DNA from: an uncultured Acidobacteriota bacterium | GTDB lineage: Bacteria; Acidobacteriota; Terriglobia; Terriglobales; Acidobacteriaceae | Assembly (NCBI GenBank): GCA_903832055.1 | Contig: CAILAC010000010.1 | Location: 992,001 to 1,056,000, forward strand | Direction: 5' to 3' | Length of the DNA: 64,000 nucleotides | Shown: positions 1 through 64,000 of the stretch, piece after piece | Layout: every line of letters begins with the position of its first letter | Numbering within the stretch: the stretch's first letter is position 1 | Program-made: the position numbers and the translations under genes | The notes under the pieces: model-generated | What the model was told of the DNA's origin: nothing | Database searches by the model: none | The model's input: only the letters and a program-made list of their open reading frames with translations

Positions 1-24
1 CGCCCCGGCAAATCCAGACCTTCA

Positions 25-639
25 CTATTTGGGAGCCGACTCAGAAGTACGGCTTCGCGCGCGAAACTTTTCCCACATCTGAAACTCGTCCCGAACGGAG
101 AGACCCGGCTTTCTAAATCGGCGTTGCGGACTGCTCAGATACTGAATCCACGCATGGTGTTCGTCGTTCTGATTGACCTCAAAAGCAATAGCTCGCGGCG
201 CTTCAAGTTGCGGCTCATCCTGCTTGACCTCAACATGCTTTGCTTCGGCAAGCTTCGCCGCAACCGCACTCGGCAAATCCGGTTTGGCCGCATGTACACC
301 CGCACGGAAGAGCCAGTTGCACTCAAAAGTTGCAAGGTAAGTCACACCAATCCGTAGAAAGCTGAAAAAAGGGATTGCATGCCGCAAACTCGGCAGGCTC
401 ACAACCAATGCCATGCAGCAAAGATGCGTCAACACCGACGACACGATTGGCAGCGAAAAACCTACCTCGTGCTCCGCATTGATCACCAGCCAGGCCAGAA
501 AAAGGTGATACGACAACAGCATCGATACATAGATCACCCACGGTCCGCGGGGCAGCATGAAAGCCACCCCATATCCGATCAGCGTGCAAACAACAAACGC
601 CAGGCCATTCTTTGAAGTCAATATTCGAATCAGTCCCAT
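25..639 (-). CDS. Hypothetical integral membrane protein, 204 aa
   Basis: I do not recognise the family. The first ~110 residues hold about four hydrophobic segments (roughly residues 12-30, 33-52, 62-82 and 88-106). A polar C-terminal part follows that is rich in Lys, Glu and Arg and probably lies in the cytoplasm. The ATG at 639 is preceded by GGGGGATTG, a usable ribosome-binding site; a TTG sits one codon upstream. The gene lies downstream of pyrG on the same strand, with 242 bp and an inverted repeat between them, so it is probably transcribed separately. No catalytic motif is visible. Confidence 0.65.
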   Translation of the reverse strand: MGLIRILTSKNGLAFVVCTLIGYGVAFMLPRGPWVIYVSMLLSYHLFLAWLVINAEHEVGFSLPIVSSVLTHLCCMALVVSLPSLRHAIPFFSFLRIGVTYLATFECNWLFRAGVHAAKPDLPSAVAAKLAEAKHVEVKQDEPQLEAPRAIAFEVNQNDEHHAWIQYLSSPQRRFRKPGLSVRDEFQMWEKFRARSRTSESAPK

Positions 640-811
640 CAATCCCCCGAACGCTGGCGATTGTTCTCTTCACCAGAACTACTGCACAGCCCGCGAATCC
701 GCAAACTGAGAGTCACGAACAAGTTAGCACGCAAGCCCGAGAACCAATCATCCTCAGAAGTGGGAGAGCGCTGGGACTTTGGAACTGTTTATAGCATCGA
801 AAGGTGTACAC

Positions 812-855
812 GCGCGCTCATGCTTATCATGAAAGATGGCAAAGAATGAGCGCGC
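812..855. terminator. Inverted repeat downstream of pyrG
   Basis: A perfect 10-bp inverted repeat (GCGCGCTCAT at 812-821 and ATGAGCGCGC at 846-855) with a 24-nt loop lies 27 bp past the pyrG stop. No U tract follows, so it may be a factor-assisted terminator or an mRNA-stabilising stem rather than a classical intrinsic terminator. Confidence 0.45.
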
Positions 856-881
856 AGTGACTTTTAAGAAACTACAACTCG

Positions 882-5497
<4,616 letters not shown>

Positions 5498-5516
5498 GGA
5501 AAACCTCCAGGTCAAG

Positions 5517-5540
5517 GCAGGAGAAAATCACCTCTCCTGC
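5517..5540 (-). promoter_or_regulatory. Leader stem-loop before the TonB-receptor gene
   Basis: A perfect 7-bp stem GCAGGAG (5517-5523) / CTCCTGC (5534-5540) lies 20 nt upstream of the receptor start, just 5' of its ribosome-binding site. It could modulate translation. No known riboswitch core was recognised. Confidence 0.4.
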
Positions 5541-5665
5541 AAAAATCCCAAATCCCCGCGCAGTCAAGCCTCAAACGGTGCTACAGCATCCGCAAAGCGC
5601 ATCTGCAAGGGGTGAGCGCCAGAAACGCAGTACAAATCAACTGCGGGCGCCGCTGCAAGGGCTTC

Positions 5666-5947
5666 TCAAACCTGATTGGGAGGCGGTCGGTTAAACATCG
5701 AATACTGCCATCGCCGCACTACCGTGTGAGTAACCGGCGTCACGACCGCAGCTGATTCAACCACCTTCACCGTTGCCGGGGCCGCTGCGTTCACCGGCGC
5801 CGCCGAGTGCATCATCACGCATACCGGGCACAAATCCGTATTCGCCGCAGTGCCCGCCGCCGTACCCGTCGCGGGATGAATGTGCGCCACCGACACCAGC
5901 GCCAGCAACGACAACAGCACCAGGCACACCAGGGCATTCGCGCGCAT
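5666..5947 (-). CDS. Small secreted Cys/His-containing protein
   Basis: About 93 residues. A hydrophobic signal peptide (MRANALVCLVLLSLLALVSVA) is followed by HIHP, then an Ala/Thr-rich stretch and CPVCVMMH, a potential metal- or redox-active Cys-x2-Cys/His cluster; the C-terminus is basic and Pro-rich. This resembles small DUF2946-like periplasmic proteins found beside TonB receptors, some linked to copper, but I cannot assign the family. The start is uncertain: ATGs at 5998 and 5947 are both in frame, and the later one leaves a clean signal peptide. It lies upstream of the TonB-receptor gene on the same strand, with three 16-bp direct repeats before it. Confidence 0.6.
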   Translation of the reverse strand: MRANALVCLVLLSLLALVSVAHIHPATGTAAGTAANTDLCPVCVMMHSAAPVNAAAPATVKVVESAAVVTPVTHTVVRRWQYSMFNRPPPNQV

Positions 5948-6008
5948 GGCCCATCGCCCCGCACCCAAAACTCCCGGCCTGTCCCAGCGCATTTCCATCA
6001 AACCCCGG

Positions 6009-6056
6009 CTTACTAAACTTCCGACTTGCTAAACTTCCTACGTACTAAACTTAAGG
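6009..6056. repeat. Three 16-bp direct repeats in a divergent promoter region
   Basis: Three consecutive 16-bp units, CTTACTAAACTTCCGA, CTTGCTAAACTTCCTA and CGTACTAAACTTAAGG, all carrying the core CTAAACTT, lie between the divergent small Cys/His gene and the secreted-protein gene at 6147. Regular spacing in a shared promoter region suits an iterated regulator-binding site, but it may equally be a neutral short-repeat array. Confidence 0.7.
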
Positions 6057-6146
6057 ATACACAGATTAGACGCACGCCACAGCCAATTGTGGCCATCCAG
6101 ACCCCCCAAAACCATCTTCCGTGTTCATCGTCTAAACTGTGGTCCC

Positions 6147-7223
6147 ATGCTCTCGCATCCCAACTCGCGGATTCTCGCCCTCACCCTCGCGCTCTTTTCG
6201 GCCTTCGCGTCCCTTGCCGTGCCGTCACTTTGCGCCCAGACCAACGACCCCCACGCCAGCAAAAAGCCCCTCACCCTCAAGCCCGATATCCCCGGCGTCC
6301 AAGTCAACCACCGCCTCATCCTCAAAGACGGCAGCTACCAGATCGTCCGCAAATATGAGGTCATCGGCAACCGCGTCCGATACATTTCCGTCGAACGTGG
6401 CGGCGAGTGGGAAGAGCTCCCCGAAGACCTCATCGACTGGCCCGCCACCCGCAAATGGGAAAGCCAGCAGTCCGACCTCGCCCAGCAAGCCTCACCCGCC
6501 ATGCAAGAGGCCGCCGACCTCGATAAAGAAGAGGCCGCCCAGCGCCAGCAGCAGCGCGAACGCATGCCCACCGTCGCCCCCAATCTCACCCTCCCCGATC
6601 AGGACGGCGTCTTCGTCCTCGACGAATTCCGCGGCACCCCCCAGATCGTCGAGCTCGTCCCCGCCACCGGCGACCTGCAAATGGCTCGCCAGCACGGCAT
6701 TCGCTCTGTCCTCCCGCTCCAGGGTCAGACCGCCCACGTTGAGCTTGAAGGTGCACAGGCCAAAGTCAGCATCCACATCAACACCCCAACCCTCTACCTC
6801 TCCCTCGATGACCTCAACCTGAAAGGCACCGCCGATGCTGAGAATGTCGTCTCTCACGCATTGACCGTGGATACCCAGGGCGCATCCGCCGTCAAAAACG
6901 GCAAACACGGAGCCGCTTCACCCACCTCCGGCTTCGCCATCGTCCGCGTCGATCAGCGCAAGGCTGTCCGCATCGTCGGCACCGTCCACCTCAGCGTCAC
7001 CGGCCAAATCTCCCAGGAAGAAGACGTCATCCCAGCCACCGCCGAAATCCTCCCCGGCAAACACTGGCTCAAACTCACCCCAAAATCCCCCCTCAAGATC
7101 GGCGAATACGCCCTCGTCGAAATCCTCTCCCCTAAAGATATGAACGCCACCGTCTGGGATTTCCACGTAGACCCCCGCGCCCCCCTCAACGAATCCGCCA
7201 TCGGCCCCGTCGACAGCAAGTAA
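6147..7223 (+). CDS. Hypothetical secreted protein, 358 aa
   Basis: Family not recognised. The ATG at 6147 gives a signal peptide (MLSHPNSRILALTLALFSAFASLAVPSLCAQ). A short segment (ILKDGSYQIVRKYEVIGNRVRYISVERGGEW) resembles the SHOCT-free 'display' motif seen in many acidobacterial secreted proteins. A charged Gln/Arg/Glu-rich linker follows, then a beta-rich domain whose end reads GKHWLKLTPKSPLKIGEYALVEI. An in-frame start 60 bp upstream would bury the signal peptide. It lies 124 bp before the glycosidase gene on the same strand and may be co-transcribed; no function can be inferred. Confidence 0.75.
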   Translation: MLSHPNSRILALTLALFSAFASLAVPSLCAQTNDPHASKKPLTLKPDIPGVQVNHRLILKDGSYQIVRKYEVIGNRVRYISVERGGEWEELPEDLIDWPATRKWESQQSDLAQQASPAMQEAADLDKEEAAQRQQQRERMPTVAPNLTLPDQDGVFVLDEFRGTPQIVELVPATGDLQMARQHGIRSVLPLQGQTAHVELEGAQAKVSIHINTPTLYLSLDDLNLKGTADAENVVSHALTVDTQGASAVKNGKHGAASPTSGFAIVRVDQRKAVRIVGTVHLSVTGQISQEEDVIPATAEILPGKHWLKLTPKSPLKIGEYALVEILSPKDMNATVWDFHVDPRAPLNESAIGPVDSK

Positions 7224-7347
7224 GTCTCCCAGCAACCCCACTTCCCAATCCTGTAAACTTGCCGGGCTGACGCTCGGCCCTTGTGATGCGCCGTCTCCAA
7301 GGCGGCAAACCACACCTGCCGTAGTCCGTCCCGAGGGCTTTTTCACA

Positions 7348-9459
7348 ATGAATCTGTCTGCTTCCAGGTACCTGTCGCTCCTGCTCACGCTCGCCGCCAC
7401 CACTGCCTCGTTCTCGGCAAGCCCAAGCCAAAAGCCTGCCGCGCTGCAAAACAAGCTCGTCACCCTCCACTGCGACCTTCAATCTGGCGCCTGCGAACTT
7501 ACCTGGCCCGACGGCACCCACATCGGTCCCTTTGCCGCCGCCATCGAGATCGAAGGCAGCCACCGCCTCGCCACCACCGACTACACCAGCCATAAGCTCC
7601 TCTCCGGCAAATCCGCCGGCCAACTCACCATCCGCCACACCGGCCTGCCCAACGCCCCCGACCTAATCCAGCACATCACCCTCCCCGCCAACCAGCCCTA
7701 CATCCTGGCCGACGTTGAAGCCACAAGCGACCGCTCCATCAGCACCCGCCACATCTCCCCGCTTGTTCTCTCACCCGGCGGCTCAGCCAAACTAAGCACC
7801 GGCGAAACTCCCCAAGTCATCTTCACCCCCTGGGACAACGACATGTGGGTCCACTACAACGAACCCGCCAACCCCGATCCCAAGGCCCAGTTCGACCCCG
7901 CCAAAGATCCCGACAGCTACGAAGTCACCGCCATCTACGACAACGCCTCCCGCCACGGCCTCGTCCTCGGCTCCATCACCCACGACCTCTGGCGCACCGG
8001 CATCCTCGCCCGCAAGCTCGCCCCACAAAGCGTCGGCGAACTCGAAATCTTCGGCGGCGCCACCGGCCACTGGTCCCACGACGTCGAACCCCACGGCCTC
8101 GTCTCCGGAACCCACGTCAAATCGCCACAAATCCTCGTCGGCTACTTCCCCGACTGGCGCGACGGCCTCGAAACCTTCGGCCGCGAAAACGCCCGCATCC
8201 ACCCGCCCCTCCCCTGGCACGACGGCGTCCCCTTTGGCTGGAACAGCTGGGCCGCCTACGCCCAGTTCATCAACCGCAAAAAGTACGATGCAGTCGCCGA
8301 CTTCATCCACACCGAGCTCGAACCCAAAGGCTTCCAGAACAACCACACCACCTACATCAACTGGGATGGAGGCTGGAGCCAGCTGACCGACGCCGAAATC
8401 ATCGCCGCCGCCAAACGCATCCACGCCCAGGGCCAGAAAGCCGGCATCTACATGGTGCCCTTCGCCTACTATTACGACGATCTCTCCAAAGTCGTCGAAG
8501 GCACCAACGGCAAATACACCTGGAACGACCTCATCCTCCGCGACTCCCACGGCCAGCCCCTGCCCAAAATCGACGGCCCGTTCCACCCCCTCGACCCCAC
8601 CCACCCCGGCACCCTTCAGCACATTGACTGGGAACTGGCCCGCTTCGTCGCCTGGGGCTATGACTCCGTAAAAATCGACTTCCTCAACAGCGGCGCACTC
8701 GAGGGCCACCACCACGACGCCTCCATCACCACCGGCGTTCAGGCCTACAACCTCGGCATGCAGCGCATCCAGGACGACCTCGCCCCCGCCAAAATCGGAC
8801 GCCCCTTCTTCATCAGCCTCTCCATCGCACCCCTCTTCCCCGCCTACGGGCACAGCCGCCGCATCTCCTGCGACGCCTTCGGCCGCATTGAAGACTCCGA
8901 CTACCTGCTCAACGCCGCCACCTACAGCTGGTGGACCAACGGCACCCTCTACCAGTTCAATGACCCCGACCACACCGTCATCGCCAAAGACAAAGACCCC
9001 TACCACGACCAGTCCCTGCCCAACAGCGTCCAAACCCTCGAAGAAGCCCGCAGCCGCATGAACGCCACCGTCATCGCCGGCACCCTGCTCATCGACAGCG
9101 ACGACCTCATGGACCCCAAAGCCCAGGCCCGCGCCCGCGAACTCCTCACCAATCCCGAAGTTCTGGAAGTAGCCCGCGCCGGCCGCGCCTTCCGCCCCGT
9201 AGAGGCAGAGAGCGGCATCCACGCCACACCCCTCTTCATGCGCACAGAAAAAGACGGCAGCGTCTACCTCGCAGCCTTCAACTACAGCGAAACCCAACCC
9301 GCCCCACTCGAAGTAGACCTAGCCCGCCTCGGCCTCAACCCCACCAAAACCTACCAGGTCAAAAATATCTGGACCGGCCAGTCCACATCCTTATCCGGAA
9401 AAATAAAGTTCCAGCTCCCACCAGCCCAATCCCAACTAATCCACATCACCGCAAAGTAA
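7348..9459 (+). CDS. Secreted glycoside hydrolase, clan GH-D (alpha-galactosidase-like)
   Basis: 703 residues with an N-terminal signal peptide. An N-terminal beta-sandwich (about residues 35-270) precedes a TIM barrel that opens with FGWNSWAAY, the NSW signature of GH27/GH36 alpha-galactosidases. The barrel continues with YINWDGGWSQL and YDSVKIDFLN, whose Asp is the likely nucleophile. SCDAFGRIEDSDY may carry the acid/base Asp. A C-terminal beta domain ends the protein. It probably releases terminal alpha-linked sugars outside the cytoplasm; exact substrate unknown. The start ATG follows GAGGGC at ~9 nt. Codons end strongly in C, like the neighbouring + strand genes here. Downstream lie REP-like and heptad repeats. 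Confidence 0.88.
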   Translation: MNLSASRYLSLLLTLAATTASFSASPSQKPAALQNKLVTLHCDLQSGACELTWPDGTHIGPFAAAIEIEGSHRLATTDYTSHKLLSGKSAGQLTIRHTGLPNAPDLIQHITLPANQPYILADVEATSDRSISTRHISPLVLSPGGSAKLSTGETPQVIFTPWDNDMWVHYNEPANPDPKAQFDPAKDPDSYEVTAIYDNASRHGLVLGSITHDLWRTGILARKLAPQSVGELEIFGGATGHWSHDVEPHGLVSGTHVKSPQILVGYFPDWRDGLETFGRENARIHPPLPWHDGVPFGWNSWAAYAQFINRKKYDAVADFIHTELEPKGFQNNHTTYINWDGGWSQLTDAEIIAAAKRIHAQGQKAGIYMVPFAYYYDDLSKVVEGTNGKYTWNDLILRDSHGQPLPKIDGPFHPLDPTHPGTLQHIDWELARFVAWGYDSVKIDFLNSGALEGHHHDASITTGVQAYNLGMQRIQDDLAPAKIGRPFFISLSIAPLFPAYGHSRRISCDAFGRIEDSDYLLNAATYSWWTNGTLYQFNDPDHTVIAKDKDPYHDQSLPNSVQTLEEARSRMNATVIAGTLLIDSDDLMDPKAQARARELLTNPEVLEVARAGRAFRPVEAESGIHATPLFMRTEKDGSVYLAAFNYSETQPAPLEVDLARLGLNPTKTYQVKNIWTGQSTSLSGKIKFQLPPAQSQLIHITAK

Positions 9460-9467
9460 ACCAACGC

Positions 9468-9560
9468 GAGCGCCCCACCTCAAGCGCAGTCACATCACGG
9501 CAAAATGAACAAATGCGGGTGACCCATCTTCGGCGCAGTCTTATCGCGCCTAAGGTGGGA
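9468..9560. repeat. REP-like element, tandem degenerate pair (copy 3 of the family)
   Basis: GGGTGACCCA at 9517-9526 begins a hairpin whose arms are CCCATCTTCGGCGC (9523-9536) and GCGCCTAAGGTGGG (9546-9559). A weaker version (GCGCCCCACCTCAAGCGCAG, from about 9470) precedes it in the same orientation. The outer GGGTG.CCCA and closing TGGGA match the elements at 2673 and 20804, although the inner stem differs. It lies between two convergent genes. Confidence 0.7.
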
Positions 9561-9589
9561 TACTTTGTATCTACAGCCCTTTATAACTA

Positions 9590-9638
9590 TTCCCTTGTCC
9601 CTAGTCCCTCGTCCCTAGTCTTCCGTCTTCCGTCCCTA
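9590..9638 (-). repeat. Seven tandem heptads starting at the ntrX-like stop codon
   Basis: Read on the minus strand from 9638: TAGGGAC, GGAAGAC, GGAAGAC, TAGGGAC, GAGGGAC, TAGGGAC, AAGGGAA, seven 7-bp units with no interruption. The first three bases of unit 1 are the stop codon of the response-regulator gene. No inverted partner is seen. The architecture matches the stop-adjacent heptad arrays in the ribosomal operon. Confidence 0.85.
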
Positions 9639-11024
9639 CTCCCTGACAGTAATCCCCAGCGCCTTCATCTTCCGGTAAAGATGACTCCGCTCCAGCCCCA
9701 GCAGCTCCGCCGCCCGGCTCACATTACTCTTCACTTCCTCAAGCTTCTTTTGAATGTAATCCCGCTCATAAGCATCCCGCGCCTGCTGCAACGTCGAGAA
9801 ATCCTCCCCACTCCGCACTCCGCTCCTCTGCGTCAGCGGCGGCAAATGCTTGCGCTCAATCCGCAGCACCCGCGGGTTCAGAATCAGCACTCGCTCCACC
9901 AGGTTCTTCAGCTCCCGCACATTCCCCGGCCACGTATGCTGCCCCAGCGCCTCCAGAGCCTCTTCGCTGATCTCCATCCGAGGCCGCCCATACTGCCGCC
10001 CAAACTCCCGCAAAAACTCCCGCACCAGCGGCGCAATATCCTGCTTCCGCTCCCGCAGCGGAGGCACCGAAAACGGCACCACATTCAGCCGGTAAAACAA
10101 ATCCTCGCGAAAATTCCCCTTCAGAATCTCCTCTTCCAGGTTCTTGTTCGTCGCCGCAATCACCCTCACATCCACGCGAATCGGCTGCGTCCCCCCCACT
10201 GGCGTAAACAACTGCTCATCCAGCGCCGAAAGCACCTTCGCCTGCGTCTTCAGGCTCATATCCCCGACCTCGTCGAGAAAAAGCGTCCCGCCATCCGCCC
10301 GCTCCAGCGTCCCCCGCTTGTCCGGTCCAGAAACCGGCAATCCTCCCGGCCCCGGCCCCGTCGCCCCCGGAAACGCCCCATGCCGCACCCCAAAAAGCTC
10401 CGCCTCAATATGCGCCTCTGGAATCGCCGCACAGTTCAGCTCCACAAACACCGAGTCCCGCCGCAGACTCTCCGCGTGAATCGCCCGCGCAATCAGCTCC
10501 TTGCCCGTCCCCGACTCCCCATAAATCAGCACCCGACCATTCGTCGGAGCCATCAGCCGAATCTGCTGCCGCAGCGCCTTCGCCGAAACGCTCTCCCCCG
10601 TCAAAATCGTCGAAAGCGAAAACTGTCGCTTGAACTCCTGGTTGTCCCGCCGCAGCCGCCGCGCTTCTACTGCGTTCTTCAGCACAATCAGCGTCCGGTC
10701 CAGCGACAACGGCTTCTCCAGAAAGTCGTAAGCCCCCAGTTTCGTCGCCTTCACCGCCGTCTCAATCGTCCCGTGCCCCGAAATAATCACCACCTCCGGC
10801 CGCGACTCTGCCGCCAGCGCGTGAATATCCCCCAGCACATCCAGCCCATCCCGGTCCGGCAACCAGATATCCAGCAGCACCACGTCATACGGAGCGTCCT
10901 GCAGCAGCACAATCGCCTCCGCCGCCGTCCCCGCCGAAGCCACCGCATACCCCTCTTCGCGCAAAATCTCCTCGAGCGAAGCCCGTATCTCCGCCTCATC
11001 ATCCACAATCAAAATATGATTCAT
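9636..11024 (-). CDS. NtrX/NtrC-family response regulator with altered GAFTGA loop
   Basis: 462-residue bacterial enhancer-binding protein. The receiver (1-120) has Asp8/9, phospho-acceptor Asp52 in LLDIWLPDRDG and Lys104. The AAA+ domain has Walker A GESGTGKE (169-176), Walker B GGTLFLDE (245-252) and the sensor/arginine-finger region FREDLFYRL. A Fis-type helix-turn-helix ends the protein (RAAELLGLERSHLYRKMKALG). The receiver, with DIWLPDRDGLDVL, resembles NtrX. The sigma-54 contact motif reads GAFPGA (216-221) instead of GAFTGA and is followed by a Gly/Pro-rich insertion (about 222-236), so sigma-54 activation may be lost or changed. An NtrY-like kinase lies 6 kb away on the same strand and is the likely partner. 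Confidence 0.93.
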   Translation of the reverse strand: MNHILIVDDEAEIRASLEEILREEGYAVASAGTAAEAIVLLQDAPYDVVLLDIWLPDRDGLDVLGDIHALAAESRPEVVIISGHGTIETAVKATKLGAYDFLEKPLSLDRTLIVLKNAVEARRLRRDNQEFKRQFSLSTILTGESVSAKALRQQIRLMAPTNGRVLIYGESGTGKELIARAIHAESLRRDSVFVELNCAAIPEAHIEAELFGVRHGAFPGATGPGPGGLPVSGPDKRGTLERADGGTLFLDEVGDMSLKTQAKVLSALDEQLFTPVGGTQPIRVDVRVIAATNKNLEEEILKGNFREDLFYRLNVVPFSVPPLRERKQDIAPLVREFLREFGRQYGRPRMEISEEALEALGQHTWPGNVRELKNLVERVLILNPRVLRIERKHLPPLTQRSGVRSGEDFSTLQQARDAYERDYIQKKLEEVKSNVSRAAELLGLERSHLYRKMKALGITVRE

Positions 11025-11179
11025 CGACTCAGCGCCCTCAGCCCGCCCAGCTTCCTACTGGATTGTATGCGGCCCCTGATACCCATCGCAATCAACCGGA
11101 ATTTCCCACTTCCCCGCCCCACTTGACCCCAGACCCAAAATGCCCCACAGTGGAGCGTAACGAACCACCACGAACTTCC

Positions 11180-12004
11180 ATGCCCCCCTCTCCATCTCGC
11201 CTTCACAAATTGGTTAAGCGAGCTGCGGCCCTCTTCGCACTCGCCTGCCTTTGCATCGCCCTCCGCACTGACGCAGCTCTACCAGCCTTCAAATTCCCAA
11301 CCCTGCGTATGAATAACCTGCCCCAAACCACCCTCTGGGCCTGGGAACGCTCCGAAGATCTGCGCCAAATCGACCCCGCCACTACCGCCATCGCCTATCT
11401 CGACCAAACCATCCAGTTAGGCCAGGCCATCCAGCTCGACTCCGCAGAAGTCAGAAGCCAGCCGCGCCTCCACCCCCTCGCCTACCCCACCGGCACCCAG
11501 CGAATCGCCGTCGTCCGCATCGAGATCCGCCCCGGCACCCCACTCTCTCCGCATTCCGAAGAGCAAACCGTCGCCCTCCTGCTGCGATCGGCCAACCTGC
11601 CCAGCCTTGCCGCTTTCCAGGTCGACTTTGATGCCACCCTCTCCCAGCGCGCCTTTTATCGCGCCGTCCTCAACCAACTCCGCCGCCAGATGACCGCCCA
11701 GCTCCCCCTCTCCATCACCGCGCTCGCCTCCTGGTGCAGCTACGACGACTGGCTCGCCAACCTCCCCATCGACGAAGCCGTCCCCATGCTCTTCCGCATG
11801 GAGCCCGAGCGCCGCCGCGCTTCACCCTCTACTCCCGACTTGCAAATCCGCGAGCCCCTCTGCCAAAACTCCCTCGGCCTCTCCACCCGCGAACCGTGGC
11901 CCGACAACATCACCGGCAAACGCCTCTACATCTTCCCCGACCAGGGCTGGCATCGCGACCTGCCACTCGCCGCCCACCTCGCCGCCCAAAGGAATCTTCC
12001 ATGA
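11180..12004 (+). CDS. DUF3142-like exported protein
   Basis: 274 residues. An N-terminal hydrophobic segment (LVKRAAALFALACLCIALRT) probably targets it to or across the membrane. The body, with TLWAWERSEDLRQIDPATTAIAYLDQTI and VVRIEIRPGTPLS, resembles DUF3142, a family of unknown function, possibly TIM-barrel-like; this assignment is from memory of the motif. I chose ATG 11180 because upstream in-frame codons encode a Pro-rich non-coding-looking stretch. The stop overlaps the next start in ATGA (12001-12004), so the two genes are translationally coupled and probably act together. Confidence 0.8.
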   Translation: MPPSPSRLHKLVKRAAALFALACLCIALRTDAALPAFKFPTLRMNNLPQTTLWAWERSEDLRQIDPATTAIAYLDQTIQLGQAIQLDSAEVRSQPRLHPLAYPTGTQRIAVVRIEIRPGTPLSPHSEEQTVALLLRSANLPSLAAFQVDFDATLSQRAFYRAVLNQLRRQMTAQLPLSITALASWCSYDDWLANLPIDEAVPMLFRMEPERRRASPSTPDLQIREPLCQNSLGLSTREPWPDNITGKRLYIFPDQGWHRDLPLAAHLAAQRNLP

Positions 12005-14421
12005 ACCCCCGCCGCCTCACCGCCAGCCTCATCATCGGACTCGTTTCCCTGCTTACCGCCCAGGCCTGCGGACCAGATTTCTTCCCTGACGTCTTCATCC
12101 GCAAACTCCGCCCCGACAACCCCAAAGACTTCGCCGCCGGCAAGCTCGGCATCCTCCTCCCCACCTACCCCCGCCAGGACCTCATCGTCGCCTACCGCTA
12201 CCTCAACGGCAACACCCTCGACGTTGAGGAACAAAAAGCCTACGAACCGTACAAATCCATCGCTGAAATAACCGCGCAAGACTCAGAATCAGCGGATTCT
12301 CAGCCGCTTCCAGACAATGAAGACCCCGCTCAGCCCTGGGCAACACTCCGCGCAAAATACCCCAGCCCCGCGCCAAAAATTGACCCAAACGCCGCCATCC
12401 ATCACGACATCAGCGGCGGCTTCACCTATGACACGCCTTACCCCAACTGCAACGCCGACGCATTCAAAACCGCAGCCCTCATCCTCACCTCCCGCGCCAA
12501 AACCTGGGGCGCCAAAAGCCCCGATTTCCGCGATTGGCTCCACGCCCAGGACGCCGTCTTCGCCAACTGCGAAAAGCCCGTCAATCTCCCCTCTCCCGCT
12601 CCAGCCAACAGTTCGCCCCTCCTTCAGCAAGACCGTGCCTACCAAACCGCCGCCGCGCTCTTCTATCAGGGCAAGTTTCCAGAGGCCCGCGCCGCTTTTG
12701 AAACCATCGCCACCGACCCCACCTCGCCCTGGCATGGCATCGCACCCTACCTCGCCGCGCGCTCCCTCATCCGCCAGGCCTTCCTCAAGGCAGACCATGA
12801 CGAAACCGCCGACCTCAATCAGATCGACGCCGCCCAGATGCAACAAGCACAAACCATCCTGGAATCGCAGTTAAATCAGCCCCACCCCGGCATCAGTGAC
12901 GGGGCCATCGAGAGCATGCTCGACCTCGTTCGAATCCGGACTGAGCAGTCTAAACAGGTCCGCCATCTTTCCGCCGTCCTGACCGGACCCGCCCACGACC
13001 CTCGCTACGCACAGCACCTCACCGACTTAACCTGGTACCTCGACAACCACCTCACCAACATGGCAATCCGTGAAGATAACTATCTAGACGATGCGCCGTT
13101 GCAGGAGCATTGCCACGAGGGTGAAATCTCCCCCGAGTGCGTGCAGGCTCGTGCAAAAACCTACACCGCCAGCTTCCTCGGCAGCAGCAACGTCCGCGCC
13201 ATGTCTCCCGTGGCAGACTGGGTAGTCACCCTCCAGTCCCCCGCCCCCGAGGCCCGAGACCACGCCATCGCAGAATGGCGCAAACACTCCGACCCCATCT
13301 GGCTAACCGCTGCCATCATCAAGGCCGAGCCACAGGACTCCGCCACCCCTGATCTCATCGCAGCCGCTGCCAAACTTGCGCCAAATGAACCCGCCTGGGA
13401 AACCGCCACCTATCACCGCATCCGCCTCCTCCTCGCCACCGGCAAAACCGACCAGGCCCGCAATCTCCTCGCCGAAACCATCCCGCAAATCCAGGCTGCA
13501 AACAGCGGCTCCGCCCTCAACGCCTACACTGGCCTGCGCATGCACGCCGCCCTTAACCTCACCGAATTGCTCACCTATGCCCCCCGCCGCATCCTCCTCC
13601 GCTCCTCCGAGTCCAACGCCGCCCTGCTCGAATGTCTCGACGTCATGAAAAATCCCAAACGCGTCTACGACTGCCGCGAAGATAAAAGCCCGGTCCAGTT
13701 CAGCGAAGACGCCACCACCTTCTTCAACACCCAGTCCCCGCTCTCCCTCCTCGTCGAATCAGCCCAATCCGACGCGCTTCCCGAACCCCTCCGCCGCTCC
13801 CTTGCCATCATGGCCTGGACCCGCAGCATCCTCCTCGACGACAACGCCGCCGCCCAAAAGCTCTACCCCCTACTGCCCGCCAAACTCCAGACACAGTCTG
13901 CACCCGGCACCGGCTTCCCGGCGCTCGTCACCATCGCCCGCAACGCCGGCCTGCGCCCCTTCCTTGACCCCGGCATCCAGCGCATCGCCTCCTATGACTT
14001 CGTCGAAAGCTACCGCGATAACTGGTGGTGCAGCGGCAAGCGCGGCAGCATCTACGCAGATGTAACCAGTACCGAGCCAAACCTGACCCAATCTGCCCCG
14101 TTTCTCACCCCCGACCAACGCACTCAGGCCGCAAAGGAGGTCGATGCCCTCAATCGGTTGACAGAGGCCAAACTCTCTCTCGGCACCCAGATCTACGACT
14201 ACGCGCAGAGCCATCCCGACGACCCCGCCGCACCCGAGTCGCTCTTCCTCATCCTCCGTATGATTCGCTACGGCTGCGAAACCTACACCTACCCCGAGAC
14301 CCCCGCATCCAAGGCCAAAGATGCCCAGATCGCAAAGCTTCATAAAGACGCTGCACGCTTGCTGCGGCAACGCTACGCCGCTTCTCCGTGGACCAGGAAA
14401 GCTGCGCCATTCGTCGGCTAA
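12001..14421 (+). CDS. Large lipoprotein with TPR-like region, partner of the DUF3142-like gene
   Basis: 806 residues, family not recognised. The start overlaps the preceding stop by 4 bp. The N-terminus is a lipoprotein signal (LIIGLVSLLTAQAC, with Cys at the lipobox end), so the protein is probably anchored in a membrane facing the periplasm or outside. The middle (about residues 205-330) has helix pairs such as AAALFYQGKFPEARAAFETIATDPTSP that look like tetratricopeptide repeats, and later segments (ETATYHRIRLLLATGKTDQARNLLAETI) repeat the theme. Such helical scaffolds usually mediate protein contacts. The gene ends in a 4-bp convergent overlap with the XRE regulator. Confidence 0.8.
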   Translation: MNPRRLTASLIIGLVSLLTAQACGPDFFPDVFIRKLRPDNPKDFAAGKLGILLPTYPRQDLIVAYRYLNGNTLDVEEQKAYEPYKSIAEITAQDSESADSQPLPDNEDPAQPWATLRAKYPSPAPKIDPNAAIHHDISGGFTYDTPYPNCNADAFKTAALILTSRAKTWGAKSPDFRDWLHAQDAVFANCEKPVNLPSPAPANSSPLLQQDRAYQTAAALFYQGKFPEARAAFETIATDPTSPWHGIAPYLAARSLIRQAFLKADHDETADLNQIDAAQMQQAQTILESQLNQPHPGISDGAIESMLDLVRIRTEQSKQVRHLSAVLTGPAHDPRYAQHLTDLTWYLDNHLTNMAIREDNYLDDAPLQEHCHEGEISPECVQARAKTYTASFLGSSNVRAMSPVADWVVTLQSPAPEARDHAIAEWRKHSDPIWLTAAIIKAEPQDSATPDLIAAAAKLAPNEPAWETATYHRIRLLLATGKTDQARNLLAETIPQIQAANSGSALNAYTGLRMHAALNLTELLTYAPRRILLRSSESNAALLECLDVMKNPKRVYDCREDKSPVQFSEDATTFFNTQSPLSLLVESAQSDALPEPLRRSLAIMAWTRSILLDDNAAAQKLYPLLPAKLQTQSAPGTGFPALVTIARNAGLRPFLDPGIQRIASYDFVESYRDNWWCSGKRGSIYADVTSTEPNLTQSAPFLTPDQRTQAAKEVDALNRLTEAKLSLGTQIYDYAQSHPDDPAAPESLFLILRMIRYGCETYTYPETPASKAKDAQIAKLHKDAARLLRQRYAASPWTRKAAPFVG

Positions 14422-14699
14422 TTTGACGAACCACCCTCCAGCTTCACCGACAACCGCGCCCCAGTAGCCTCCGCCAGCCTGCGCAGCGTAGTAAAGCTCG
14501 GCGAAGCCTTCCCCGACTCCAGCCACGCAATCGCCGACTGCCCCGTCCCCATCCTCCGCGCCAGCGCCGCCTGCGAAAGCCCCGCCCGAAGCCGCGCCGC
14601 CACAATCTGCTGCCGCAAAGCGCCCTCCGGACGCATCGCCTCCAGCAGCCGCTCAAACTCCACCTCATTCCCACGCAGCCGCCGTCGCCGCGCCGCCAT
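14418..14699 (-). CDS. XRE/Cro-type helix-turn-helix regulator
   Basis: 93 residues from the ATG at 14699. After an Arg-rich N-terminus comes a single helix-turn-helix: RQQIVAARLRAGLSQAALARRMGTGQSAIAWLESGKASPS, followed by TLRRLAEATGARLSVKL. This resembles HigA/antitoxin-like solitary repressors, but no RelE/HigB-like toxin is encoded on either side. In-frame ATGs reach up to 14843; using them would translate the four 15-bp repeats as a PGPIVPGPIIPG stretch, which looks unlike protein. I therefore favour the later start and treat the repeats as upstream DNA. Its stop overlaps the convergent lipoprotein gene. Confidence 0.8.
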   Translation of the reverse strand: MAARRRRLRGNEVEFERLLEAMRPEGALRQQIVAARLRAGLSQAALARRMGTGQSAIAWLESGKASPSFTTLRRLAEATGARLSVKLEGGSSN

Positions 14700-14732
14700 C
14701 AGGCAGGGAATCACCCCCTTCGAAGCAGGCAA

Positions 14733-14792
14733 GCCTGGAATAATCGGGCCTGGAACAATCGGGCCTGGAAAAATCGTGTGTGGAACAATCAC
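14733..14792. repeat. Four tandem 15-bp units upstream of the XRE gene
   Basis: Units at 14733, 14748, 14763 and 14778: GCCTGGAATAATCGG, GCCTGGAACAATCGG, GCCTGGAAAAATCGT and GTGTGGAACAATCAC. They begin 34 bp upstream of the preferred XRE start. Iterated sites before a small repressor suggest autoregulation, though the unit length (a multiple of 3) also keeps the frame open. Confidence 0.8.
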
Positions 14793-14927
14793 AAATTTAT
14801 GATGGCCATTTCGCATGAACGAACTATGGCACATTGACCCCAATTAAGACGCAAATCGAACAATCGTATAATCAATAACTTGCAACCATTTACCCTTGAC
14901 AAAATCCACTCCGCCACAGGCCCCAAA

Positions 14928-14947
14928 ATTGTCACACGCGTGACAAT
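14928..14947. promoter_or_regulatory. 20-bp palindrome between the XRE gene and the glycosidase stop
   Basis: ATTGTCAC (14928-14935) and GTGACAAT (14940-14947) form a perfect 8-bp inverted repeat around ACGC. It lies 41 bp past the glycosidase stop on the minus strand and is followed there by TTTTGGGG, so it could be a weak terminator. Its symmetry also suits an operator for the XRE regulator. Confidence 0.55.
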
Positions 14948-14988
14948 CCGTGCAACAACTCTCCTCCTCAATTCCTCCATCCGCCCGG

Positions 14989-17040
14989 CTACTCCGCCCG
15001 CGGCGTCAGTTCCAGCGTCTTCACCTCAAACGGCTCCAGCCGAATTACGTCCGGCTTCCCCGCCTCAAATACCAACGCACGCGGCGGATTTTCACCAGCC
15101 AGATTCGCCCACGGGCTCCGCGCCGAATAGCGAGTTGCCGCCCCCGCCGGCAACTCCAGCGCGCTCCCAATCTCCAGCGCATATTCCTGTGCCCGGTCGC
15201 TCGGGTTCCGCACCGTCACGATGCCCTTTTCAGCCGACCACGCCGCCCACCCATACACCTGCAGCCAGCGCGGATCGCCCCCGATCCAGTGCGTATCCTT
15301 GAGCACGTCGGCGTTGCGCCGCGACCACTTCGCAGCCTCCGCCAGCACATCCCAATCTGCCGACTTCAGCAGTCCCGGCGTAATGTACATCTCCTGCAAC
15401 TGCGTGCCCGAACCGAAATACGAGCGCACTTCGTTGCTGAAATCTCCACCCGGATCGTCACTCAAATGCGGCGCCTTCTGCGCAAATACGAGCCCATGCA
15501 GCATCAGCGAATTCAGCGGAAAAAGCCGCCCCGCCTTCACAATCTCGTCATAAGTATCTGCATCGCGATAGGTAATCCAGCGCTCCCGGCTCGTCCCAAC
15601 CCCGGCAAACTCCGTATCGTCCCCGCCCCGCCAGATTGAGTCGGCATACATCAGCCAGAACGGCGAGGGATAAGTCCCGGTCGTCAAATTCACATACAGG
15701 TCCGGCTTCAGCCGCCGCAAGTCTTCGATCAAGTGAATCGCAGCATCAAAGTCGCTGCTAAAAGCGCTGCCCTTCACTACCTGGTCGGCGTTTCCCGTTC
15801 CGTCCAGCTTGAACTGGTTGACGCCATACTTCGTCACCATCTCCGTCACCGCGTCGTGAAACCGCGCATAATACTTCGGACCCGAAAGCGCCAGCCCGCC
15901 ATCCACAATCTCGTATCCGTCGCGCTTCGCCGTGGCCACCCGCTCCTGCTTTGGCGGCCCGTAACCGCCCCATGGAGAGAGCCAAACACCAGGCACCGTG
16001 CCATACTGCGCTGCAGCCCGTTTCAACGGCTCAAACCCACCCTCAAAATCCTTCCGAATCTTCCACAAATCGTTGTGGTCGTCCCAGCCATCATCCAGTA
16101 GAAAGGAATCGAGCACCACGCCCCGCTTCACATGCAATTCCTCGCCAATTGCGTGAATCCGGTCCAGCGCGTCTGCCTGCGTATATGGACTGAAGAATCC
16201 AATATCAAACCAGCTGTTGTAGTGCAGAAACGTCCGGTAAGGATGCGCACGTTCCCGCTCCAGATACCCGAGAAAACTCCGCCGCATCTGCCCCGGCGTC
16301 GCCAGCCCAATGACGGCAGAAAATATCGCCGACTGGCCGGCTCCCAGCGCAACTCCCCGATGCAGCTCACTCACTGCGCGACCGCCGACCACACTGCTCT
16401 CTGCCAGCGGCTGCTCAAATCCCATGAAGAAATTCCCTGCGAGCAGCGGCGAACCCTTCACCGTCCCGGCCACCTCGGCTCCCGGCACCAGCACGTCAAT
16501 CATGCGCACATCGCTCAGCGCCAATGCCTTGCCGCCAGTCTTGCCGCCGGCCTTGATGGTAAGCACCTGACGCACATAACTTGACCCCTCGCGCAGCTCC
16601 ACCGCCCAATCAGCCTCAAAGCTCCCATCCGGCGCAGCCAGCGCATAGTGCACGGCTGCTCCGGGAATCCTCTCCGCCAGCCGCGCCGCACCAGGGTTCC
16701 CGGCCAGCGTTTCCACCCGCGCCGGTCCCTTCACCACCAGGTCCGAGGCCCCAAGCACGCCCGTCTGAGCCACTTCCACGCTGAATGGCTCCAGAAGTCG
16801 CAAAGCCTCTGAAGTCCCCGCTCCCCTGACCGTAAGGCAACACACATGGTCTTCCCGATCCAGCCAGACCGCTTCAACCCTGGAGTTCGAAAGACTCCAG
16901 CCCACCGGTCCTTTCACAGCCCTTACCGGCACATCTACCGGCGCACCGGAAACTGGTGTCTGCGCGCAAGATACCCACGCTCCAAACCCGGCCGCAAGTC
17001 CGCCCATCATCACCAACGCTGCAATCCGCGCCGTCCTCAT
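14989..17040 (-). CDS. Secreted clan GH-D-like glycosidase
   Basis: 683 residues with a signal peptide (MRTARIAALVMMGGLAAGFGAWVSCA). The N-terminal beta-sandwich is followed by a TIM barrel beginning FLHYNSWFDIGFF. The barrel has SFLLDDGWDDH, VPGVWLSPWGG and NQFKLDGTGN, whose Asp is the probable nucleophile; ITYRDADTYDEIV may hold the acid/base residue. This matches the GH27/GH36/GH31-related barrel plan; close homologues are sometimes mislabelled 'enterotoxin'. The ATG at 17040 has GAGGGGGAGAGG immediately upstream. It starts 22 bp after the kinase gene stop, so it is probably co-transcribed with that sensor. Only weak resemblance to the glycosidase at 7348. Confidence 0.85.
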   Translation of the reverse strand: MRTARIAALVMMGGLAAGFGAWVSCAQTPVSGAPVDVPVRAVKGPVGWSLSNSRVEAVWLDREDHVCCLTVRGAGTSEALRLLEPFSVEVAQTGVLGASDLVVKGPARVETLAGNPGAARLAERIPGAAVHYALAAPDGSFEADWAVELREGSSYVRQVLTIKAGGKTGGKALALSDVRMIDVLVPGAEVAGTVKGSPLLAGNFFMGFEQPLAESSVVGGRAVSELHRGVALGAGQSAIFSAVIGLATPGQMRRSFLGYLERERAHPYRTFLHYNSWFDIGFFSPYTQADALDRIHAIGEELHVKRGVVLDSFLLDDGWDDHNDLWKIRKDFEGGFEPLKRAAAQYGTVPGVWLSPWGGYGPPKQERVATAKRDGYEIVDGGLALSGPKYYARFHDAVTEMVTKYGVNQFKLDGTGNADQVVKGSAFSSDFDAAIHLIEDLRRLKPDLYVNLTTGTYPSPFWLMYADSIWRGGDDTEFAGVGTSRERWITYRDADTYDEIVKAGRLFPLNSLMLHGLVFAQKAPHLSDDPGGDFSNEVRSYFGSGTQLQEMYITPGLLKSADWDVLAEAAKWSRRNADVLKDTHWIGGDPRWLQVYGWAAWSAEKGIVTVRNPSDRAQEYALEIGSALELPAGAATRYSARSPWANLAGENPPRALVFEAGKPDVIRLEPFEVKTLELTPRAE

Positions 17041-17062
17041 CCTCTCCCCCTCGCCATGAATC

Positions 17063-19402
17063 TCAAGCATCCACTCGCACCTCGCTGGTTGCAGCGAGCG
17101 AACCGACAGTCTCCGCCGCGCCCTCCCGGTTCCCGGCACTTCCGCCCTCCATCACTGGCAAGCAAAGCAAAAACCGCGCGCCCTTCGGCGAATTTGCTTC
17201 GGCTCGAATCGTCCCCTGGTGCTCCTGCGCAATCTTTGCCGCAATTGAAAGCCCCAGCCCGGTCCCCCGCTGCTTGGTTGAGTAAAACGGCAAGAACAGC
17301 CGCTCGCGGATCTCATCTGTCAGACCGTGGCCCGTATCTGAAACCGCAACCTCGACCGTGCTCCCATCCTCGCTTAGCGCCGTCGTTACCGTCAGCACTT
17401 TGAGCAAGCTCCCCTGCATCGCCTCCGCTGCGTTATCGATCAGGTTTGCCAGCGCCCTCTTCACGGCCTCGCGATCAGCCATCACCTGGGGTATCCCCGG
17501 CTCAAAGGTTGTCCGAATCGTGATTCCATCCATCCGCCCTGAAAACAGCAGCAGCGCATCCTCGGCAATCTGGTTCATATCGCAGGGGCGCGGCTGCGGA
17601 GCAGGAAACTGCGCCAGCGCGGCAAATTGGTCCACCAGAGTCCGCATCGTTGCTACGCACCCTGAAATCACTTCGCTGCATTTGCGGATCACCCCTGTCG
17701 ACTCCTCGGTCATCCCCTCCGTCATCCGGTCCGGCATCCGGTCCAGATGTCTTCGAATTCGCTCCGCCGACAAGGCAATCGGCGTAAGAGGATTTTTGAT
17801 CTCATGCGCTACCCGCTGCGCCACTTCCTTCCAGGCCAACTGCCGTTGCGCGCGCAACAGCTCGGTCGTATCCTCGACAACCAGCACAGCGCCCTGCTTG
17901 CCCAAGCCCAGCTCCAACTGCGCGCTGGTCACAGCCAGGTGCACCACCCGACCACCGGCATGCGTCTCGAACTCCGCCGATGCCGTTCCCATCCGGTGAC
18001 TCCTTCGAATCACCCGCGACAGATCGTCGCTGCAATCTGCCGGAAAGAGGCTCTCAATCTCACGGCCCGCCAGCGCCGTCTCCTGCCCCAGCCCCATCAA
18101 ACCCGCAAAAGCACGGTTCGCCATCAGAATCAGCCCATTCCGGTCGAGCGTTACCACCCCGCTCGGAATCGTCTCCAGGATCGTTTCAAGTTCCCGCCGA
18201 CGCTCCTCAAGGGCCTGGTTCGCAACCGACAACTGGTGCCGCGAACTCTCCGCCATGTGCCGGCTGGTCTCCAGATCGTGCGCCATGTGATTGAACGCGC
18301 TCACCAACTCGGCCATTTCTCCACTCGAATCAACCGCTACGCGCTTGTCCAGCTTCCCATCCGCAATCTCGTCCATGGCATCAGCCAGCGCTTCTACCGG
18401 CCTCGTAATCTGCTTGGATAGGAACAAGGCCAGCCACATGCTCGAAAAAAACACCAGAGTCGTAATCAGCAGCAGCATAAAAAAGTAGGTCGTCCGGATG
18501 CTGTTGCGGCTCCGGAACAGAGTCCAGTACTCACTTGCCCCGGTTCGTATCCTGCTCGCCGTCTCGCTCAACCCATGCGGCATCGGCAACTCCACCACCA
18601 CCAGCCGCCCAGCAGCAGTCACCGCAATCCCCGACGCATACTCGCGTTTCACCTGGCCGCCTTCCACAATCAAAATCGGCTCATCCGTCCGCTGCGCCGT
18701 CGTCAACAGTTCCTGGTACACCGGCCCCCGCAGCGGCTCCGTTTCGGCCTTCACATCATCCAGCCACGGCAACAAGCTCAAGTGCGAATCCCCTGCCGGC
18801 AACTGGTACCCCAGCATCCCCCGCTTGTCCGGCCCATAAACCGCCACAAACCCGCCCTCCAGCGTAATCCGCCGCGAACGCAACTCCTCCGTCGCCGTCG
18901 CTTCGTCCTTATCCACCGCCCCAGAGGCAGCAATCGCCTCCGCCTCCAGGCGCGCATTGGCCGTCGCATAATGCGCCAGTTCCAGCACCACCCGCGTCGA
19001 GTTCTCACGCAACTCGGAGGTCGGCTGCGAAAACCAACGGTCCACCGACCGGTTCATCAACCCAAAGCTGAAAAGGAACATAAATCCCGCCGGCGCCAGC
19101 GCAATCAGCGCCGCCCCCACCACCAGCCGCGTCCGCAACCGCGAACCAAGCGCTCGGCTCCGCTGGTCTACAAACAGCTTCAAAATGTTCCGAATCAACA
19201 GCACCAGCAGCGCCAGCAACAGCAAAAACACGATCACCGACATTGAGGTGAAAACCAGAATGTCGCCCGTCGTCTGGGGCGTCAAAAATCGTATATTGCT
19301 CGTATTGAAGGCCTGCAAGACCAGCAGCGCCATTGAAATCACCAGCGCCCCGGCACCAAGCCAAGCTATCGTCCGAGCCCGCGAACTTCTGAAAATCGGC
19401 AT
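17063..19402 (-). CDS. NtrY-like membrane histidine kinase
   Basis: About 779 residues. Two N-terminal transmembrane helices and a third near residues 300-325 flank an extracytoplasmic region. HAMP (ITRPVEALADAMDEIADGKLDKRV) and PAS (LETILETIPSGVVTLDRNGLILMANRAF) domains follow. The HisKA motif is RVAHEIKNPLTPIALSAERIRRHL, and the HATPase has NLIDNAAEA, DTGHGL and GTGLGLSI. No receiver domain. NtrY kinases sense redox or nitrogen signals in proteobacteria; the signal here is unknown. The likely target is the NtrX-like regulator at 9636. The start is ambiguous: ATG 19402 has TATAAT just 6 nt upstream (possible leaderless start), while TTG 19432 has AGGGGAC upstream. Confidence 0.92.
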   Translation of the reverse strand: MPIFRSSRARTIAWLGAGALVISMALLVLQAFNTSNIRFLTPQTTGDILVFTSMSVIVFLLLLALLVLLIRNILKLFVDQRSRALGSRLRTRLVVGAALIALAPAGFMFLFSFGLMNRSVDRWFSQPTSELRENSTRVVLELAHYATANARLEAEAIAASGAVDKDEATATEELRSRRITLEGGFVAVYGPDKRGMLGYQLPAGDSHLSLLPWLDDVKAETEPLRGPVYQELLTTAQRTDEPILIVEGGQVKREYASGIAVTAAGRLVVVELPMPHGLSETASRIRTGASEYWTLFRSRNSIRTTYFFMLLLITTLVFFSSMWLALFLSKQITRPVEALADAMDEIADGKLDKRVAVDSSGEMAELVSAFNHMAHDLETSRHMAESSRHQLSVANQALEERRRELETILETIPSGVVTLDRNGLILMANRAFAGLMGLGQETALAGREIESLFPADCSDDLSRVIRRSHRMGTASAEFETHAGGRVVHLAVTSAQLELGLGKQGAVLVVEDTTELLRAQRQLAWKEVAQRVAHEIKNPLTPIALSAERIRRHLDRMPDRMTEGMTEESTGVIRKCSEVISGCVATMRTLVDQFAALAQFPAPQPRPCDMNQIAEDALLLFSGRMDGITIRTTFEPGIPQVMADREAVKRALANLIDNAAEAMQGSLLKVLTVTTALSEDGSTVEVAVSDTGHGLTDEIRERLFLPFYSTKQRGTGLGLSIAAKIAQEHQGTIRAEANSPKGARFLLCLPVMEGGSAGNREGAAETVGSLAATSEVRVDA

Positions 19403-19408
19403 GCGCAA

Positions 19409-19414
19409 ATTATA
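19409..19414 (-). promoter_or_regulatory. TATAAT -10 box abutting the kinase start
   Basis: On the minus strand TATAAT is followed by TTGCGC and then ATG at 19402, which would put transcription initiation at or next to the start codon. No convincing -35 hexamer at 16-18 bp was seen. Confidence 0.35.
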
Positions 19415-19564
19415 GGCCGACCACGACTTCAAGCGTCCCCTGACAAAGCTGCAATAGCGACTCCACTACTCCCGGTGCGCCCTGCCCCCGTCACAGCTTT
19501 TCCGCTGTCAAGTTCCGCGACAAGGCTGGGACTAGAAATCCCCCAACCTGCTACCATCCCTCCC

Positions 19565-19936
19565 ATGAACGTAGTCGTCCTCGCAGCCCTCATGTTTCTC
19601 CAGACCTCCACCCAGCCCCCTGAAGACACAAAGCTCCCCAAATCCGCCGACTACACCATCCAGATTTGGGTCCAGTCCTCACGGCTCATTCGCGAATGCG
19701 ACACCGACACCACCGGATCGACCTGCTACAACTCGCAGTTGCTCAGCGCGGTCATTGATCGCAGAAAATATGAACTGCACCGCTCGCGCGTCGACAACGT
19801 CCTGCGTCCCGGCGAATACAAAGCCAGACTCATCGCCGACAAAAAGCCGCGCCGAGAAGAGTTCTCGAGGGAATTCGAAATCCTCTTCTCAGACGGCAAA
19901 ACCGGCCGCTTCTCCGTCGTCGGCGAATCCGAATAG
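19565..19936 (+). CDS. Hypothetical small secreted protein, 123 aa
   Basis: Family not recognised. A short hydrophobic N-terminus (MNVVVLAALMFLQTS) may be a signal peptide. The rest is polar and beta-rich, with two Cys (RLIRECDTDTTGSTCYNSQLL) that could form a disulfide outside the cytoplasm, and a C-terminal GKTGRFSVVGE. No ribosome-binding site is evident before the ATG at 19565. It is divergent from the kinase gene by 162 bp. Confidence 0.6.
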   Translation: MNVVVLAALMFLQTSTQPPEDTKLPKSADYTIQIWVQSSRLIRECDTDTTGSTCYNSQLLSAVIDRRKYELHRSRVDNVLRPGEYKARLIADKKPRREEFSREFEILFSDGKTGRFSVVGESE

Positions 19937-19968
19937 CCGCCCCTCCCACGAGAGCAGGCGGCCTGCTT

Positions 19969-20763
19969 TTATATCTGCGAACACCCCAGCGGACTAAGCA
20001 CCAGGTTGGTAATATTGCTCACAATCGGCTCAAACGCATACCGCTCGTTCCCCGAGAGCTTCTTCCAATCCGGATCAGCCCCAAACGCAGCCCACTTTGA
20101 GTTCAACTGCTCCAGGCTGTCCATGCTCAGCATGTAGGTCAGCGCCGGCATCCGCGCACCCACCAGCACATCCCCGTAAAACACGCTGTTAAACCCAGCC
20201 GTCTTGAAGATCGCAAACTCCCCGCTGTTGAACATCTCCACCTTGCGCACATGGTCCCTGAAGCTCGGGCTCTCATACGTCCGCATCTGGAAGATCCGCT
20301 TCGCCTTGGTCGCCGTTCCCGGCGGCAGCGTGAGCTTTGGCCAGCCCTCAAACGCCTTGAGCAGTGTGCCTTCTACCCGCAAAAATGCATTCGCCCCCGC
20401 CGGCGCGCTCCAGAATGCCTCCGCCGCCTTCAGAAACGCAGCATCCTCTGAGAGATGCAGCTCCACCTCTGCCAGAGTCTCCAGCGAACTGCCCGGAATG
20501 AGCACATAGTACGTCGGCGTTTCCGGACCAATATCGAGAGAAAATGCGCCAATCGGGCCCATCCCAAGCCGACCCAGAGCCGGGATCAGCGCATCGGCAA
20601 AGTAGCTCTGCGCCAGCTTTGTCTGCGGGCCGCTCTCCATTTTGTACTGCCGAATCTGGTAATACTCCCGCCCACCGGCCGTAGCCGCCGAAGCCCTGCC
20701 TTCGCGCGCCAAAGCCAGCGCAGAAGTCGCCAATGAAGCCGCCAAAAACTGCCTTCGTTGCAT
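19969..20763 (-). CDS. Tat-exported NIPSNAP-family protein
   Basis: 264 residues. The N-terminus MQRRQFLAASLATSALALA carries a twin-arginine-type signal, so export in folded form is likely. Two NIPSNAP-like ferredoxin-fold halves are visible: one starting YYQIRQYKMESG and one starting RIFQMRTYESPS with VEMFNSGEFAIFKTAGFNSVFYGDVLVG. Family function is poorly defined; such exported proteins are common near sugar-catabolic genes in Acidobacteria and Planctomycetes. GGGGGAA precedes two adjacent ATGs (20766, 20763). It lies downstream of alanine dehydrogenase on the same strand, separated by a REP-like hairpin. Confidence 0.88.
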   Translation of the reverse strand: MQRRQFLAASLATSALALAREGRASAATAGGREYYQIRQYKMESGPQTKLAQSYFADALIPALGRLGMGPIGAFSLDIGPETPTYYVLIPGSSLETLAEVELHLSEDAAFLKAAEAFWSAPAGANAFLRVEGTLLKAFEGWPKLTLPPGTATKAKRIFQMRTYESPSFRDHVRKVEMFNSGEFAIFKTAGFNSVFYGDVLVGARMPALTYMLSMDSLEQLNSKWAAFGADPDWKKLSGNERYAFEPIVSNITNLVLSPLGCSQI

Positions 20764-20803
20764 CATTTCCCCCAACCTTCAATATCAACAACAAAACCGA
20801 CCC

Positions 20804-20835
20804 GGGTGCCCCAAGTCTCGCTTTTGAGACCGGGG
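20804..20835. repeat. REP-like hairpin, copy 2
   Basis: GGGTGCCCCAAGTCTC, loop GCTTTT, then GAGACCGGGG. It matches copy 1 (2682-2713) at nearly every position and in the same orientation. It lies between the alanine dehydrogenase stop and the NIPSNAP start. Confidence 0.75.
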
Positions 20836-20869
20836 AGGGACTCACTCCTTACCCGCCAAACCTCCGACC

Positions 20870-21982
20870 TTAAATCACCGAAGCCGGAGCCGTCCACTCC
20901 CGCCCCTGCGACTCCGCCACACCCCTGTGGGTCAGCAACCCCTTCCACACGTTCAACCCCTCGGCCAGCCCGGCATCGGCCTTCAGGGCCGCCGCAGCCC
21001 CCAGATTCGCTAGCCGCATCAGGTAGGGGAAGGTCGCATTCGTCAGCCCCAGAGTCGAGGTATGAGGCACCGCGCCCGGCATGTTCGTCACGCAATAGTG
21101 AACGACGCCATCCACGACATAGCTCGGGTCACTGTGCGAAGTGGGCCGTGCCGTCTCTACGCATCCGCCCTGGTCGATGGCCACGTCTACGATCACGGCA
21201 CCCTTCTTCATCCTGCCGACCATCGCCTTGGTCACAATCTTCGGCGCAGTAGCGCCCGGAATCAGTACGCCGCCAATGACCAGGTCAGCCTCACGAGTCG
21301 CCTTTGCCACGTTGTAGCTGTTCGATGCCAGGGTATGCAGCCGACCCAGGAACATGTCATCCAGCTCCCGCAGCCGGTTCAGGTTCATGTCCACAATCGT
21401 CACATGCGCGCCCATGCCAACGGCTATCTTGGCGGCGTTCGTCCCCACAATTCCGCCGCCAATGATGCAGACATTTGCCGGCGGCACCCCCGGCACACCG
21501 CCCAGCAGAATTCCGCGCCCCCCGCGCTCTTTCTCAAGGTATGACGCACCCACCTGAATGCTCATCCGGCCGGCGACTTCGCTCATCGGCGTCAGCAGCG
21601 GCAACGTGTTCGCCCGGTCGCGCACCGTTTCATACGCAATCCCAATCACCTTTGCATTCAGCAGCGCATCGGTCAGGCCGGGCAGCGGAGCCAGGTGCAG
21701 ATAGGTAAACAGCACCAGCCCCTCACGAAAGAACACATACTCCTTTTCAACCGGCTCCTTGACCTTGACCACCAGCTCAGCGTTGGCCCAGACATGCCCA
21801 GCCTCACCCACAATTTCGGCCCCGGCATCCTGATATTCATGGTCAGGAAAGCTCGACTGCGTACCAGCATGCGTCTCTACCAGGACCACATGCCCAGCCT
21901 CCACCAGCGCCTTTGCTCCGGCGGGCGTCACACCCACCCGCGCCTCATGGTCCTTGATCTCTTTGGGAACACCAATAATCAT
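20870..21982 (-). CDS. ald: Alanine dehydrogenase
   Basis: NAD-dependent conversion of L-alanine to pyruvate and ammonia (or the reverse), cytoplasmic; it links amino-acid use with nitrogen supply. 370 residues, the usual length. The start [31 protein letters not shown] is the Ald/PNT N-terminal signature with substrate-binding Arg and Lys. The Rossmann motif is [21 protein letters not shown]. The catalytic His lies in YLHLAPLP, and Asp in [14 protein letters not shown]. The ATG has GAGGAG at 8 nt. Divergent from the YncE-like gene. Confidence 0.97.
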
Positions 21983-22095
21983 CGCGCCAGCTCCTCAGCC
22001 ATTCTCAAGATTGAGCCACTGCTCGCCCCAATTGTAGTTGCCCACGAGCCCGTCTGCGGGAACTCCATTTGCGTGTGGGTACAACGCAACCAACC

Positions 22096-22110
22096 TGGCA
22101 CGATGGAGCA
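22096..22110 (+). promoter_or_regulatory. Sigma-54-like -24 element (imperfect)
   Basis: TGGCACG (22096-22102) is a perfect -24 consensus, but the following GC (22108-22109) is one base closer than the required spacing. It lies 45-60 bp before the gene at 22155. Weak candidate. Confidence 0.2.
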
Positions 22111-22154
22111 AGTAATTCTCCCCAAATTCACAATGAACGTGCATTCTAGAGAAC

Positions 22155-24932
22155 ATGGTCTCCAGTCGCGTCATATCCGCCCTTCTCCTTCTCTCTGCAA
22201 CTTTCGCTGCGCTCGCGCAAAGCCCTGATTCGACTAGCCAGGTCGGTCCCAGTCAGGTCGGGGCCAATCCCCACAAGAGCCCGGTCGTCGTCCAAGTCCC
22301 CGACTACCTGCAGCCCCAGACCAACGTCACAGCCATCCTCCCCAACGGACGCCAGATCCGCCCCGTCGGCACATGGATCCCCGTCGCTCCCTACCCCTTT
22401 GCCATCGCTCTCAAGGCCGATGGCTCTGAGGCGGCCATCCCCTCCATTGGTTTCCCCTTCGCCCTCAATGTCATTCCCCACCCTGACAGCGCCACGCCAG
22501 CAGTCCGCGTCATGCCTTCGGTGGAAAACAACGACCCGGTCATTGAAACCCATGCCGGACTCGCTTACTCCCCCGACGGCAAGACCCTCTACGTCGCTAC
22601 TGGCAACAGCGGCAAGGTCACCCTCTATTCCACCGAGGACTGGCATCAGGTCGCTTCGATTCCGCTGGACGGTAAATTCGCAGCCAAGGATTACGCCCAC
22701 AGCTTCGCCGCCACCGTCATCGCCTCCGCTGACGGCCGCACCCTCTACGCCCTTGACCAGGCCAACTGGCGCATCGCCCTCATTGACACGGCATCGCGGT
22801 CCATCACCGCCTGCCTCCCCACCGGAGCCTATCCCTACGGCATCGCCCTCTCGCCCGACGGCAAGCGCCTTTACGTGACGAACACTGGCCTTTTTGAATA
22901 CACGACGATTCCCGGCGCTTCCCGCACAGACCCCATCGGCTCGGGCCTCCACTTTCCGCCCTTTGGCTACCCCAGCCCCGCGGCCCGCGACGGCGTCACG
23001 GTTGAAGGCAAGAAAATTGTCGGCCTCGGCGATGAGAACTCGTCCCGCGGCAGCTCCCTTTGGACTTACGACCTCAGCAACCCAGCCAAACCGACAGAAC
23101 TCCGCCTTGGCACAGCCATCAGCGAAACTCCAGGCGGCACTGTCGGCGGAGCGGCCCCCACCAGCGTCATCGCGAGCAATGACGCAGTTTACGTTTCGCT
23201 GGCACATCAGGACGCGATCGCTAAAATCACTCCTGACGGTGGCAAACTCATCGGTGAAACGCCGTTGACTCCGTTTTCCGGTGCTCAATTTGAAGACAGC
23301 AAGCACCGCCCGCTGCGTGGCGTGATGCCAAGTGGCCTGGCACTGGACGCGGGCGCGAGCACGCTCTACGTTGCCGAATCCGGCATTGACGCCGTCGCGG
23401 TCCTCTCAACCGCATCCATGCAGGTGACGGAACACATCCCGGTTGGTTGGAACCCCAGCGCGGTGAGCCTGTCGCCCGATGGCAAGACACTTTACGTCGT
23501 CAACACCAAGGGCAAAGGCGCGGGGCCAAACGGAGGCAAGCTCCACCCCGCCGCCGCCCCCAGCTACGTTGGCGCACTTGAATACGGCAGCCTCTCTGCG
23601 ATACCGCTGGCCTCTTTGCCGGGCGCAGCGGAGGTGACGAAGACCGTGGTTGCGGCCAACACCTATGCGCTGGCGAACCGGGCGGCGCTGCCGCGTCTGA
23701 AGCACACTTTCCTGGTTGTCCGCGAAAACCGCACCTACGACGAAGTCCTGGGCGACATTCCAGGGGCCAACGGCGATCCGACGCTCGCCCGCTATGGCCT
23801 CGACGGCTGGGCAGAGGAGCGAGGCAAGCACGAAGTGGAAGCCAGCCACCTGAAGGTCACACCCAACCTTCATGCCCTCGCGCAGCGCTACGCCATCAGC
23901 GACAACTTCTTCGTCGACTCTGACGTCTCGGCTGACGGTCACCGCTGGGTGATGGGCATCAATCCCACACCTTTTTTCAACACCGCTTGGTCCAGCGGCT
24001 ACGGTGGCCGCCGCGACGGCGACCCGGCCGACGCCGCGCCCGGCCGTCGGGCAAACTTTGGCGGCGCTGATGCCCCGATGCCGGAAGATGAACCACAGTT
24101 CGGCTCGCTCTGGGAACACATCGCCAACTCGGGCCTCGGCATTCTCAACTACGGCGAGGGACTGGAAATTGAAGGCAACGCGGAAATCGATGGCACCTCA
24201 CCGGAGGGGCAGCGGCTTTTTCTCAACTCCCCGCTGCCAAAGCCGGTTTTTGAACACTCAGACCGCCGCTTCCCCACATTCAATCTGGGCATCCCCGACC
24301 AGTTACGCTTTGAAGAGTTCAAGCGCGACTTTACGCGTCGTATAGCCAAAGGCACCGTGCCCGGACTGATCGTCATTCGGCTCTGCAACGACCATACGAC
24401 CGACCCTCGCCCAACGGATGGCTACCCATATCGCGCCAGCTATGTTGCCGACAACGATCTTGCTCTCGGCAAAATCGTTGCCTGGCTCTCGACGACCTCC
24501 ATTTGGAAGGACTCAGCTCTTTTTGTGACCGAAGACGACGCGCAGGATGGCATTGACCACGTGGATGCCCATCGCAGCATCCTGGGCATCGCCAGCCCCT
24601 GGGTGACGCCTGGTTCGGTGAGCCACGAACACAGCAGCATGGGCAGCATTACGCGCACCATCAACTCGCTGCTTGGCGTGGGGTCACTGAATCTTGAAGA
24701 TGCACTGGCGGGCGATCTGACTGGCATTTTTGCAGCCAAGCCGGACTTGAAGCCCTTCAACTTTGTGGCCAGCGACCCACGGGTATTTGACCCGGCGCTG
24801 GCGAAAATCGCGAAACCTAAAACCAAGCAGGAGGCCGCGAGCCTGCGAGATCAGGACGACGCCCCTGAAATCCAGAAGCACCTTGAAGACACCAAGTCGC
24901 AGCTCAAGAAGCCGGTGAAAGACAGCGACTGA
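22155..24932 (+). CDS. Secreted YncE-like beta-propeller / alkaline-phosphatase-like phosphoesterase fusion
   Basis: 925 residues with a signal peptide (MVSSRVISALLLLSATFAALA). The N-terminal half is a YVTN/YncE-type propeller with repeated blades such as GLAYSPDGKTLYVATGNSGKVTLYS, GIALSPDGKRLYVTNTG and SAVSLSPDGKTLYVVNTKG. From about residue 515 (TFLVVRENRTYDEVLGD) an alkaline-phosphatase-fold phosphoesterase domain follows, with NLHALAQRYAISDNFF, FVTEDDAQDGIDHVDAHRS and HSSMGSITRT supplying likely metal and catalytic residues. Such two-domain proteins are common in Acidobacteria; substrate unknown. The + strand base composition shifts from C-rich to G-rich within the second half. The start follows AGAGAAC; the C-terminus is Lys/Glu-rich. 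Confidence 0.9.
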   Translation: MVSSRVISALLLLSATFAALAQSPDSTSQVGPSQVGANPHKSPVVVQVPDYLQPQTNVTAILPNGRQIRPVGTWIPVAPYPFAIALKADGSEAAIPSIGFPFALNVIPHPDSATPAVRVMPSVENNDPVIETHAGLAYSPDGKTLYVATGNSGKVTLYSTEDWHQVASIPLDGKFAAKDYAHSFAATVIASADGRTLYALDQANWRIALIDTASRSITACLPTGAYPYGIALSPDGKRLYVTNTGLFEYTTIPGASRTDPIGSGLHFPPFGYPSPAARDGVTVEGKKIVGLGDENSSRGSSLWTYDLSNPAKPTELRLGTAISETPGGTVGGAAPTSVIASNDAVYVSLAHQDAIAKITPDGGKLIGETPLTPFSGAQFEDSKHRPLRGVMPSGLALDAGASTLYVAESGIDAVAVLSTASMQVTEHIPVGWNPSAVSLSPDGKTLYVVNTKGKGAGPNGGKLHPAAAPSYVGALEYGSLSAIPLASLPGAAEVTKTVVAANTYALANRAALPRLKHTFLVVRENRTYDEVLGDIPGANGDPTLARYGLDGWAEERGKHEVEASHLKVTPNLHALAQRYAISDNFFVDSDVSADGHRWVMGINPTPFFNTAWSSGYGGRRDGDPADAAPGRRANFGGADAPMPEDEPQFGSLWEHIANSGLGILNYGEGLEIEGNAEIDGTSPEGQRLFLNSPLPKPVFEHSDRRFPTFNLGIPDQLRFEEFKRDFTRRIAKGTVPGLIVIRLCNDHTTDPRPTDGYPYRASYVADNDLALGKIVAWLSTTSIWKDSALFVTEDDAQDGIDHVDAHRSILGIASPWVTPGSVSHEHSSMGSITRTINSLLGVGSLNLEDALAGDLTGIFAAKPDLKPFNFVASDPRVFDPALAKIAKPKTKQEAASLRDQDDAPEIQKHLEDTKSQLKKPVKDSD

Positions 24933-24990
24933 TCTGCACTGATCCTTGAGATTCAGTTGAAACGCGAAAAGGGGTTGCGATAATCAGAGG

Positions 24991-26307
24991 ATGCCCTCTG
25001 CCCTAAAACCAGCCATCGGAATCGACTTTGGCACGACAAACAGCTCCGTCGCCCGGGTGAGCTCGTCGCAAGCTGGCGTGTCGCAGGTCGAGCTGGTCAG
25101 CATTCCGCGCCGCGGTGGGGTTACGGAAAGCTTTCGGTCAGTGCTCTATCTTGAGCGGATGCGGCAGGCTGGGCATCTGCGCATCGGCACCTGGTCGGGC
25201 CCGACGGCGATTGAGCATTATCTCGATGCCGACAAAAAGGGCCGCCTGATCCAGTCGCTTAAGAGCTACCTGGGCAGCAGCAGCCTGACGGGAACAGAGA
25301 TCCTGGGCCGCCATTTCTCATTTGAATCGCTGATTGCGCATATTGTGCGCGACCTGCGCAGTCAGGCCGAGGAGCAGTTTGGTTTTGAAATTCGGTCTGC
25401 GGTGGTTGGTCGGCCGGTGCGCTTTGTCGGAGCTGACAGTGAGGCTCAGGAGACCTTTGCAGTGGAGCGACTGCGCCACGCTTTTGAGCTTGCCGGCTTT
25501 GAATCAATTTCGCTATTGCCTGAGCCGGTGGCGGCAGCCTACGCCTATGAGGCGACGCTGGAGCATGATGAACTGATTCTGATTGGCGACTTTGGGGGCG
25601 GGACCAGCGATTTTTCATTGCTGCGGGTTGGGCCGGGCGTTCGCAAGCGCGGCCGCCGCCCGGATGACCTGCTGGGCAACAGTGGCCTGGGGCTGGCCGG
25701 TGATGCGTTTGACGCACGGATTGTCCGCAAGCTGGTCTCGCCAGCGCTGGGCGCGGGATCACTGCTGCATCCGGCGAGCAAGATGCTGCCTGCAGTGCCG
25801 GCGTGGATTTATGGGAATCTTGAGCGCTGGCACTATCTGTCGTTCCTGCGTACGCGCAATGTTACGGAGATTCTGAAGAGTGCCCGGGCGCGGGCGATGG
25901 AGCCGGAGAAGATTGTGGCGCTGATGACTCTGGTGGAAGAAGACCTGGGGTTTCAACTGCACCAGGCGGTGCAGCGGCTCAAGTACGAGCTGTCGAGTGC
26001 GGAGTCTGCTGAGTTCCGGTTTGTGGACGGTGGGATGGAGTTGCGCCAGGTGGTTTCGCGAGCTGAGTTTGAGGGATGGATTGCTGAAGACCTGACGGCG
26101 ATTGAAGAGTGCGTTGATGGCTTGTTTGCAAGGACTGGCCTTGGCTTTGCGGACGTTGACCGGGTATTCCTGACGGGCGGTACGTCGTTTGTGCCAGCGG
26201 TGCGCGCGATTTTTGAGCGGCGATTCTCGCCTGACAGGGTGCGGAGCGGCAATGAATTCACCTCTGTGGCGCGCGGTCTAGCGCTGCACGCCGCAGAGGT
26301 GAGTTGA
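24991..26307 (+). CDS. Hsp70-family protein (YegD-like)
   Basis: 438 residues forming an actin/Hsp70 ATPase: phosphate-1 motif IGIDFGTTNSS at the N-terminus, phosphate-2 LIGDFGGGTSDFSLL, and adenosine motif FLTGGTSFVPAV near the C-terminus. It lacks the long substrate-binding and lid region of DnaK (about 640 residues), like E. coli YegD, so it is probably a specialised ATPase or chaperone rather than the general Hsp70. No DnaJ or GrpE is nearby. AGAGG precedes the ATG directly. Third codon positions favour G, unlike the + strand genes at 6-14 kb. Confidence 0.92.
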   Translation: MPSALKPAIGIDFGTTNSSVARVSSSQAGVSQVELVSIPRRGGVTESFRSVLYLERMRQAGHLRIGTWSGPTAIEHYLDADKKGRLIQSLKSYLGSSSLTGTEILGRHFSFESLIAHIVRDLRSQAEEQFGFEIRSAVVGRPVRFVGADSEAQETFAVERLRHAFELAGFESISLLPEPVAAAYAYEATLEHDELILIGDFGGGTSDFSLLRVGPGVRKRGRRPDDLLGNSGLGLAGDAFDARIVRKLVSPALGAGSLLHPASKMLPAVPAWIYGNLERWHYLSFLRTRNVTEILKSARARAMEPEKIVALMTLVEEDLGFQLHQAVQRLKYELSSAESAEFRFVDGGMELRQVVSRAEFEGWIAEDLTAIEECVDGLFARTGLGFADVDRVFLTGGTSFVPAVRAIFERRFSPDRVRSGNEFTSVARGLALHAAEVS

Positions 26308-26325
26308 AGCGGTTCCGGAAATAGC

Positions 26326-27261
26326 TCAGGCGACGCCCAGTTTGCGCATGTAGTCGGCGTCCATCTTGAGCGACTGCATGGGCGGAACGGTGAAAGCTTC
26401 TTGCTCGACGAAGATATGTTTGATGTTGCCGCCCTTGGCTGCTTCGGCAAATATCGGCGCATAGTCGATTGTCCCGGTGCCTAACTCCACTGGTTTTGGC
26501 TCGGGTGCTTCCTTGCCGGCTACGGGTTTTACGAGGCCGACGAAGTCTTTGACATGCAGCATGGAGATGCGGCTGGCATGCTTGCGCAGATACTCGATTG
26601 GATTGCCGCCGCCGACCGTCACCCAGCCGCAGTCCATCTCCATGGTGACCTTGGATGGATCAGTCAACCGCAGAAGTTCGTCATAGGGGACGAGGCCATC
26701 GGTGACGCGGAACTCGGCGATGTGATTGTGATAGCCAAAGCTCATTCCGGCCGATTTGACCTTCTCGCCAAATATGTTGAACTGCTCGGCATTCCAGTGC
26801 CAGTCATCAATCGTCATGGCGTGATTGCGCTCAGCCCAGCCCATGCCTTTGACGCGTGCGGGATTTTTGAATCCGGGAGACGAGCAGACGATCGTGCTTA
26901 CACCCAGCTCATGATTGAAAGCGAGAATTTCGTCGAACTTCTCGTGCAGCGGGTCGGACGCGTAATGAGCGCTCACTAGCTTGAGTCCGGCGGCGTTGAG
27001 TGCTGACTTCACTTCTTTTGCGGAGTGGTCGTAGTAACCGGCTGACTCTACCTCGACGAAGCCCAGAGCGCCGAGTTGCTTGAGGGTCCCGGCGAACTCT
27101 TTTGGAAGCAGGTCGCGGACGGAGTAAAGCTGCAGACCGAGGGGCAATTTGAGCCCCTTGGCAAAGGCAGTGGCGCTCGAAAGCAGCGTGCTGCCGCAGA
27201 TAAGTGAAGCTGATGTGGTTTTGAGAAAATCTCTTCTTGACTGATTCACGAGTAACTCCAT
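26326..27261 (-). CDS. Tat-exported sugar isomerase/epimerase (AP-endonuclease-2 TIM barrel)
   Basis: 311 residues. The N-terminus MELLVNQSRRDFLKTTSAS is a twin-arginine signal. The rest is the xylose-isomerase-like TIM barrel: LGLQLYSVRDLL, FVEVESAGYY, YHNHIAEF, TMEMDCGWV, SMLHVKDF and IFVEQEAF, with the usual metal-binding Glu/His/Asp positions. It probably isomerises, epimerises or hydrates a sugar in the periplasm. It follows the GMC gene by 37 bp, so the three-gene set is likely one operon. The start at 27261 is the only one that places the Tat motif at the N-terminus; its ribosome-binding site (AAGAAAG) is weak. Confidence 0.88.
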   Translation of the reverse strand: MELLVNQSRRDFLKTTSASLICGSTLLSSATAFAKGLKLPLGLQLYSVRDLLPKEFAGTLKQLGALGFVEVESAGYYDHSAKEVKSALNAAGLKLVSAHYASDPLHEKFDEILAFNHELGVSTIVCSSPGFKNPARVKGMGWAERNHAMTIDDWHWNAEQFNIFGEKVKSAGMSFGYHNHIAEFRVTDGLVPYDELLRLTDPSKVTMEMDCGWVTVGGGNPIEYLRKHASRISMLHVKDFVGLVKPVAGKEAPEPKPVELGTGTIDYAPIFAEAAKGGNIKHIFVEQEAFTVPPMQSLKMDADYMRKLGVA

Positions 27262-27298
27262 CTTTCTTATTTGAATTTGATCGCGTGCCATGAGTCGC

Positions 27299-28870
27299 TT
27301 ACACGTTGCCAAGGCGCATCTGTTCTGCGAGATAGGTGGCGGCGCGCATGGCCAGGGCGCTGATGGTCATTGTGGGATTCTGCCACCCGGCGCTGACAAA
27401 GCTGCTGCCGTCGATGACGAAGAGATTCTTATGATCGTGACTCTGATTCCACTTGTTGAGGACGCTGGTTTTGGGGTCGTCGCCCATGCGGCAGGTACCT
27501 AACTCGTGAATGCTGTAGCCGGGCGGATTGGGGTCGTAGTTTTTAGACAGAATCTCAAAGCCTGCATCCTCGGCGAGTTGCATTCCAGTATCGACGGCGT
27601 CGCGGGCCATGTTGAATTCATTGTCGGTGTAGCTGGTCTCGATGTGGAGAGATGGAATGCCCCAGGCGTCTACGACGTCTTTGCTGATGCGGACATGATT
27701 TTCGCGGCGGGCCAGCACTTCGCCCATGATGCCGGTGGAGAAGCCGCTGCCGTTATAGCTCTGGAGCTTTTGCTGCAGTTCTGCGCCATAGGCGGCGAAG
27801 CTGCGGGGTTCGATGTCGCCAGTCCCGCTCCAGACGTTGAGAGCGTAGCCGCGCAGGAATTTGCTTTCTCTGGTGCTGATGTTGCGGAATCGCGGGATGA
27901 TGGCGCTGCCGCTCATGAGTTGATCAGTTGACTTGCCGTCACGCGCCTCGGGCACAGAGCAGTTGAATCCTGCACCGTAAATCTGGTCGATGAGATAGTG
28001 GCCCATGACGCCGCTGGAGTTGCCCAGTTGTGAATTGAGCAGCAGACGGGTACTTTCGAGCGTGCCTGCGGCAAGCACCACGACGCGGGCTTTGACCGAC
28101 ATTTCGCGGCGAGTGAGGCGATCGACGAAGTGCGCTTCGTTGACCAGTCCAGTGCTTTTGTCGACGGTGAGCGAGCGCACGATCACGTTGGGAATTGCGC
28201 GCAGTTTGCCGGTGGCAAAGGCATCAGGCAGCAGCAGGTTGACCGAGCTGGCGAGGCCATCGATACCGAGTGAAGTTCGCTGCTTGGAGATGGGGATGTT
28301 GCGCTTGGCCGCGGCTGCCCGGAAGCGCTGCATGGAGCCGCACCACGGGTCGGGGTCAGGAATGAAGTTGCCGTCAGGGAACTGGGGCAGGTTTGCGAGT
28401 TCGCCCTGGACGCGGAAGATGCCCTCAACGCGCGCGTAATAGGGAGCGAGGTCGGCGTGGCTGATAGGCCAGTCGTCGCCGTAGCCGTCGTGGGTTTTGC
28501 CTTTGAATTCGTAATCACTCAGGCGGAAGGAAGCGCGCGACCAGAAGAGCGAGCGGCCGCCGAAGAGGCGCACGCGCACCCAGTTGTAAGGCTTCTTTGG
28601 GTCGTGGGTGTAGGGAACTTCCTTTTCGTCGACCCAGGTGTTGGCATTGAACTCGTCGGACTGGAAGACATGCGGAAGCTGGCCGGGCTGCTTGAATCCG
28701 CGATAGGGAAGCTCGTAGGCGGCCTTCACGTCAGTGTCTCTATGGACATCGACGACGGGGCCGGCATTGAGCATGAGGCAGCTGATGCCTTTTTCAGTGA
28801 GTATCTTTGCAGCCATGCCGCCGGAGTGGCCTGAGCCGATGATGAGTACGTCTACTTTTTCGTCCGCCAT
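27299..28870 (-). CDS. GMC-family flavin oxidoreductase
   Basis: 523 residues. The FAD motif [19 protein letters not shown] lies at the N-terminus. GMC signature regions follow: [49 protein letters not shown], and the C-terminal [12 protein letters not shown] and [25 protein letters not shown] with active-site His/Asn. It oxidises an alcohol or sugar hydroxyl. It has no signal of its own. The neighbouring Tat-signal small subunit, 10 bp upstream, would carry it out as a complex, as known for gluconate 2-dehydrogenase and FAD glucoside-3-dehydrogenases. No cytochrome c subunit is encoded nearby. Confidence 0.93.
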
Positions 28871-28880
28871 ATGTTCTCGC

Positions 28881-29591
28881 CTAAGCCTTGGTGTGGGTTG
28901 ATTTCAGGGCGAGGGACGGAGCGCCATCGCGATGGAGGTCGGGGTCGACCGGGTACCAATAGAGGTCAACGTTGGGGGTCTCCTTGCCGGATCGACGGAC
29001 GGCGTCACTCCAGACCTGGGAGTTCTCGGTGGCTGTGCGAATGTCTTCGTGGACCAGGTTGATGAAATTTTCGTAGGGCTCGGTGGGGGGATGATCGGAC
29101 ATCCAGGTGCGGAGCCAGGGGCGGATGAGTTGGTCGGCCTGAGCAGCTGTGACGGCTGCCAAGGGTTGGCCAAAACGCTGCTGAGCCTCGGCATCGAGGC
29201 GGTTGAGTCCAGCCTGAAAGCTCTGCTGGCGCTCGGCAGGTGAGACGCCAATAAGGAAGTCGAGGAACTCGGGCACTCCGGCCTCAAGCGCGCCGGGGTA
29301 GCCCTTCATGGGGGGCTGGAATATCTCGCAGAGCCGACGGAGAGTGGAAAACTGGCGCTCAGTGAGGAAGCGGGCATCAGAACGGGCAACGGAATCGGCG
29401 ACGAGTGACCCGATGGGGAGAGGTTTGGCTTCCATGAGGCCCTTCATCCACGGGACAGGTCCGGGTGCTGTGGGCGGCGGAGGCGGTGTGGCTGCTGCCG
29501 GAGCAGCCTGCTGCTGGGCCAATGCGGCGGGCGTAGCCGCAGAAGCGGCCGTTGCGGCCATGATGGCTTTGACGAAGTCTCGCCTTTGCAT
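28881..29591 (-). CDS. Gluconate 2-dehydrogenase subunit 3 family (Tat-carrying small subunit)
   Basis: 236 residues. The twin-arginine signal [20 protein letters not shown] is followed by a long Ala/Pro linker (residues 25-50). The small-subunit fold follows: [53 protein letters not shown] and [16 protein letters not shown]. In this family the subunit escorts and stabilises the GMC flavoprotein. It is first in the presumed operon with the GMC gene and the isomerase. Confidence 0.92.
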
Positions 29592-29719
29592 GAATTTTTG
29601 GGACTCCCCTGAGAGCTGACTTGATTGCAGTTACGGATACTACGAGGCGGATGCGGTAGTTGCAAGGGAAAGTTTTTCCGGTGCTCTGACGGGAATGGTC
29701 TGCCGCGACAAAGGGGGAT

Positions 29720-31102
29720 TCATTTTGCCTTGAGGAAGTGGGAAGCGAAGGTCAGGTAGGTGGGCCAGTTGGGGGCGGGGGTGTGGCCGCCCGAGTGTTC
29801 GCGAAAGCCCAGTTCGCCGGAGATGAGAGGTGTTTCGACGGGTGGCATTTCTGTGGCGCCCAAGCCGTGTTTCCCGAGCAGCTGATAGACAGGACCAGCA
29901 GCGATGGCGGCAAGGAAGCTGCCTTTGGGGTCGATCCAGGCATCGCCTTGTGCTGCTCCTCCGCCGATGAAGACGGGGCGGGGGGCGCAGAGGGCGATGA
30001 GTTCATGGGAGTCTACGGGGAGGTCGTTCCAGTGGAGGGGCCCGGCGTATTTGAGGAAGTTGCCGGCCATCCAGTGATATTCGTTGGTGGCGGCGACGTT
30101 TTCTACGATTTCGCCAAAGTTGCGGCGGTGGAGGCGGGCACCGCCCTCGCCGGAAGAACTGATGTAGGCGATGGCGAAGCGGGAGTCGTCGGCCATGGTG
30201 ACGATGGCGGCTTTACCGTAGCGCGAGTGGCCGGAGATGCCGACCTGGCGGGCGTCAACGGCTTTGTCGGTTTCGAAGTAGTCCAGAGCGCGGCTTGCTC
30301 CCCAGCCCCAGGCGCGGAGTGTCCCCCACTCGTCTGGCTTTCGGGGCTGGCCGTGGTTGACGAGGCCGATGATGCCCTCCTTGAGGCCTGCTCCGTTATC
30401 CGCCTGAAAGGAAGTAGGGATGAGCGTGGCGTAGCCCCAGCCTTTGGCGATGACCAGTTCCTGCCAGCTTGGCCCGGTTTCTGGCGGGGCCATGTTGGGG
30501 AAGCGCTTGCGGAGGGCGGCCATGAAGGCGGGGTCGAATGTGAACTCCATCATGACGGGGACAGGGCCTTTGGCGGCGGCGGGCGTGGTGAGGGTGAGGT
30601 CGATGTTGACGGAGACCTGCGGGTAGGCGGAGTTGTCAACGTGGCCTACGAGCTTTTTGGTGATGACGGCGATGTTTCCGACCTTTTCGTTGACGGTGCT
30701 TAGCACTTCCCAGGTGACTTTGGGGGTGTGAGCGGGCATACGGCCATAGACTTCGCGGTTAAAGTCTTCAACGATCTCGGGGCGGCGGAGCTTCCACCAC
30801 TGGCGGGCGGTGGTGACTTTCTTGCCGTTTTTCAGGACGAGGGGGTCGGGCAGGGTGGGGTAGGGATTGGCTTTGGACTCGTCGTAGTTGGCAGCATTTG
30901 GAGCCTTGGGGTCGTTGCCGTTGGCGCCTTCGCGGAGGGCGGTGATATGGAGCTGGTCCATCATCTGCTGGCGGTCGGCCACAGAGGCGGCCTGGATTTC
31001 AGGGGTCTGAGCGCGGGAGGCGGTGACGAAGAGGAGAAACACGAGAATGGCCACAGACGTGAGAGTCAGGATGGAAACGGAGTGAGAACAACGCGAGGGC
31101 AT
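29720..31102 (-). CDS. Glucuronoyl esterase-like protein (CE15)
   Basis: 460 residues with a signal peptide (MPSRCSHSVSILTLTSVAILVFLLFVTASRA). The alpha/beta-hydrolase core has the CE15 nucleophile motif GHSRYGK (family pattern G-x-S-R-x-G-K) after VDARQVGIS. SSSGEGGARLHRRNFGE and the late catalytic His region FREHSGGHTPAP also fit. CE15 enzymes cut ester bonds between lignin alcohols and glucuronic acid on xylan, which suits plant-wall degradation; a related carboxylate ester is possible. The ATG at 31102 has AAGGAG at 6 nt. Divergent from the large TonB receptor across 404 bp, suggesting joint regulation. Confidence 0.88.
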   Translation of the reverse strand: MPSRCSHSVSILTLTSVAILVFLLFVTASRAQTPEIQAASVADRQQMMDQLHITALREGANGNDPKAPNAANYDESKANPYPTLPDPLVLKNGKKVTTARQWWKLRRPEIVEDFNREVYGRMPAHTPKVTWEVLSTVNEKVGNIAVITKKLVGHVDNSAYPQVSVNIDLTLTTPAAAKGPVPVMMEFTFDPAFMAALRKRFPNMAPPETGPSWQELVIAKGWGYATLIPTSFQADNGAGLKEGIIGLVNHGQPRKPDEWGTLRAWGWGASRALDYFETDKAVDARQVGISGHSRYGKAAIVTMADDSRFAIAYISSSGEGGARLHRRNFGEIVENVAATNEYHWMAGNFLKYAGPLHWNDLPVDSHELIALCAPRPVFIGGGAAQGDAWIDPKGSFLAAIAAGPVYQLLGKHGLGATEMPPVETPLISGELGFREHSGGHTPAPNWPTYLTFASHFLKAK

Positions 31103-31506
31103 GGCAAGCTCCTTGGGAATTCCGCAGAGGAAGGCGCGGTCAGGGGGGAACAGAGTTGGCAAGAATAGCGATTCAATGCCCTTTTGACAACACGAAAACG
31201 TTCTGACGGAGATAACTAAAGCAAGGAAAGAATTTACAAGACATTGAAGTGCTTGTATTTCCGTGAATTTAGAGTAGGCGGATGGACAACATGAACGTCG
31301 GCAGATTGATAGACCGCCGAATATCAGGTGCTGAAGTGCCTGAATGACTTTGACTCTCGTCCTGAAATACTCAGCGGCTCACTGAGCTGCCTTCTCTGGC
31401 TAACGCGGATTCACCGCACCTTTTGCCAGGATCCCTACCCTTACTTGAGTACAGACGCTTTTCTAAGACGTTTGCCAACCATTTTTCACATTAGGAGGCA
31501 TAACCA
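31103..31506. promoter_or_regulatory. Divergent intergenic region between the CE15 and TonB-receptor genes
   Basis: No gene seen. It holds TTGACA at 31184-31189, a LacI-like imperfect palindrome GAAAACGTTCTG (31194-31205), and two near-identical 14-mers (TGAAGTGCTTGTAT at 31245, TGAAGTGCCTGAAT at 31332). A strong ribosome-binding site (AGGAGG) precedes the receptor ATG. None of the regulatory sites is firm. Confidence 0.4.
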
Positions 31507-34500
31507 ATGCGACATGAAATATTCAAGCAGATCAGCCGGAGCATCGTTTATTCGATGTCGGTATTGACTCTGCTGCTGACGCTGGCTTTTACGGGCCAGG
31601 CGTGGGCACAAACGCAGGGCTCGATTCTGGGCACGGTCAAGGACGCGAACGGAGCGGTCGTTCCCGACGCACAGGTGACACTGACCAACAACAGTGCTGG
31701 TGTTGTTCGCACAACCAAGAGCGGATCGCGCGGCGATTACCAGTTTTCGGATGTGCCGGCGGCTCGTTATGACCTTGCGATCGAGGCTACCGGCTTCCAG
31801 AAGTGGTCGACGAAGAGTGTAGCCCTCTCAGTGCGTCAGCAACTGCGCCTGGACGCTACGCTTTCAGTGGGCGCGGTGCAGCAGGAAGTGACCGTCAATG
31901 GCGAGTCAGCGTCGGCAATCGAGACGGACTCACCGACGATCAGCGGCACGTTTACGGCAGACGACGCAATCAACCTTCCAGTCAATACGCGTGCCAGCTT
32001 CAGCGGCACAAGCGCTGACGCGATTCTCTCGGCTCTGCCGGGTGTGCAGAAGGACAATAACAGCGCGGGCATCTCGCTGCAGGGAGCGCTTCCATACCAG
32101 GTCGACATAACGGTTGACGGCATCACGCTGAAGAACCCTGGTGGCGGCACTCAGATGGCGGACTCTTATCCTTCGACCGAGTCGATTTCTGAAATTCGCG
32201 CTGACGGTGCTTTGAACGGCGCGGAATATGGCGATCCCGGCCAGGTCATTGTTACGACCAAGGGTGGCGGCAACCAGATTCACGGATCGGGATTCTGGTA
32301 CTACCAGAACTCGGCCTTTGATGCGATTGCTTACACGCGTCCGACGACGACCAAGAAGCCGGCGACTCACGGCAACACGTTTGGCGGCAGCTTGAGCGGG
32401 CCGGTAGTGATTCCCCACCTGTATAACGGCCACAATAAGAGCTTCTTTTTTGCGGATTACGAGGGCTGGCGTCACCCGGCACAGACGACGGTGCAGGCCA
32501 TTGTGCCCAGCACGCTGATGAAGCAGGGTGATTTCTCGAAGTATGTCGTACCCGACGGCAACGGCGGAAATGCATTCACCGGACTGATGAATCCTTTCAC
32601 TGGGACCAATGTGGGCAAGACGCTTCCCAGCGGATTGATCAGCAAGATTGCACAGGACACGCTGAAGACCTTTTACCCGGACCCGAACATCGGCGATCCG
32701 ACGGCATACACAGATGATGGAACACCGAACTGGCAGAAGAACGTTGACCAGAGCGCACATTCAGATCAGTTTGACGTGCGTGGCGACCAGTATTTCGGTT
32801 CCAACCAGAAGTTCCTGCTGTGGGGCCGCTTCAGCTACAAGAATCTGCCCAGCAATTCCTATGCGCTGCTTGGGCTTCCTTCAACCGTCAACACCGGTGT
32901 AAGCAAGGTTTTCAAGGTAGACGGCAACTGGACCATCAAGCCGAATCTGATCAACGAAGCGAGCTTTGGCTTTACGCGCTTCATTTCGGGCAGCGAAAAC
33001 CCCTTCAACGGCAAGGAATGGACGACAGGCGAGGGCTGGGTTGGCCTGCAAAACCTGTTCTACAACGGCATTCCTGAGATGGATTTCAACAACATCCAGG
33101 CTTTGAATGCGGACCGCTTGAGCAATCCGAGCAAGTCGTTCACGTTTGACTACAGCGACACGATGATCTGGTCGCATGGAAACCACAACTTCAAGTTTGG
33201 TTTCAATGCTCAGAAGCTTGAAGCATATTCGACGCTGGGCTTTAATGGGTCGGACAACTACGGCACCTACACCTTCAACACGAGCGGCAGCAATGGCATG
33301 TTCACGGGCGTGGATTTTGGCGACTTCCTGCTTGGTATTCCCGACCAGACGTTCTATGACGTGGTTTCACAGGACAACGACGGTATTTCGTACCACTATC
33401 ACGGGTTCGCGCAGGACGAGTGGCATGTAAATCCTCGTCTGACGTTGACCCTTGGTCTGCGTTACGAACTGCATCCCGGCTACTATGACAAGGGCGGAGA
33501 TATCGGTAACTTTGATCCGAGCATTGCCAAGTCGGGTGGGGTGATTTACCCGGACGGCAAGGACAAGCTGCTGGCACAGGCTTTTCTGGCGAGTGCCAAC
33601 GCATGTGATCCGGACGGCGTTACCAAGACCAACTCATCCGCGATCAACGGTGCGCCTTGCATGCCGGTCCAGACGAATAGCCAGGCTGGCTATCCGAAGG
33701 GCCTGAAGAAGTTTCCTCACTTGCGATTCTTGCCGCGGGCTGGATTTGCTTTCCGTCCGTTTGCCAATGACAAGTGGGCGATTCGTGGTGGCTACGGCAT
33801 CTACAACATCAACATGCTGGGCTCGAGCTTCTACTCGCTGACCGGCACGGTACAGGCTGCAACGACGCAGTACTCGAACACGTACGATTCGGAAACCCAC
33901 GCGATTGGCTACCAGTGGCCGAACATCTATGCAGGCGCTGGCAACGGCGGCTGCACCACTTGCTACGGACAGGACTATTTCGGAACGGCGAACAGCACGA
34001 ACTGGAAAGACCCCTATACGGAGCAGTGGTCACTGAGCGTGGATCACGACTTTGGTGCGGGCTACGCGGCCAGCGCTACCTACATCGGTTCGGCAACCCA
34101 TGACCTGGTTTGGGCACCGGACGAAAACACTCTTCCCTTCTCTTCAACGGTGTCGGCCTTCAACGCGCCGATTTCTTCACGGCTGTTCCCAAACTGGGGC
34201 CGTATCAACACGCGCGCCACGGGTGCAAATGCAAGCTACGAGTCACTGCAGCTTGAAGTCAGCCACCGCTTGCAGCGCGGGTTGGAATTCCACTCGACCT
34301 ACACGTGGGCCAAGGCACTGGCAGATAACCAGGGTCCGGCCAGCAGCTCGTTTGGTGGAGAGGGTGGCGGACAGCGCGCAACGTCAGTACTGGCTCGCCA
34401 CGTGGACTTTGGCAACGTATTTGGAACGCGTCGTCATCGCTGGAACACAACCGTGCTCTATGACCTGCCTTACGGTCGTGGACGTATGTTTGGCACCAAC

Positions 34501-35103
34501 ATTCCCCGTTCAGCTGATCTGATCGCGGGCGGCTGGCGCCTTACGTCGATTCTGACGGTACAGACCGGTGCATTCGAAACCCCGTACTTCCCCAATGGCC
34601 AGGGTGATCCTTCGGGTACTGGTTCGGGTCTGAACGGAGCAGCAGGCGGCTTTGACCTTGGTCATCGCAACCAACATGCCGATCAGCTCAAGGGAATCAG
34701 CGTGAAGCCATCCAATCGGACCCGGTTGAACTGGGTGAACTCCGCAGCATTCGCTTGCCCCGGCAATCCTACCTGGGTTGCGGGAACGGCCTGCACGACT
34801 GGTAACGGCCAGGAGGGTAATCCGTTCGCTCTACCTATCGGGCGCTTTGGCAACAGCCAGGTGGGCACGGTACAGGGTCCGGGACTTGTGAACCTGTCGG
34901 CCGGCCTGAACAAGACCTTCAACATCAGCGAGCGCTTCAAGGTGAAGGCGGAAGGCACGTTTACCAACGTGTTGAACCACACCAACCTGGGCGACCCCAA
35001 CATGAACCTGAGCTCGAGCAGCTTTGGCATCATCTCAAACTCAGTGGGCGCCGACTTTGGCGGAGCTCGTTCGGGTCAGATCTCGGTGCGGTTGGAGTTC
35101 TAA
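31507..35103 (+). CDS. TonB-dependent receptor, Oar-like, 1198 aa
   Basis: Large outer-membrane receptor. The signal peptide ends near GQAWAQ. A carboxypeptidase-regulatory-like domain spans about 38-120 (GSILGTVKDANGAVVPDAQVTLTN...GDYQFSDVPAARYDLAIEATGF). A plug domain follows (ALPYQVDITVDGITLKNPGG; QVIVTTKGGGNQIHGSGFWYYQ). The barrel has many Tyr/Trp strands and ends SVRLEF. AGGAGG lies 8 nt before the ATG. A strong terminator follows the stop. Its divergent neighbour is a glucuronoyl esterase, so a plant-derived glycan is a plausible ligand, by context only. No similarity strong enough to assign a substrate was seen. Confidence 0.95.
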   Translation: MRHEIFKQISRSIVYSMSVLTLLLTLAFTGQAWAQTQGSILGTVKDANGAVVPDAQVTLTNNSAGVVRTTKSGSRGDYQFSDVPAARYDLAIEATGFQKWSTKSVALSVRQQLRLDATLSVGAVQQEVTVNGESASAIETDSPTISGTFTADDAINLPVNTRASFSGTSADAILSALPGVQKDNNSAGISLQGALPYQVDITVDGITLKNPGGGTQMADSYPSTESISEIRADGALNGAEYGDPGQVIVTTKGGGNQIHGSGFWYYQNSAFDAIAYTRPTTTKKPATHGNTFGGSLSGPVVIPHLYNGHNKSFFFADYEGWRHPAQTTVQAIVPSTLMKQGDFSKYVVPDGNGGNAFTGLMNPFTGTNVGKTLPSGLISKIAQDTLKTFYPDPNIGDPTAYTDDGTPNWQKNVDQSAHSDQFDVRGDQYFGSNQKFLLWGRFSYKNLPSNSYALLGLPSTVNTGVSKVFKVDGNWTIKPNLINEASFGFTRFISGSENPFNGKEWTTGEGWVGLQNLFYNGIPEMDFNNIQALNADRLSNPSKSFTFDYSDTMIWSHGNHNFKFGFNAQKLEAYSTLGFNGSDNYGTYTFNTSGSNGMFTGVDFGDFLLGIPDQTFYDVVSQDNDGISYHYHGFAQDEWHVNPRLTLTLGLRYELHPGYYDKGGDIGNFDPSIAKSGGVIYPDGKDKLLAQAFLASANACDPDGVTKTNSSAINGAPCMPVQTNSQAGYPKGLKKFPHLRFLPRAGFAFRPFANDKWAIRGGYGIYNINMLGSSFYSLTGTVQAATTQYSNTYDSETHAIGYQWPNIYAGAGNGGCTTCYGQDYFGTANSTNWKDPYTEQWSLSVDHDFGAGYAASATYIGSATHDLVWAPDENTLPFSSTVSAFNAPISSRLFPNWGRINTRATGANASYESLQLEVSHRLQRGLEFHSTYTWAKALADNQGPASSSFGGEGGGQRATSVLARHVDFGNVFGTRRHRWNTTVLYDLPYGRGRMFGTNIPRSADLIAGGWRLTSILTVQTGAFETPYFPNGQGDPSGTGSGLNGAAGGFDLGHRNQHADQLKGISVKPSNRTRLNWVNSAAFACPGNPTWVAGTACTTGNGQEGNPFALPIGRFGNSQVGTVQGPGLVNLSAGLNKTFNISERFKVKAEGTFTNVLNHTNLGDPNMNLSSSSFGIISNSVGADFGGARSGQISVRLEF

Positions 35104-35126
35104 TCACGCTAAACGCAACATCAACG

Positions 35127-35158
35127 GCGGCGCAGACCCTGGGGTCTGCGCCGTTTTA
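35127..35158 (+). terminator. Intrinsic terminator after the TonB receptor
   Basis: A perfect 10-bp GC-rich stem GGCGCAGACC (35129-35138) / GGTCTGCGCC (35143-35152) with loop CTGG, followed by GTTTTACTTT. Confidence 0.9.
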
Positions 35159-35246
35159 CTTTGTGGCCGCAATTGAAGTTGCTGTGGTTGAAATTGCTGG
35201 ACTTAGCACTTGAGTTCGGTTAGAGTTCCGGCGAGGAGTTTACGGC

Positions 35247-35864
35247 ATGTTCAAGAAACTTTGGGAGAATCCTCTGACGATGGGATTCCTGGTGGTGGCG
35301 GGTGGGCTGGTTTATTTTGCTTATGGGCAAAAGTGGAATGGGATTGACCTATCGCTGGCACCGCAAGACCTGCTGACCAAGCTAACGCCGTTGATTCTGG
35401 CGGCGGCATTTTTAGAGCGGGCGGTTGAGATTTTGATCAGCCCGTGGCGGGATGCGGGGTCGAACGCGTTGCAGCGGAATATCGATGCGGTCAAGGCGCG
35501 TCCAGCGAACCCGGCCAACCCGGTGCAAACGGCAGCTAATTTGGCGGACCTGGCTGCGGCGAGTTCGGCGCTTGACGAATACAAAGGCCAGACGCAGCGC
35601 TATGCTTTTGCGGCGAGCCTGATTATGAGCTTTTGCGCGGCAGCGGCTGGATTGCGGTCTCTAGCACCGTTTCTGAGCAATGCTAAGGTGTTTGATGCGC
35701 TTGACTGGCACCAGCAATCATTCTTTCGCAACTTTGACGTGATGGTTACGACGGCGCTGCTAGCCGGTGGTGCTGATGGTTTCCACGGGATTATCAGCTC
35801 GATTTCAGACTTCTTTCCACCGAAGGCGACAATGACGACCACGACGACCACAACAGGGAAATGA
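35247..35864 (+). CDS. Hypothetical membrane protein, 205 aa
   Basis: Family not recognised. Two hydrophobic helices lie near the N-terminus (about 10-27 and 44-62) and at least two more in the second half (FAASLIMSFCAAAAGL; VMVTTALLAGGADGFHGIIS). A charged segment of about 60 residues (residues 68-112) separates them. The C-terminus is a Thr run (TMTTTTTTTGK). GCGAGGAG precedes the ATG. It stands alone between the receptor terminator and the bidirectional terminator before infB. Confidence 0.75.
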   Translation: MFKKLWENPLTMGFLVVAGGLVYFAYGQKWNGIDLSLAPQDLLTKLTPLILAAAFLERAVEILISPWRDAGSNALQRNIDAVKARPANPANPVQTAANLADLAAASSALDEYKGQTQRYAFAASLIMSFCAAAAGLRSLAPFLSNAKVFDALDWHQQSFFRNFDVMVTTALLAGGADGFHGIISSISDFFPPKATMTTTTTTTGK

Positions 35865-35950
35865 TTTGACGTTGTTTCTTTCCTTGCTCTGCGGAGACGA
35901 AGGAAGGAGAATCCTGATTTCCTGATATTCAGACGCAGTTTCCAGCAGCA

Positions 35951-35986
35951 AAAAGGCCCACATCTCGGTTGAGAAGCGGGCCTTTT
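35951..35986. terminator. Bidirectional terminator between the membrane gene and infB
   Basis: AAAAGGCCC (35951-35959) pairs perfectly with GGGCCTTTT (35978-35986). A/T tracts on both sides let it serve infB on the minus strand and the membrane-protein gene on the plus strand. Confidence 0.85.
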
Positions 35987-36004
35987 AGTTACTGCTTTGC
36001 TGGA

Positions 36005-39000
36005 TTAGACGGTGGTGGTCTGGGCTGCGGCTGCTGCGGCCTTTTCCTTGGCGGCGGCAGCTTCCTTGGCGGCAGCTGCGACGGTGGTCGCGAGCTGACC
36101 GAGGTCGTTGGCCATGCGCTCTGTGGTGTAGGCTTCGATGACGTCGCCTTCCTTCAGGTCGCTGAATCCGGCCAGACCTACGCCGCACTCCATACCGTTG
36201 GTGACTTCCTTGACGTCGTCTTTGAAGCGACGCAGGGAGCCGATTTTGCCCTTGAACATCTGCTCGGTGCCACGCATGAGCTTGATTTCCGCATCGCGAC
36301 GGAGAACGCCGTCGGTAACGCGGCAACCAGCGATGGTGCCAACCTTGGGGATGCGCATGACGCTGATGATCTCCGCACGGCCAAGGAAATTCTCCTTGAA
36401 GGTGGGGTCGAGCAGGCCGAGCATGGCTTTGCGAATTTCATCCTGCAACTCGTAAATGATGGAGTGCAGACGAATTTCCACGTTTTCCTGCTGGGCGAGC
36501 TCTTGCGACTTGCGCTCAGGGCGGACGTTGAAGCCGATGATGATGGCGTTGGATGCCGAGGCGAGGAGAATATCGCTTTCGGTAATAGCGCCGACACCGG
36601 AGTGGATGACCTTGATGCGCACCTTTTCGGTAGACATGCGGACCAGCGAATCGGCGATGACTTCGACGGAACCGGTAACGTCGCCCTTGATGATGAGCGG
36701 CAGATCTTTAACGCCTGCGGTGCGAATCTGCTCGGCAAGTCCTTCGAGAGAGACGCGGCTGCTCTTGGCGAGCTGGGATTCGCGTTCCTTCATCTTGCGG
36801 TACTGAGCGATGCCCTTGGCCTTATCGCGATCGGCAACGACGAGGAAGGTGTCGCCCGAATCGGGCATGCCTTCAAGACCGAGGACTTCGACAGGGGTGG
36901 AGGGGCCGGCCTCTACGATAGCGCGGCCGCGGTCATCAAACATGGCGCGGACCTTGCCGAAAGTGTTGCCGACGATGTAGCTCTCATTGACGCGCAATGT
37001 ACCGTTTTGAACGAGGACGGTGGCGACAGCGCCGCGACCGCGATCCAGCTTGGCCTCGAGGACGGTGCCGACAGCTTTGCGGCCGGGGGTGGACTTGAGA
37101 TTTTGCACGTCAGAGACGAGACAGATCATCTCAAGCAACTGGTCGAGGCCGAGCCGCTTCTTTGCGGAGACCTTGACGTAGACCGTGTCGCCGCCCCACT
37201 CTTCGGGAACCAGGCCGCGGTCGGCGAGCTGCTTCTGAACCTTTTCAGCATCTGCGCCGGGCTTGTCGATTTTGTTAATGGCGACGATGATGGGCACGTT
37301 TGCAGCCTTGGCGTGGTCGATGGCCTCAAGGGTCTGGGGCATCGGGCCGTCGTCTGCTGCAACAACGATGACAACGAGGTCAGTAACCTTGGCGCCGCGG
37401 GAACGCATGCGTGTAAAGGCTTCGTGGCCGGGGGTATCGAGGAAGACGATCTCGCGACCGGAGGCCGGGGAGCCTTCCTTGGTGAACTTAACCTTGTAGG
37501 CGCCGATGTGCTGGGTGATGCCGCCGGCTTCGCCCGAGGCGACGTCGGTTTCGCGGATGGCGTCAAGCAGCGAAGTCTTGCCGTGATCGACGTGACCCAT
37601 GACGGTAACGACGGGCGAGCGGGAGACTTCAAGCTCGTCGATGTTGTCGCTTTCCAGGATCTCTTCGATGGCCTGGTTGGCGATTTCATCTTCGTAGCTG
37701 ATGACGGTCGCGTTGGCGCCGAAGCGGGCGGCAACATCCTTGACCATCTCTGCATCGAGCGACTGGTTCACGGTGACGAAGACGCCACGCATGAGCAGGG
37801 TGCCGACGAGATCCTTGGCGCGAATTTCGAGCTTTTCGGCGAGGTCCTTGACGCTGATGCCTTCAGTGACCGTGATTTCTCGGGTAACCGGCGGCATTTC
37901 GTTGGAGCCCATGTACGCTCCGCCAAAACGCGGCGGCGGCGTAAAGCCCTTCATCGGGCCTTCCTTGGTCTTTGGGTACTGCTGGCGGCCACGGCCACGT
38001 GGTGGGCCGGAGGGACGCGGCGCGCGAGGAGCCTCACCCGGAGGTGGCGGTGCTCCGCCGGGGGCGCCAAAGCCACCGGGTCGCGGAGCGCCAAAGCCAG
38101 GGCGGGCACCAAAGCCGGGACGAGCACCAGGGCCACCGGGGCCGCTGGAGGGTACGAAGCCAGGACGGGTGATGTGCTTGGGACGGGGTCCGCCCGGGAA
38201 CTGGCCGGGAGCGCCCTGATTCTGGAACTGGTTCGGGAACTGGCCGGGAGCGCCCTGAGGACGCGGCGTGAAGTTACCGCCGCCCATTCCGGGGCGTTGG
38301 CCGGGGCCACCCTGATTGCCGCCGCGATCAAAGATCGGCTTACCTCGCTGGATACCCGCAGCATTCATGCCGGCATTTGGCTGCGCTGCCGAGGGAGGAG
38401 GCGGAGGAGGAGCATTGTACTTGGGGCGCGGTCCGGTCTGCGGCATGACCAGCTTGCGAGGCGGAACCGCAGGCGGCTGAGGCGCTGCTGCAACCGGTTC
38501 AGACGCAGCGGATTTTTCCTCAGTGCCCGAGGCTGTATCGGAAGCGCTCGCTGTGGGACCAGCTGCGGCGACTGGCTCAGCTGCGCGTTCAGCCTGAGGC
38601 TGGACGGAGGCTGGAGCAACAGTCTGCGGCTGGATTTCAGCGGCGGTCTGTGCCGCGACGGCTTTCACTGGCTCTGCAGTTGAAGAAGCAGCGACGGACG
38701 GTGCTGCAACTGGCGCTGCCGCCGGTTCTGGAGCAATTGCGGGAGCGTGCGGAGCCACGAAGCTGGGTGGTGCCGGGGCCGCGATGGGTGCAACAGGAGC
38801 CGCAACCTGCGGAACAGCCTGGGGAGCGCTGGGCGGCGGTGCCACCACAACTGTCGCTGGAGGTGCAACCGCGACGCCGGCCGCAGCAACGGGCGGCTTG
38901 ACGACAACTGCGACCGGCGGCGGCGCTACGCCCACAGCAGGGCGAACGACGGTGGCGGTACCGAGCGAACCGGCGGGCGGGCGGGCGACGACCGGCCCTG

Positions 39001-39547
39001 AAGGCGGACGCGAGGAAATCGCCGGAGCAGCGGCTGCCGGAGGATGAACAATGGGGGGGGCTTGTCGCGGCTGAGGAACGATCTTCCGTGGCTCAGGCCG
39101 TGCGGCTGCCGCGGCAGGCGTAACAAATCGCGGAGCCTGCGGGGGAGCGGATGGGGGCCGTGAAACGACCGTGCTGCCGGGCTGAACACCGGCAGGCCGC
39201 ACAACCACCGCATTTGCAGGGGGTGCCGACTGTGGTCGCTGCGGATACTGCGCAGCCCGCTCGGCCTCTTCCTTGCGGGCAAGGATTGCCTTGAGAACGT
39301 CGCCGGGCTTGGAAATGTTGGAGAGATCAATCTTGGGGCGGTTGTCCTGCTCAGGACGTGAGCTTGCCGATGGTGCCGGGCGCGTACCGCGCTGAAAGTG
39401 ACCACGCACACGCTCCGCTTCGTGCTCCTCGATGGAGCTCGAGTGGGTCTTGCCTTCCGCCAGATTCATGTATTCCAGAGCGTCGAGAATCTGTTTACTT
39501 TTGACTTCCAGCTCACGCGCCAGATCGTTAATTCGAACCTTACTCAT
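36005..39547 (-). CDS. infB: Translation initiation factor IF-2
   Basis: GTPase that places initiator tRNA on the 30S subunit. 1180 residues, longer than the usual ~890 because of a Pro/Ala/Gly-rich N-terminal linker (about residues 55-560). The IF2_N motif opens the protein ([22 protein letters not shown]) and a second IF2_N precedes the GTPase ([24 protein letters not shown]). G-domain motifs: GHVDHGKTS (near residue 650), [12 protein letters not shown] and SAKK. The C-terminal IF-2 C domains are complete. It is last in rimP-nusA-infB and is followed at once by a terminator, so rbfA and truB are not in this operon here. Confidence 0.98.
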
Positions 39548-39664
39548 CCGCCTCTTTTCGTTGTGCTACCTAATGTCGGTTAACTTGTCATAGCAACCTC
39601 GCGGCAAAACTTGCATTGCCTATTGCTATTATCGCCTGAAACCTTGTTTGCAGGGCGTCGCATG

Positions 39665-41260
39665 CTATGCGTCGCCCTTGTTTTCGCCGTCAACCTTGTC
39701 GTTGAAGACGGCTTCCTCTGCCGTTTCTGTCTGTTCAAGAACTGCTTCCGGATCGACCGCGGGGGTTACATCCTCCGCATCGATCGCGTGGGCGCGCTCG
39801 GGATCTGCGGCAACTGCCGCTTCCATGGTCTCTGTGGCAGCGTCCTCGGAATTTGAGTCGGGTTCGAGGGCTGCGGTTGCTTCTGAAGTGAGCACGGCGA
39901 CGGCATCAGAATCTGACTCATCGGATTCTGATGCTTCAGATTTGGATGCTTCTGCGGCGGCGTTGGGATTCACTTCGCCGGACTCATATTGGCCGAAGTA
40001 GTGGCGAACGGCGACGCTGATGCGTTCCAGGGTCTTTTCGCCGATGCCGGGGATGACTTCAAGCTCTTCAGGAGTCATGTCGGCGAGCGCTTCGACGGTA
40101 GTGATCCCGAAGGCGACCAGCTTTTGAATGACAGAATCACCCAGTTCGGTAACGGCTTCAATCGGCGTCGAAGGCCCGCCGGAGAAGCCCTGCATCTGCT
40201 GCTCGACTTCCTGACGCTTCTCTTCTTCTGACTTGATGTCGATCTTCCAGCCGAGGAGCTTGGCGGCGAGACGAACATTCTGGCCCTTTTTGCCGATGGC
40301 GAGCGAGAGCTGGGTATCGTCGACAATGACTTCGAGCTGTTTGTCAGCAATATCAACGATGGAGACGCGACTGACTTTGGCCGGCTGCAGAGCCTTCTCG
40401 GCGAAAGTGGTGATCTCTTCGTTGTATTCGATGATGTCAATTTTTTCACCGCGCAGTTCGCGAATGATGGATTGAACGCGCATGCCCTTCATGCCGACGC
40501 AAGCGCCGACGGGGTCGACGTCCTTGTCACGGGACATGACGGCAATCTTGGTGCGCTCGCCTGCCTCGCGGGCAATGGCGCGGATGACGACGGTGTTGTC
40601 GTAGATCTCGGGCACTTCAGACTGGAAGAGGTTTGACACCAGTTCCGGGGCTGCGCGCGAGACGACGACCTGGGGACCCTTGGCGGCGCGATCGACCTTG
40701 AGTAGAACGACACGAATGCGTTCGCCGACGGTGAACTGTTCGAGACGCGACTGTTCGCGCTTGGGCATGCGTGCTTCAGCCTTGCCGAGGTCGATGATGA
40801 TGTCCTGGCCTTCAATGCGCTTGACGGTGGCGGAGAGAACTTCCTTTTCGCGATGGGCGTACTCGTTGAAGACTGTGTCGCGCTCGGCTTCGCGCACCTT
40901 TTGGAATATCACCTGCTTGGCCAACTGCGCGGCGATGCGGCCCAGGGGGCGAGTGTCCTTGTAGAGACGGATTTCGCTGCCCGGCTCGATGTCGGCGCCG
41001 GCCATGGCCTTTGCCTCATCCAGGGTGATCTGGTTGATGGGGTCTTCAATTACCTCTTCATCGCTCATGACCGTCTTGTAGGCGTAGACGGTGATTTCGC
41101 CGGTCTCTTTGTTGAGTTCACCGCGCATGTTTTCCTGGGTCTTGTAGTACTTGCGGGTGGCGAGGGCAATGGCCTCTTCGACGGCGGATACGACGATCCC
41201 CGGATCGATGCTCTTTTCGCGGCTGAGTGCTTCAATGCTTTGATACAACGCGCTGGACAT
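39665..41260 (-). CDS. nusA: Transcription elongation/termination factor NusA
   Basis: Binds RNA polymerase and controls pausing, termination and antitermination. 531 residues from ATG 41260: an N-terminal polymerase-binding domain (MSSALYQSIEALSREKSID), S1 (VLSATVKRIEGQDIIIDLGKAEARMP), and KH domains (VGACVGMKGMRVQSIIREL; LAIGKKGQNVRLAAKLLGW). A helix-hairpin-helix follows (MTPEELEVIPGIGEKTLERI). The acidic Ser/Glu/Asp-rich C-terminal tail of ~100 residues is unusual in length and composition. Upstream in-frame codons overlap rimP and do not look like NusA. Middle gene of rimP-nusA-infB. Confidence 0.97.
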   Translation of the reverse strand: MSSALYQSIEALSREKSIDPGIVVSAVEEAIALATRKYYKTQENMRGELNKETGEITVYAYKTVMSDEEVIEDPINQITLDEAKAMAGADIEPGSEIRLYKDTRPLGRIAAQLAKQVIFQKVREAERDTVFNEYAHREKEVLSATVKRIEGQDIIIDLGKAEARMPKREQSRLEQFTVGERIRVVLLKVDRAAKGPQVVVSRAAPELVSNLFQSEVPEIYDNTVVIRAIAREAGERTKIAVMSRDKDVDPVGACVGMKGMRVQSIIRELRGEKIDIIEYNEEITTFAEKALQPAKVSRVSIVDIADKQLEVIVDDTQLSLAIGKKGQNVRLAAKLLGWKIDIKSEEEKRQEVEQQMQGFSGGPSTPIEAVTELGDSVIQKLVAFGITTVEALADMTPEELEVIPGIGEKTLERISVAVRHYFGQYESGEVNPNAAAEASKSEASESDESDSDAVAVLTSEATAALEPDSNSEDAATETMEAAVAADPERAHAIDAEDVTPAVDPEAVLEQTETAEEAVFNDKVDGENKGDA

Positions 41261-41375
41261 AGCTTCTGCTTTCCTGCCTTGCTGGCCCCCTGGGTGCATC
41301 TTTACTGATTGCGGGGGCGACTGAGGATGAACTTTCTGGAGCTGCTTTTGAGCCTGGTTCGGGCAAATGCTCGGA

Positions 41376-42014
41376 CTAGAACTCGGGAACCAGTTGCGCC
41401 CTCTCGATGTTGCCAAGGGCAATTTCCACGGTGCTGACGCCAGTCTTGCGCGCCTTGCTGTTCTGCTTGACAGCGGTTAGATCGAGCGATACTGCATCGG
41501 CGGTGCAGGCGGTTAACCGGCCTTGCCAGGAGCGGTTATTCGCGATCGGCTCGAAGGTCTGAATCTTGACCAGGGAGCCTTGGAAACGTTCAAAATCATG
41601 CTGCCCGGTGAGCTTGCGGTCGAGGCCGGGCGAGCTGGCTTCGAGCGTGTACTCGTTGTCGGGAACCAGGTCTTCAACATCGAGCAGGGTTCCGAAATCG
41701 CGGCTGAAAGCGGCGCAATCCTCGTGGGTGAGCCAGGAGAGCTGCTCCGGGTTGAGCTCGCCGGAGGCAAAGCGGGCCGGGACGAGCAGGGCAATCTCGG
41801 CGTCAATGGCGGCCTCAGGATCGGCGGCGGCAGCGGCGGTCTGCTGGGCAAGGAGTTCAGTCTGGGCGCGGCGTCCGGCGGCGTTCTTTTCCAGATAAAC
41901 GCAGAGGATGCGGCTTTTCGCTGTGCCGGTGAACTCAACATCCACCACATCAAGCCCCAGCGAAGAGGCGACCCGGTCTGCTGCCTTGCGAATTTCGTCC
42001 AGCTTTACTGCCAT
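41376..42014 (-). CDS. rimP: Ribosome maturation factor RimP with an insertion
   Basis: Helps assemble the 30S subunit. 212 residues versus about 150 in most species. The N-terminal half (LDEIRKAADRVASSLGLDVVDVEFTGTAKSRILCVYLEK) and the conserved core (HEDCAAFSRDFGTLLDVEDLVPDNEYTLEASSPGLDRKL) are clear. Between them (about residues 45-94) sits an Ala/Glu-rich insert absent from the usual fold. The C-terminal SH3-like domain follows and ends LGNIERAQLVPEF. ATG 42014 was chosen because the family starts there; upstream in-frame codons include the hairpin at 42092. First gene of rimP-nusA-infB, divergent from the PLP decarboxylase. Confidence 0.92.
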   Translation of the reverse strand: MAVKLDEIRKAADRVASSLGLDVVDVEFTGTAKSRILCVYLEKNAAGRRAQTELLAQQTAAAAADPEAAIDAEIALLVPARFASGELNPEQLSWLTHEDCAAFSRDFGTLLDVEDLVPDNEYTLEASSPGLDRKLTGQHDFERFQGSLVKIQTFEPIANNRSWQGRLTACTADAVSLDLTAVKQNSKARKTGVSTVEIALGNIERAQLVPEF

Positions 42015-42091
42015 GTTTGCGACTTGACTTTCTGCGATGCCCTTATCGGATTCAACACGTGTTTGCCAGCCCAAGTTTGGTCCAAAGAAAA

Positions 42092-42110
42092 AGTGGGCTG
42101 TAAGCCCACT
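42092..42110. repeat. Short perfect hairpin upstream of rimP
   Basis: AGTGGGCT (42092-42099), loop GTA, AGCCCACT (42103-42110). It lies in the divergent rimP/decarboxylase region, 78 bp before rimP, and could be a leader stem or a short dispersed palindrome. Confidence 0.5.
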
Positions 42111-42235
42111 CCTCTCTCCGCCACCCGGTTTGTACACAGCGCGGCGGACAAATTCGTCTGCACTGTAAGTGTACGACTAAATCGATGGAAATTCAATGCG
42201 GGGTGGCGGGCGTCTCGATTCTCTCAGAGATTAAG

Positions 42236-43639
42236 ATGGGTCACATGTCTTTTGAATTGATCGCTGAGACGCGTGCTGCGCTGATTGCGCAGGTGGCTGG
42301 GTATGCTTCGGAATATCTAACCGGGGTGGATGGGCGGGCTGTGGCTCCGAGCACGGAGGCGGTGGCTGGGTTGGCGGCTTTGTGCGGTGCATTGCCGGAC
42401 GGGCCGACGAGTGCTGACGCCGTGGTGGAGATGCTGCACCGGTATGGATCGCCGGCGACTACGGTGAATTCTGCGGGGCGGTACTTTGGCTTTGTGAATG
42501 GCGGAATGGTGCCGGCGGCGCTGGGGGCGGCGATGCTGGTGAATGCGTGGGACAACAATGCCGGTCTGCGGGTGCTTTCGCCGGTGGCGGCGGAGCTCGA
42601 GGCGACGGCAATTGGCTGGGTGGCGGAGCTGCTTGGGTTAGATGCCGAAGTGGGCCGGGGCGGGATTGGCGGGGCTGTGGTGACGGGCGCGACGATGGCG
42701 AACTTCTGCTGCCTGGCGGCGGCGCGGTACGCCATTCTGGAGCGGGCCGGATGGGATGTGGAGCAGGATGGGTTGTTTGGGGCTCCGCCTATCACGGTGG
42801 TGGTGGGCGAGGAGGTGCATTCGTCGCTGGTGAAGGCGCTGGGAATGCTGGGGCTGGGGCGCAATCGCGTGATTCGCGTGCCGGTGGACGGGCAGGGGCG
42901 GATGCGGGTGGATGCTTTACCGCATCTGGATGCAAATACGATTCTGTGTCTGCAGGCGGGGAACGTGAATACCGGGGCGTTTGACCCGGCGGCGGCGATT
43001 TGCCCGGCGGCGCGGGTGGCCGGCACTTGGATTCATGTGGACGGGGCGTTTGGGCTGTGGGCGGCGGCTTCGCCAGCGTATAAGCATCTGACGGCGGGGT
43101 ATGAGCTGGCGGATTCGTGGGCGACGGATGGGCACAAGTGGCCCAATGTGGGCTATGACTGCGGGGTGGCTCTGGTGCGGGATGCGGCGGCACTGAAGGC
43201 AGCAATGTCGATTTCGGCGGCGTACCTGGTGCAGGGTGAGGCGCGGGAGCCTTCGCACTACAACCCGGAGCTTTCGCGGCGGGCGCGGGGGGTGGAGCTG
43301 TGGGCGGCGCTTCGTTCGCTGGGCCGGGCGGGTATGGCGGGCATTGTGGAGCGGACTTCAGCGCATGCGCGGCGGTTTGCCGAGGGGCTGCGGGCGGCGG
43401 GGTTTGAGGTGCTGAATGACGTGGTGATCAACCAGGTGCTGGTTTCGTTTGGGACGCCGGAGAGGACGCTGGCGGTGGTGGCAGGGTTGCAGCGGGAGGG
43501 GACGTGTTGGTGCGCTGCGACGGTGTGGCAGGGGCGAACGGCGATGCGGATCAGTGTTTCATCGTGGGTGACAAGTGAGGCGGATGTGGAGGCGAGCCTG
43601 GGGGCGATGGTGCGGGTGGCAACGGGTACCGCAGTCTGA
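42236..43639 (+). CDS. PLP-dependent group II decarboxylase-like protein
   Basis: 467 residues of the aspartate-aminotransferase fold. VVTGATMANFCCLAAAR marks the cofactor phosphate site. VVVGEEVHSSLVKALGMLGLG holds the ring-stacking His. WIHVDGAFGLWAA has the Asp that contacts the pyridine nitrogen. SWATDGHKWPNVGYDCG contains the Lys that forms the internal aldimine. Family members decarboxylate aromatic or acidic amino acids; this substrate is unknown. The start is uncertain between ATG 42236 and ATG 42245. Codons favour G at the third position. It is followed by the M28 peptidase gene 22 bp downstream, so co-transcription is likely. Confidence 0.9.
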   Translation: MGHMSFELIAETRAALIAQVAGYASEYLTGVDGRAVAPSTEAVAGLAALCGALPDGPTSADAVVEMLHRYGSPATTVNSAGRYFGFVNGGMVPAALGAAMLVNAWDNNAGLRVLSPVAAELEATAIGWVAELLGLDAEVGRGGIGGAVVTGATMANFCCLAAARYAILERAGWDVEQDGLFGAPPITVVVGEEVHSSLVKALGMLGLGRNRVIRVPVDGQGRMRVDALPHLDANTILCLQAGNVNTGAFDPAAAICPAARVAGTWIHVDGAFGLWAAASPAYKHLTAGYELADSWATDGHKWPNVGYDCGVALVRDAAALKAAMSISAAYLVQGEAREPSHYNPELSRRARGVELWAALRSLGRAGMAGIVERTSAHARRFAEGLRAAGFEVLNDVVINQVLVSFGTPERTLAVVAGLQREGTCWCAATVWQGRTAMRISVSSWVTSEADVEASLGAMVRVATGTAV

Positions 43640-43661
43640 TTCTGGCAGATCTGGAGGCACT

Positions 43662-45317
43662 TTGAGACTTCGATGGATGGTTTGGGTTGGTGTGAGTATG
43701 GCGGCGAGCAGTTTTCTGACTGCGCAAACACCTGCTGCGGATGAGACTGCGGGGAAGCAGTGGTGGGCGCATGTGGAGTACCTGGCTTCGCCGGAGATGA
43801 AAGGGCGGCAGACGGGCAGCGTTGAGTACCTACGGGCGGCAGCCGATGTTGTGGACAAGTTCAAAAGCTACGGGCTGAAGCCTGCGGGGGTGAAGGGCGG
43901 ATGGTATCAGCCGGTGCGGTTTGATGTGCAGCGGGTGGTGGCGGAGCGTTCTTCGATGAGCCTGGTGATCGAGGGGCAAACGACACCGCTTGTGCTGGGG
44001 CAGGACGCGATTCTTGGCGCGCGGCGGGCCCAGCCGAAGATGGTGAACGCGCCGCTGGTGTTCATTGGCTATGGGCTGCATCTGCTGGAAGCGAAGTACG
44101 ACGATTTTGACTCGGCGGAGGTACCGCTGACTTCGCTGAAAGGCAAGATCGTCGTCTACCTCAACGGTGGGCCTGCGGAGCTGCCGGGGCCGCTGAAGTC
44201 GTTTGCGCGGACGACTCCGTTTATCAAGGCATTGCGGGATGCGGGAGCCGTAGGGGCGATTTCGATTCCTACGCCGAAGTCGATGGACTTTGGCTGGCAG
44301 CGCGTCGCAAGCGGGGCTGGCGAGCCAGGCATGCGGCTGGCCGATGATCCTGAAGGGACAAAGATTGCTGCGCGGCATCCGGCTCTGGCCGATGATCACG
44401 GCGAGATGTTCTCCGCGACATTTAATCCGGCGGAAGCTGAGAAGCTGTTCGCCGGGACTGGGCATACCTTCGCGGAGATGCTGGCGCTGGCCGATGCGCA
44501 GAAGGCTCTGCCTCACTTTGCGCTTGGGAAGTCGCTGGCTGCGACCGTGGTCACCGAGAACTCGCAAATTGTATCGCCGAATATAGTGGCGAGACTCGAG
44601 GGTTCCGATCCGAAGCTGAAGACTGAGTATGTACTGGTTTCGGCGCATCTGGATCACCTGGGCGTGGGCACTGAGATCAACGGGAAGACCGTCTATGCCG
44701 GGGCGATGGATGATGCTTCTGGGGTGGCGACGGTGCTGGAGGTGGCCCGGAGATTCTCCGAAACCAAGACACGGCCGAAGCGGTCGATGTTGTTTTTGGT
44801 GTTTACGGCGGAAGAGAAGGGCTTGTTGGGGTCGCGGTACTTTGCGCAGCACCCTACAGTGCCAGAGCGGGCGATTGCGGCGGACCTCAATCTCGATATG
44901 TTCATGCCGATCTTTTCGCTCAAAAAGCTGCATGTGCAGGGGCTTGAGCAGTCGACGTTGGCCGATGATGCGCGGACGGTGGGGGCGGCGCATGGAATAG
45001 AGATTGCGGTGGATCCGGAGCCGGACCGGAACTCGTTTATTCGGACGGATCAGTACAGCTTTGTGCAGGCGGGGGTGCCGGCGCTGGCCTTCAAATTTGG
45101 CTGGACGTATGGTTCGCCGGAATACAAGGCGTGGCGGGGGTGGCTGGCGCAACGGTATCACTCGACGGATGACGACCTGACGCAGCCGGTGGATTTGGCG
45201 GCGGCGGCGCAGTTCAACTCGTTCTTGGCAGATCTGGCGCGGCGGGTGGCAGACGATGCGGGACGGCCCCATTACCTGGAGACAAGCTTTTTCAAGCGGT
45301 TTGAAAGCGCGAAGTGA
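43662..45317 (+). CDS. Secreted M28-family metallopeptidase
   Basis: 551 residues. A TTG start at 43662 is supported by GGAGG six nucleotides upstream and by the signal peptide that follows ([22 protein letters not shown]); the longer in-frame ATG would overlap the decarboxylase and add a basic non-signal stretch. A PA-like insert lies in the middle. Zinc ligands of the M28 domain are visible: [37 protein letters not shown] and the late YHSTDDD. It is probably an aminopeptidase acting outside the cytoplasm. Co-directional with the decarboxylase gene. Confidence 0.9.
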
Positions 45318-45355
45318 CGGAAAACCCTTTCGGCTTGACTACTCCGATACAATAA

Positions 45356-47429
<2,074 letters not shown>

Positions 47430-47555
47430 ACGGATTTGTGCATCCCTCGGGCCGCTTTTTCCATCTGGATATAGACAAGAATTGATCTTTCATCTAACTC
47501 CGACCCATCGAAATGGTCGGTACAGCAACCTTCTTTTATTCATAAGGGGAAATGC

Positions 47556-49223
47556 ATGGGAAGTACTACCGGGGTTCTGACGGCGGGCGATGCGTTGCCT
47601 GAAGCTCCAGTTCAGAGCAAGACTGTTGTGAACCCATCGATTTCTGCTGGTCATCATGCGATGTGGAAGCCGCGAGCGAACCCGTGGCTGATCGCGATGA
47701 CAGTGGCGCTGGCCGCCTTCATGGAGGTGCTTGACACTTCAATTGCCAATGTGGCGTTGCCGCACATTGCCGGTGATCTGGGGGCGAGCACCAACGAGGG
47801 AACCTGGGTGCTGACCAGCTACCTGGTTGCCAACGCCATTGTGCTGCCGCTGGGCGGCTGGGCGAGCAACCTGATGGGGCGCAAGAACTTCTTCATGCTT
47901 TGCATCACCATCTTTACAATTTCGAGCTTCCTTTGCGGCATTGCGCCGACCTTGCCAATGCTGCTGCTGTTTCGTGTGTTGCAGGGTGCCGGTGGCGGTG
48001 GATTGCAGCCGATGGCACAGGCGATCATGGCTGACTCCTTTGAGGAGCGCAAGCGTGGCCAGGCATTTGCGCTATACGGGCTGGTGGCGGTGCTGGCGCC
48101 TTCCATTGGCCCGTCACTGGGCGGCTGGATTACGGATAGCTACTCGTGGCGCTGGATTTTTTACATCAATATCCCGGTCGGCATTCTGGCCTATATCTTG
48201 ACAGTTCGCATGGTGGACGACCCGCCGTGGATAGTGCCGGACAGGCGGCATCTGCGCAACATGGACTATATGGGGCTGGCGTTTCTGGTGCTCTCCATGG
48301 GCGGCTTGCAGATCATGCTGGACAAGGGCGAGGAGAATGACTGGTTCTCTTCCGGGTTCATTTGCTTCTTTGGGTTTCTCTTTGTGGGCGGGATTGTAGC
48401 GCTGATCCTGTGGGAGTTGCGGCAGAAGGAACCCCTGATCAACCTGAGGCTCTTCAAGTTCAAAAACTTTGCGATTTGCTGCTTCCTGATGATGCTTGTG
48501 GGCGGGGTGCTGAACGCAAGTACCGTCTTGCAGCCGCAACTCCTGCAGCAGTTGCTGGGGTACACGGCGACTACTGCCGGCAAGGCGCTGACGGCGGGTG
48601 GGCTTTCGCTGGTGTTTGTGATGCCTTTTGCGGGATGGGCGACGGGCAAATTTGCAGCACGCAATGTGGCGGCGTTTGGCTTTTGCGTATTTGCCTTTTC
48701 CTTCTGGTTCAGCACGACGCAGATGAGCCTTGACATGAGCTTTGGCAACGCTTCTCTGTTGCGCGTGATCCAGCTTGCGCCGATCCCGTTCTGCTTCATT
48801 TCAATTACGACGGCAGCCTACGTTGGCCTCCCCAAGGAACAGAGTAACCAAGTGGCGGGGCTGATCAACTTTGTCCGCAATATTGGCGGCAGCATTTTTA
48901 TCGCGGTGACCGGGGCGCTGGTGTCGAACCGCGCAATGCACCACCAGGCACTGCTGCAAGAGAAGATGACGTCGATGAATATCCCTTTCCAGGAATATAC
49001 GAAAGGTCTGGGGGCAGCTCTCGACGGCAAGCTAGGCGGCGGCAACGGCACGGGGCTGGCGATGGGCACGATTTACGGACAACTTCAGAGGCAGGCCGGG
49101 ATGCAGGGTTACCAGGATGTTTACATGATGCTGTTCTGGATGGCTGTGGGGATGATCTTCCTCGCGTTCATGCTGAGCAAAAACAGGCCGGGGCAGGGTG
49201 GCGGCGGCGGGGGCATGCACTAG
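47556..49223 (+). CDS. DHA2-family multidrug efflux transporter (EmrB/QacA-like)
   Basis: 555 residues with about 14 membrane helices. VLDTSIANVALPHIAGDLGASTNEGTWVLTSY is the motif D1 region; GWASNLMGRKNFF is motif A; LLFRVLQGAGGGGLQPMAQAI and GPSLGGWITDSYSWRWIFYINIPVG (motif C and helix 5-6 region) follow. It probably exports drugs or metabolites by proton antiport. Usual partners (HlyD-type adaptor, TolC) are absent from this window. ATAAGGGGAAATGC precedes the ATG. The C-terminus is Gly-rich. Confidence 0.93.
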   Translation: MGSTTGVLTAGDALPEAPVQSKTVVNPSISAGHHAMWKPRANPWLIAMTVALAAFMEVLDTSIANVALPHIAGDLGASTNEGTWVLTSYLVANAIVLPLGGWASNLMGRKNFFMLCITIFTISSFLCGIAPTLPMLLLFRVLQGAGGGGLQPMAQAIMADSFEERKRGQAFALYGLVAVLAPSIGPSLGGWITDSYSWRWIFYINIPVGILAYILTVRMVDDPPWIVPDRRHLRNMDYMGLAFLVLSMGGLQIMLDKGEENDWFSSGFICFFGFLFVGGIVALILWELRQKEPLINLRLFKFKNFAICCFLMMLVGGVLNASTVLQPQLLQQLLGYTATTAGKALTAGGLSLVFVMPFAGWATGKFAARNVAAFGFCVFAFSFWFSTTQMSLDMSFGNASLLRVIQLAPIPFCFISITTAAYVGLPKEQSNQVAGLINFVRNIGGSIFIAVTGALVSNRAMHHQALLQEKMTSMNIPFQEYTKGLGAALDGKLGGGNGTGLAMGTIYGQLQRQAGMQGYQDVYMMLFWMAVGMIFLAFMLSKNRPGQGGGGGGMH

Positions 49224-49292
49224 ATCGTTGCGTGCAGCGTATGATGGACCTTACCCAACGGGTAAACAATTTCTGGTTCATCAAAGGAATAA

Positions 49293-50603
49293 ATGCAGCT
49301 GATGAGGTTGAGCGCGCAATTGCGGATTGCGAGTCTGGGTGCTGCTCTCGCGTTCGTGTGCAACGTGCAGGGTTTCACGCAGACGGCAAATACTCCGGGT
49401 CAAAGTACGCAGAACTCGTCGGAGACACCGTTCAAGATTGAGGTTGAAACTGCCCGTGTCATGGTGCCCGTGGTTGTACGCGACCGGCAGGGCCATGTGA
49501 TCAGCGATCTCAAGAAGGAAGATTTCCAGGTCCTGGACAATGGCAAACCGCGCGTGATTGCTGCTTTTGAGTCGGAGATTCACCTTTCGCAGTTAGCCCA
49601 GCCGGCAACGACAGCAACACCGGTTGAGGCTGCAACCAAGCAGACGCAGCGCTTCCTTGTTTTCCTGATCGACGACATGCATGTGAAGCCGGAGGATTTG
49701 GCGCAAACGAAAGCAGCGGGAATCAAGATGCTTGATACCGCCCTTTCTTCGCGGGATATTGCGGCGGTCGTTTCGCTCTCTGGCAAGACCAACAGCGGGC
49801 TGACCCGGGACAATGCGCGCCTCAAAGACTCGCTGAAGTCTGTGAGTGCCCACAACATGTATAGGACCGACAGCTCAGAGTGCCCGAGTATCGATGCCTA
49901 CATGGCCGACCAGATCGAGAACAAACACAACAGCGTGGCGTTGGATGCTGCCGTGCAGCAGGTTTTTAACTGCGCACCCGGCATGGATGCACAGCGCGAC
50001 CGCGAGTTAGCAGTGCGCACCGCTGAGGGGGCAGCCATGCGCGCCCTGGTTATTGGTCAGCAGGATGTGCAGAACAGCTATACCGCCATTTCAGAGTACG
50101 TGCGCCGCATGCAGACGCTGCCTGGAGACCGGACGTTAATCCTGGTTTCTCCGGGATTTGTAGCGGTCACGGGCGAAGCGCAGAATATGGAGTCACGCCT
50201 GATCGATACGGCAGCCCAGGCGAATGTCACGATCAGTTCGCTCGATGCGCGGGGACTGTATACGACGGAGCTGGACGCGAGCGAGCAGAGCCCTGGATCA
50301 GGTCGGATTCTGCAGACCAAGACGGACTTTCGCCGCAGCTCCGATATCCAGAGCGAGAACCCGCTGGCCGAGCTCGCCAACGGTACCGGCGGCACCTTTA
50401 TCCACGGAACCAACGACCTCGCTGCTGGCTTCAAAAAGCTGGCTGAAGTGCCGGAATGCGTGTACTTGCTCGAGTTGCCGATTGGCGATGTAAAGCCGGA
50501 TGGATCGTTCCATCGACTCAAGGTGAAGGTGGGACGGACGGGCGTGGATGTACAGGCGCGCGAGGGGTATTTTGTGCCCAAGCCCGAGAAGAAGAAGAAA
50601 TAG
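49293..50603 (+). CDS. Acidobacterial VWFA-related secreted protein
   Basis: 436 residues, with a signal peptide in the first ~28. After a Ser/Thr/Gln-rich linker come FKIEVETARVMVPVVVRDRQGHVISDLKKEDFQVLDNGKP, the typical opening of the acidobacterial VWFA-related family, then a von Willebrand A-like domain (RFLVFLIDDMHVK; DRTLILVSPGFVAV). It probably makes protein contacts outside the cell; specific role unknown. AAAGGAATAA precedes the ATG. A bidirectional terminator follows. Confidence 0.9.
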   Translation: MQLMRLSAQLRIASLGAALAFVCNVQGFTQTANTPGQSTQNSSETPFKIEVETARVMVPVVVRDRQGHVISDLKKEDFQVLDNGKPRVIAAFESEIHLSQLAQPATTATPVEAATKQTQRFLVFLIDDMHVKPEDLAQTKAAGIKMLDTALSSRDIAAVVSLSGKTNSGLTRDNARLKDSLKSVSAHNMYRTDSSECPSIDAYMADQIENKHNSVALDAAVQQVFNCAPGMDAQRDRELAVRTAEGAAMRALVIGQQDVQNSYTAISEYVRRMQTLPGDRTLILVSPGFVAVTGEAQNMESRLIDTAAQANVTISSLDARGLYTTELDASEQSPGSGRILQTKTDFRRSSDIQSENPLAELANGTGGTFIHGTNDLAAGFKKLAEVPECVYLLELPIGDVKPDGSFHRLKVKVGRTGVDVQAREGYFVPKPEKKKK

Positions 50604-50622
50604 CTTCAATTACAGACAATAC

Positions 50623-50653
50623 AAGGGGCGCACCCAATGAGGATGCGCCCCTT
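50623..50653. terminator. Bidirectional terminator between the VWFA gene and rplQ
   Basis: AAGGGGCGCA (50623-50632) pairs with TGCGCCCCTT (50644-50653) across an 11-nt loop. It lies at the 3' ends of two convergent genes, ending the ribosomal operon on the minus strand. Confidence 0.85.
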
Positions 50654-50679
50654 TGACAGGTCGAGAGCTACGGAGATGC

Positions 50680-51153
50680 TTACGCGGCTTCTTCGCTGGC
50701 TTCAGACTTCTTGGCTTCTTCGAGCTGCTTTTCCAGCTCTTCGCGCTTCTTGGCCTTGGCGTCTGCGCTCTTCTGGCGCTTGGAGTCCAGTTCCTTTTCA
50801 GCACCGAGGAGTTCGATGAAGGCCTTTTCTGCCCCGTCGCCCTTCTGGAAGCCAGTCTTGACGATGCGCAGGTAGCCGCCCTGACGATCACCGTAGCGCG
50901 GGGCTACGATCTCGAAGAGGCGGGTAACCGATACATCGGTCATGAGGAAGGCGAGGGCCTGACGGCGGGAGTGAAGGTCGCCCTTCTTGCCGAGGGTGAT
51001 CATCTTTTCGACGAGGGGACGGACAGCCTTCGCCTTGGCGATGGTGGTCTCGACGCGGTCTTCGATGATGATGGACGTGACCAGGTTGCGCAGCAGAGCG
51101 CGGCGGTGGCTGGTGTTGCGTCCGAGTTTGAATCCTGCATTGCGATGGCGCAT
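50680..51153 (-). CDS. rplQ: 50S ribosomal protein L17
   Basis: Large-subunit protein at the exit-tunnel side. 157 residues. [28 protein letters not shown] is the L17 signature, and [22 protein letters not shown] ends the conserved part. A Lys/Glu/Ala-rich tail of ~35 residues extends beyond the usual length. Last gene of the operon, after rpoA, with a heptad stem-loop in the 87-bp gap. Confidence 0.98.
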
Positions 51154-51180
51154 GATGTTGCTCTCTTTCGAAAATAATCA

Positions 51181-51242
51181 GTGTGAGTGTGAAGTGTGAG
51201 TGTGAGGTGACAGAAGCCACACTCCACACTCACGCGCACACT
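51181..51242 (-). repeat. GTGTGA-type inverted repeat between rpoA and rplQ
   Basis: The left arm (51181-51209) repeats GTGTGAGTGTGAA; the right arm (51217-51242) is CCACACTCCACACTCACGCG plus CACACT and reaches into the rpoA stop codon. The arms pair imperfectly. On the coding strand the element begins at the rpoA stop. Confidence 0.8.
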
Positions 51243-52335
51243 AGAAGTTTTCTGTTTCCGTGGGCAGAAGCATGTCTACGGAGTCAAGCAGTTCGTCTTC
51301 GTCGTCAAAGCGGCTGAAACCAGCGGCGAGAGCGGCGGCGGGAAGAATGCTGGTGGGTCCGGGGACGGCGTTGCCGTTTTCATCGATCTTCATGCCCAGG
51401 GAAAGCCCCATCTGTGCGAGGATTTCCTTGATTTCATTCAGGCTCTTGCGTCCGAAGTTCTTGGTCTTGAGCATTTCGGCTTCGGTCTTCTGGACCAGTT
51501 CGCCGATGGTCTGAATGTTGGCATTCTTGAGGCAGTTGTAACTACGGACAGACAGCTCAAGCTCTTCGACCGAGCGATTGAGGTTGTCATTGCGGAGCAG
51601 CATGTGACCCGCATCGCCGTGGCCCTCAGCCTCGATTTCTTCTTCGAAGTTGATAAAGATATTCATGTGGTCCTTGAGCAGCTTGGCGGCCAGACCGACT
51701 GCATCTGCCGGCAGAACTGCGCCGTTGGTCCACACTTCGAGGGTGAGCTTGTCGTAGTCGGTGATCTGTCCGAGACGGGCGGCTTCAACGATGTAGTTGA
51801 CGCGGCGCACCGGCGAGTGGACGGAATCGACGGGGATGAATCCAATGCCCAGGTCAGCGTCGAAATTCTTGTCGGCTGAAACGTAACCGCGGCCGCGCTT
51901 GAGACGCATTTCCATGTCGAGACGACCGCCCTCAGAGACAGTGGCGATGTATACGTCCTTATCGAGAATTTCGACGTCGCCGTCGGCCTCGATCATGCCT
52001 GAAGTCACAACGCCTGGCTGGTCTGCGCGGAGGTACAGCGCCTTGGGGCCATCGCCGTTGAGCTTGAACGGGATCTGCTTGAGGTTGAGGATGATATCGG
52101 TTGCGTCTTCGACAACGCCGCCGATGGACTGGAACTCATGCAGCACTTCTTCGATACGGACGGCGGTCACGGCTGCGCCTTCAATGGAGCTGAGAAGGGT
52201 GCGGCGCAAAGCGTTGCCGATGGTGGTGCCGAAGCCGCGTTCAAAGGGCTGGGCGCTGAACTTGCCAAACTTCTCGGTAAGCGTTTCTGCATCCACTGCA
52301 AGACGCTTGGGCTTTTGAAAACCTCTCCACAACAT
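51241..52335 (-). CDS. rpoA: DNA-directed RNA polymerase subunit alpha
   Basis: 364 residues. The N-terminal dimerisation domain has [31 protein letters not shown]. The C-terminal domain, which contacts DNA and regulators, has [31 protein letters not shown] and [15 protein letters not shown] tail of about 40 residues extends past the usual ~330. ATG 52335 has AAGGAAAG upstream and fits the family; codons before it do not. Standard position between rpsD and rplQ. Confidence 0.98.
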
Positions 52336-52457
52336 GGTGCTTTCCTTTTCCTGTGTGCACTCTCCGACGCGAAGCATTCTGCGGCGGTCACACGGGTTAT
52401 CGTTCGTTAGGATTTGCCGGACAGTGTGTTAGTCCGGGGTGGATCGAGTGGGAGTTT

Positions 52458-52507
52458 GAAGTGTGAGTGTGGGGCGCTTGCCTTTCACACTCACACCCCA
52501 CACTTAC
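52458..52507 (-). repeat. GTGTGA-type stem-loop after rpsD
   Basis: GAAGTGTGAGTGTGGGG (52458-52474) faces TTTCACACTCACACCCC plus CACACTTAC (52483-52507), overlapping the rpsD stop. The coding strand carries GTGTGAAAGGCA next to the loop, shared with the elements at 53219 and 59656. Confidence 0.85.
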
Positions 52508-53133
52508 TTGGAGTACAGTTCGACGATCAGCTGCTCGTTGACAGGCAGGGAGACCTCTTCACGCTTGGGCAGAGAAATGACCTTGCCGGTGTAGTTGGCG
52601 AAGTCAATCTGGAGCCATGAGGGCGCGTGGTTCTGGGCGGCATAGGCGCTGGCTGATGCGACAATCTCGAGCTTCTTCGCATTCTCGCGGATGGCAATGG
52701 TGTCGCCGACTGAAACCTGATAAGAAGGAATGTTCACCTTGCGGCCATTGACTTCAACGTGACCGTGACGAACAACCTGACGGGCCTGGCGGCGGCTGAT
52801 GGCAAATCCAAGACGGAATGCCACGTTGTCGAGGCGGCGCTCAAGCTGCTGGATGAGCAGGTCGCCGGTGACGCCAGTGGCCTTGTTGGCCTTCTCGTAG
52901 TAAGCACGGAACTGGGTTTCAAGGGTGAAGTAGATGCGCTTGGCCTTCTGCTTTTCGCGCAATTGCAGGCCGTAGCCCACGATCTTGGCCTTGCGGCTCT
53001 GGCCGTGTTGGCCAGGAGCGAAGTTGCGCTTTTCAAGCGGGCAACGGTCGCTGAGGCATTTGGTTCCCTTGAGGAAAAGCTTGGTGCCTTCGCGACGGCA
53101 AAGGCGGCATACGGGGCCGGTGTAACGTGCCAT
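52504..53133 (-). CDS. rpsD: 30S ribosomal protein S4
   Basis: Primary 16S rRNA-binding protein that begins 30S assembly; often also the translational repressor of its operon. 209 residues: [23 protein letters not shown] with the zinc-type Cys pairs ([12 protein letters not shown]), then the S4 RNA-binding domain [41 protein letters not shown] precedes the ATG. Confidence 0.99.
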
Positions 53134-53218
53134 GATTTCTCCAACTTCAGATGTCAGCCGGTTTACGGTCCTCCGGACTCTTGATCCAAAGGCTCTTCTT
53201 CCCGGCTCAGGGTTGTTA

Positions 53219-53284
53219 GGTGTGAGTGTGAAGTGTGAGTGTGAACTACAGATTGCCTTTCACACTCACACTGCACACTCACAT
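53219..53284 (-). repeat. GTGTGA-type near-perfect 26-bp stem-loop after rpsK
   Basis: Left arm 53219-53244 (GGTGTGAGTGTGAAGTGTGA plus GTGTGA) and right arm 53259-53284 (TTCACACTCACACTGCACAC plus TCACAT) match at about 23 of 26 positions across a 14-nt loop. It starts 8 bp after the rpsK stop on the coding strand. The core GTGTGAAAGGCAAT is present. Confidence 0.9.
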
Positions 53285-53292
53285 TGCATTTC

Positions 53293-53712
53293 TTAGACGC
53301 GACGGCGCTTGGGCGGGCGGCAGCCGTTGTGCGGCATGGGCGTAACGTCCCGGATGGAACGCACGTCGATACCGGCGGCAGCCAGGGCGCGGATTGCCGA
53401 TTCACGACCCGAGCCGGGGCCCGAGACGCGAACATCGACAGCGCGCAGACCGTGGTCGCGAGCTGCGTTGGCAGCGTTCTGGGCAGCCTGCTGGGCTGCA
53501 AAAGGCGTTCCTTTGCGCGAACCACGGAAGCCGAGCGAGCCGGAGCTCTTCCAGCTCAGGGTGTTGCCGACGGGATCCGTGATGGTCACGATGGTGTTGT
53601 TGAACGTGGCTTGAATGTAGACCAGACCAAATGGCACATTCTTTCGCTCGCGCTTTTTGAACTTCTTGTTCTTGCTCGCTTTTCCAGCGGCGCTTTGCTG
53701 TTGCTTAGCCAT
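53293..53712 (-). CDS. rpsK: 30S ribosomal protein S11
   Basis: Platform protein of the small subunit. 139 residues; basic N-terminal extension, then [52 protein letters not shown] and the C-terminal signature [20 protein letters not shown]. Its start overlaps the rpsM stop by one base (TAATG). Confidence 0.99.
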
Positions 53713-54092
53713 TACTTCGTCGCTTTCTTCTTGCCTGCAACGGTGCCCTTGCGAGGACCTTTACGGGTGCGAGCGTTGGTGCGGGTACGCTGGCCGTGAA
53801 CGGGCAGCGAGCGCTTGTGGCGCGTTCCGCGATAGCTTTGAATGTCCATCAGGCGCTTGATGTGCATCGAGACGTCCTTGCGCAGGTCGCCCTCGATATT
53901 GCCTTCATCTTCAATGACCTGACGAATGCGGTTGACCTCGTCCTCGCCAAGATCCTGGATCTTCTTGAAGGGGTCTACGTCCGCCTTCACCAGAATCTTG
54001 AGCGCACGCGGGTTACCGATCCCGAAAATGTACGTGAGCGCGATTCGTGCCTGCTTGTTGCGGGGCAGATCGACGCCAGCAATACGTGCCAT
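53712..54092 (-). CDS. rpsM: 30S ribosomal protein S13
   Basis: Head protein contacting the 50S subunit and P-site tRNA. 126 residues beginning [26 protein letters not shown] and ending in a basic tail with [35 protein letters not shown] precedes the ATG. A 200-bp gap separates it from rpmJ and holds only a small ACTTCC/GGAAGT hairpin (54106-54121). Confidence 0.99.
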
Positions 54093-54292
54093 GTGCTTCC
54101 TTCGTACTTCCTTGCGGAAGTTTTGCTGTGTGCTTCCGGCATCTATCCGGCCTGCACGGGTGAATTGGGTCGCTTTCGGGGTTCATCGCAAGCCTTTGTG
54201 ACCTTGCCTCGCGGCGTTGATGGTCGGCTAACTAGCCCCTGGGTTTGATGACTTCTACCCGTAGAAAACTTCCCGGTTCATCGGGGGAATAC

Positions 54293-54406
54293 TTATCCCT
54301 GACGCTGCTTGTGCTTTGCGTTTTCGCAGATCACACGCACAACCCCACGGCGGTGGATGACCTTGCATTTATCGCAAATCTTCTTGACTGATGCACGAAC
54401 CTTCAT
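54293..54406 (-). CDS. rpmJ: 50S ribosomal protein L36
   Basis: 37 residues: [20 protein letters not shown] followed by [17 protein letters not shown]. The four zinc ligands (Cys11, Cys14, Cys27, His32) are present, so this is the zinc-binding form. Too short for most ORF thresholds. A run of degenerate heptads (54412-54445) supplies its ribosome-binding site. Confidence 0.98.
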
Positions 54407-54411
54407 TGCTT

Positions 54412-54445
54412 TGCTTCCTCTTCCTCGTGCCTCTTGCCTGTTGCC
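54412..54445 (-). repeat. Heptad run forming the rpmJ leader
   Basis: Coding strand units: GGCAACA, GGCAAGA, GGCACGA, GGAAGA, GGAAGCA, ending 5 nt before the rpmJ ATG. The last two units provide the purine-rich ribosome-binding site. Confidence 0.7.
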
Positions 54446-54484
54446 AGACGTGAGCACGAAAAACTCAATTGGTGCGCCGAGGCG

Positions 54485-54703
54485 CTACTTGTAGCGGTAC
54501 ACGATCCGCCCGCGATTCAGGTCATACGGGCTCAGTTCGACTGCCACACGGTCGCCGGGCAGGATGCGAATGAAATTCTTCCGCATGCGGCCGGATACAT
54601 GAGCAAGAACCTGGTGCTCATTCTCCAGCTTGACCTTGAACATGGCGTTGGGCAGTGTTTCTACAACCACCGCCATTACCTCAATCGCGTCTTCCTTCGA
54701 CAA
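54485..54703 (-). CDS. infA: Translation initiation factor IF-1
   Basis: 72 residues, the standard size. A single OB fold: [72 protein letters not shown] in order, matching IF-1 throughout. Blocks the A site during initiation. Lies between map and rpmJ as in other bacteria. Confidence 0.99.
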
Positions 54704-54795
54704 ACTCAGTTTCCGCTTCCGCCGAACTTGACCTCAGTTGAACTGGGGGTCCGGCCTGTTATCCCGAGGCTTACCCGGGCAAAACCATTGGACTG

Positions 54796-55548
54796 TTACT
54801 CGGTTAAGACCATAGCACCGGTCGCCGTGACGGCTACCGTGTGCTCAAAATGGGCGCTCATGCTGCCGTCCTGGGTAATCGCAGTCCAGCCATCCTTCAA
54901 AACTTCTACTTCCGGCTTGCCTGCGTTGACCATTGGCTCGATTGCCAGCACCATGCCCTCGCGGAGCTTCATGCCGCGACCGCGCTGACCGTAATTGGGA
55001 ATTTGCGGATCTTCGTGCATCCGCGTACCGATGCCGTGACCGACAAAGTCACGTACAACGGAAAAACCTTCTGCTTCGACTACTTCCTGCACTGCTGCAC
55101 CAATGTCGCCCAGGGTTGCGCCTGGCTTTACGGTATCGATGGCGGCCTGCAGTGACGCCTGGGTCGCTTCAAGCAGCCGCAGCGTCTTGGCGTCGATCTT
55201 TTCGCCAACCGCGACAGTGATGGCGGAATCGCCGTAGAAGCCGTCAACAATCGCCCCGCAATCGATCGAAACGATATCGCCTTCCTTGAGCACCCGGTTC
55301 TTCGAAGGAATGCCGTGGACGACTTCGTGATTGATAGATGTGCATAGAACGCAGGGAAAGCCGTGATATCCCTTGAAAGCCGCCTTTGCGCCGAGCTCTT
55401 TCAATCTAGCTTCGGCGGCGTTTTCAAGGTCGAGCGTGGTGGCACCGGGACGAACGGTATCGCGCACTGTGTCGAGTACCTGGCGGACAACTTTGCCGGC
55501 GCGACGCATGTGCTCAACTTCCCGTGCTGTCTTCAGAATCACTGCCAC
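54796..55548 (-). CDS. map: Methionine aminopeptidase, type I
   Basis: Removes N-terminal Met from new proteins. 250 residues. Metal ligands lie in VSIDCGAIVDGFYGDSAIT (two Asp), FVGHGIGTRMHEDP (His), VLAIEPMV (Glu) and TQDGSMSAHFEHT (Glu). It begins at a GTG (GTGGCAGTGATTCTG), with GGATGG upstream inside a direct repeat. Confidence 0.98.
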   Translation of the reverse strand: MAVILKTAREVEHMRRAGKVVRQVLDTVRDTVRPGATTLDLENAAEARLKELGAKAAFKGYHGFPCVLCTSINHEVVHGIPSKNRVLKEGDIVSIDCGAIVDGFYGDSAITVAVGEKIDAKTLRLLEATQASLQAAIDTVKPGATLGDIGAAVQEVVEAEGFSVVRDFVGHGIGTRMHEDPQIPNYGQRGRGMKLREGMVLAIEPMVNAGKPEVEVLKDGWTAITQDGSMSAHFEHTVAVTATGAMVLTE

Positions 55549-55550
55549 AA

Positions 55551-55586
55551 CAAACCATCCAAACTTAAACTACAAACCATCCAAAC
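55551..55586. repeat. Direct repeat upstream of map
   Basis: CAAACCATCCAAAC occurs at 55551-55564 and 55573-55586 (22-bp period). The copy nearest map contains its ribosome-binding site (GGATGG on the coding strand). Confidence 0.6.
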
Positions 55587-55627
55587 CACAGCAAAACTCG
55601 TCGAACAGATTTCGAGCTCTCGGCTTC

Positions 55628-56353
55628 TCAGCCCTGAGCACGCAACCGTTCGACAGAAGACACGATGCCAGCGGCTACATCCGCGATTGGCTGATCTCCA
55701 TTGACCTCAGCAAACCTGCCCAGGGCGCGATAGTGTTCAACTACCGGTGCGGTCAGGCTGTCATAGGTGCGCATACGGCCCTTGAACGTGGGTTCCGTAT
55801 CGTCGCTCCGCTGCACCAGACTTGCACCTTCCACATCGCAAACTCCCTCATTTTTCGGGGGTTGCAGGTAGATGTTGTAGATCGTCTGGCAGACAGGGCA
55901 ATTCCTGCGTCCGGTAATACGACGCAGTAACTGAGTATAGTCGACTTTGATGCTGACTGCAACCACCGGGAGCGCGCCGGGCTGGGAAGCAAGCCTGCTA
56001 TCGACCCAACCTGCCTGTGGAAGCGTCCTGGGAAAGCCATCCAGAATGAAGCCATTGAGTGTGTCGGGCTCGGCGAGGCGGACCGCGACCATTTCATTGA
56101 CCAGCGAGTCTGGAACTAGCTCGCCACGCTGCATGATTTCATAGGCCAGCTTACCGAGGTCGGTATCGTTGCGAACGTTGGCGCGGAGCAGATCGCCGGT
56201 AGATATCTGCGGGATACCCCAGAGCTTGACAAGTTCCTTGGCCTGGGTTCCCTTGCCGACGCCAGGTGCACCGAGGAGCAGGATGGGGCCGGGCTTGACG
56301 CCTACTGCGGTCATGCCCGCTCCCCCCTCTGCTGCTGAGACTGAACTGCTCAT
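55628..56353 (-). CDS. adk: Adenylate kinase (zinc-LID type)
   Basis: Interconverts ATP+AMP and 2 ADP. 241 residues. The P-loop is GAPGVGKGTQAKEL; AMP-binding STGDLLRANV and GFILDGFPRTLPQA follow. The LID has CPVC...CDVEG, a Cys3-Asp zinc site typical of many non-proteobacterial adenylate kinases. A short N-terminal extension of ~23 residues precedes the P-loop. The start overlaps the secY stop by one base (TAATG), so translation is coupled. Confidence 0.98.
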   Translation of the reverse strand: MSSSVSAAEGGAGMTAVGVKPGPILLLGAPGVGKGTQAKELVKLWGIPQISTGDLLRANVRNDTDLGKLAYEIMQRGELVPDSLVNEMVAVRLAEPDTLNGFILDGFPRTLPQAGWVDSRLASQPGALPVVAVSIKVDYTQLLRRITGRRNCPVCQTIYNIYLQPPKNEGVCDVEGASLVQRSDDTEPTFKGRMRTYDSLTAPVVEHYRALGRFAEVNGDQPIADVAAGIVSSVERLRAQG

Positions 56354-57738
56354 TACCAGCTCTTCCTTCCGCGGATGCGGCCGGAGCGCGGGGAGAAGCC
56401 GTCGTAGTGGCGCATAATCAGCTGCGACTCAATCTGGTTTGCCGTATCCATGGCGACACCGACCACGATGAGCAGCGAGGTTCCACCGAAGTAGAAGCTC
56501 ATGTGCAGACCGCTGGTGACCCAGGCTGGCAGGCGCTCAAAGAAGCTGCCGACGAGCCAGAGGTGATTCAAGTGGAAGCCCGAGAGCAGGAACGTGGGCA
56601 CCAGCGAAATCAAGATGAGGTAGATAGCACCGACGAGCGTGATGCGTGTCAGAATGTCGTTGATGTAATCTGACGTGCGGCGACCGGGACGAATGCCGGG
56701 AATGAAGCTGCCGCTCTTGCGCATGTTGTCAGCAATGTCATCAGGCCTGAAGACGATCGAGATGTAGAAGTAGGCGAAGAAGATGATCGCCGCGATGTAC
56801 AGCACTTCATACCAAGGCTCGCCCGGCTGCAGATTCGAAATGACGTTCGACAGGACCTTGCTGGACTGCACAAAACTGATCTGGCTGAACAGCAGTGGCG
56901 CAGACAGAATCGAGCTGGCAAAGATGACTGGCATGACGCCACCGGAGTTCACCTTGAGCGGCAAATAAGAACTCTGCCCGCCCATGGTACGACGGCCGAC
57001 TACACGCTTGGCTTGCTGAATGGGGATGCGGCGCTCTGAGCGCTCAACGAAGACGATAAAGGCAACCAGGCCGACCATTGCTGCCAGCAGCAGCAGGATG
57101 GCAATCACCGTAAATGAACCCCAGGCGTTGGTGCGCACCTTGTCGGCAAGATCAGCAATGCCGCGCGGCAGACCCACAACGATACCGGTAAAGATGAGCA
57201 GGCTCATGCCGTTGCCGATGCCACGGTCAGTGATCTGTTCACCGAGCCACATGATGAAGGCAGTTCCCGTGGTCAGAGTGAGCACAGTCAGCAAAATGAA
57301 CGAAGGACCGGAGATGATGGTCATGCCCTGGCTGCTGAGGCCGAACGCAATGGCGATCGACTGGAAGGCGGCAAGGATGACGGTAAGGTAGCGCGTCCAC
57401 TGGGTGATCTTGCGGCGGCCGAGTTCCCCTTCCTTTTGCAGGCGAGCGAGCGGCTCGTACACAACGGTGAGGAGCTGGAAGATAATCGACGCCGTGATGT
57501 ACGGCATGATGCCGAGGGCGAAGATGGTGAAGCGCCGCAGGTTGCCGCCCGAGAACATATCCAGCAGACCGAGGGCAGAGCCGCCCTGGGTATGAAAGAA
57601 CTGGTCGAGCAACTTGGAATTCACGCCAGGGGTGGGCAATTGCGCGCCCAGCCGATAAATAGCAAGAAGGCCGGCTGTGAAGAAGATGCGCTTGCGCAGG
57701 TCAGGAACACGGAAGATATTGAGGAACTTTTCAAACAT
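56353..57738 (-). CDS. secY: Preprotein translocase subunit SecY
   Basis: Channel-forming subunit of the Sec translocon, about 10 membrane helices, 461 residues. Signatures: AIYRLGAQLPTPGVN in helix 1, ALGIMPYITASIIFQLL, and QAKRVVGRRTMGGQSSYLPLKVNSGGVMPVIFASSI. The plug region (HTQGGSALGLLDMFSGGNLRRF) is visible. ATG 57738 fits the family; a GTG at 57753 is also possible. A 9-bp hairpin lies between it and the upstream rplO gene. Confidence 0.98.
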   Translation of the reverse strand: MFEKFLNIFRVPDLRKRIFFTAGLLAIYRLGAQLPTPGVNSKLLDQFFHTQGGSALGLLDMFSGGNLRRFTIFALGIMPYITASIIFQLLTVVYEPLARLQKEGELGRRKITQWTRYLTVILAAFQSIAIAFGLSSQGMTIISGPSFILLTVLTLTTGTAFIMWLGEQITDRGIGNGMSLLIFTGIVVGLPRGIADLADKVRTNAWGSFTVIAILLLLAAMVGLVAFIVFVERSERRIPIQQAKRVVGRRTMGGQSSYLPLKVNSGGVMPVIFASSILSAPLLFSQISFVQSSKVLSNVISNLQPGEPWYEVLYIAAIIFFAYFYISIVFRPDDIADNMRKSGSFIPGIRPGRRTSDYINDILTRITLVGAIYLILISLVPTFLLSGFHLNHLWLVGSFFERLPAWVTSGLHMSFYFGGTSLLIVVGVAMDTANQIESQLIMRHYDGFSPRSGRIRGRKSW

Positions 57739-57820
57739 AGCTGGGAATTCCACTCCACGGGCCGCGTAACCGCCTGGCTCCGCATGACTGCTGCTTGGCT
57801 TGTGTGCCTATACCATCGTA

Positions 57821-57865
57821 CCCTTCCGGACCCCGGCGCGTCTGCCTGATCGGGTGCCGGAAGGG
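57821..57865 (-). promoter_or_regulatory. Stem-loop in the rplO-secY gap
   Basis: CCCTTCCGG (57821-57829) and CCGGAAGGG (57857-57865) form a perfect 9-bp stem with a 27-nt loop, 17 bp past the rplO stop on the coding strand. No U tract follows, so it looks like an mRNA-processing, stability or attenuation element. Confidence 0.6.
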
Positions 57866-57882
57866 CGATGTGAACACGATTG

Positions 57883-58368
57883 TTACGCTGCTGCGGAAGT
57901 TTCGGGCGCGCCGCCAGCAACAGTAGCCTTGCCACCGGCCTTTTCAATCTTTTCCTGAGCAGACTTGGAAAACTTGTGCGCGGTAACTTCGAGGGCCGCA
58001 TTCAGGTCGCCGTTGCCGAGGATCTTGATCAGTGCCTTCTTGCTGCCGGCGAGACCAAGCTTCTTGTAATCGTCGATGCCGATCACGCTCACGCCCTTTT
58101 CGGCGGCAACTTCAGCAAGGCGCGCAACATTAATCACGGTGTATTCGACGCGGAAGATGTTGGTGAAGCCTCGCTTGGGAAGACGGCGATGCAGGGGCAT
58201 CTGGCCGCCCTCAAAGCCACGCATAAGGCTCGAGCCGGTGCGCGCTCCCTGACCCTTGTGGCCACGGGTTGAGGTTTTGCCCATGCCGGAGCCCATACCG
58301 CGGCCGACACGCTTGCGCCCGATATTTGCTTTTTTGGGGGCGCGCAGATTGGATAGATTCTTTGCCAT
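57883..58368 (-). CDS. rplO: 50S ribosomal protein L15
   Basis: 161 residues. The Gly-rich basic N-terminus (LSNLRAPKKANIGRKRVGRGMGSGMGKTSTRGHKGQGAR) and the globular C-terminal part (LAEVAAEKGVSVIGIDDYKKLG...NAALEVTAHKFSKSAQEKIEKAGG) are typical. AGGAAAATC precedes the ATG. The gap to rpmD carries a heptad stem-loop. Confidence 0.98.
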   Translation of the reverse strand: MAKNLSNLRAPKKANIGRKRVGRGMGSGMGKTSTRGHKGQGARTGSSLMRGFEGGQMPLHRRLPKRGFTNIFRVEYTVINVARLAEVAAEKGVSVIGIDDYKKLGLAGSKKALIKILGNGDLNAALEVTAHKFSKSAQEKIEKAGGKATVAGGAPETSAAA

Positions 58369-58427
58369 GATTTTCCTCGCTCATGCGCCGCTTGAGACTT
58401 GTCTCGAACGACTCGCGTTAGTTACAT

Positions 58428-58480
58428 ATGTGAATGTCGAGTGTGCGTGTGGTGGTCAAACGCTCACTCCACACTCAACA
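58428..58480 (-). repeat. GTGTGA-type inverted repeat after rpmD
   Basis: ATGTGAATGTCGAGTGTGCG (from 58428) faces CTCACTCCACACTCAACATT (58463-58482), abutting the rpmD stop. The arms share ATGT.GAGTGTG in inverted form with a few mismatches. Confidence 0.75.
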
Positions 58481-58666
58481 TTAGTTGATGATGCGTACCA
58501 GGTGCGGAACGGTCTTGACCATGCCGCGAACCGACTCGTTGTCAACGCGCTCAACGATCTGATTGAGCCGCGTGAAGCCCAGGCCCTTGATCACCAGTTT
58601 GTGCTTCACCGGGGTCGAGATGGCCGAGCGATAGTACTCGATGCGAATCTTCTTGTTTTCGGTCAT
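58481..58666 (-). CDS. rpmD: 50S ribosomal protein L30
   Basis: 61 residues: KIRIEYYRSAISTPVKHKLVIKGLGFTRLNQIVERVDNESVRGMVKTVPHLVRII, the complete bacterial L30 fold. Starts 4 bp after the rpsE stop. A heptad stem-loop begins at its stop codon. Confidence 0.98.
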   Translation of the reverse strand: MTENKKIRIEYYRSAISTPVKHKLVIKGLGFTRLNQIVERVDNESVRGMVKTVPHLVRIIN

Positions 58667-58670
58667 TGGA

Positions 58671-59177
58671 TTAAAGCTCCTCTACCGTCTTGCCGCGCAT
58701 CAGGGCAACCTCAGCCTTGTCGCGCAACTGGGTCAGCGCGTCAAAGGTGGCCTTGATGACATTGTGCGGGTTGGCCGTACCGAGCGACTTGGTGAGCACA
58801 TTCTGCACGCCAGCCGAGGTCATGACGGCGCGGACTGCACCGCCGGCGATGACGCCGGTTCCTTCTGGAGCTGGCTTCAGCAGAACATGGCCAGAGCCAT
58901 AACGGCCCAGTACCTGGTGCGGAATGGTGGTGGCGGTGAGGTTGACCTTGACGAGGTTCTTCTTGGCCGACTCGATTGCTTTACGAATCGCCTGAGGAAC
59001 TTCCTTGGCTTTGCCTGCACCGTGGCCAACAACTCCGGCAGTGGCGTCGCCCACCACGACCAGCGCGGCAAAGGACATATTCTTACCGCCCTTGACCACT
59101 TTGGTGACGCGGTTGATCGACACGACCTGATCGGTCAGCTTAAAGTGATTGGCGTCGAGTTTCTTAGTAAATGCCAT
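58671..59177 (-). CDS. rpsE: 30S ribosomal protein S5
   Basis: 168 residues. The double-stranded-RNA-binding-like N-terminal domain ([50 protein letters not shown]) and the C-terminal domain ([39 protein letters not shown]) are complete. ATG 59177 gives the usual start; upstream in-frame codons are unrelated. Important for decoding accuracy. Confidence 0.98.
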
Positions 59178-59242
59178 TTCTTTCCGGGCCTCCTCGGCCT
59201 TGAACCTCATTGGGTCTTTGCTTGGAAATCCAAACCAGTTGC

Positions 59243-59599
59243 TTAAAAGTCGAGACCAGCTTCACGTGCAGCGTCGGCCAGAGCCTTGATACGGCCGTGG
59301 TAAAGATAGCCGCCGCGGTCGAACACAACTTTCTTGACGCCCTTTTCGATTGCCTTCTCAGCAACCAGTTTGCCCACTTCCTTGGCCGCAGCGATGTTGC
59401 CACCCGCGTCGATCTTGTTGGCAAGGGTCGATGCTGATGCAATCGTCACACCCTGGGAATCGTCAATCACCTGGGCATAGATGTGGCTGAGCGAGCGGTA
59501 GACGTTGAGCCGGGGACGCTCGGCAGTGCCAGAGAGCTTCTGGCGAATCCGGAAGTGTACCCGGTTGCGAATCTGATTTCGTTCTGTCTTTGCAATCAT
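59243..59599 (-). CDS. rplR: 50S ribosomal protein L18
   Basis: 5S rRNA-binding protein, 118 residues: [47 protein letters not shown], ending [41 protein letters not shown] precedes the ATG. Longer in-frame starts would translate the heptad repeat and are rejected. Confidence 0.98.
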
Positions 59600-59655
59600 T
59601 TCGATTCTTCCTATCAGCGGAGCGAGACTCTCGCCCCGTTCGGTGGTTAAAAACC

Positions 59656-59723
59656 AGTGTGGAGTGTGAAGTCCGAAGTGTGAAAGGCATTGCACACTCC
59701 ACACTCCACACTTCACACTCGGA
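59656..59723 (-). repeat. Heptad stem-loop after rplF, inverted core
   Basis: Left arm 59656-59683: AGTGTGG, AGTGTGA, AGTCCGA, AGTGTGA. Right arm 59693-59720: CACACTC, CACACTC, CACACTT, CACACTC. The right arm abuts the rplF stop. GTGTGAAAGGCATTG lies on the + strand here, the opposite of the copies at 52458 and 53219, so the element is present in reverse. Confidence 0.9.
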
Positions 59724-60263
59724 TTACTTCGAGCCTGACTTGCCGGCCTTCTTCTTGAGCTTCTCGCCGGTGTAACGCACGCCCTTGTTCTTGTACGGAT
59801 CCGGCTTGCGCAGTGAACGCATATCCGCAGCTACCTGACCAACCTTTTGCCGGTCGATACCAGAGATGGTCAGATGGGTCTGCTTGGGATCGATAGTCAC
59901 TTCGATGCCGGTAGGCAACGGAAACTCAATCGGATGCGAATAGCCAAGAGTGAAGACCACCATGCTCTTGCCCTTCAACTCGGCGCGATAGCCAATGCCG
60001 ACGATGTCCAAGTCCTTCGTCCAACCCTGCGTAACGCCATGCACTGCGTTGTAGACCAGCGCGCGGGTGAGGCCGTGGAAGGCCGCGGCCTTGTCGCTCT
60101 CGCGTTCGATATTGAGGACGTCGCCCTCTTTAACCAGCGTGATGCCGGGAGCGATGAGAGCGGTAACCTTGCCCTTGGGGCCCTCGACGAGCACGGTGTT
60201 GCCCTCGACGGTGTATTTCACACCGGCTGGCAATGCGATCGGTTTCTTGCCAATACGTGACAT
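59724..60263 (-). CDS. rplF: 50S ribosomal protein L6
   Basis: 179 residues with the two L6 repeats: [33 protein letters not shown] at the start and [25 protein letters not shown] at the end, the latter the L6 signature 1 region ([15 protein letters not shown]). AAGGATCAAGAA precedes ATG 60263. Located near the factor-binding site of the large subunit. Confidence 0.98.
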
Positions 60264-60389
60264 TTCTTGATCCTTCGATGGCTTGCGAGTCCCGGTCCGG
60301 ATGACTCCGTCGTTCCACTGCAGCCGATACAACCAAACAGCACAACTTCTCTTCTGGATCCGCAAAGGCCGAGGCCCGTGCGGCAGTTG

Positions 60390-60788
60390 CTACCAGACTT
60401 CGCAGAGAATCTCGCCGCCGACGCCTTCACGACGAGCCTGGCGACCAGTCATGACACCCTTGGGGGTGGTCATGATGGAGATGCCGAGGCCGCCTTGGAC
60501 ACGCTTGATCTCATCGCGGCCGATGTAAACACGGCAGCCGGGACGGGAGATGCGGGCCAGATCGCGGATGGCAGCTTCAGAGCCCGCGCCGTATTTCAAG
60601 TACACGCGCAGGACCTGCTTGCCCTCTTCTTCCTGGGTTTTGTAGTTCGAGATATAGCCCTCTTCCTTGAGGATACGGGCAATCTCAGCCTTCAGCTTTG
60701 AAGCGGGAACATCCAGCTTCTGGTGGCGTGCACGGATAGCATTCCGGATGCGCGCCAGAAAATCTGCTACTGGGTCAGTCAGACTCAT
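60390..60788 (-). CDS. rpsH: 30S ribosomal protein S8
   Basis: 132 residues: MSLTDPVADFLARIRNAIRARHQKLDVPASKLKAEIARILKEEGYI, and the conserved C-terminal GLGISIMTTPKGVMTGRQARREGVGGEILCEVW. In E. coli S8 represses the spc operon by binding its mRNA; whether this occurs here is unknown. GAAGGAGAAGGA precedes the ATG. Confidence 0.98.
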   Translation of the reverse strand: MSLTDPVADFLARIRNAIRARHQKLDVPASKLKAEIARILKEEGYISNYKTQEEEGKQVLRVYLKYGAGSEAAIRDLARISRPGCRVYIGRDEIKRVQGGLGISIMTTPKGVMTGRQARREGVGGEILCEVW

Positions 60789-60858
60789 TCCTTCTCCTTC
60801 ATCCCCCGTTCGCTCAGCCTGTCTGGCCGAGAACCTGCGGGAATGCTTATTACAGTTG

Positions 60859-60912
60859 TCAGGGGTCAGATTTCAGGGCTTTGTTTTGGTCTCTCTGAAA
60901 CCTGATCCTTGA
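60859..60912 (-). repeat. TCAGGG/CCTGA-type heptad stem-loop after rpsN
   Basis: Left arm TCAGGGGTCAGATTTCAGGG (60859-60878) and right arm CTCTGAAACCTGATCCTTGA (60893-60912) pair at 16 of 20 positions; the differences are transitions. It starts 18 bp after the rpsN stop. Same architecture as the GTGTGA elements but a different heptad sequence. Confidence 0.8.
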
Positions 60913-60930
60913 TCGCTGTTTCCTGTTTTA

Positions 60931-61116
60931 CTACCAGCTCGACTTGACGACACCTGGGATTTCACCCCGGTGTGCCAGGCTACGGAAGCACAAGCGGCAG
61001 ATGCCAAACTTGCGGAGGAACGCACGCGGACGTCCGCAGAGCTGGCAGCGGTTATGTTGGCGGCAGGCAAATTTGGGCTTGCGCGCGTCTTTCACTCGTT
61101 TTGCAGTGGTTGCCAT
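60931..61116 (-). CDS. rpsN: 30S ribosomal protein S14, zinc type
   Basis: 61 residues, the short zinc-binding form: four Cys in CQLCGR and CRLCFR (Cys24, Cys27, Cys40, Cys43), preceded by [11 protein letters not shown] and ending [15 protein letters not shown]. Small-subunit head assembly protein. 21 bp after rplE. Confidence 0.98.
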
Positions 61117-61137
61117 AGTTCCTCGTGTTCCTCTCGC

Positions 61138-61686
61138 TTACGCGCCTTGCCGGAAGGGCATGCCAAACTGCCGAAGCAGCGCACGTGCCGAATTATCGTC
61201 CTGGGCGGTGGTGACAATGGTGATGTTCATACCCTTCAGCTTTTCAACCTTGGAGTAATCAATTTCCGGAAAGATCAGCTGGTCGCGCAGGCCGAGCGTG
61301 TAGTTGCCGCGGCCGTCGAAACTCTTGGTGGACACGCCGCGGAAGTCACGAACCCGAGGCAACGCCGTCGAAATCAAGCGGTCCAGGAATTCGTACATCG
61401 CGTCTGAGCGCAGCGTAACCATGGCGCCAATCGACATGCCAGCGCGCACCTTGAAGGCTGCGATGGACTTCTTGGCCTTGGTGGTCACGGGCTTCTGTCC
61501 GGTTACCGCGGCGAGGTCGGCCACCAGCGGGTCGAGCAGCTTGGTGTTCTGGGTCGCTTCGCCGAGACCCATGTTGACGACAATCTTGTCGATTCTCGGA
61601 ACGGCCATGATGTTGTCGAGGCCCAGCTCCTTCTGGAGCGCGGTGCGAATCTCGTTGTTGTACTTCTCTTTCAAACGTGCTGCCAT
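61138..61686 (-). CDS. rplE: 50S ribosomal protein L5
   Basis: 182 residues; binds 5S rRNA and contacts the P-site tRNA. Signatures [50 protein letters not shown] and [28 protein letters not shown] 61686 gives the typical [17 protein letters not shown] start; longer in-frame codons are Pro/Gly-rich and unlike L5. Confidence 0.98.
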
Positions 61687-61809
61687 TGCTCTCTGCTCTC
61701 TTTCTCCCGGTCCCGGAGTGGCTTGTCCCAAGGGACTCACCGTTTACCGTTGCGGAAGGTGCTCCGTTGATTCAATTGATAACCCATACCGCTACTACCC
61801 TGACCAGAA

Positions 61810-62142
61810 CTACTTGGTCTTGGTCGGCAGGGCCGCGCCACACTTCTTGCAGACGCGGGTCTTGGTGTCGCCCTCAATCTTGAAGCCCACACGGGTCGGC
61901 TTGCCACAGCTGGTGCAGACCAGGGCCACATTCGAAACATGCAACGGGGATTCCTGCTCGGCGATGCCGCCCTTGGTGTTCTTGCCCGACTTTGAGCTGA
62001 CCGTCTTCTTGACGATGCGCACGTGTTCGACGAGGACCCGATCCTTGTCCGGGAATACCCGGAGGACGCGACCCTGCTTGCCGGCATCGGTGCCTGTCAG
62101 CACCTGTACCTTGTCGTTGCGATGAATATTCAAACCAGCCAT
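61810..62142 (-). CDS. rplX: 50S ribosomal protein L24
   Basis: 110 residues. The KOW motif (NIHRNDKVQVLTGTDAGKQGRVLRVFPDKDRVLVEHVRIVKK) initiates 50S assembly near the exit tunnel. The C-terminal part has CTSCGKPTRVGF and RVCKKCG, a two-pair Cys cluster that probably binds zinc and is absent from E. coli L24. Confidence 0.98.
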   Translation of the reverse strand: MAGLNIHRNDKVQVLTGTDAGKQGRVLRVFPDKDRVLVEHVRIVKKTVSSKSGKNTKGGIAEQESPLHVSNVALVCTSCGKPTRVGFKIEGDTKTRVCKKCGAALPTKTK

Positions 62143-62231
62143 GTTCTTCTCTCACTCGGCCGTTCAAGTCTTTTCACGACTCGCGGCTCAATCTCTTTGC
62201 CCAGCTTGCTTTTTGCCCAACTTGCCCGGGA

Positions 62232-62603
62232 TTAGATAACTTCCGGAGCCAGTGAAACAATTTTCAGAAACTTCTTTTCACGCAGTTCACGAGCCACCGG
62301 CCCGAAGACACGCGTACCTACAGGCTCGCCCGCTTCATTGATGAGCACTGCAGCGTTCTCGTCAAATCGGATGTACGTTCCATCCCGGCGACGATACTCC
62401 TTGCGAGTACGGACAATGACCGCCTTGACGACCTTGCCCTTCTTGACCGTGCCGTCGGGGGAAGATTCCTTCACCGCAGCTGTAACCACATCGCCCAAAC
62501 CAGCCTTCTTGCCCGAAGATCCACCCAGGGGAAGGATTACCTGCAACTTGCGCGCGCCCGAATTATCGGCAACCGCAAGCATCGTTCTCATTTGTACTGC
62601 CAT
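62232..62603 (-). CDS. rplN: 50S ribosomal protein L14
   Basis: 123 residues: [62 protein letters not shown] and a C-terminal [28 protein letters not shown], the L14 signature. Sits at the subunit interface. Confidence 0.99.
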
Positions 62604-62672
62604 TTGCTCAACTCCTTCCCCCGATACTCATGAGCGACCTGCGCACATCGACCGGGCTGAATCTCTCGCGAC

Positions 62673-63008
62673 TTAGACAGCCTTGGGGGCTGCGTCTTCC
62701 ATCTGGTTCAGCGACGAGCGCCGAACAATCTCTTCCAGAGCCCAGCGCTTCAGCTTGCTCAGCGGGCGGCTTTCGCGGATGCGCACCACATCACCGACGC
62801 GCGCCGAATTCTGCTCGTCATGGGCATAGAACTTCTTGTTGCTCTTGACGATGCGCTTGTACTTGGGGTGCGCCTTGCGCATCTCAACTTCAACCACAAT
62901 CGTCTTCGACATCTTGGTCGAAACCACATTGCCAACTTTCTCGTTACGACGAGCGGGCGCTGCGGCTGCGGGAGTTACTGCCTGCGTATTATCTGTCGTG
63001 GCCGTCAT
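62673..63008 (-). CDS. rpsQ: 30S ribosomal protein S17
   Basis: 111 residues, an OB-fold 16S-binding protein: [70 protein letters not shown]. The N-terminus is extended by about 20 Ala/Thr-rich residues compared with the usual ~84-residue protein. Starts 3 bp after the rpmC stop. Confidence 0.98.
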
Positions 63009-63011
63009 AAA

Positions 63012-63266
63012 TTACCGGGCCTCCTTCTTGGTCTTGGCGGGCTTGGCTGAGGTAGCCTGCGGCGTTTCGCCGTGAATCGCGAGCACGCGCTCGCGGGCGA
63101 TCGTCTTGATGCGGGCAATGTCCTTACGCAGCTCACGGATCTTTTGCGTGCCATCGTTTTGCCCCAGCTTGGCCTGAAAGCGGATGCGAAAGAGCTGCTC
63201 GGAGAACTGCTTCTCCTGCGTCTTCAATTCGTCGTCGCTCCAGTTGCGAATCTTTGCTAATTCCAT
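63012..63266 (-). CDS. rpmC: 50S ribosomal protein L29
   Basis: 84 residues; the conserved helices IRNWSDDELKTQEKQFSEQLFRIRFQAKLGQNDGTQKIRELRKDIARIKTIARER are typical, followed by a Lys/Ala-rich tail longer than usual. Lies near the peptide exit tunnel. Confidence 0.98.
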   Translation of the reverse strand: MELAKIRNWSDDELKTQEKQFSEQLFRIRFQAKLGQNDGTQKIRELRKDIARIKTIARERVLAIHGETPQATSAKPAKTKKEAR

Positions 63267-63323
63267 CGGTCTCTCTCCAGCGGGGGCTCAGTGCCCGGTA
63301 CGCCTGTTTGCTGCTTGACTGAA

Positions 63324-63773
63324 TTACTGCGCCGCTTCAGCGGGTTCTTCCACGTTCTTGATGATCGCCGGGCGCTGCACGAAGCGAGTCTTCAAGGGCA
63401 GCTTGTTGGCTGCCAGACGCATCGCTTCCATTGCGACTTCGGGAGTAACGCCTTCCATCTCGAAGAGGATCTTGCCTGGCCGCACAACCGCCGCCCAGTG
63501 ATCCAGGGCACCCTTGCCGGAGCCCATTCGGACTTCAGCGGGCTTCTTGGTGACTGGCTTGTCTGGGAAGAGACGGAGCCAGACCTTGCCACCGCGCTTG
63601 ATAAAGCGGGTCATCGCGATACGGCTGGCTTCGATCTGGCGGTCGGTAATGTAACCGCACTCCATCACCTTGAGCCCATATTCGCCAAACGAGAGGGTGG
63701 AACCGCGCCATGCCTTGCCGCGCATCTTGCCCTTTTGTTGTTTGCGAAACTTAACCTTCTTTGGCTGCAACAT
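63324..63773 (-). CDS. rplP: 50S ribosomal protein L16
   Basis: 149 residues: [106 protein letters not shown] in order, with both L16 signatures. Organises the A-site region of the large subunit. Confidence 0.99.
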
Positions 63774-63786
63774 AGCGAAATCCTCA

Positions 63787-63803
63787 AAGTACGACTCGTA
63801 CTT
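63787..63803 (-). promoter_or_regulatory. Small hairpin in the rpsC-rplP gap
   Basis: AAGTACG (63787-63793), loop ACT, CGTACTT (63797-63803): a perfect 7-bp stem in the 50-bp gap, just 5' of the rplP ribosome-binding region. Confidence 0.45.
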
Positions 63804-63823
63804 AAACCAAAATCATTCAAAAC

Positions 63824-64000
63824 TTAGAGCTGGAAAGCACCTGCGCCTGCTACAACCGGCTGCCTGCGCTTCTGCTCGTAGATATCGCCGCGATAGATCC
63901 AAGTCTTCACGCCGATGATGCCGTAGGTGGTGTGCGCTTCAGAGAAGCCGTAGTCAATATCCGCACGCAGTGTGTGCAGCGGCAGACGGCCCTGAAGGTA
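63824..64000 (-). CDS. rpsC: 30S ribosomal protein S3, C-terminal part (cut by window edge)
   Basis: Only the last 58 residues are inside the window: [40 protein letters not shown], the S3 C-terminal signature, then a short tail ending AGAGAFQL. S3 forms part of the mRNA entry channel and helicase. The gene continues beyond 64000 on the minus strand and opens the run seen here. Confidence 0.97.

Follow-up and report, generated by a model that had tools for sequence, protein, structure and literature searches.

Inverted heptad arrays between rpsN and rpsH of an acidobacterium belong to a dispersed hairpin family whose pairing looks to be upheld mainly at the DNA level

Introduction

Stems that are conserved in pairing are usually taken as evidence of RNA function. 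The gap between rpsN and rpsH in an uncultured bacterium of the Acidobacteriaceae raises the question of whether such an interpretation suits a hairpin that is built from repeated heptads and whose letters differ from species to species. We analyzed this gap within a window of 64,000 nt, to which all plain coordinates below refer; the S10/spc/alpha ribosomal-protein operons lie at its right end, on the minus strand. The rpsN-rpsH gap spans 60789–60930 (142 nt) and contains two modules, a heptad hairpin beside the rpsN stop codon and a conserved element before rpsH. In order of transcription, the features are:

60931–61116, minus strand: rpsN (S14, 61 aa), the upstream gene; open reading frame, used as tblastn query; stop codon at 60931–60933
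60895–60919, minus strand: 5' arm of the heptad hairpin on the transcript (core 60895–60912); inverted repeat, lag-7 identity 0.73 in the core arm
60877–60894, minus strand: 18-nt loop of the heptad hairpin, from the inverted-repeat search
60852–60876, minus strand: 3' arm of the heptad hairpin on the transcript (core 60859–60876); inverted repeat, lag-7 identity 0.73 in the core arm
60789–60848, minus strand: conserved two-helix RNA element, a candidate rpsH leader separate from the heptad hairpin; from a 55-sequence alignment, covariation, a G.U/A.C count and a genome search
60390–60788, minus strand: rpsH (S8, 132 aa), the downstream gene; open reading frame and named relatives

Results

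A heptad inverted repeat follows the rpsN stop codon

On the plus strand the heptads read TCAGGGG (60859–60865), TCAGATT (60866–60872) and TCAGGG (60873–60878), and the inverse arm, CTGAAACCTGATCCTTGA, occupies 60895–60912. The strict core of the hairpin covers exactly 60859–60912, with two 18-nt arms that are 83% Watson-Crick paired; ungapped extension gives 25-nt arms with 76% complementarity (60852–60876/60895–60919). Identity within the core arms is 73% at lag 7 and below 30% at all other lags from 4 to 11. When 60849–60930 was shuffled under a Markov model, the inverted-repeat score was reached in 2 of 2000 shuffles, and in 0 of 2000 when a lag-7 identity of at least 0.6 was also required. 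The heptad inverted repeat that the first-pass annotation had described at 60859–60912 is thus real, with its letters as described. Its placement just past a stop codon was also borne out, as on the transcript 11 nt separate the rpsN stop from the extended arms and 18 nt separate it from the core. Only 3 nt separate the extended arm (60852) from the rpsH element (60848).

The folding z-score is −6.1 on the plus strand and −3.9 on the transcribed strand, with folding energies of −32.9 kcal/mol and, as transcript, −20.9 kcal/mol. The weaker z-score of the transcribed strand is due to several mismatched positions that read A.C there and G.T on the opposite strand. Rfam at gathering cut-off gave no match in 58000–64000, and a permissive search of the rpsN-rpsH gap returned sub-threshold matches only, animal microRNA-like and similar.

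Heptad hairpins form a dispersed family

Among 2074 distinct ribosomal-operon gaps of relatives, counted after removal of duplicate gap sequences, we found 306 distinct heptad hairpins. The scan covered gaps of up to 900 nt between genes adjacent in the reference order. A first set of 61 loci yielded 1064 ribosomal-operon gaps, 761 of them at least 40 nt long; 236 had an inverted repeat, of which 192 were heptad repeats. In a second, named set (80 loci, 1263 gaps), 137 of 184 inverted repeats were of this kind. A mixed sample of ~1.14 Mb from the same genome and its relatives gave 60 heptad repeats among 125 intergenic inverted repeats. Of 221 inverted repeats in ribosomal gaps whose periodicity reached 0.6, 190 had seven as their best lag, as did 57 of 74 in the mixed sample; shuffled sequence contained essentially no periodic segments. 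Some gaps scored negative by the detector look heptad-like by eye (L207, L068, L179, L181, L297 and L299), so these counts are conservative. Overall, heptad hairpins constitute a family that is dispersed in the 3' ends and intercistronic gaps of Terriglobales (Acidobacteriota) and is densest in ribosomal-protein operons.

The distribution is patchy. Eight of the nine cultured isolates in the named set (dw_441, Acidipila EB88, KBS 89, Edaphobacter modestus, E. lichenicola, Terriglobus albidus, T. roseus and Paracidobacterium acidisoli) had no heptad hairpin in any of the 19–21 gaps scanned; the ninth, ZG23-2, had one. Arrays matching a strict YAGYKNY pattern occurred in 94 of 297 Acidobacteriota genomes, with a maximum of 542 matches in G149 against 17 for the reversed pattern; control matches exceed pattern matches in some genomes (G192, G280), and the genome studied here has none.

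The placement of the hairpins is regular. Across 251 hairpins (three gaps that hold other elements were set aside), the median distance is 5 nt from the stop codon to the 5' arm and 18 nt from the 3' arm to the next start. Co-directional gaps of 40–400 nt carried heptad hairpins in 29 of 136 cases at ribosomal loci and in 14 of 228 elsewhere (p=3e-5), compared with 6 of 67 convergent and 1 of 75 divergent gaps. These orientation totals pool 9 genomes out of 18 listed; one genome without gene calls (G019) is absent from them and from the mixed-sample counts. Gaps with a heptad hairpin are mostly longer than others at the same place (rplE-rpsN, median 144.5 versus 49 nt), a rule that fails at infA-rpsM and rpsK-rpsD.

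The unit itself has a preferred composition. CAG or TAG (YAG) occurs in 265 of 306 consensus units of the 5' arm, and units with YAG and without CTR outnumber the reverse by 169 to 9, where letter-shuffled units would give 50.8 and 74.7. The 5' arm of a hairpin reads alike on either strand, so the polarity is directed at the centre of the hairpin and not along transcription. We also observed a stop codon in either arm of the consensus unit in 252 of 306 hairpins (184 expected from letter-shuffled units); a 7-nt period would place such a codon in all frames.

An intrinsic terminator was considered and rejected. The transcript runs on past the 3' arm as AATAAGCATT, with no U-run, a scan found no terminator-like site at the rpsN-rpsH hairpin, and TTTT lies within 10 nt of only 31 of the 306 heptad hairpins.

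Heptads drift within the orthologous gap

A heptad hairpin occupies the rpsN-rpsH gap in 25 of 57 loci of the first set, 18 of 80 of the named set and 39 of 126 distinct gaps. Relatives carry other heptads here (CAGTGGT, CAGTTCT, AGCTTCT, GTTTCAC, GTCGTTG), with arms that match each other, and the heptads differ between species, often in both arms at once. In the sister genus g9, which to judge from the named listing seems to be related to MAGs named Terracidiphilus, 14 of 19 distinct rpsN-rpsH gaps have a heptad hairpin. Its units all contain AG and are mostly CAG-type, and by eye the outer ends ACAG...CTGT are frequent, as in the genome studied here. Units in genus g7 are GTCGTTG-like. Permutation tests found heptads alike across gaps inside one genome (g9 p<0.0005, g7 p=0.057) and at the same gap across genomes (g7 p<0.0005, g9 p=0.043), which argues for local inheritance plus homogenization. 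To judge from these comparisons, the rpsN-rpsH hairpin was probably inherited here with its CAG-type heptads.

Five rpsN-rpsH gaps of g7 (L176, L178, L180, L183 and L066) have a dispersed-looking palindrome, CCTTCGCGAGAC...GTCTCGCTCAG, in place of heptads; it is often accompanied by a GCGCGCC palindrome.

The first-pass annotation had suggested that position and fold are conserved at this place while sequence varies, and that the heptad is unrelated to the AGTGTGA units of other hairpins in the window. The former holds insofar as hairpins of the same build with other heptads do recur in relatives, but across the family 87 of 126 gaps lack one; it is the neighboring pre-rpsH element that keeps position and fold with a variable stem sequence. 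As for the latter, AGTGTGA hairpins are indeed another class, found elsewhere in the genome, but the CAG-type heptad found here is what the sister genus typically carries in this gap. Paired substitutions do occur in the family: 67 disjoint pairs of hairpins showed 19 double changes from one Watson-Crick pair to another, but also 172 one-sided changes between Watson-Crick and A.C or other non-G.U combinations. A search of the genome for the CTGANNY class to which this heptad belongs gave 15 matches to a triple pattern at 9 sites, 3 of them inverted pairs, against 0 for the reversed control. The corresponding count for the AGTGTGA class (155 matches versus 120 in the reversed control) is by itself no evidence. 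Arrays of that class in the window are:

59656–59720, minus strand: AGTGTGA-class heptad hairpin, rplF-rplR gap
53220–53288, minus strand: AGTGTGA hairpin of mixed 6/7-nt units, rpsK-rpsD gap
52453–52504, minus strand: AGTGTGA-type hairpin, rpsD-rpoA gap
51180–51231, minus strand: AGTGTGA/CCACACT arrays between rpoA and rplQ

In all four, 6-nt and 7-nt units alternate. Many further AGTGTGA arrays exist in this genome, for example a long one at G000:C10:564745–564983.

A conserved, covarying element precedes rpsH

The second module consists of an outer stem of 6–7 pairs, an internal loop (GCWGGUU/CGAACG) and a variable inner stem, followed by the Shine-Dalgarno sequence AAGGAG. In an alignment of 55 of the 57 first-set sequences (L065 and L067 were dropped because they aligned badly), the G, C, GGUU and AAC of the internal loop are invariant in all 55, and GCDGGTT matches in 57 of 57 gaps. 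Both-side changes affect 11 of 16 pairs, in 158 cells versus 55 in shuffles, and 96.6% of cells are paired versus 38–56% in slid versions. The core motif was present in 66 of 80 rpsN-rpsH gaps of the named set. Searched under strict filters, a covariance model (R1) matched once in each of 29 genomes among the 31 sampled from the family and never in 266 other Acidobacteriota; no genome outside f1 was matched among the Acidobacteriota sampled. All 29 matches lie between rpsN and rpsH, with the rpsH start within ~11 nt of the element's end. Searches found no Rfam family for it.

We know of few regulatory RNAs described in Acidobacteriota. As a covarying structure directly upstream of a ribosomal-protein gene, the element is proposed to be a candidate autoregulatory rpsH leader whose ligand could be S8 or S14, and it is a new candidate leader for the S8 gene. 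According to the accessible portion of PMC4176348, the E. coli spc operon carries an S8-binding leader before rplE. Both structures have a helix with a conserved internal loop in an S8-encoding operon; however, a reading of GCWGGUU/CGAACG does not reveal the invariant A642 or the base-triple pattern that mark the S8 site. No rpsH leader was found described in the accessible open-licence literature, and the terms 'acidobacteri' and 'rpsh' have 0 occurrences in the available text of PMC7247131. The element core had no match in the 16S rRNA of this genome, which says little given that the record is incomplete and was searched on the stored strand only. In family f2, the rpsN-rpsH gaps L022, L024 and L025 are short, contain a GC-rich stem and have the same ending, GGAATGAAGG; this is perhaps a diverged pre-rpsH element.

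G.U and A.C mismatches separate the two stems

If pairing on the transcript is selected, G.U should be tolerated and A.C should not; if the arms are copied as DNA, both should be equally frequent. The hairpin detector scored Watson-Crick pairs only and so treated G.U and A.C alike. On the transcript strand, the arm mismatches of the 306 hairpins comprised 312 G.U and 275 A.C (53%, CI 49–57%, p=0.14), whereas the control, the pre-rpsH element in all 57 gaps, gave 69 and 5 (p=2e-15). Given this contrast, it is chiefly as DNA that heptad pairing looks to be upheld, and any selection on the RNA would be weak. Static mismatches show no clear preference for G.U, and recent changes show a weak lean towards it: in 67 disjoint nearest pairs, changes on one side that link Watson-Crick with G.U numbered 107, and those that link it with A.C 72 (p=0.011). 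This lean may reflect weak RNA-level selection or a strand mutation bias.

Whole hairpins fold better on the transcript in 204 cases versus 102, which at face value could be a sign of strong RNA selection. That interpretation was rejected, as composition controls removed most of the asymmetry (210 versus 96 for fully shuffled hairpins and 532 versus 166 for repeat-free gaps), leaving a residual transcript advantage of −1.0 kcal/mol (p=6e-4). Arm duplex energies favored the two strands in 150 and 135 cases (p=0.055, not significant). The arms match at 0.855 in register and ~0.77 when shifted by 7, a difference inflated by the detector having picked the register. A simple G.U/A.C count thus separates two stems in one 142-nt gap, and provides a ready test for DNA-maintained hairpins generally. 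The pre-rpsH element is the stronger lead for function.

Discussion

Relation to known repeats

Comparisons here extend as far as the accessible portions of the cited papers. Published heptanucleotide repeats include TAACTGA of Beggiatoaceae and cyanobacteria (PMC4679880) and GGGAATC of Xanthomonas and GGGGATT of Nostoc (PMC4692102). Like these, the heptad hairpins consist of tandem, often degenerate 7-nt units (lag-7 identity 0.73 in both arms at rpsN-rpsH), are intergenic, occur in many copies per genome, are patchy across phyla and vary in length and sequence among relatives. Unlike them, they are not direct arrays of a single heptad: published arrays are mainly direct with one heptad dominant per genome, whereas the arrays here are inverted, their units are degenerate and the heptads vary by gap and genome. 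For this reason we file the heptad hairpin as a new variant of the known heptanucleotide repeats rather than as a plain member. The accessible text of both papers has 0 occurrences of 'acidobacteri' and does not name Acidobacteriota as hosts, and no description of heptad hairpins in Acidobacteria was found in the open-licence literature available.

Closest in form is the P6b stem-loop of the cyanobacterial tRNA-Leu(UAA) intron, with Class I TDNGATT and Class II NNTGAGT heptads (PMC4476775). It shares a heptad-built stem, a lineage-specific class, a stable fold and 7-nt units that are gained or lost on one side or on both. It differs in its location, which is a self-splicing intron to whose RNA folding the stem contributes rather than a protein-operon gap, and in having two classes versus many here. 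Hairpins made by template switching (PMC8794818) likewise have reverse-complement arms and multi-base compensatory change without RNA selection; however, template switching is a general mechanism without heptad periodicity.

Origin of the heptad hairpins and alternatives

We favor an account in which intercistronic heptad hairpins are drifting inverted heptad arrays, produced by slippage and template switching and with little or no function as stems in mRNA, and assign it a probability of about 0.58. Two inverted degenerate heptad arrays would occupy tolerant space between the rpsN stop and the conserved pre-rpsH element. Polymerase slippage would duplicate or remove units seven bases at a time, and the two arms would be kept alike at replication by template switching or hairpin-templated repair, so that the sequence drifts and the inverted repeat persists. 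What we observed directly is the repeat and its recurrence, heptads that drift at a single orthologous site, and nearly equal numbers of G.U and A.C mismatches; slippage and template switching are the agents that we infer, as we do the near absence of stem function. The greater length of hairpin-bearing gaps is as expected of expansion. Where the cited papers are accessible, PMC4679880 and PMC4692102 refer to an earlier study linking a unit length of seven to the DNA polymerase footprint, and PMC8794818 treats template switching as an established route to the creation and mending of hairpins. The enrichment in ribosomal operons is not predicted by neutral drift alone and counts against our explanation. 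Moreover, neither slippage nor template switching explains the YAGYKNY consensus and its polarity. One bolder idea invokes a replication enzyme, such as primase, with CTR as its site of starting or switching: it would build and homogenize the arrays, which would then be a DNA element of the phylum that renews itself and not passive products of slippage. The start site of E. coli primase is CTG. We consider this idea a long shot.

A function in mRNA is a more serious, if in our judgment rather doubtful, alternative: the stem would shield or process the upstream message, or would bring the stop codon and the next Shine-Dalgarno sequence together for coupled translation, with pairing selected and sequence free. 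The placement of the arms (medians of 5 nt from the stop and 18 nt to the next start) suits such a role, as do the enrichment in ribosomal operons, the rarity in divergent gaps (1 of 75), the lean of one-sided changes towards G.U (107 versus 72) and the residual folding asymmetry. The same anatomy follows, however, if flanking functional sites simply halt expansion. Selected pairing is also hard to reconcile with the static mismatches (312 versus 275, compared with 69 versus 5 in the neighboring element), with an rpsN-rpsH hairpin that folds worse as transcript than on the opposite strand (−20.9 versus −32.9 kcal/mol) or with the 87 of 126 gaps in relatives that have no hairpin. We consider it very improbable that the rpsH leader uses the heptad hairpin as a functional component, as it would in a switch formed with the conserved element. 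They share one gap with a spacing of 3 nt, but the element core is present in 57 of 57 first-set gaps and the heptad hairpin in 25 of 57, gaps that have no such element host heptad hairpins just as readily, and folding of the whole gap leaves the two stems apart.

Spread as a REP-like mobile palindrome by a Y1 (REP-associated) transposase would account for dispersed intergenic palindromes. Y1_Tnp genes occur in 5 of 5 genomes searched, and RAYT-like TIRYT transposases are described in Acidobacteria in the available text of PMC3733652, where REP elements are short, multi-copy intergenic palindromes tagged with GTAG or CGTC. In contrast, the rpsN-rpsH hairpin has no such tag directly at its foot, the heptad hairpins have no sequence common to members, and those of the rpsN-rpsH gap are inherited with drifting heptads rather than arriving as one sequence. 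Nor was an association with transposases found: among the 12 loci examined of 37 matches, a heptad inverted repeat flanked none, and lag-7 segments lay in the flanks of 2. We give this proposal scarcely any credence. Chance or an assembly artefact, to which one might turn given that short degenerate arms alone are not unusual, is most improbable for the rpsN-rpsH copy and already refuted for the family, given the shuffle tests, the 306 distinct hairpins in other genomes and assemblies, and the CTGANNY triple pattern (15 versus 0) in this genome.

Heptad hairpins offer a large natural data set on the preference of bacterial repeats for seven bases. As a separate observation, one long AGTGTGA array lies ~1.1 kb from a Y1 transposase gene in this genome (G000:C10:310062–310173 and 311239–311568).
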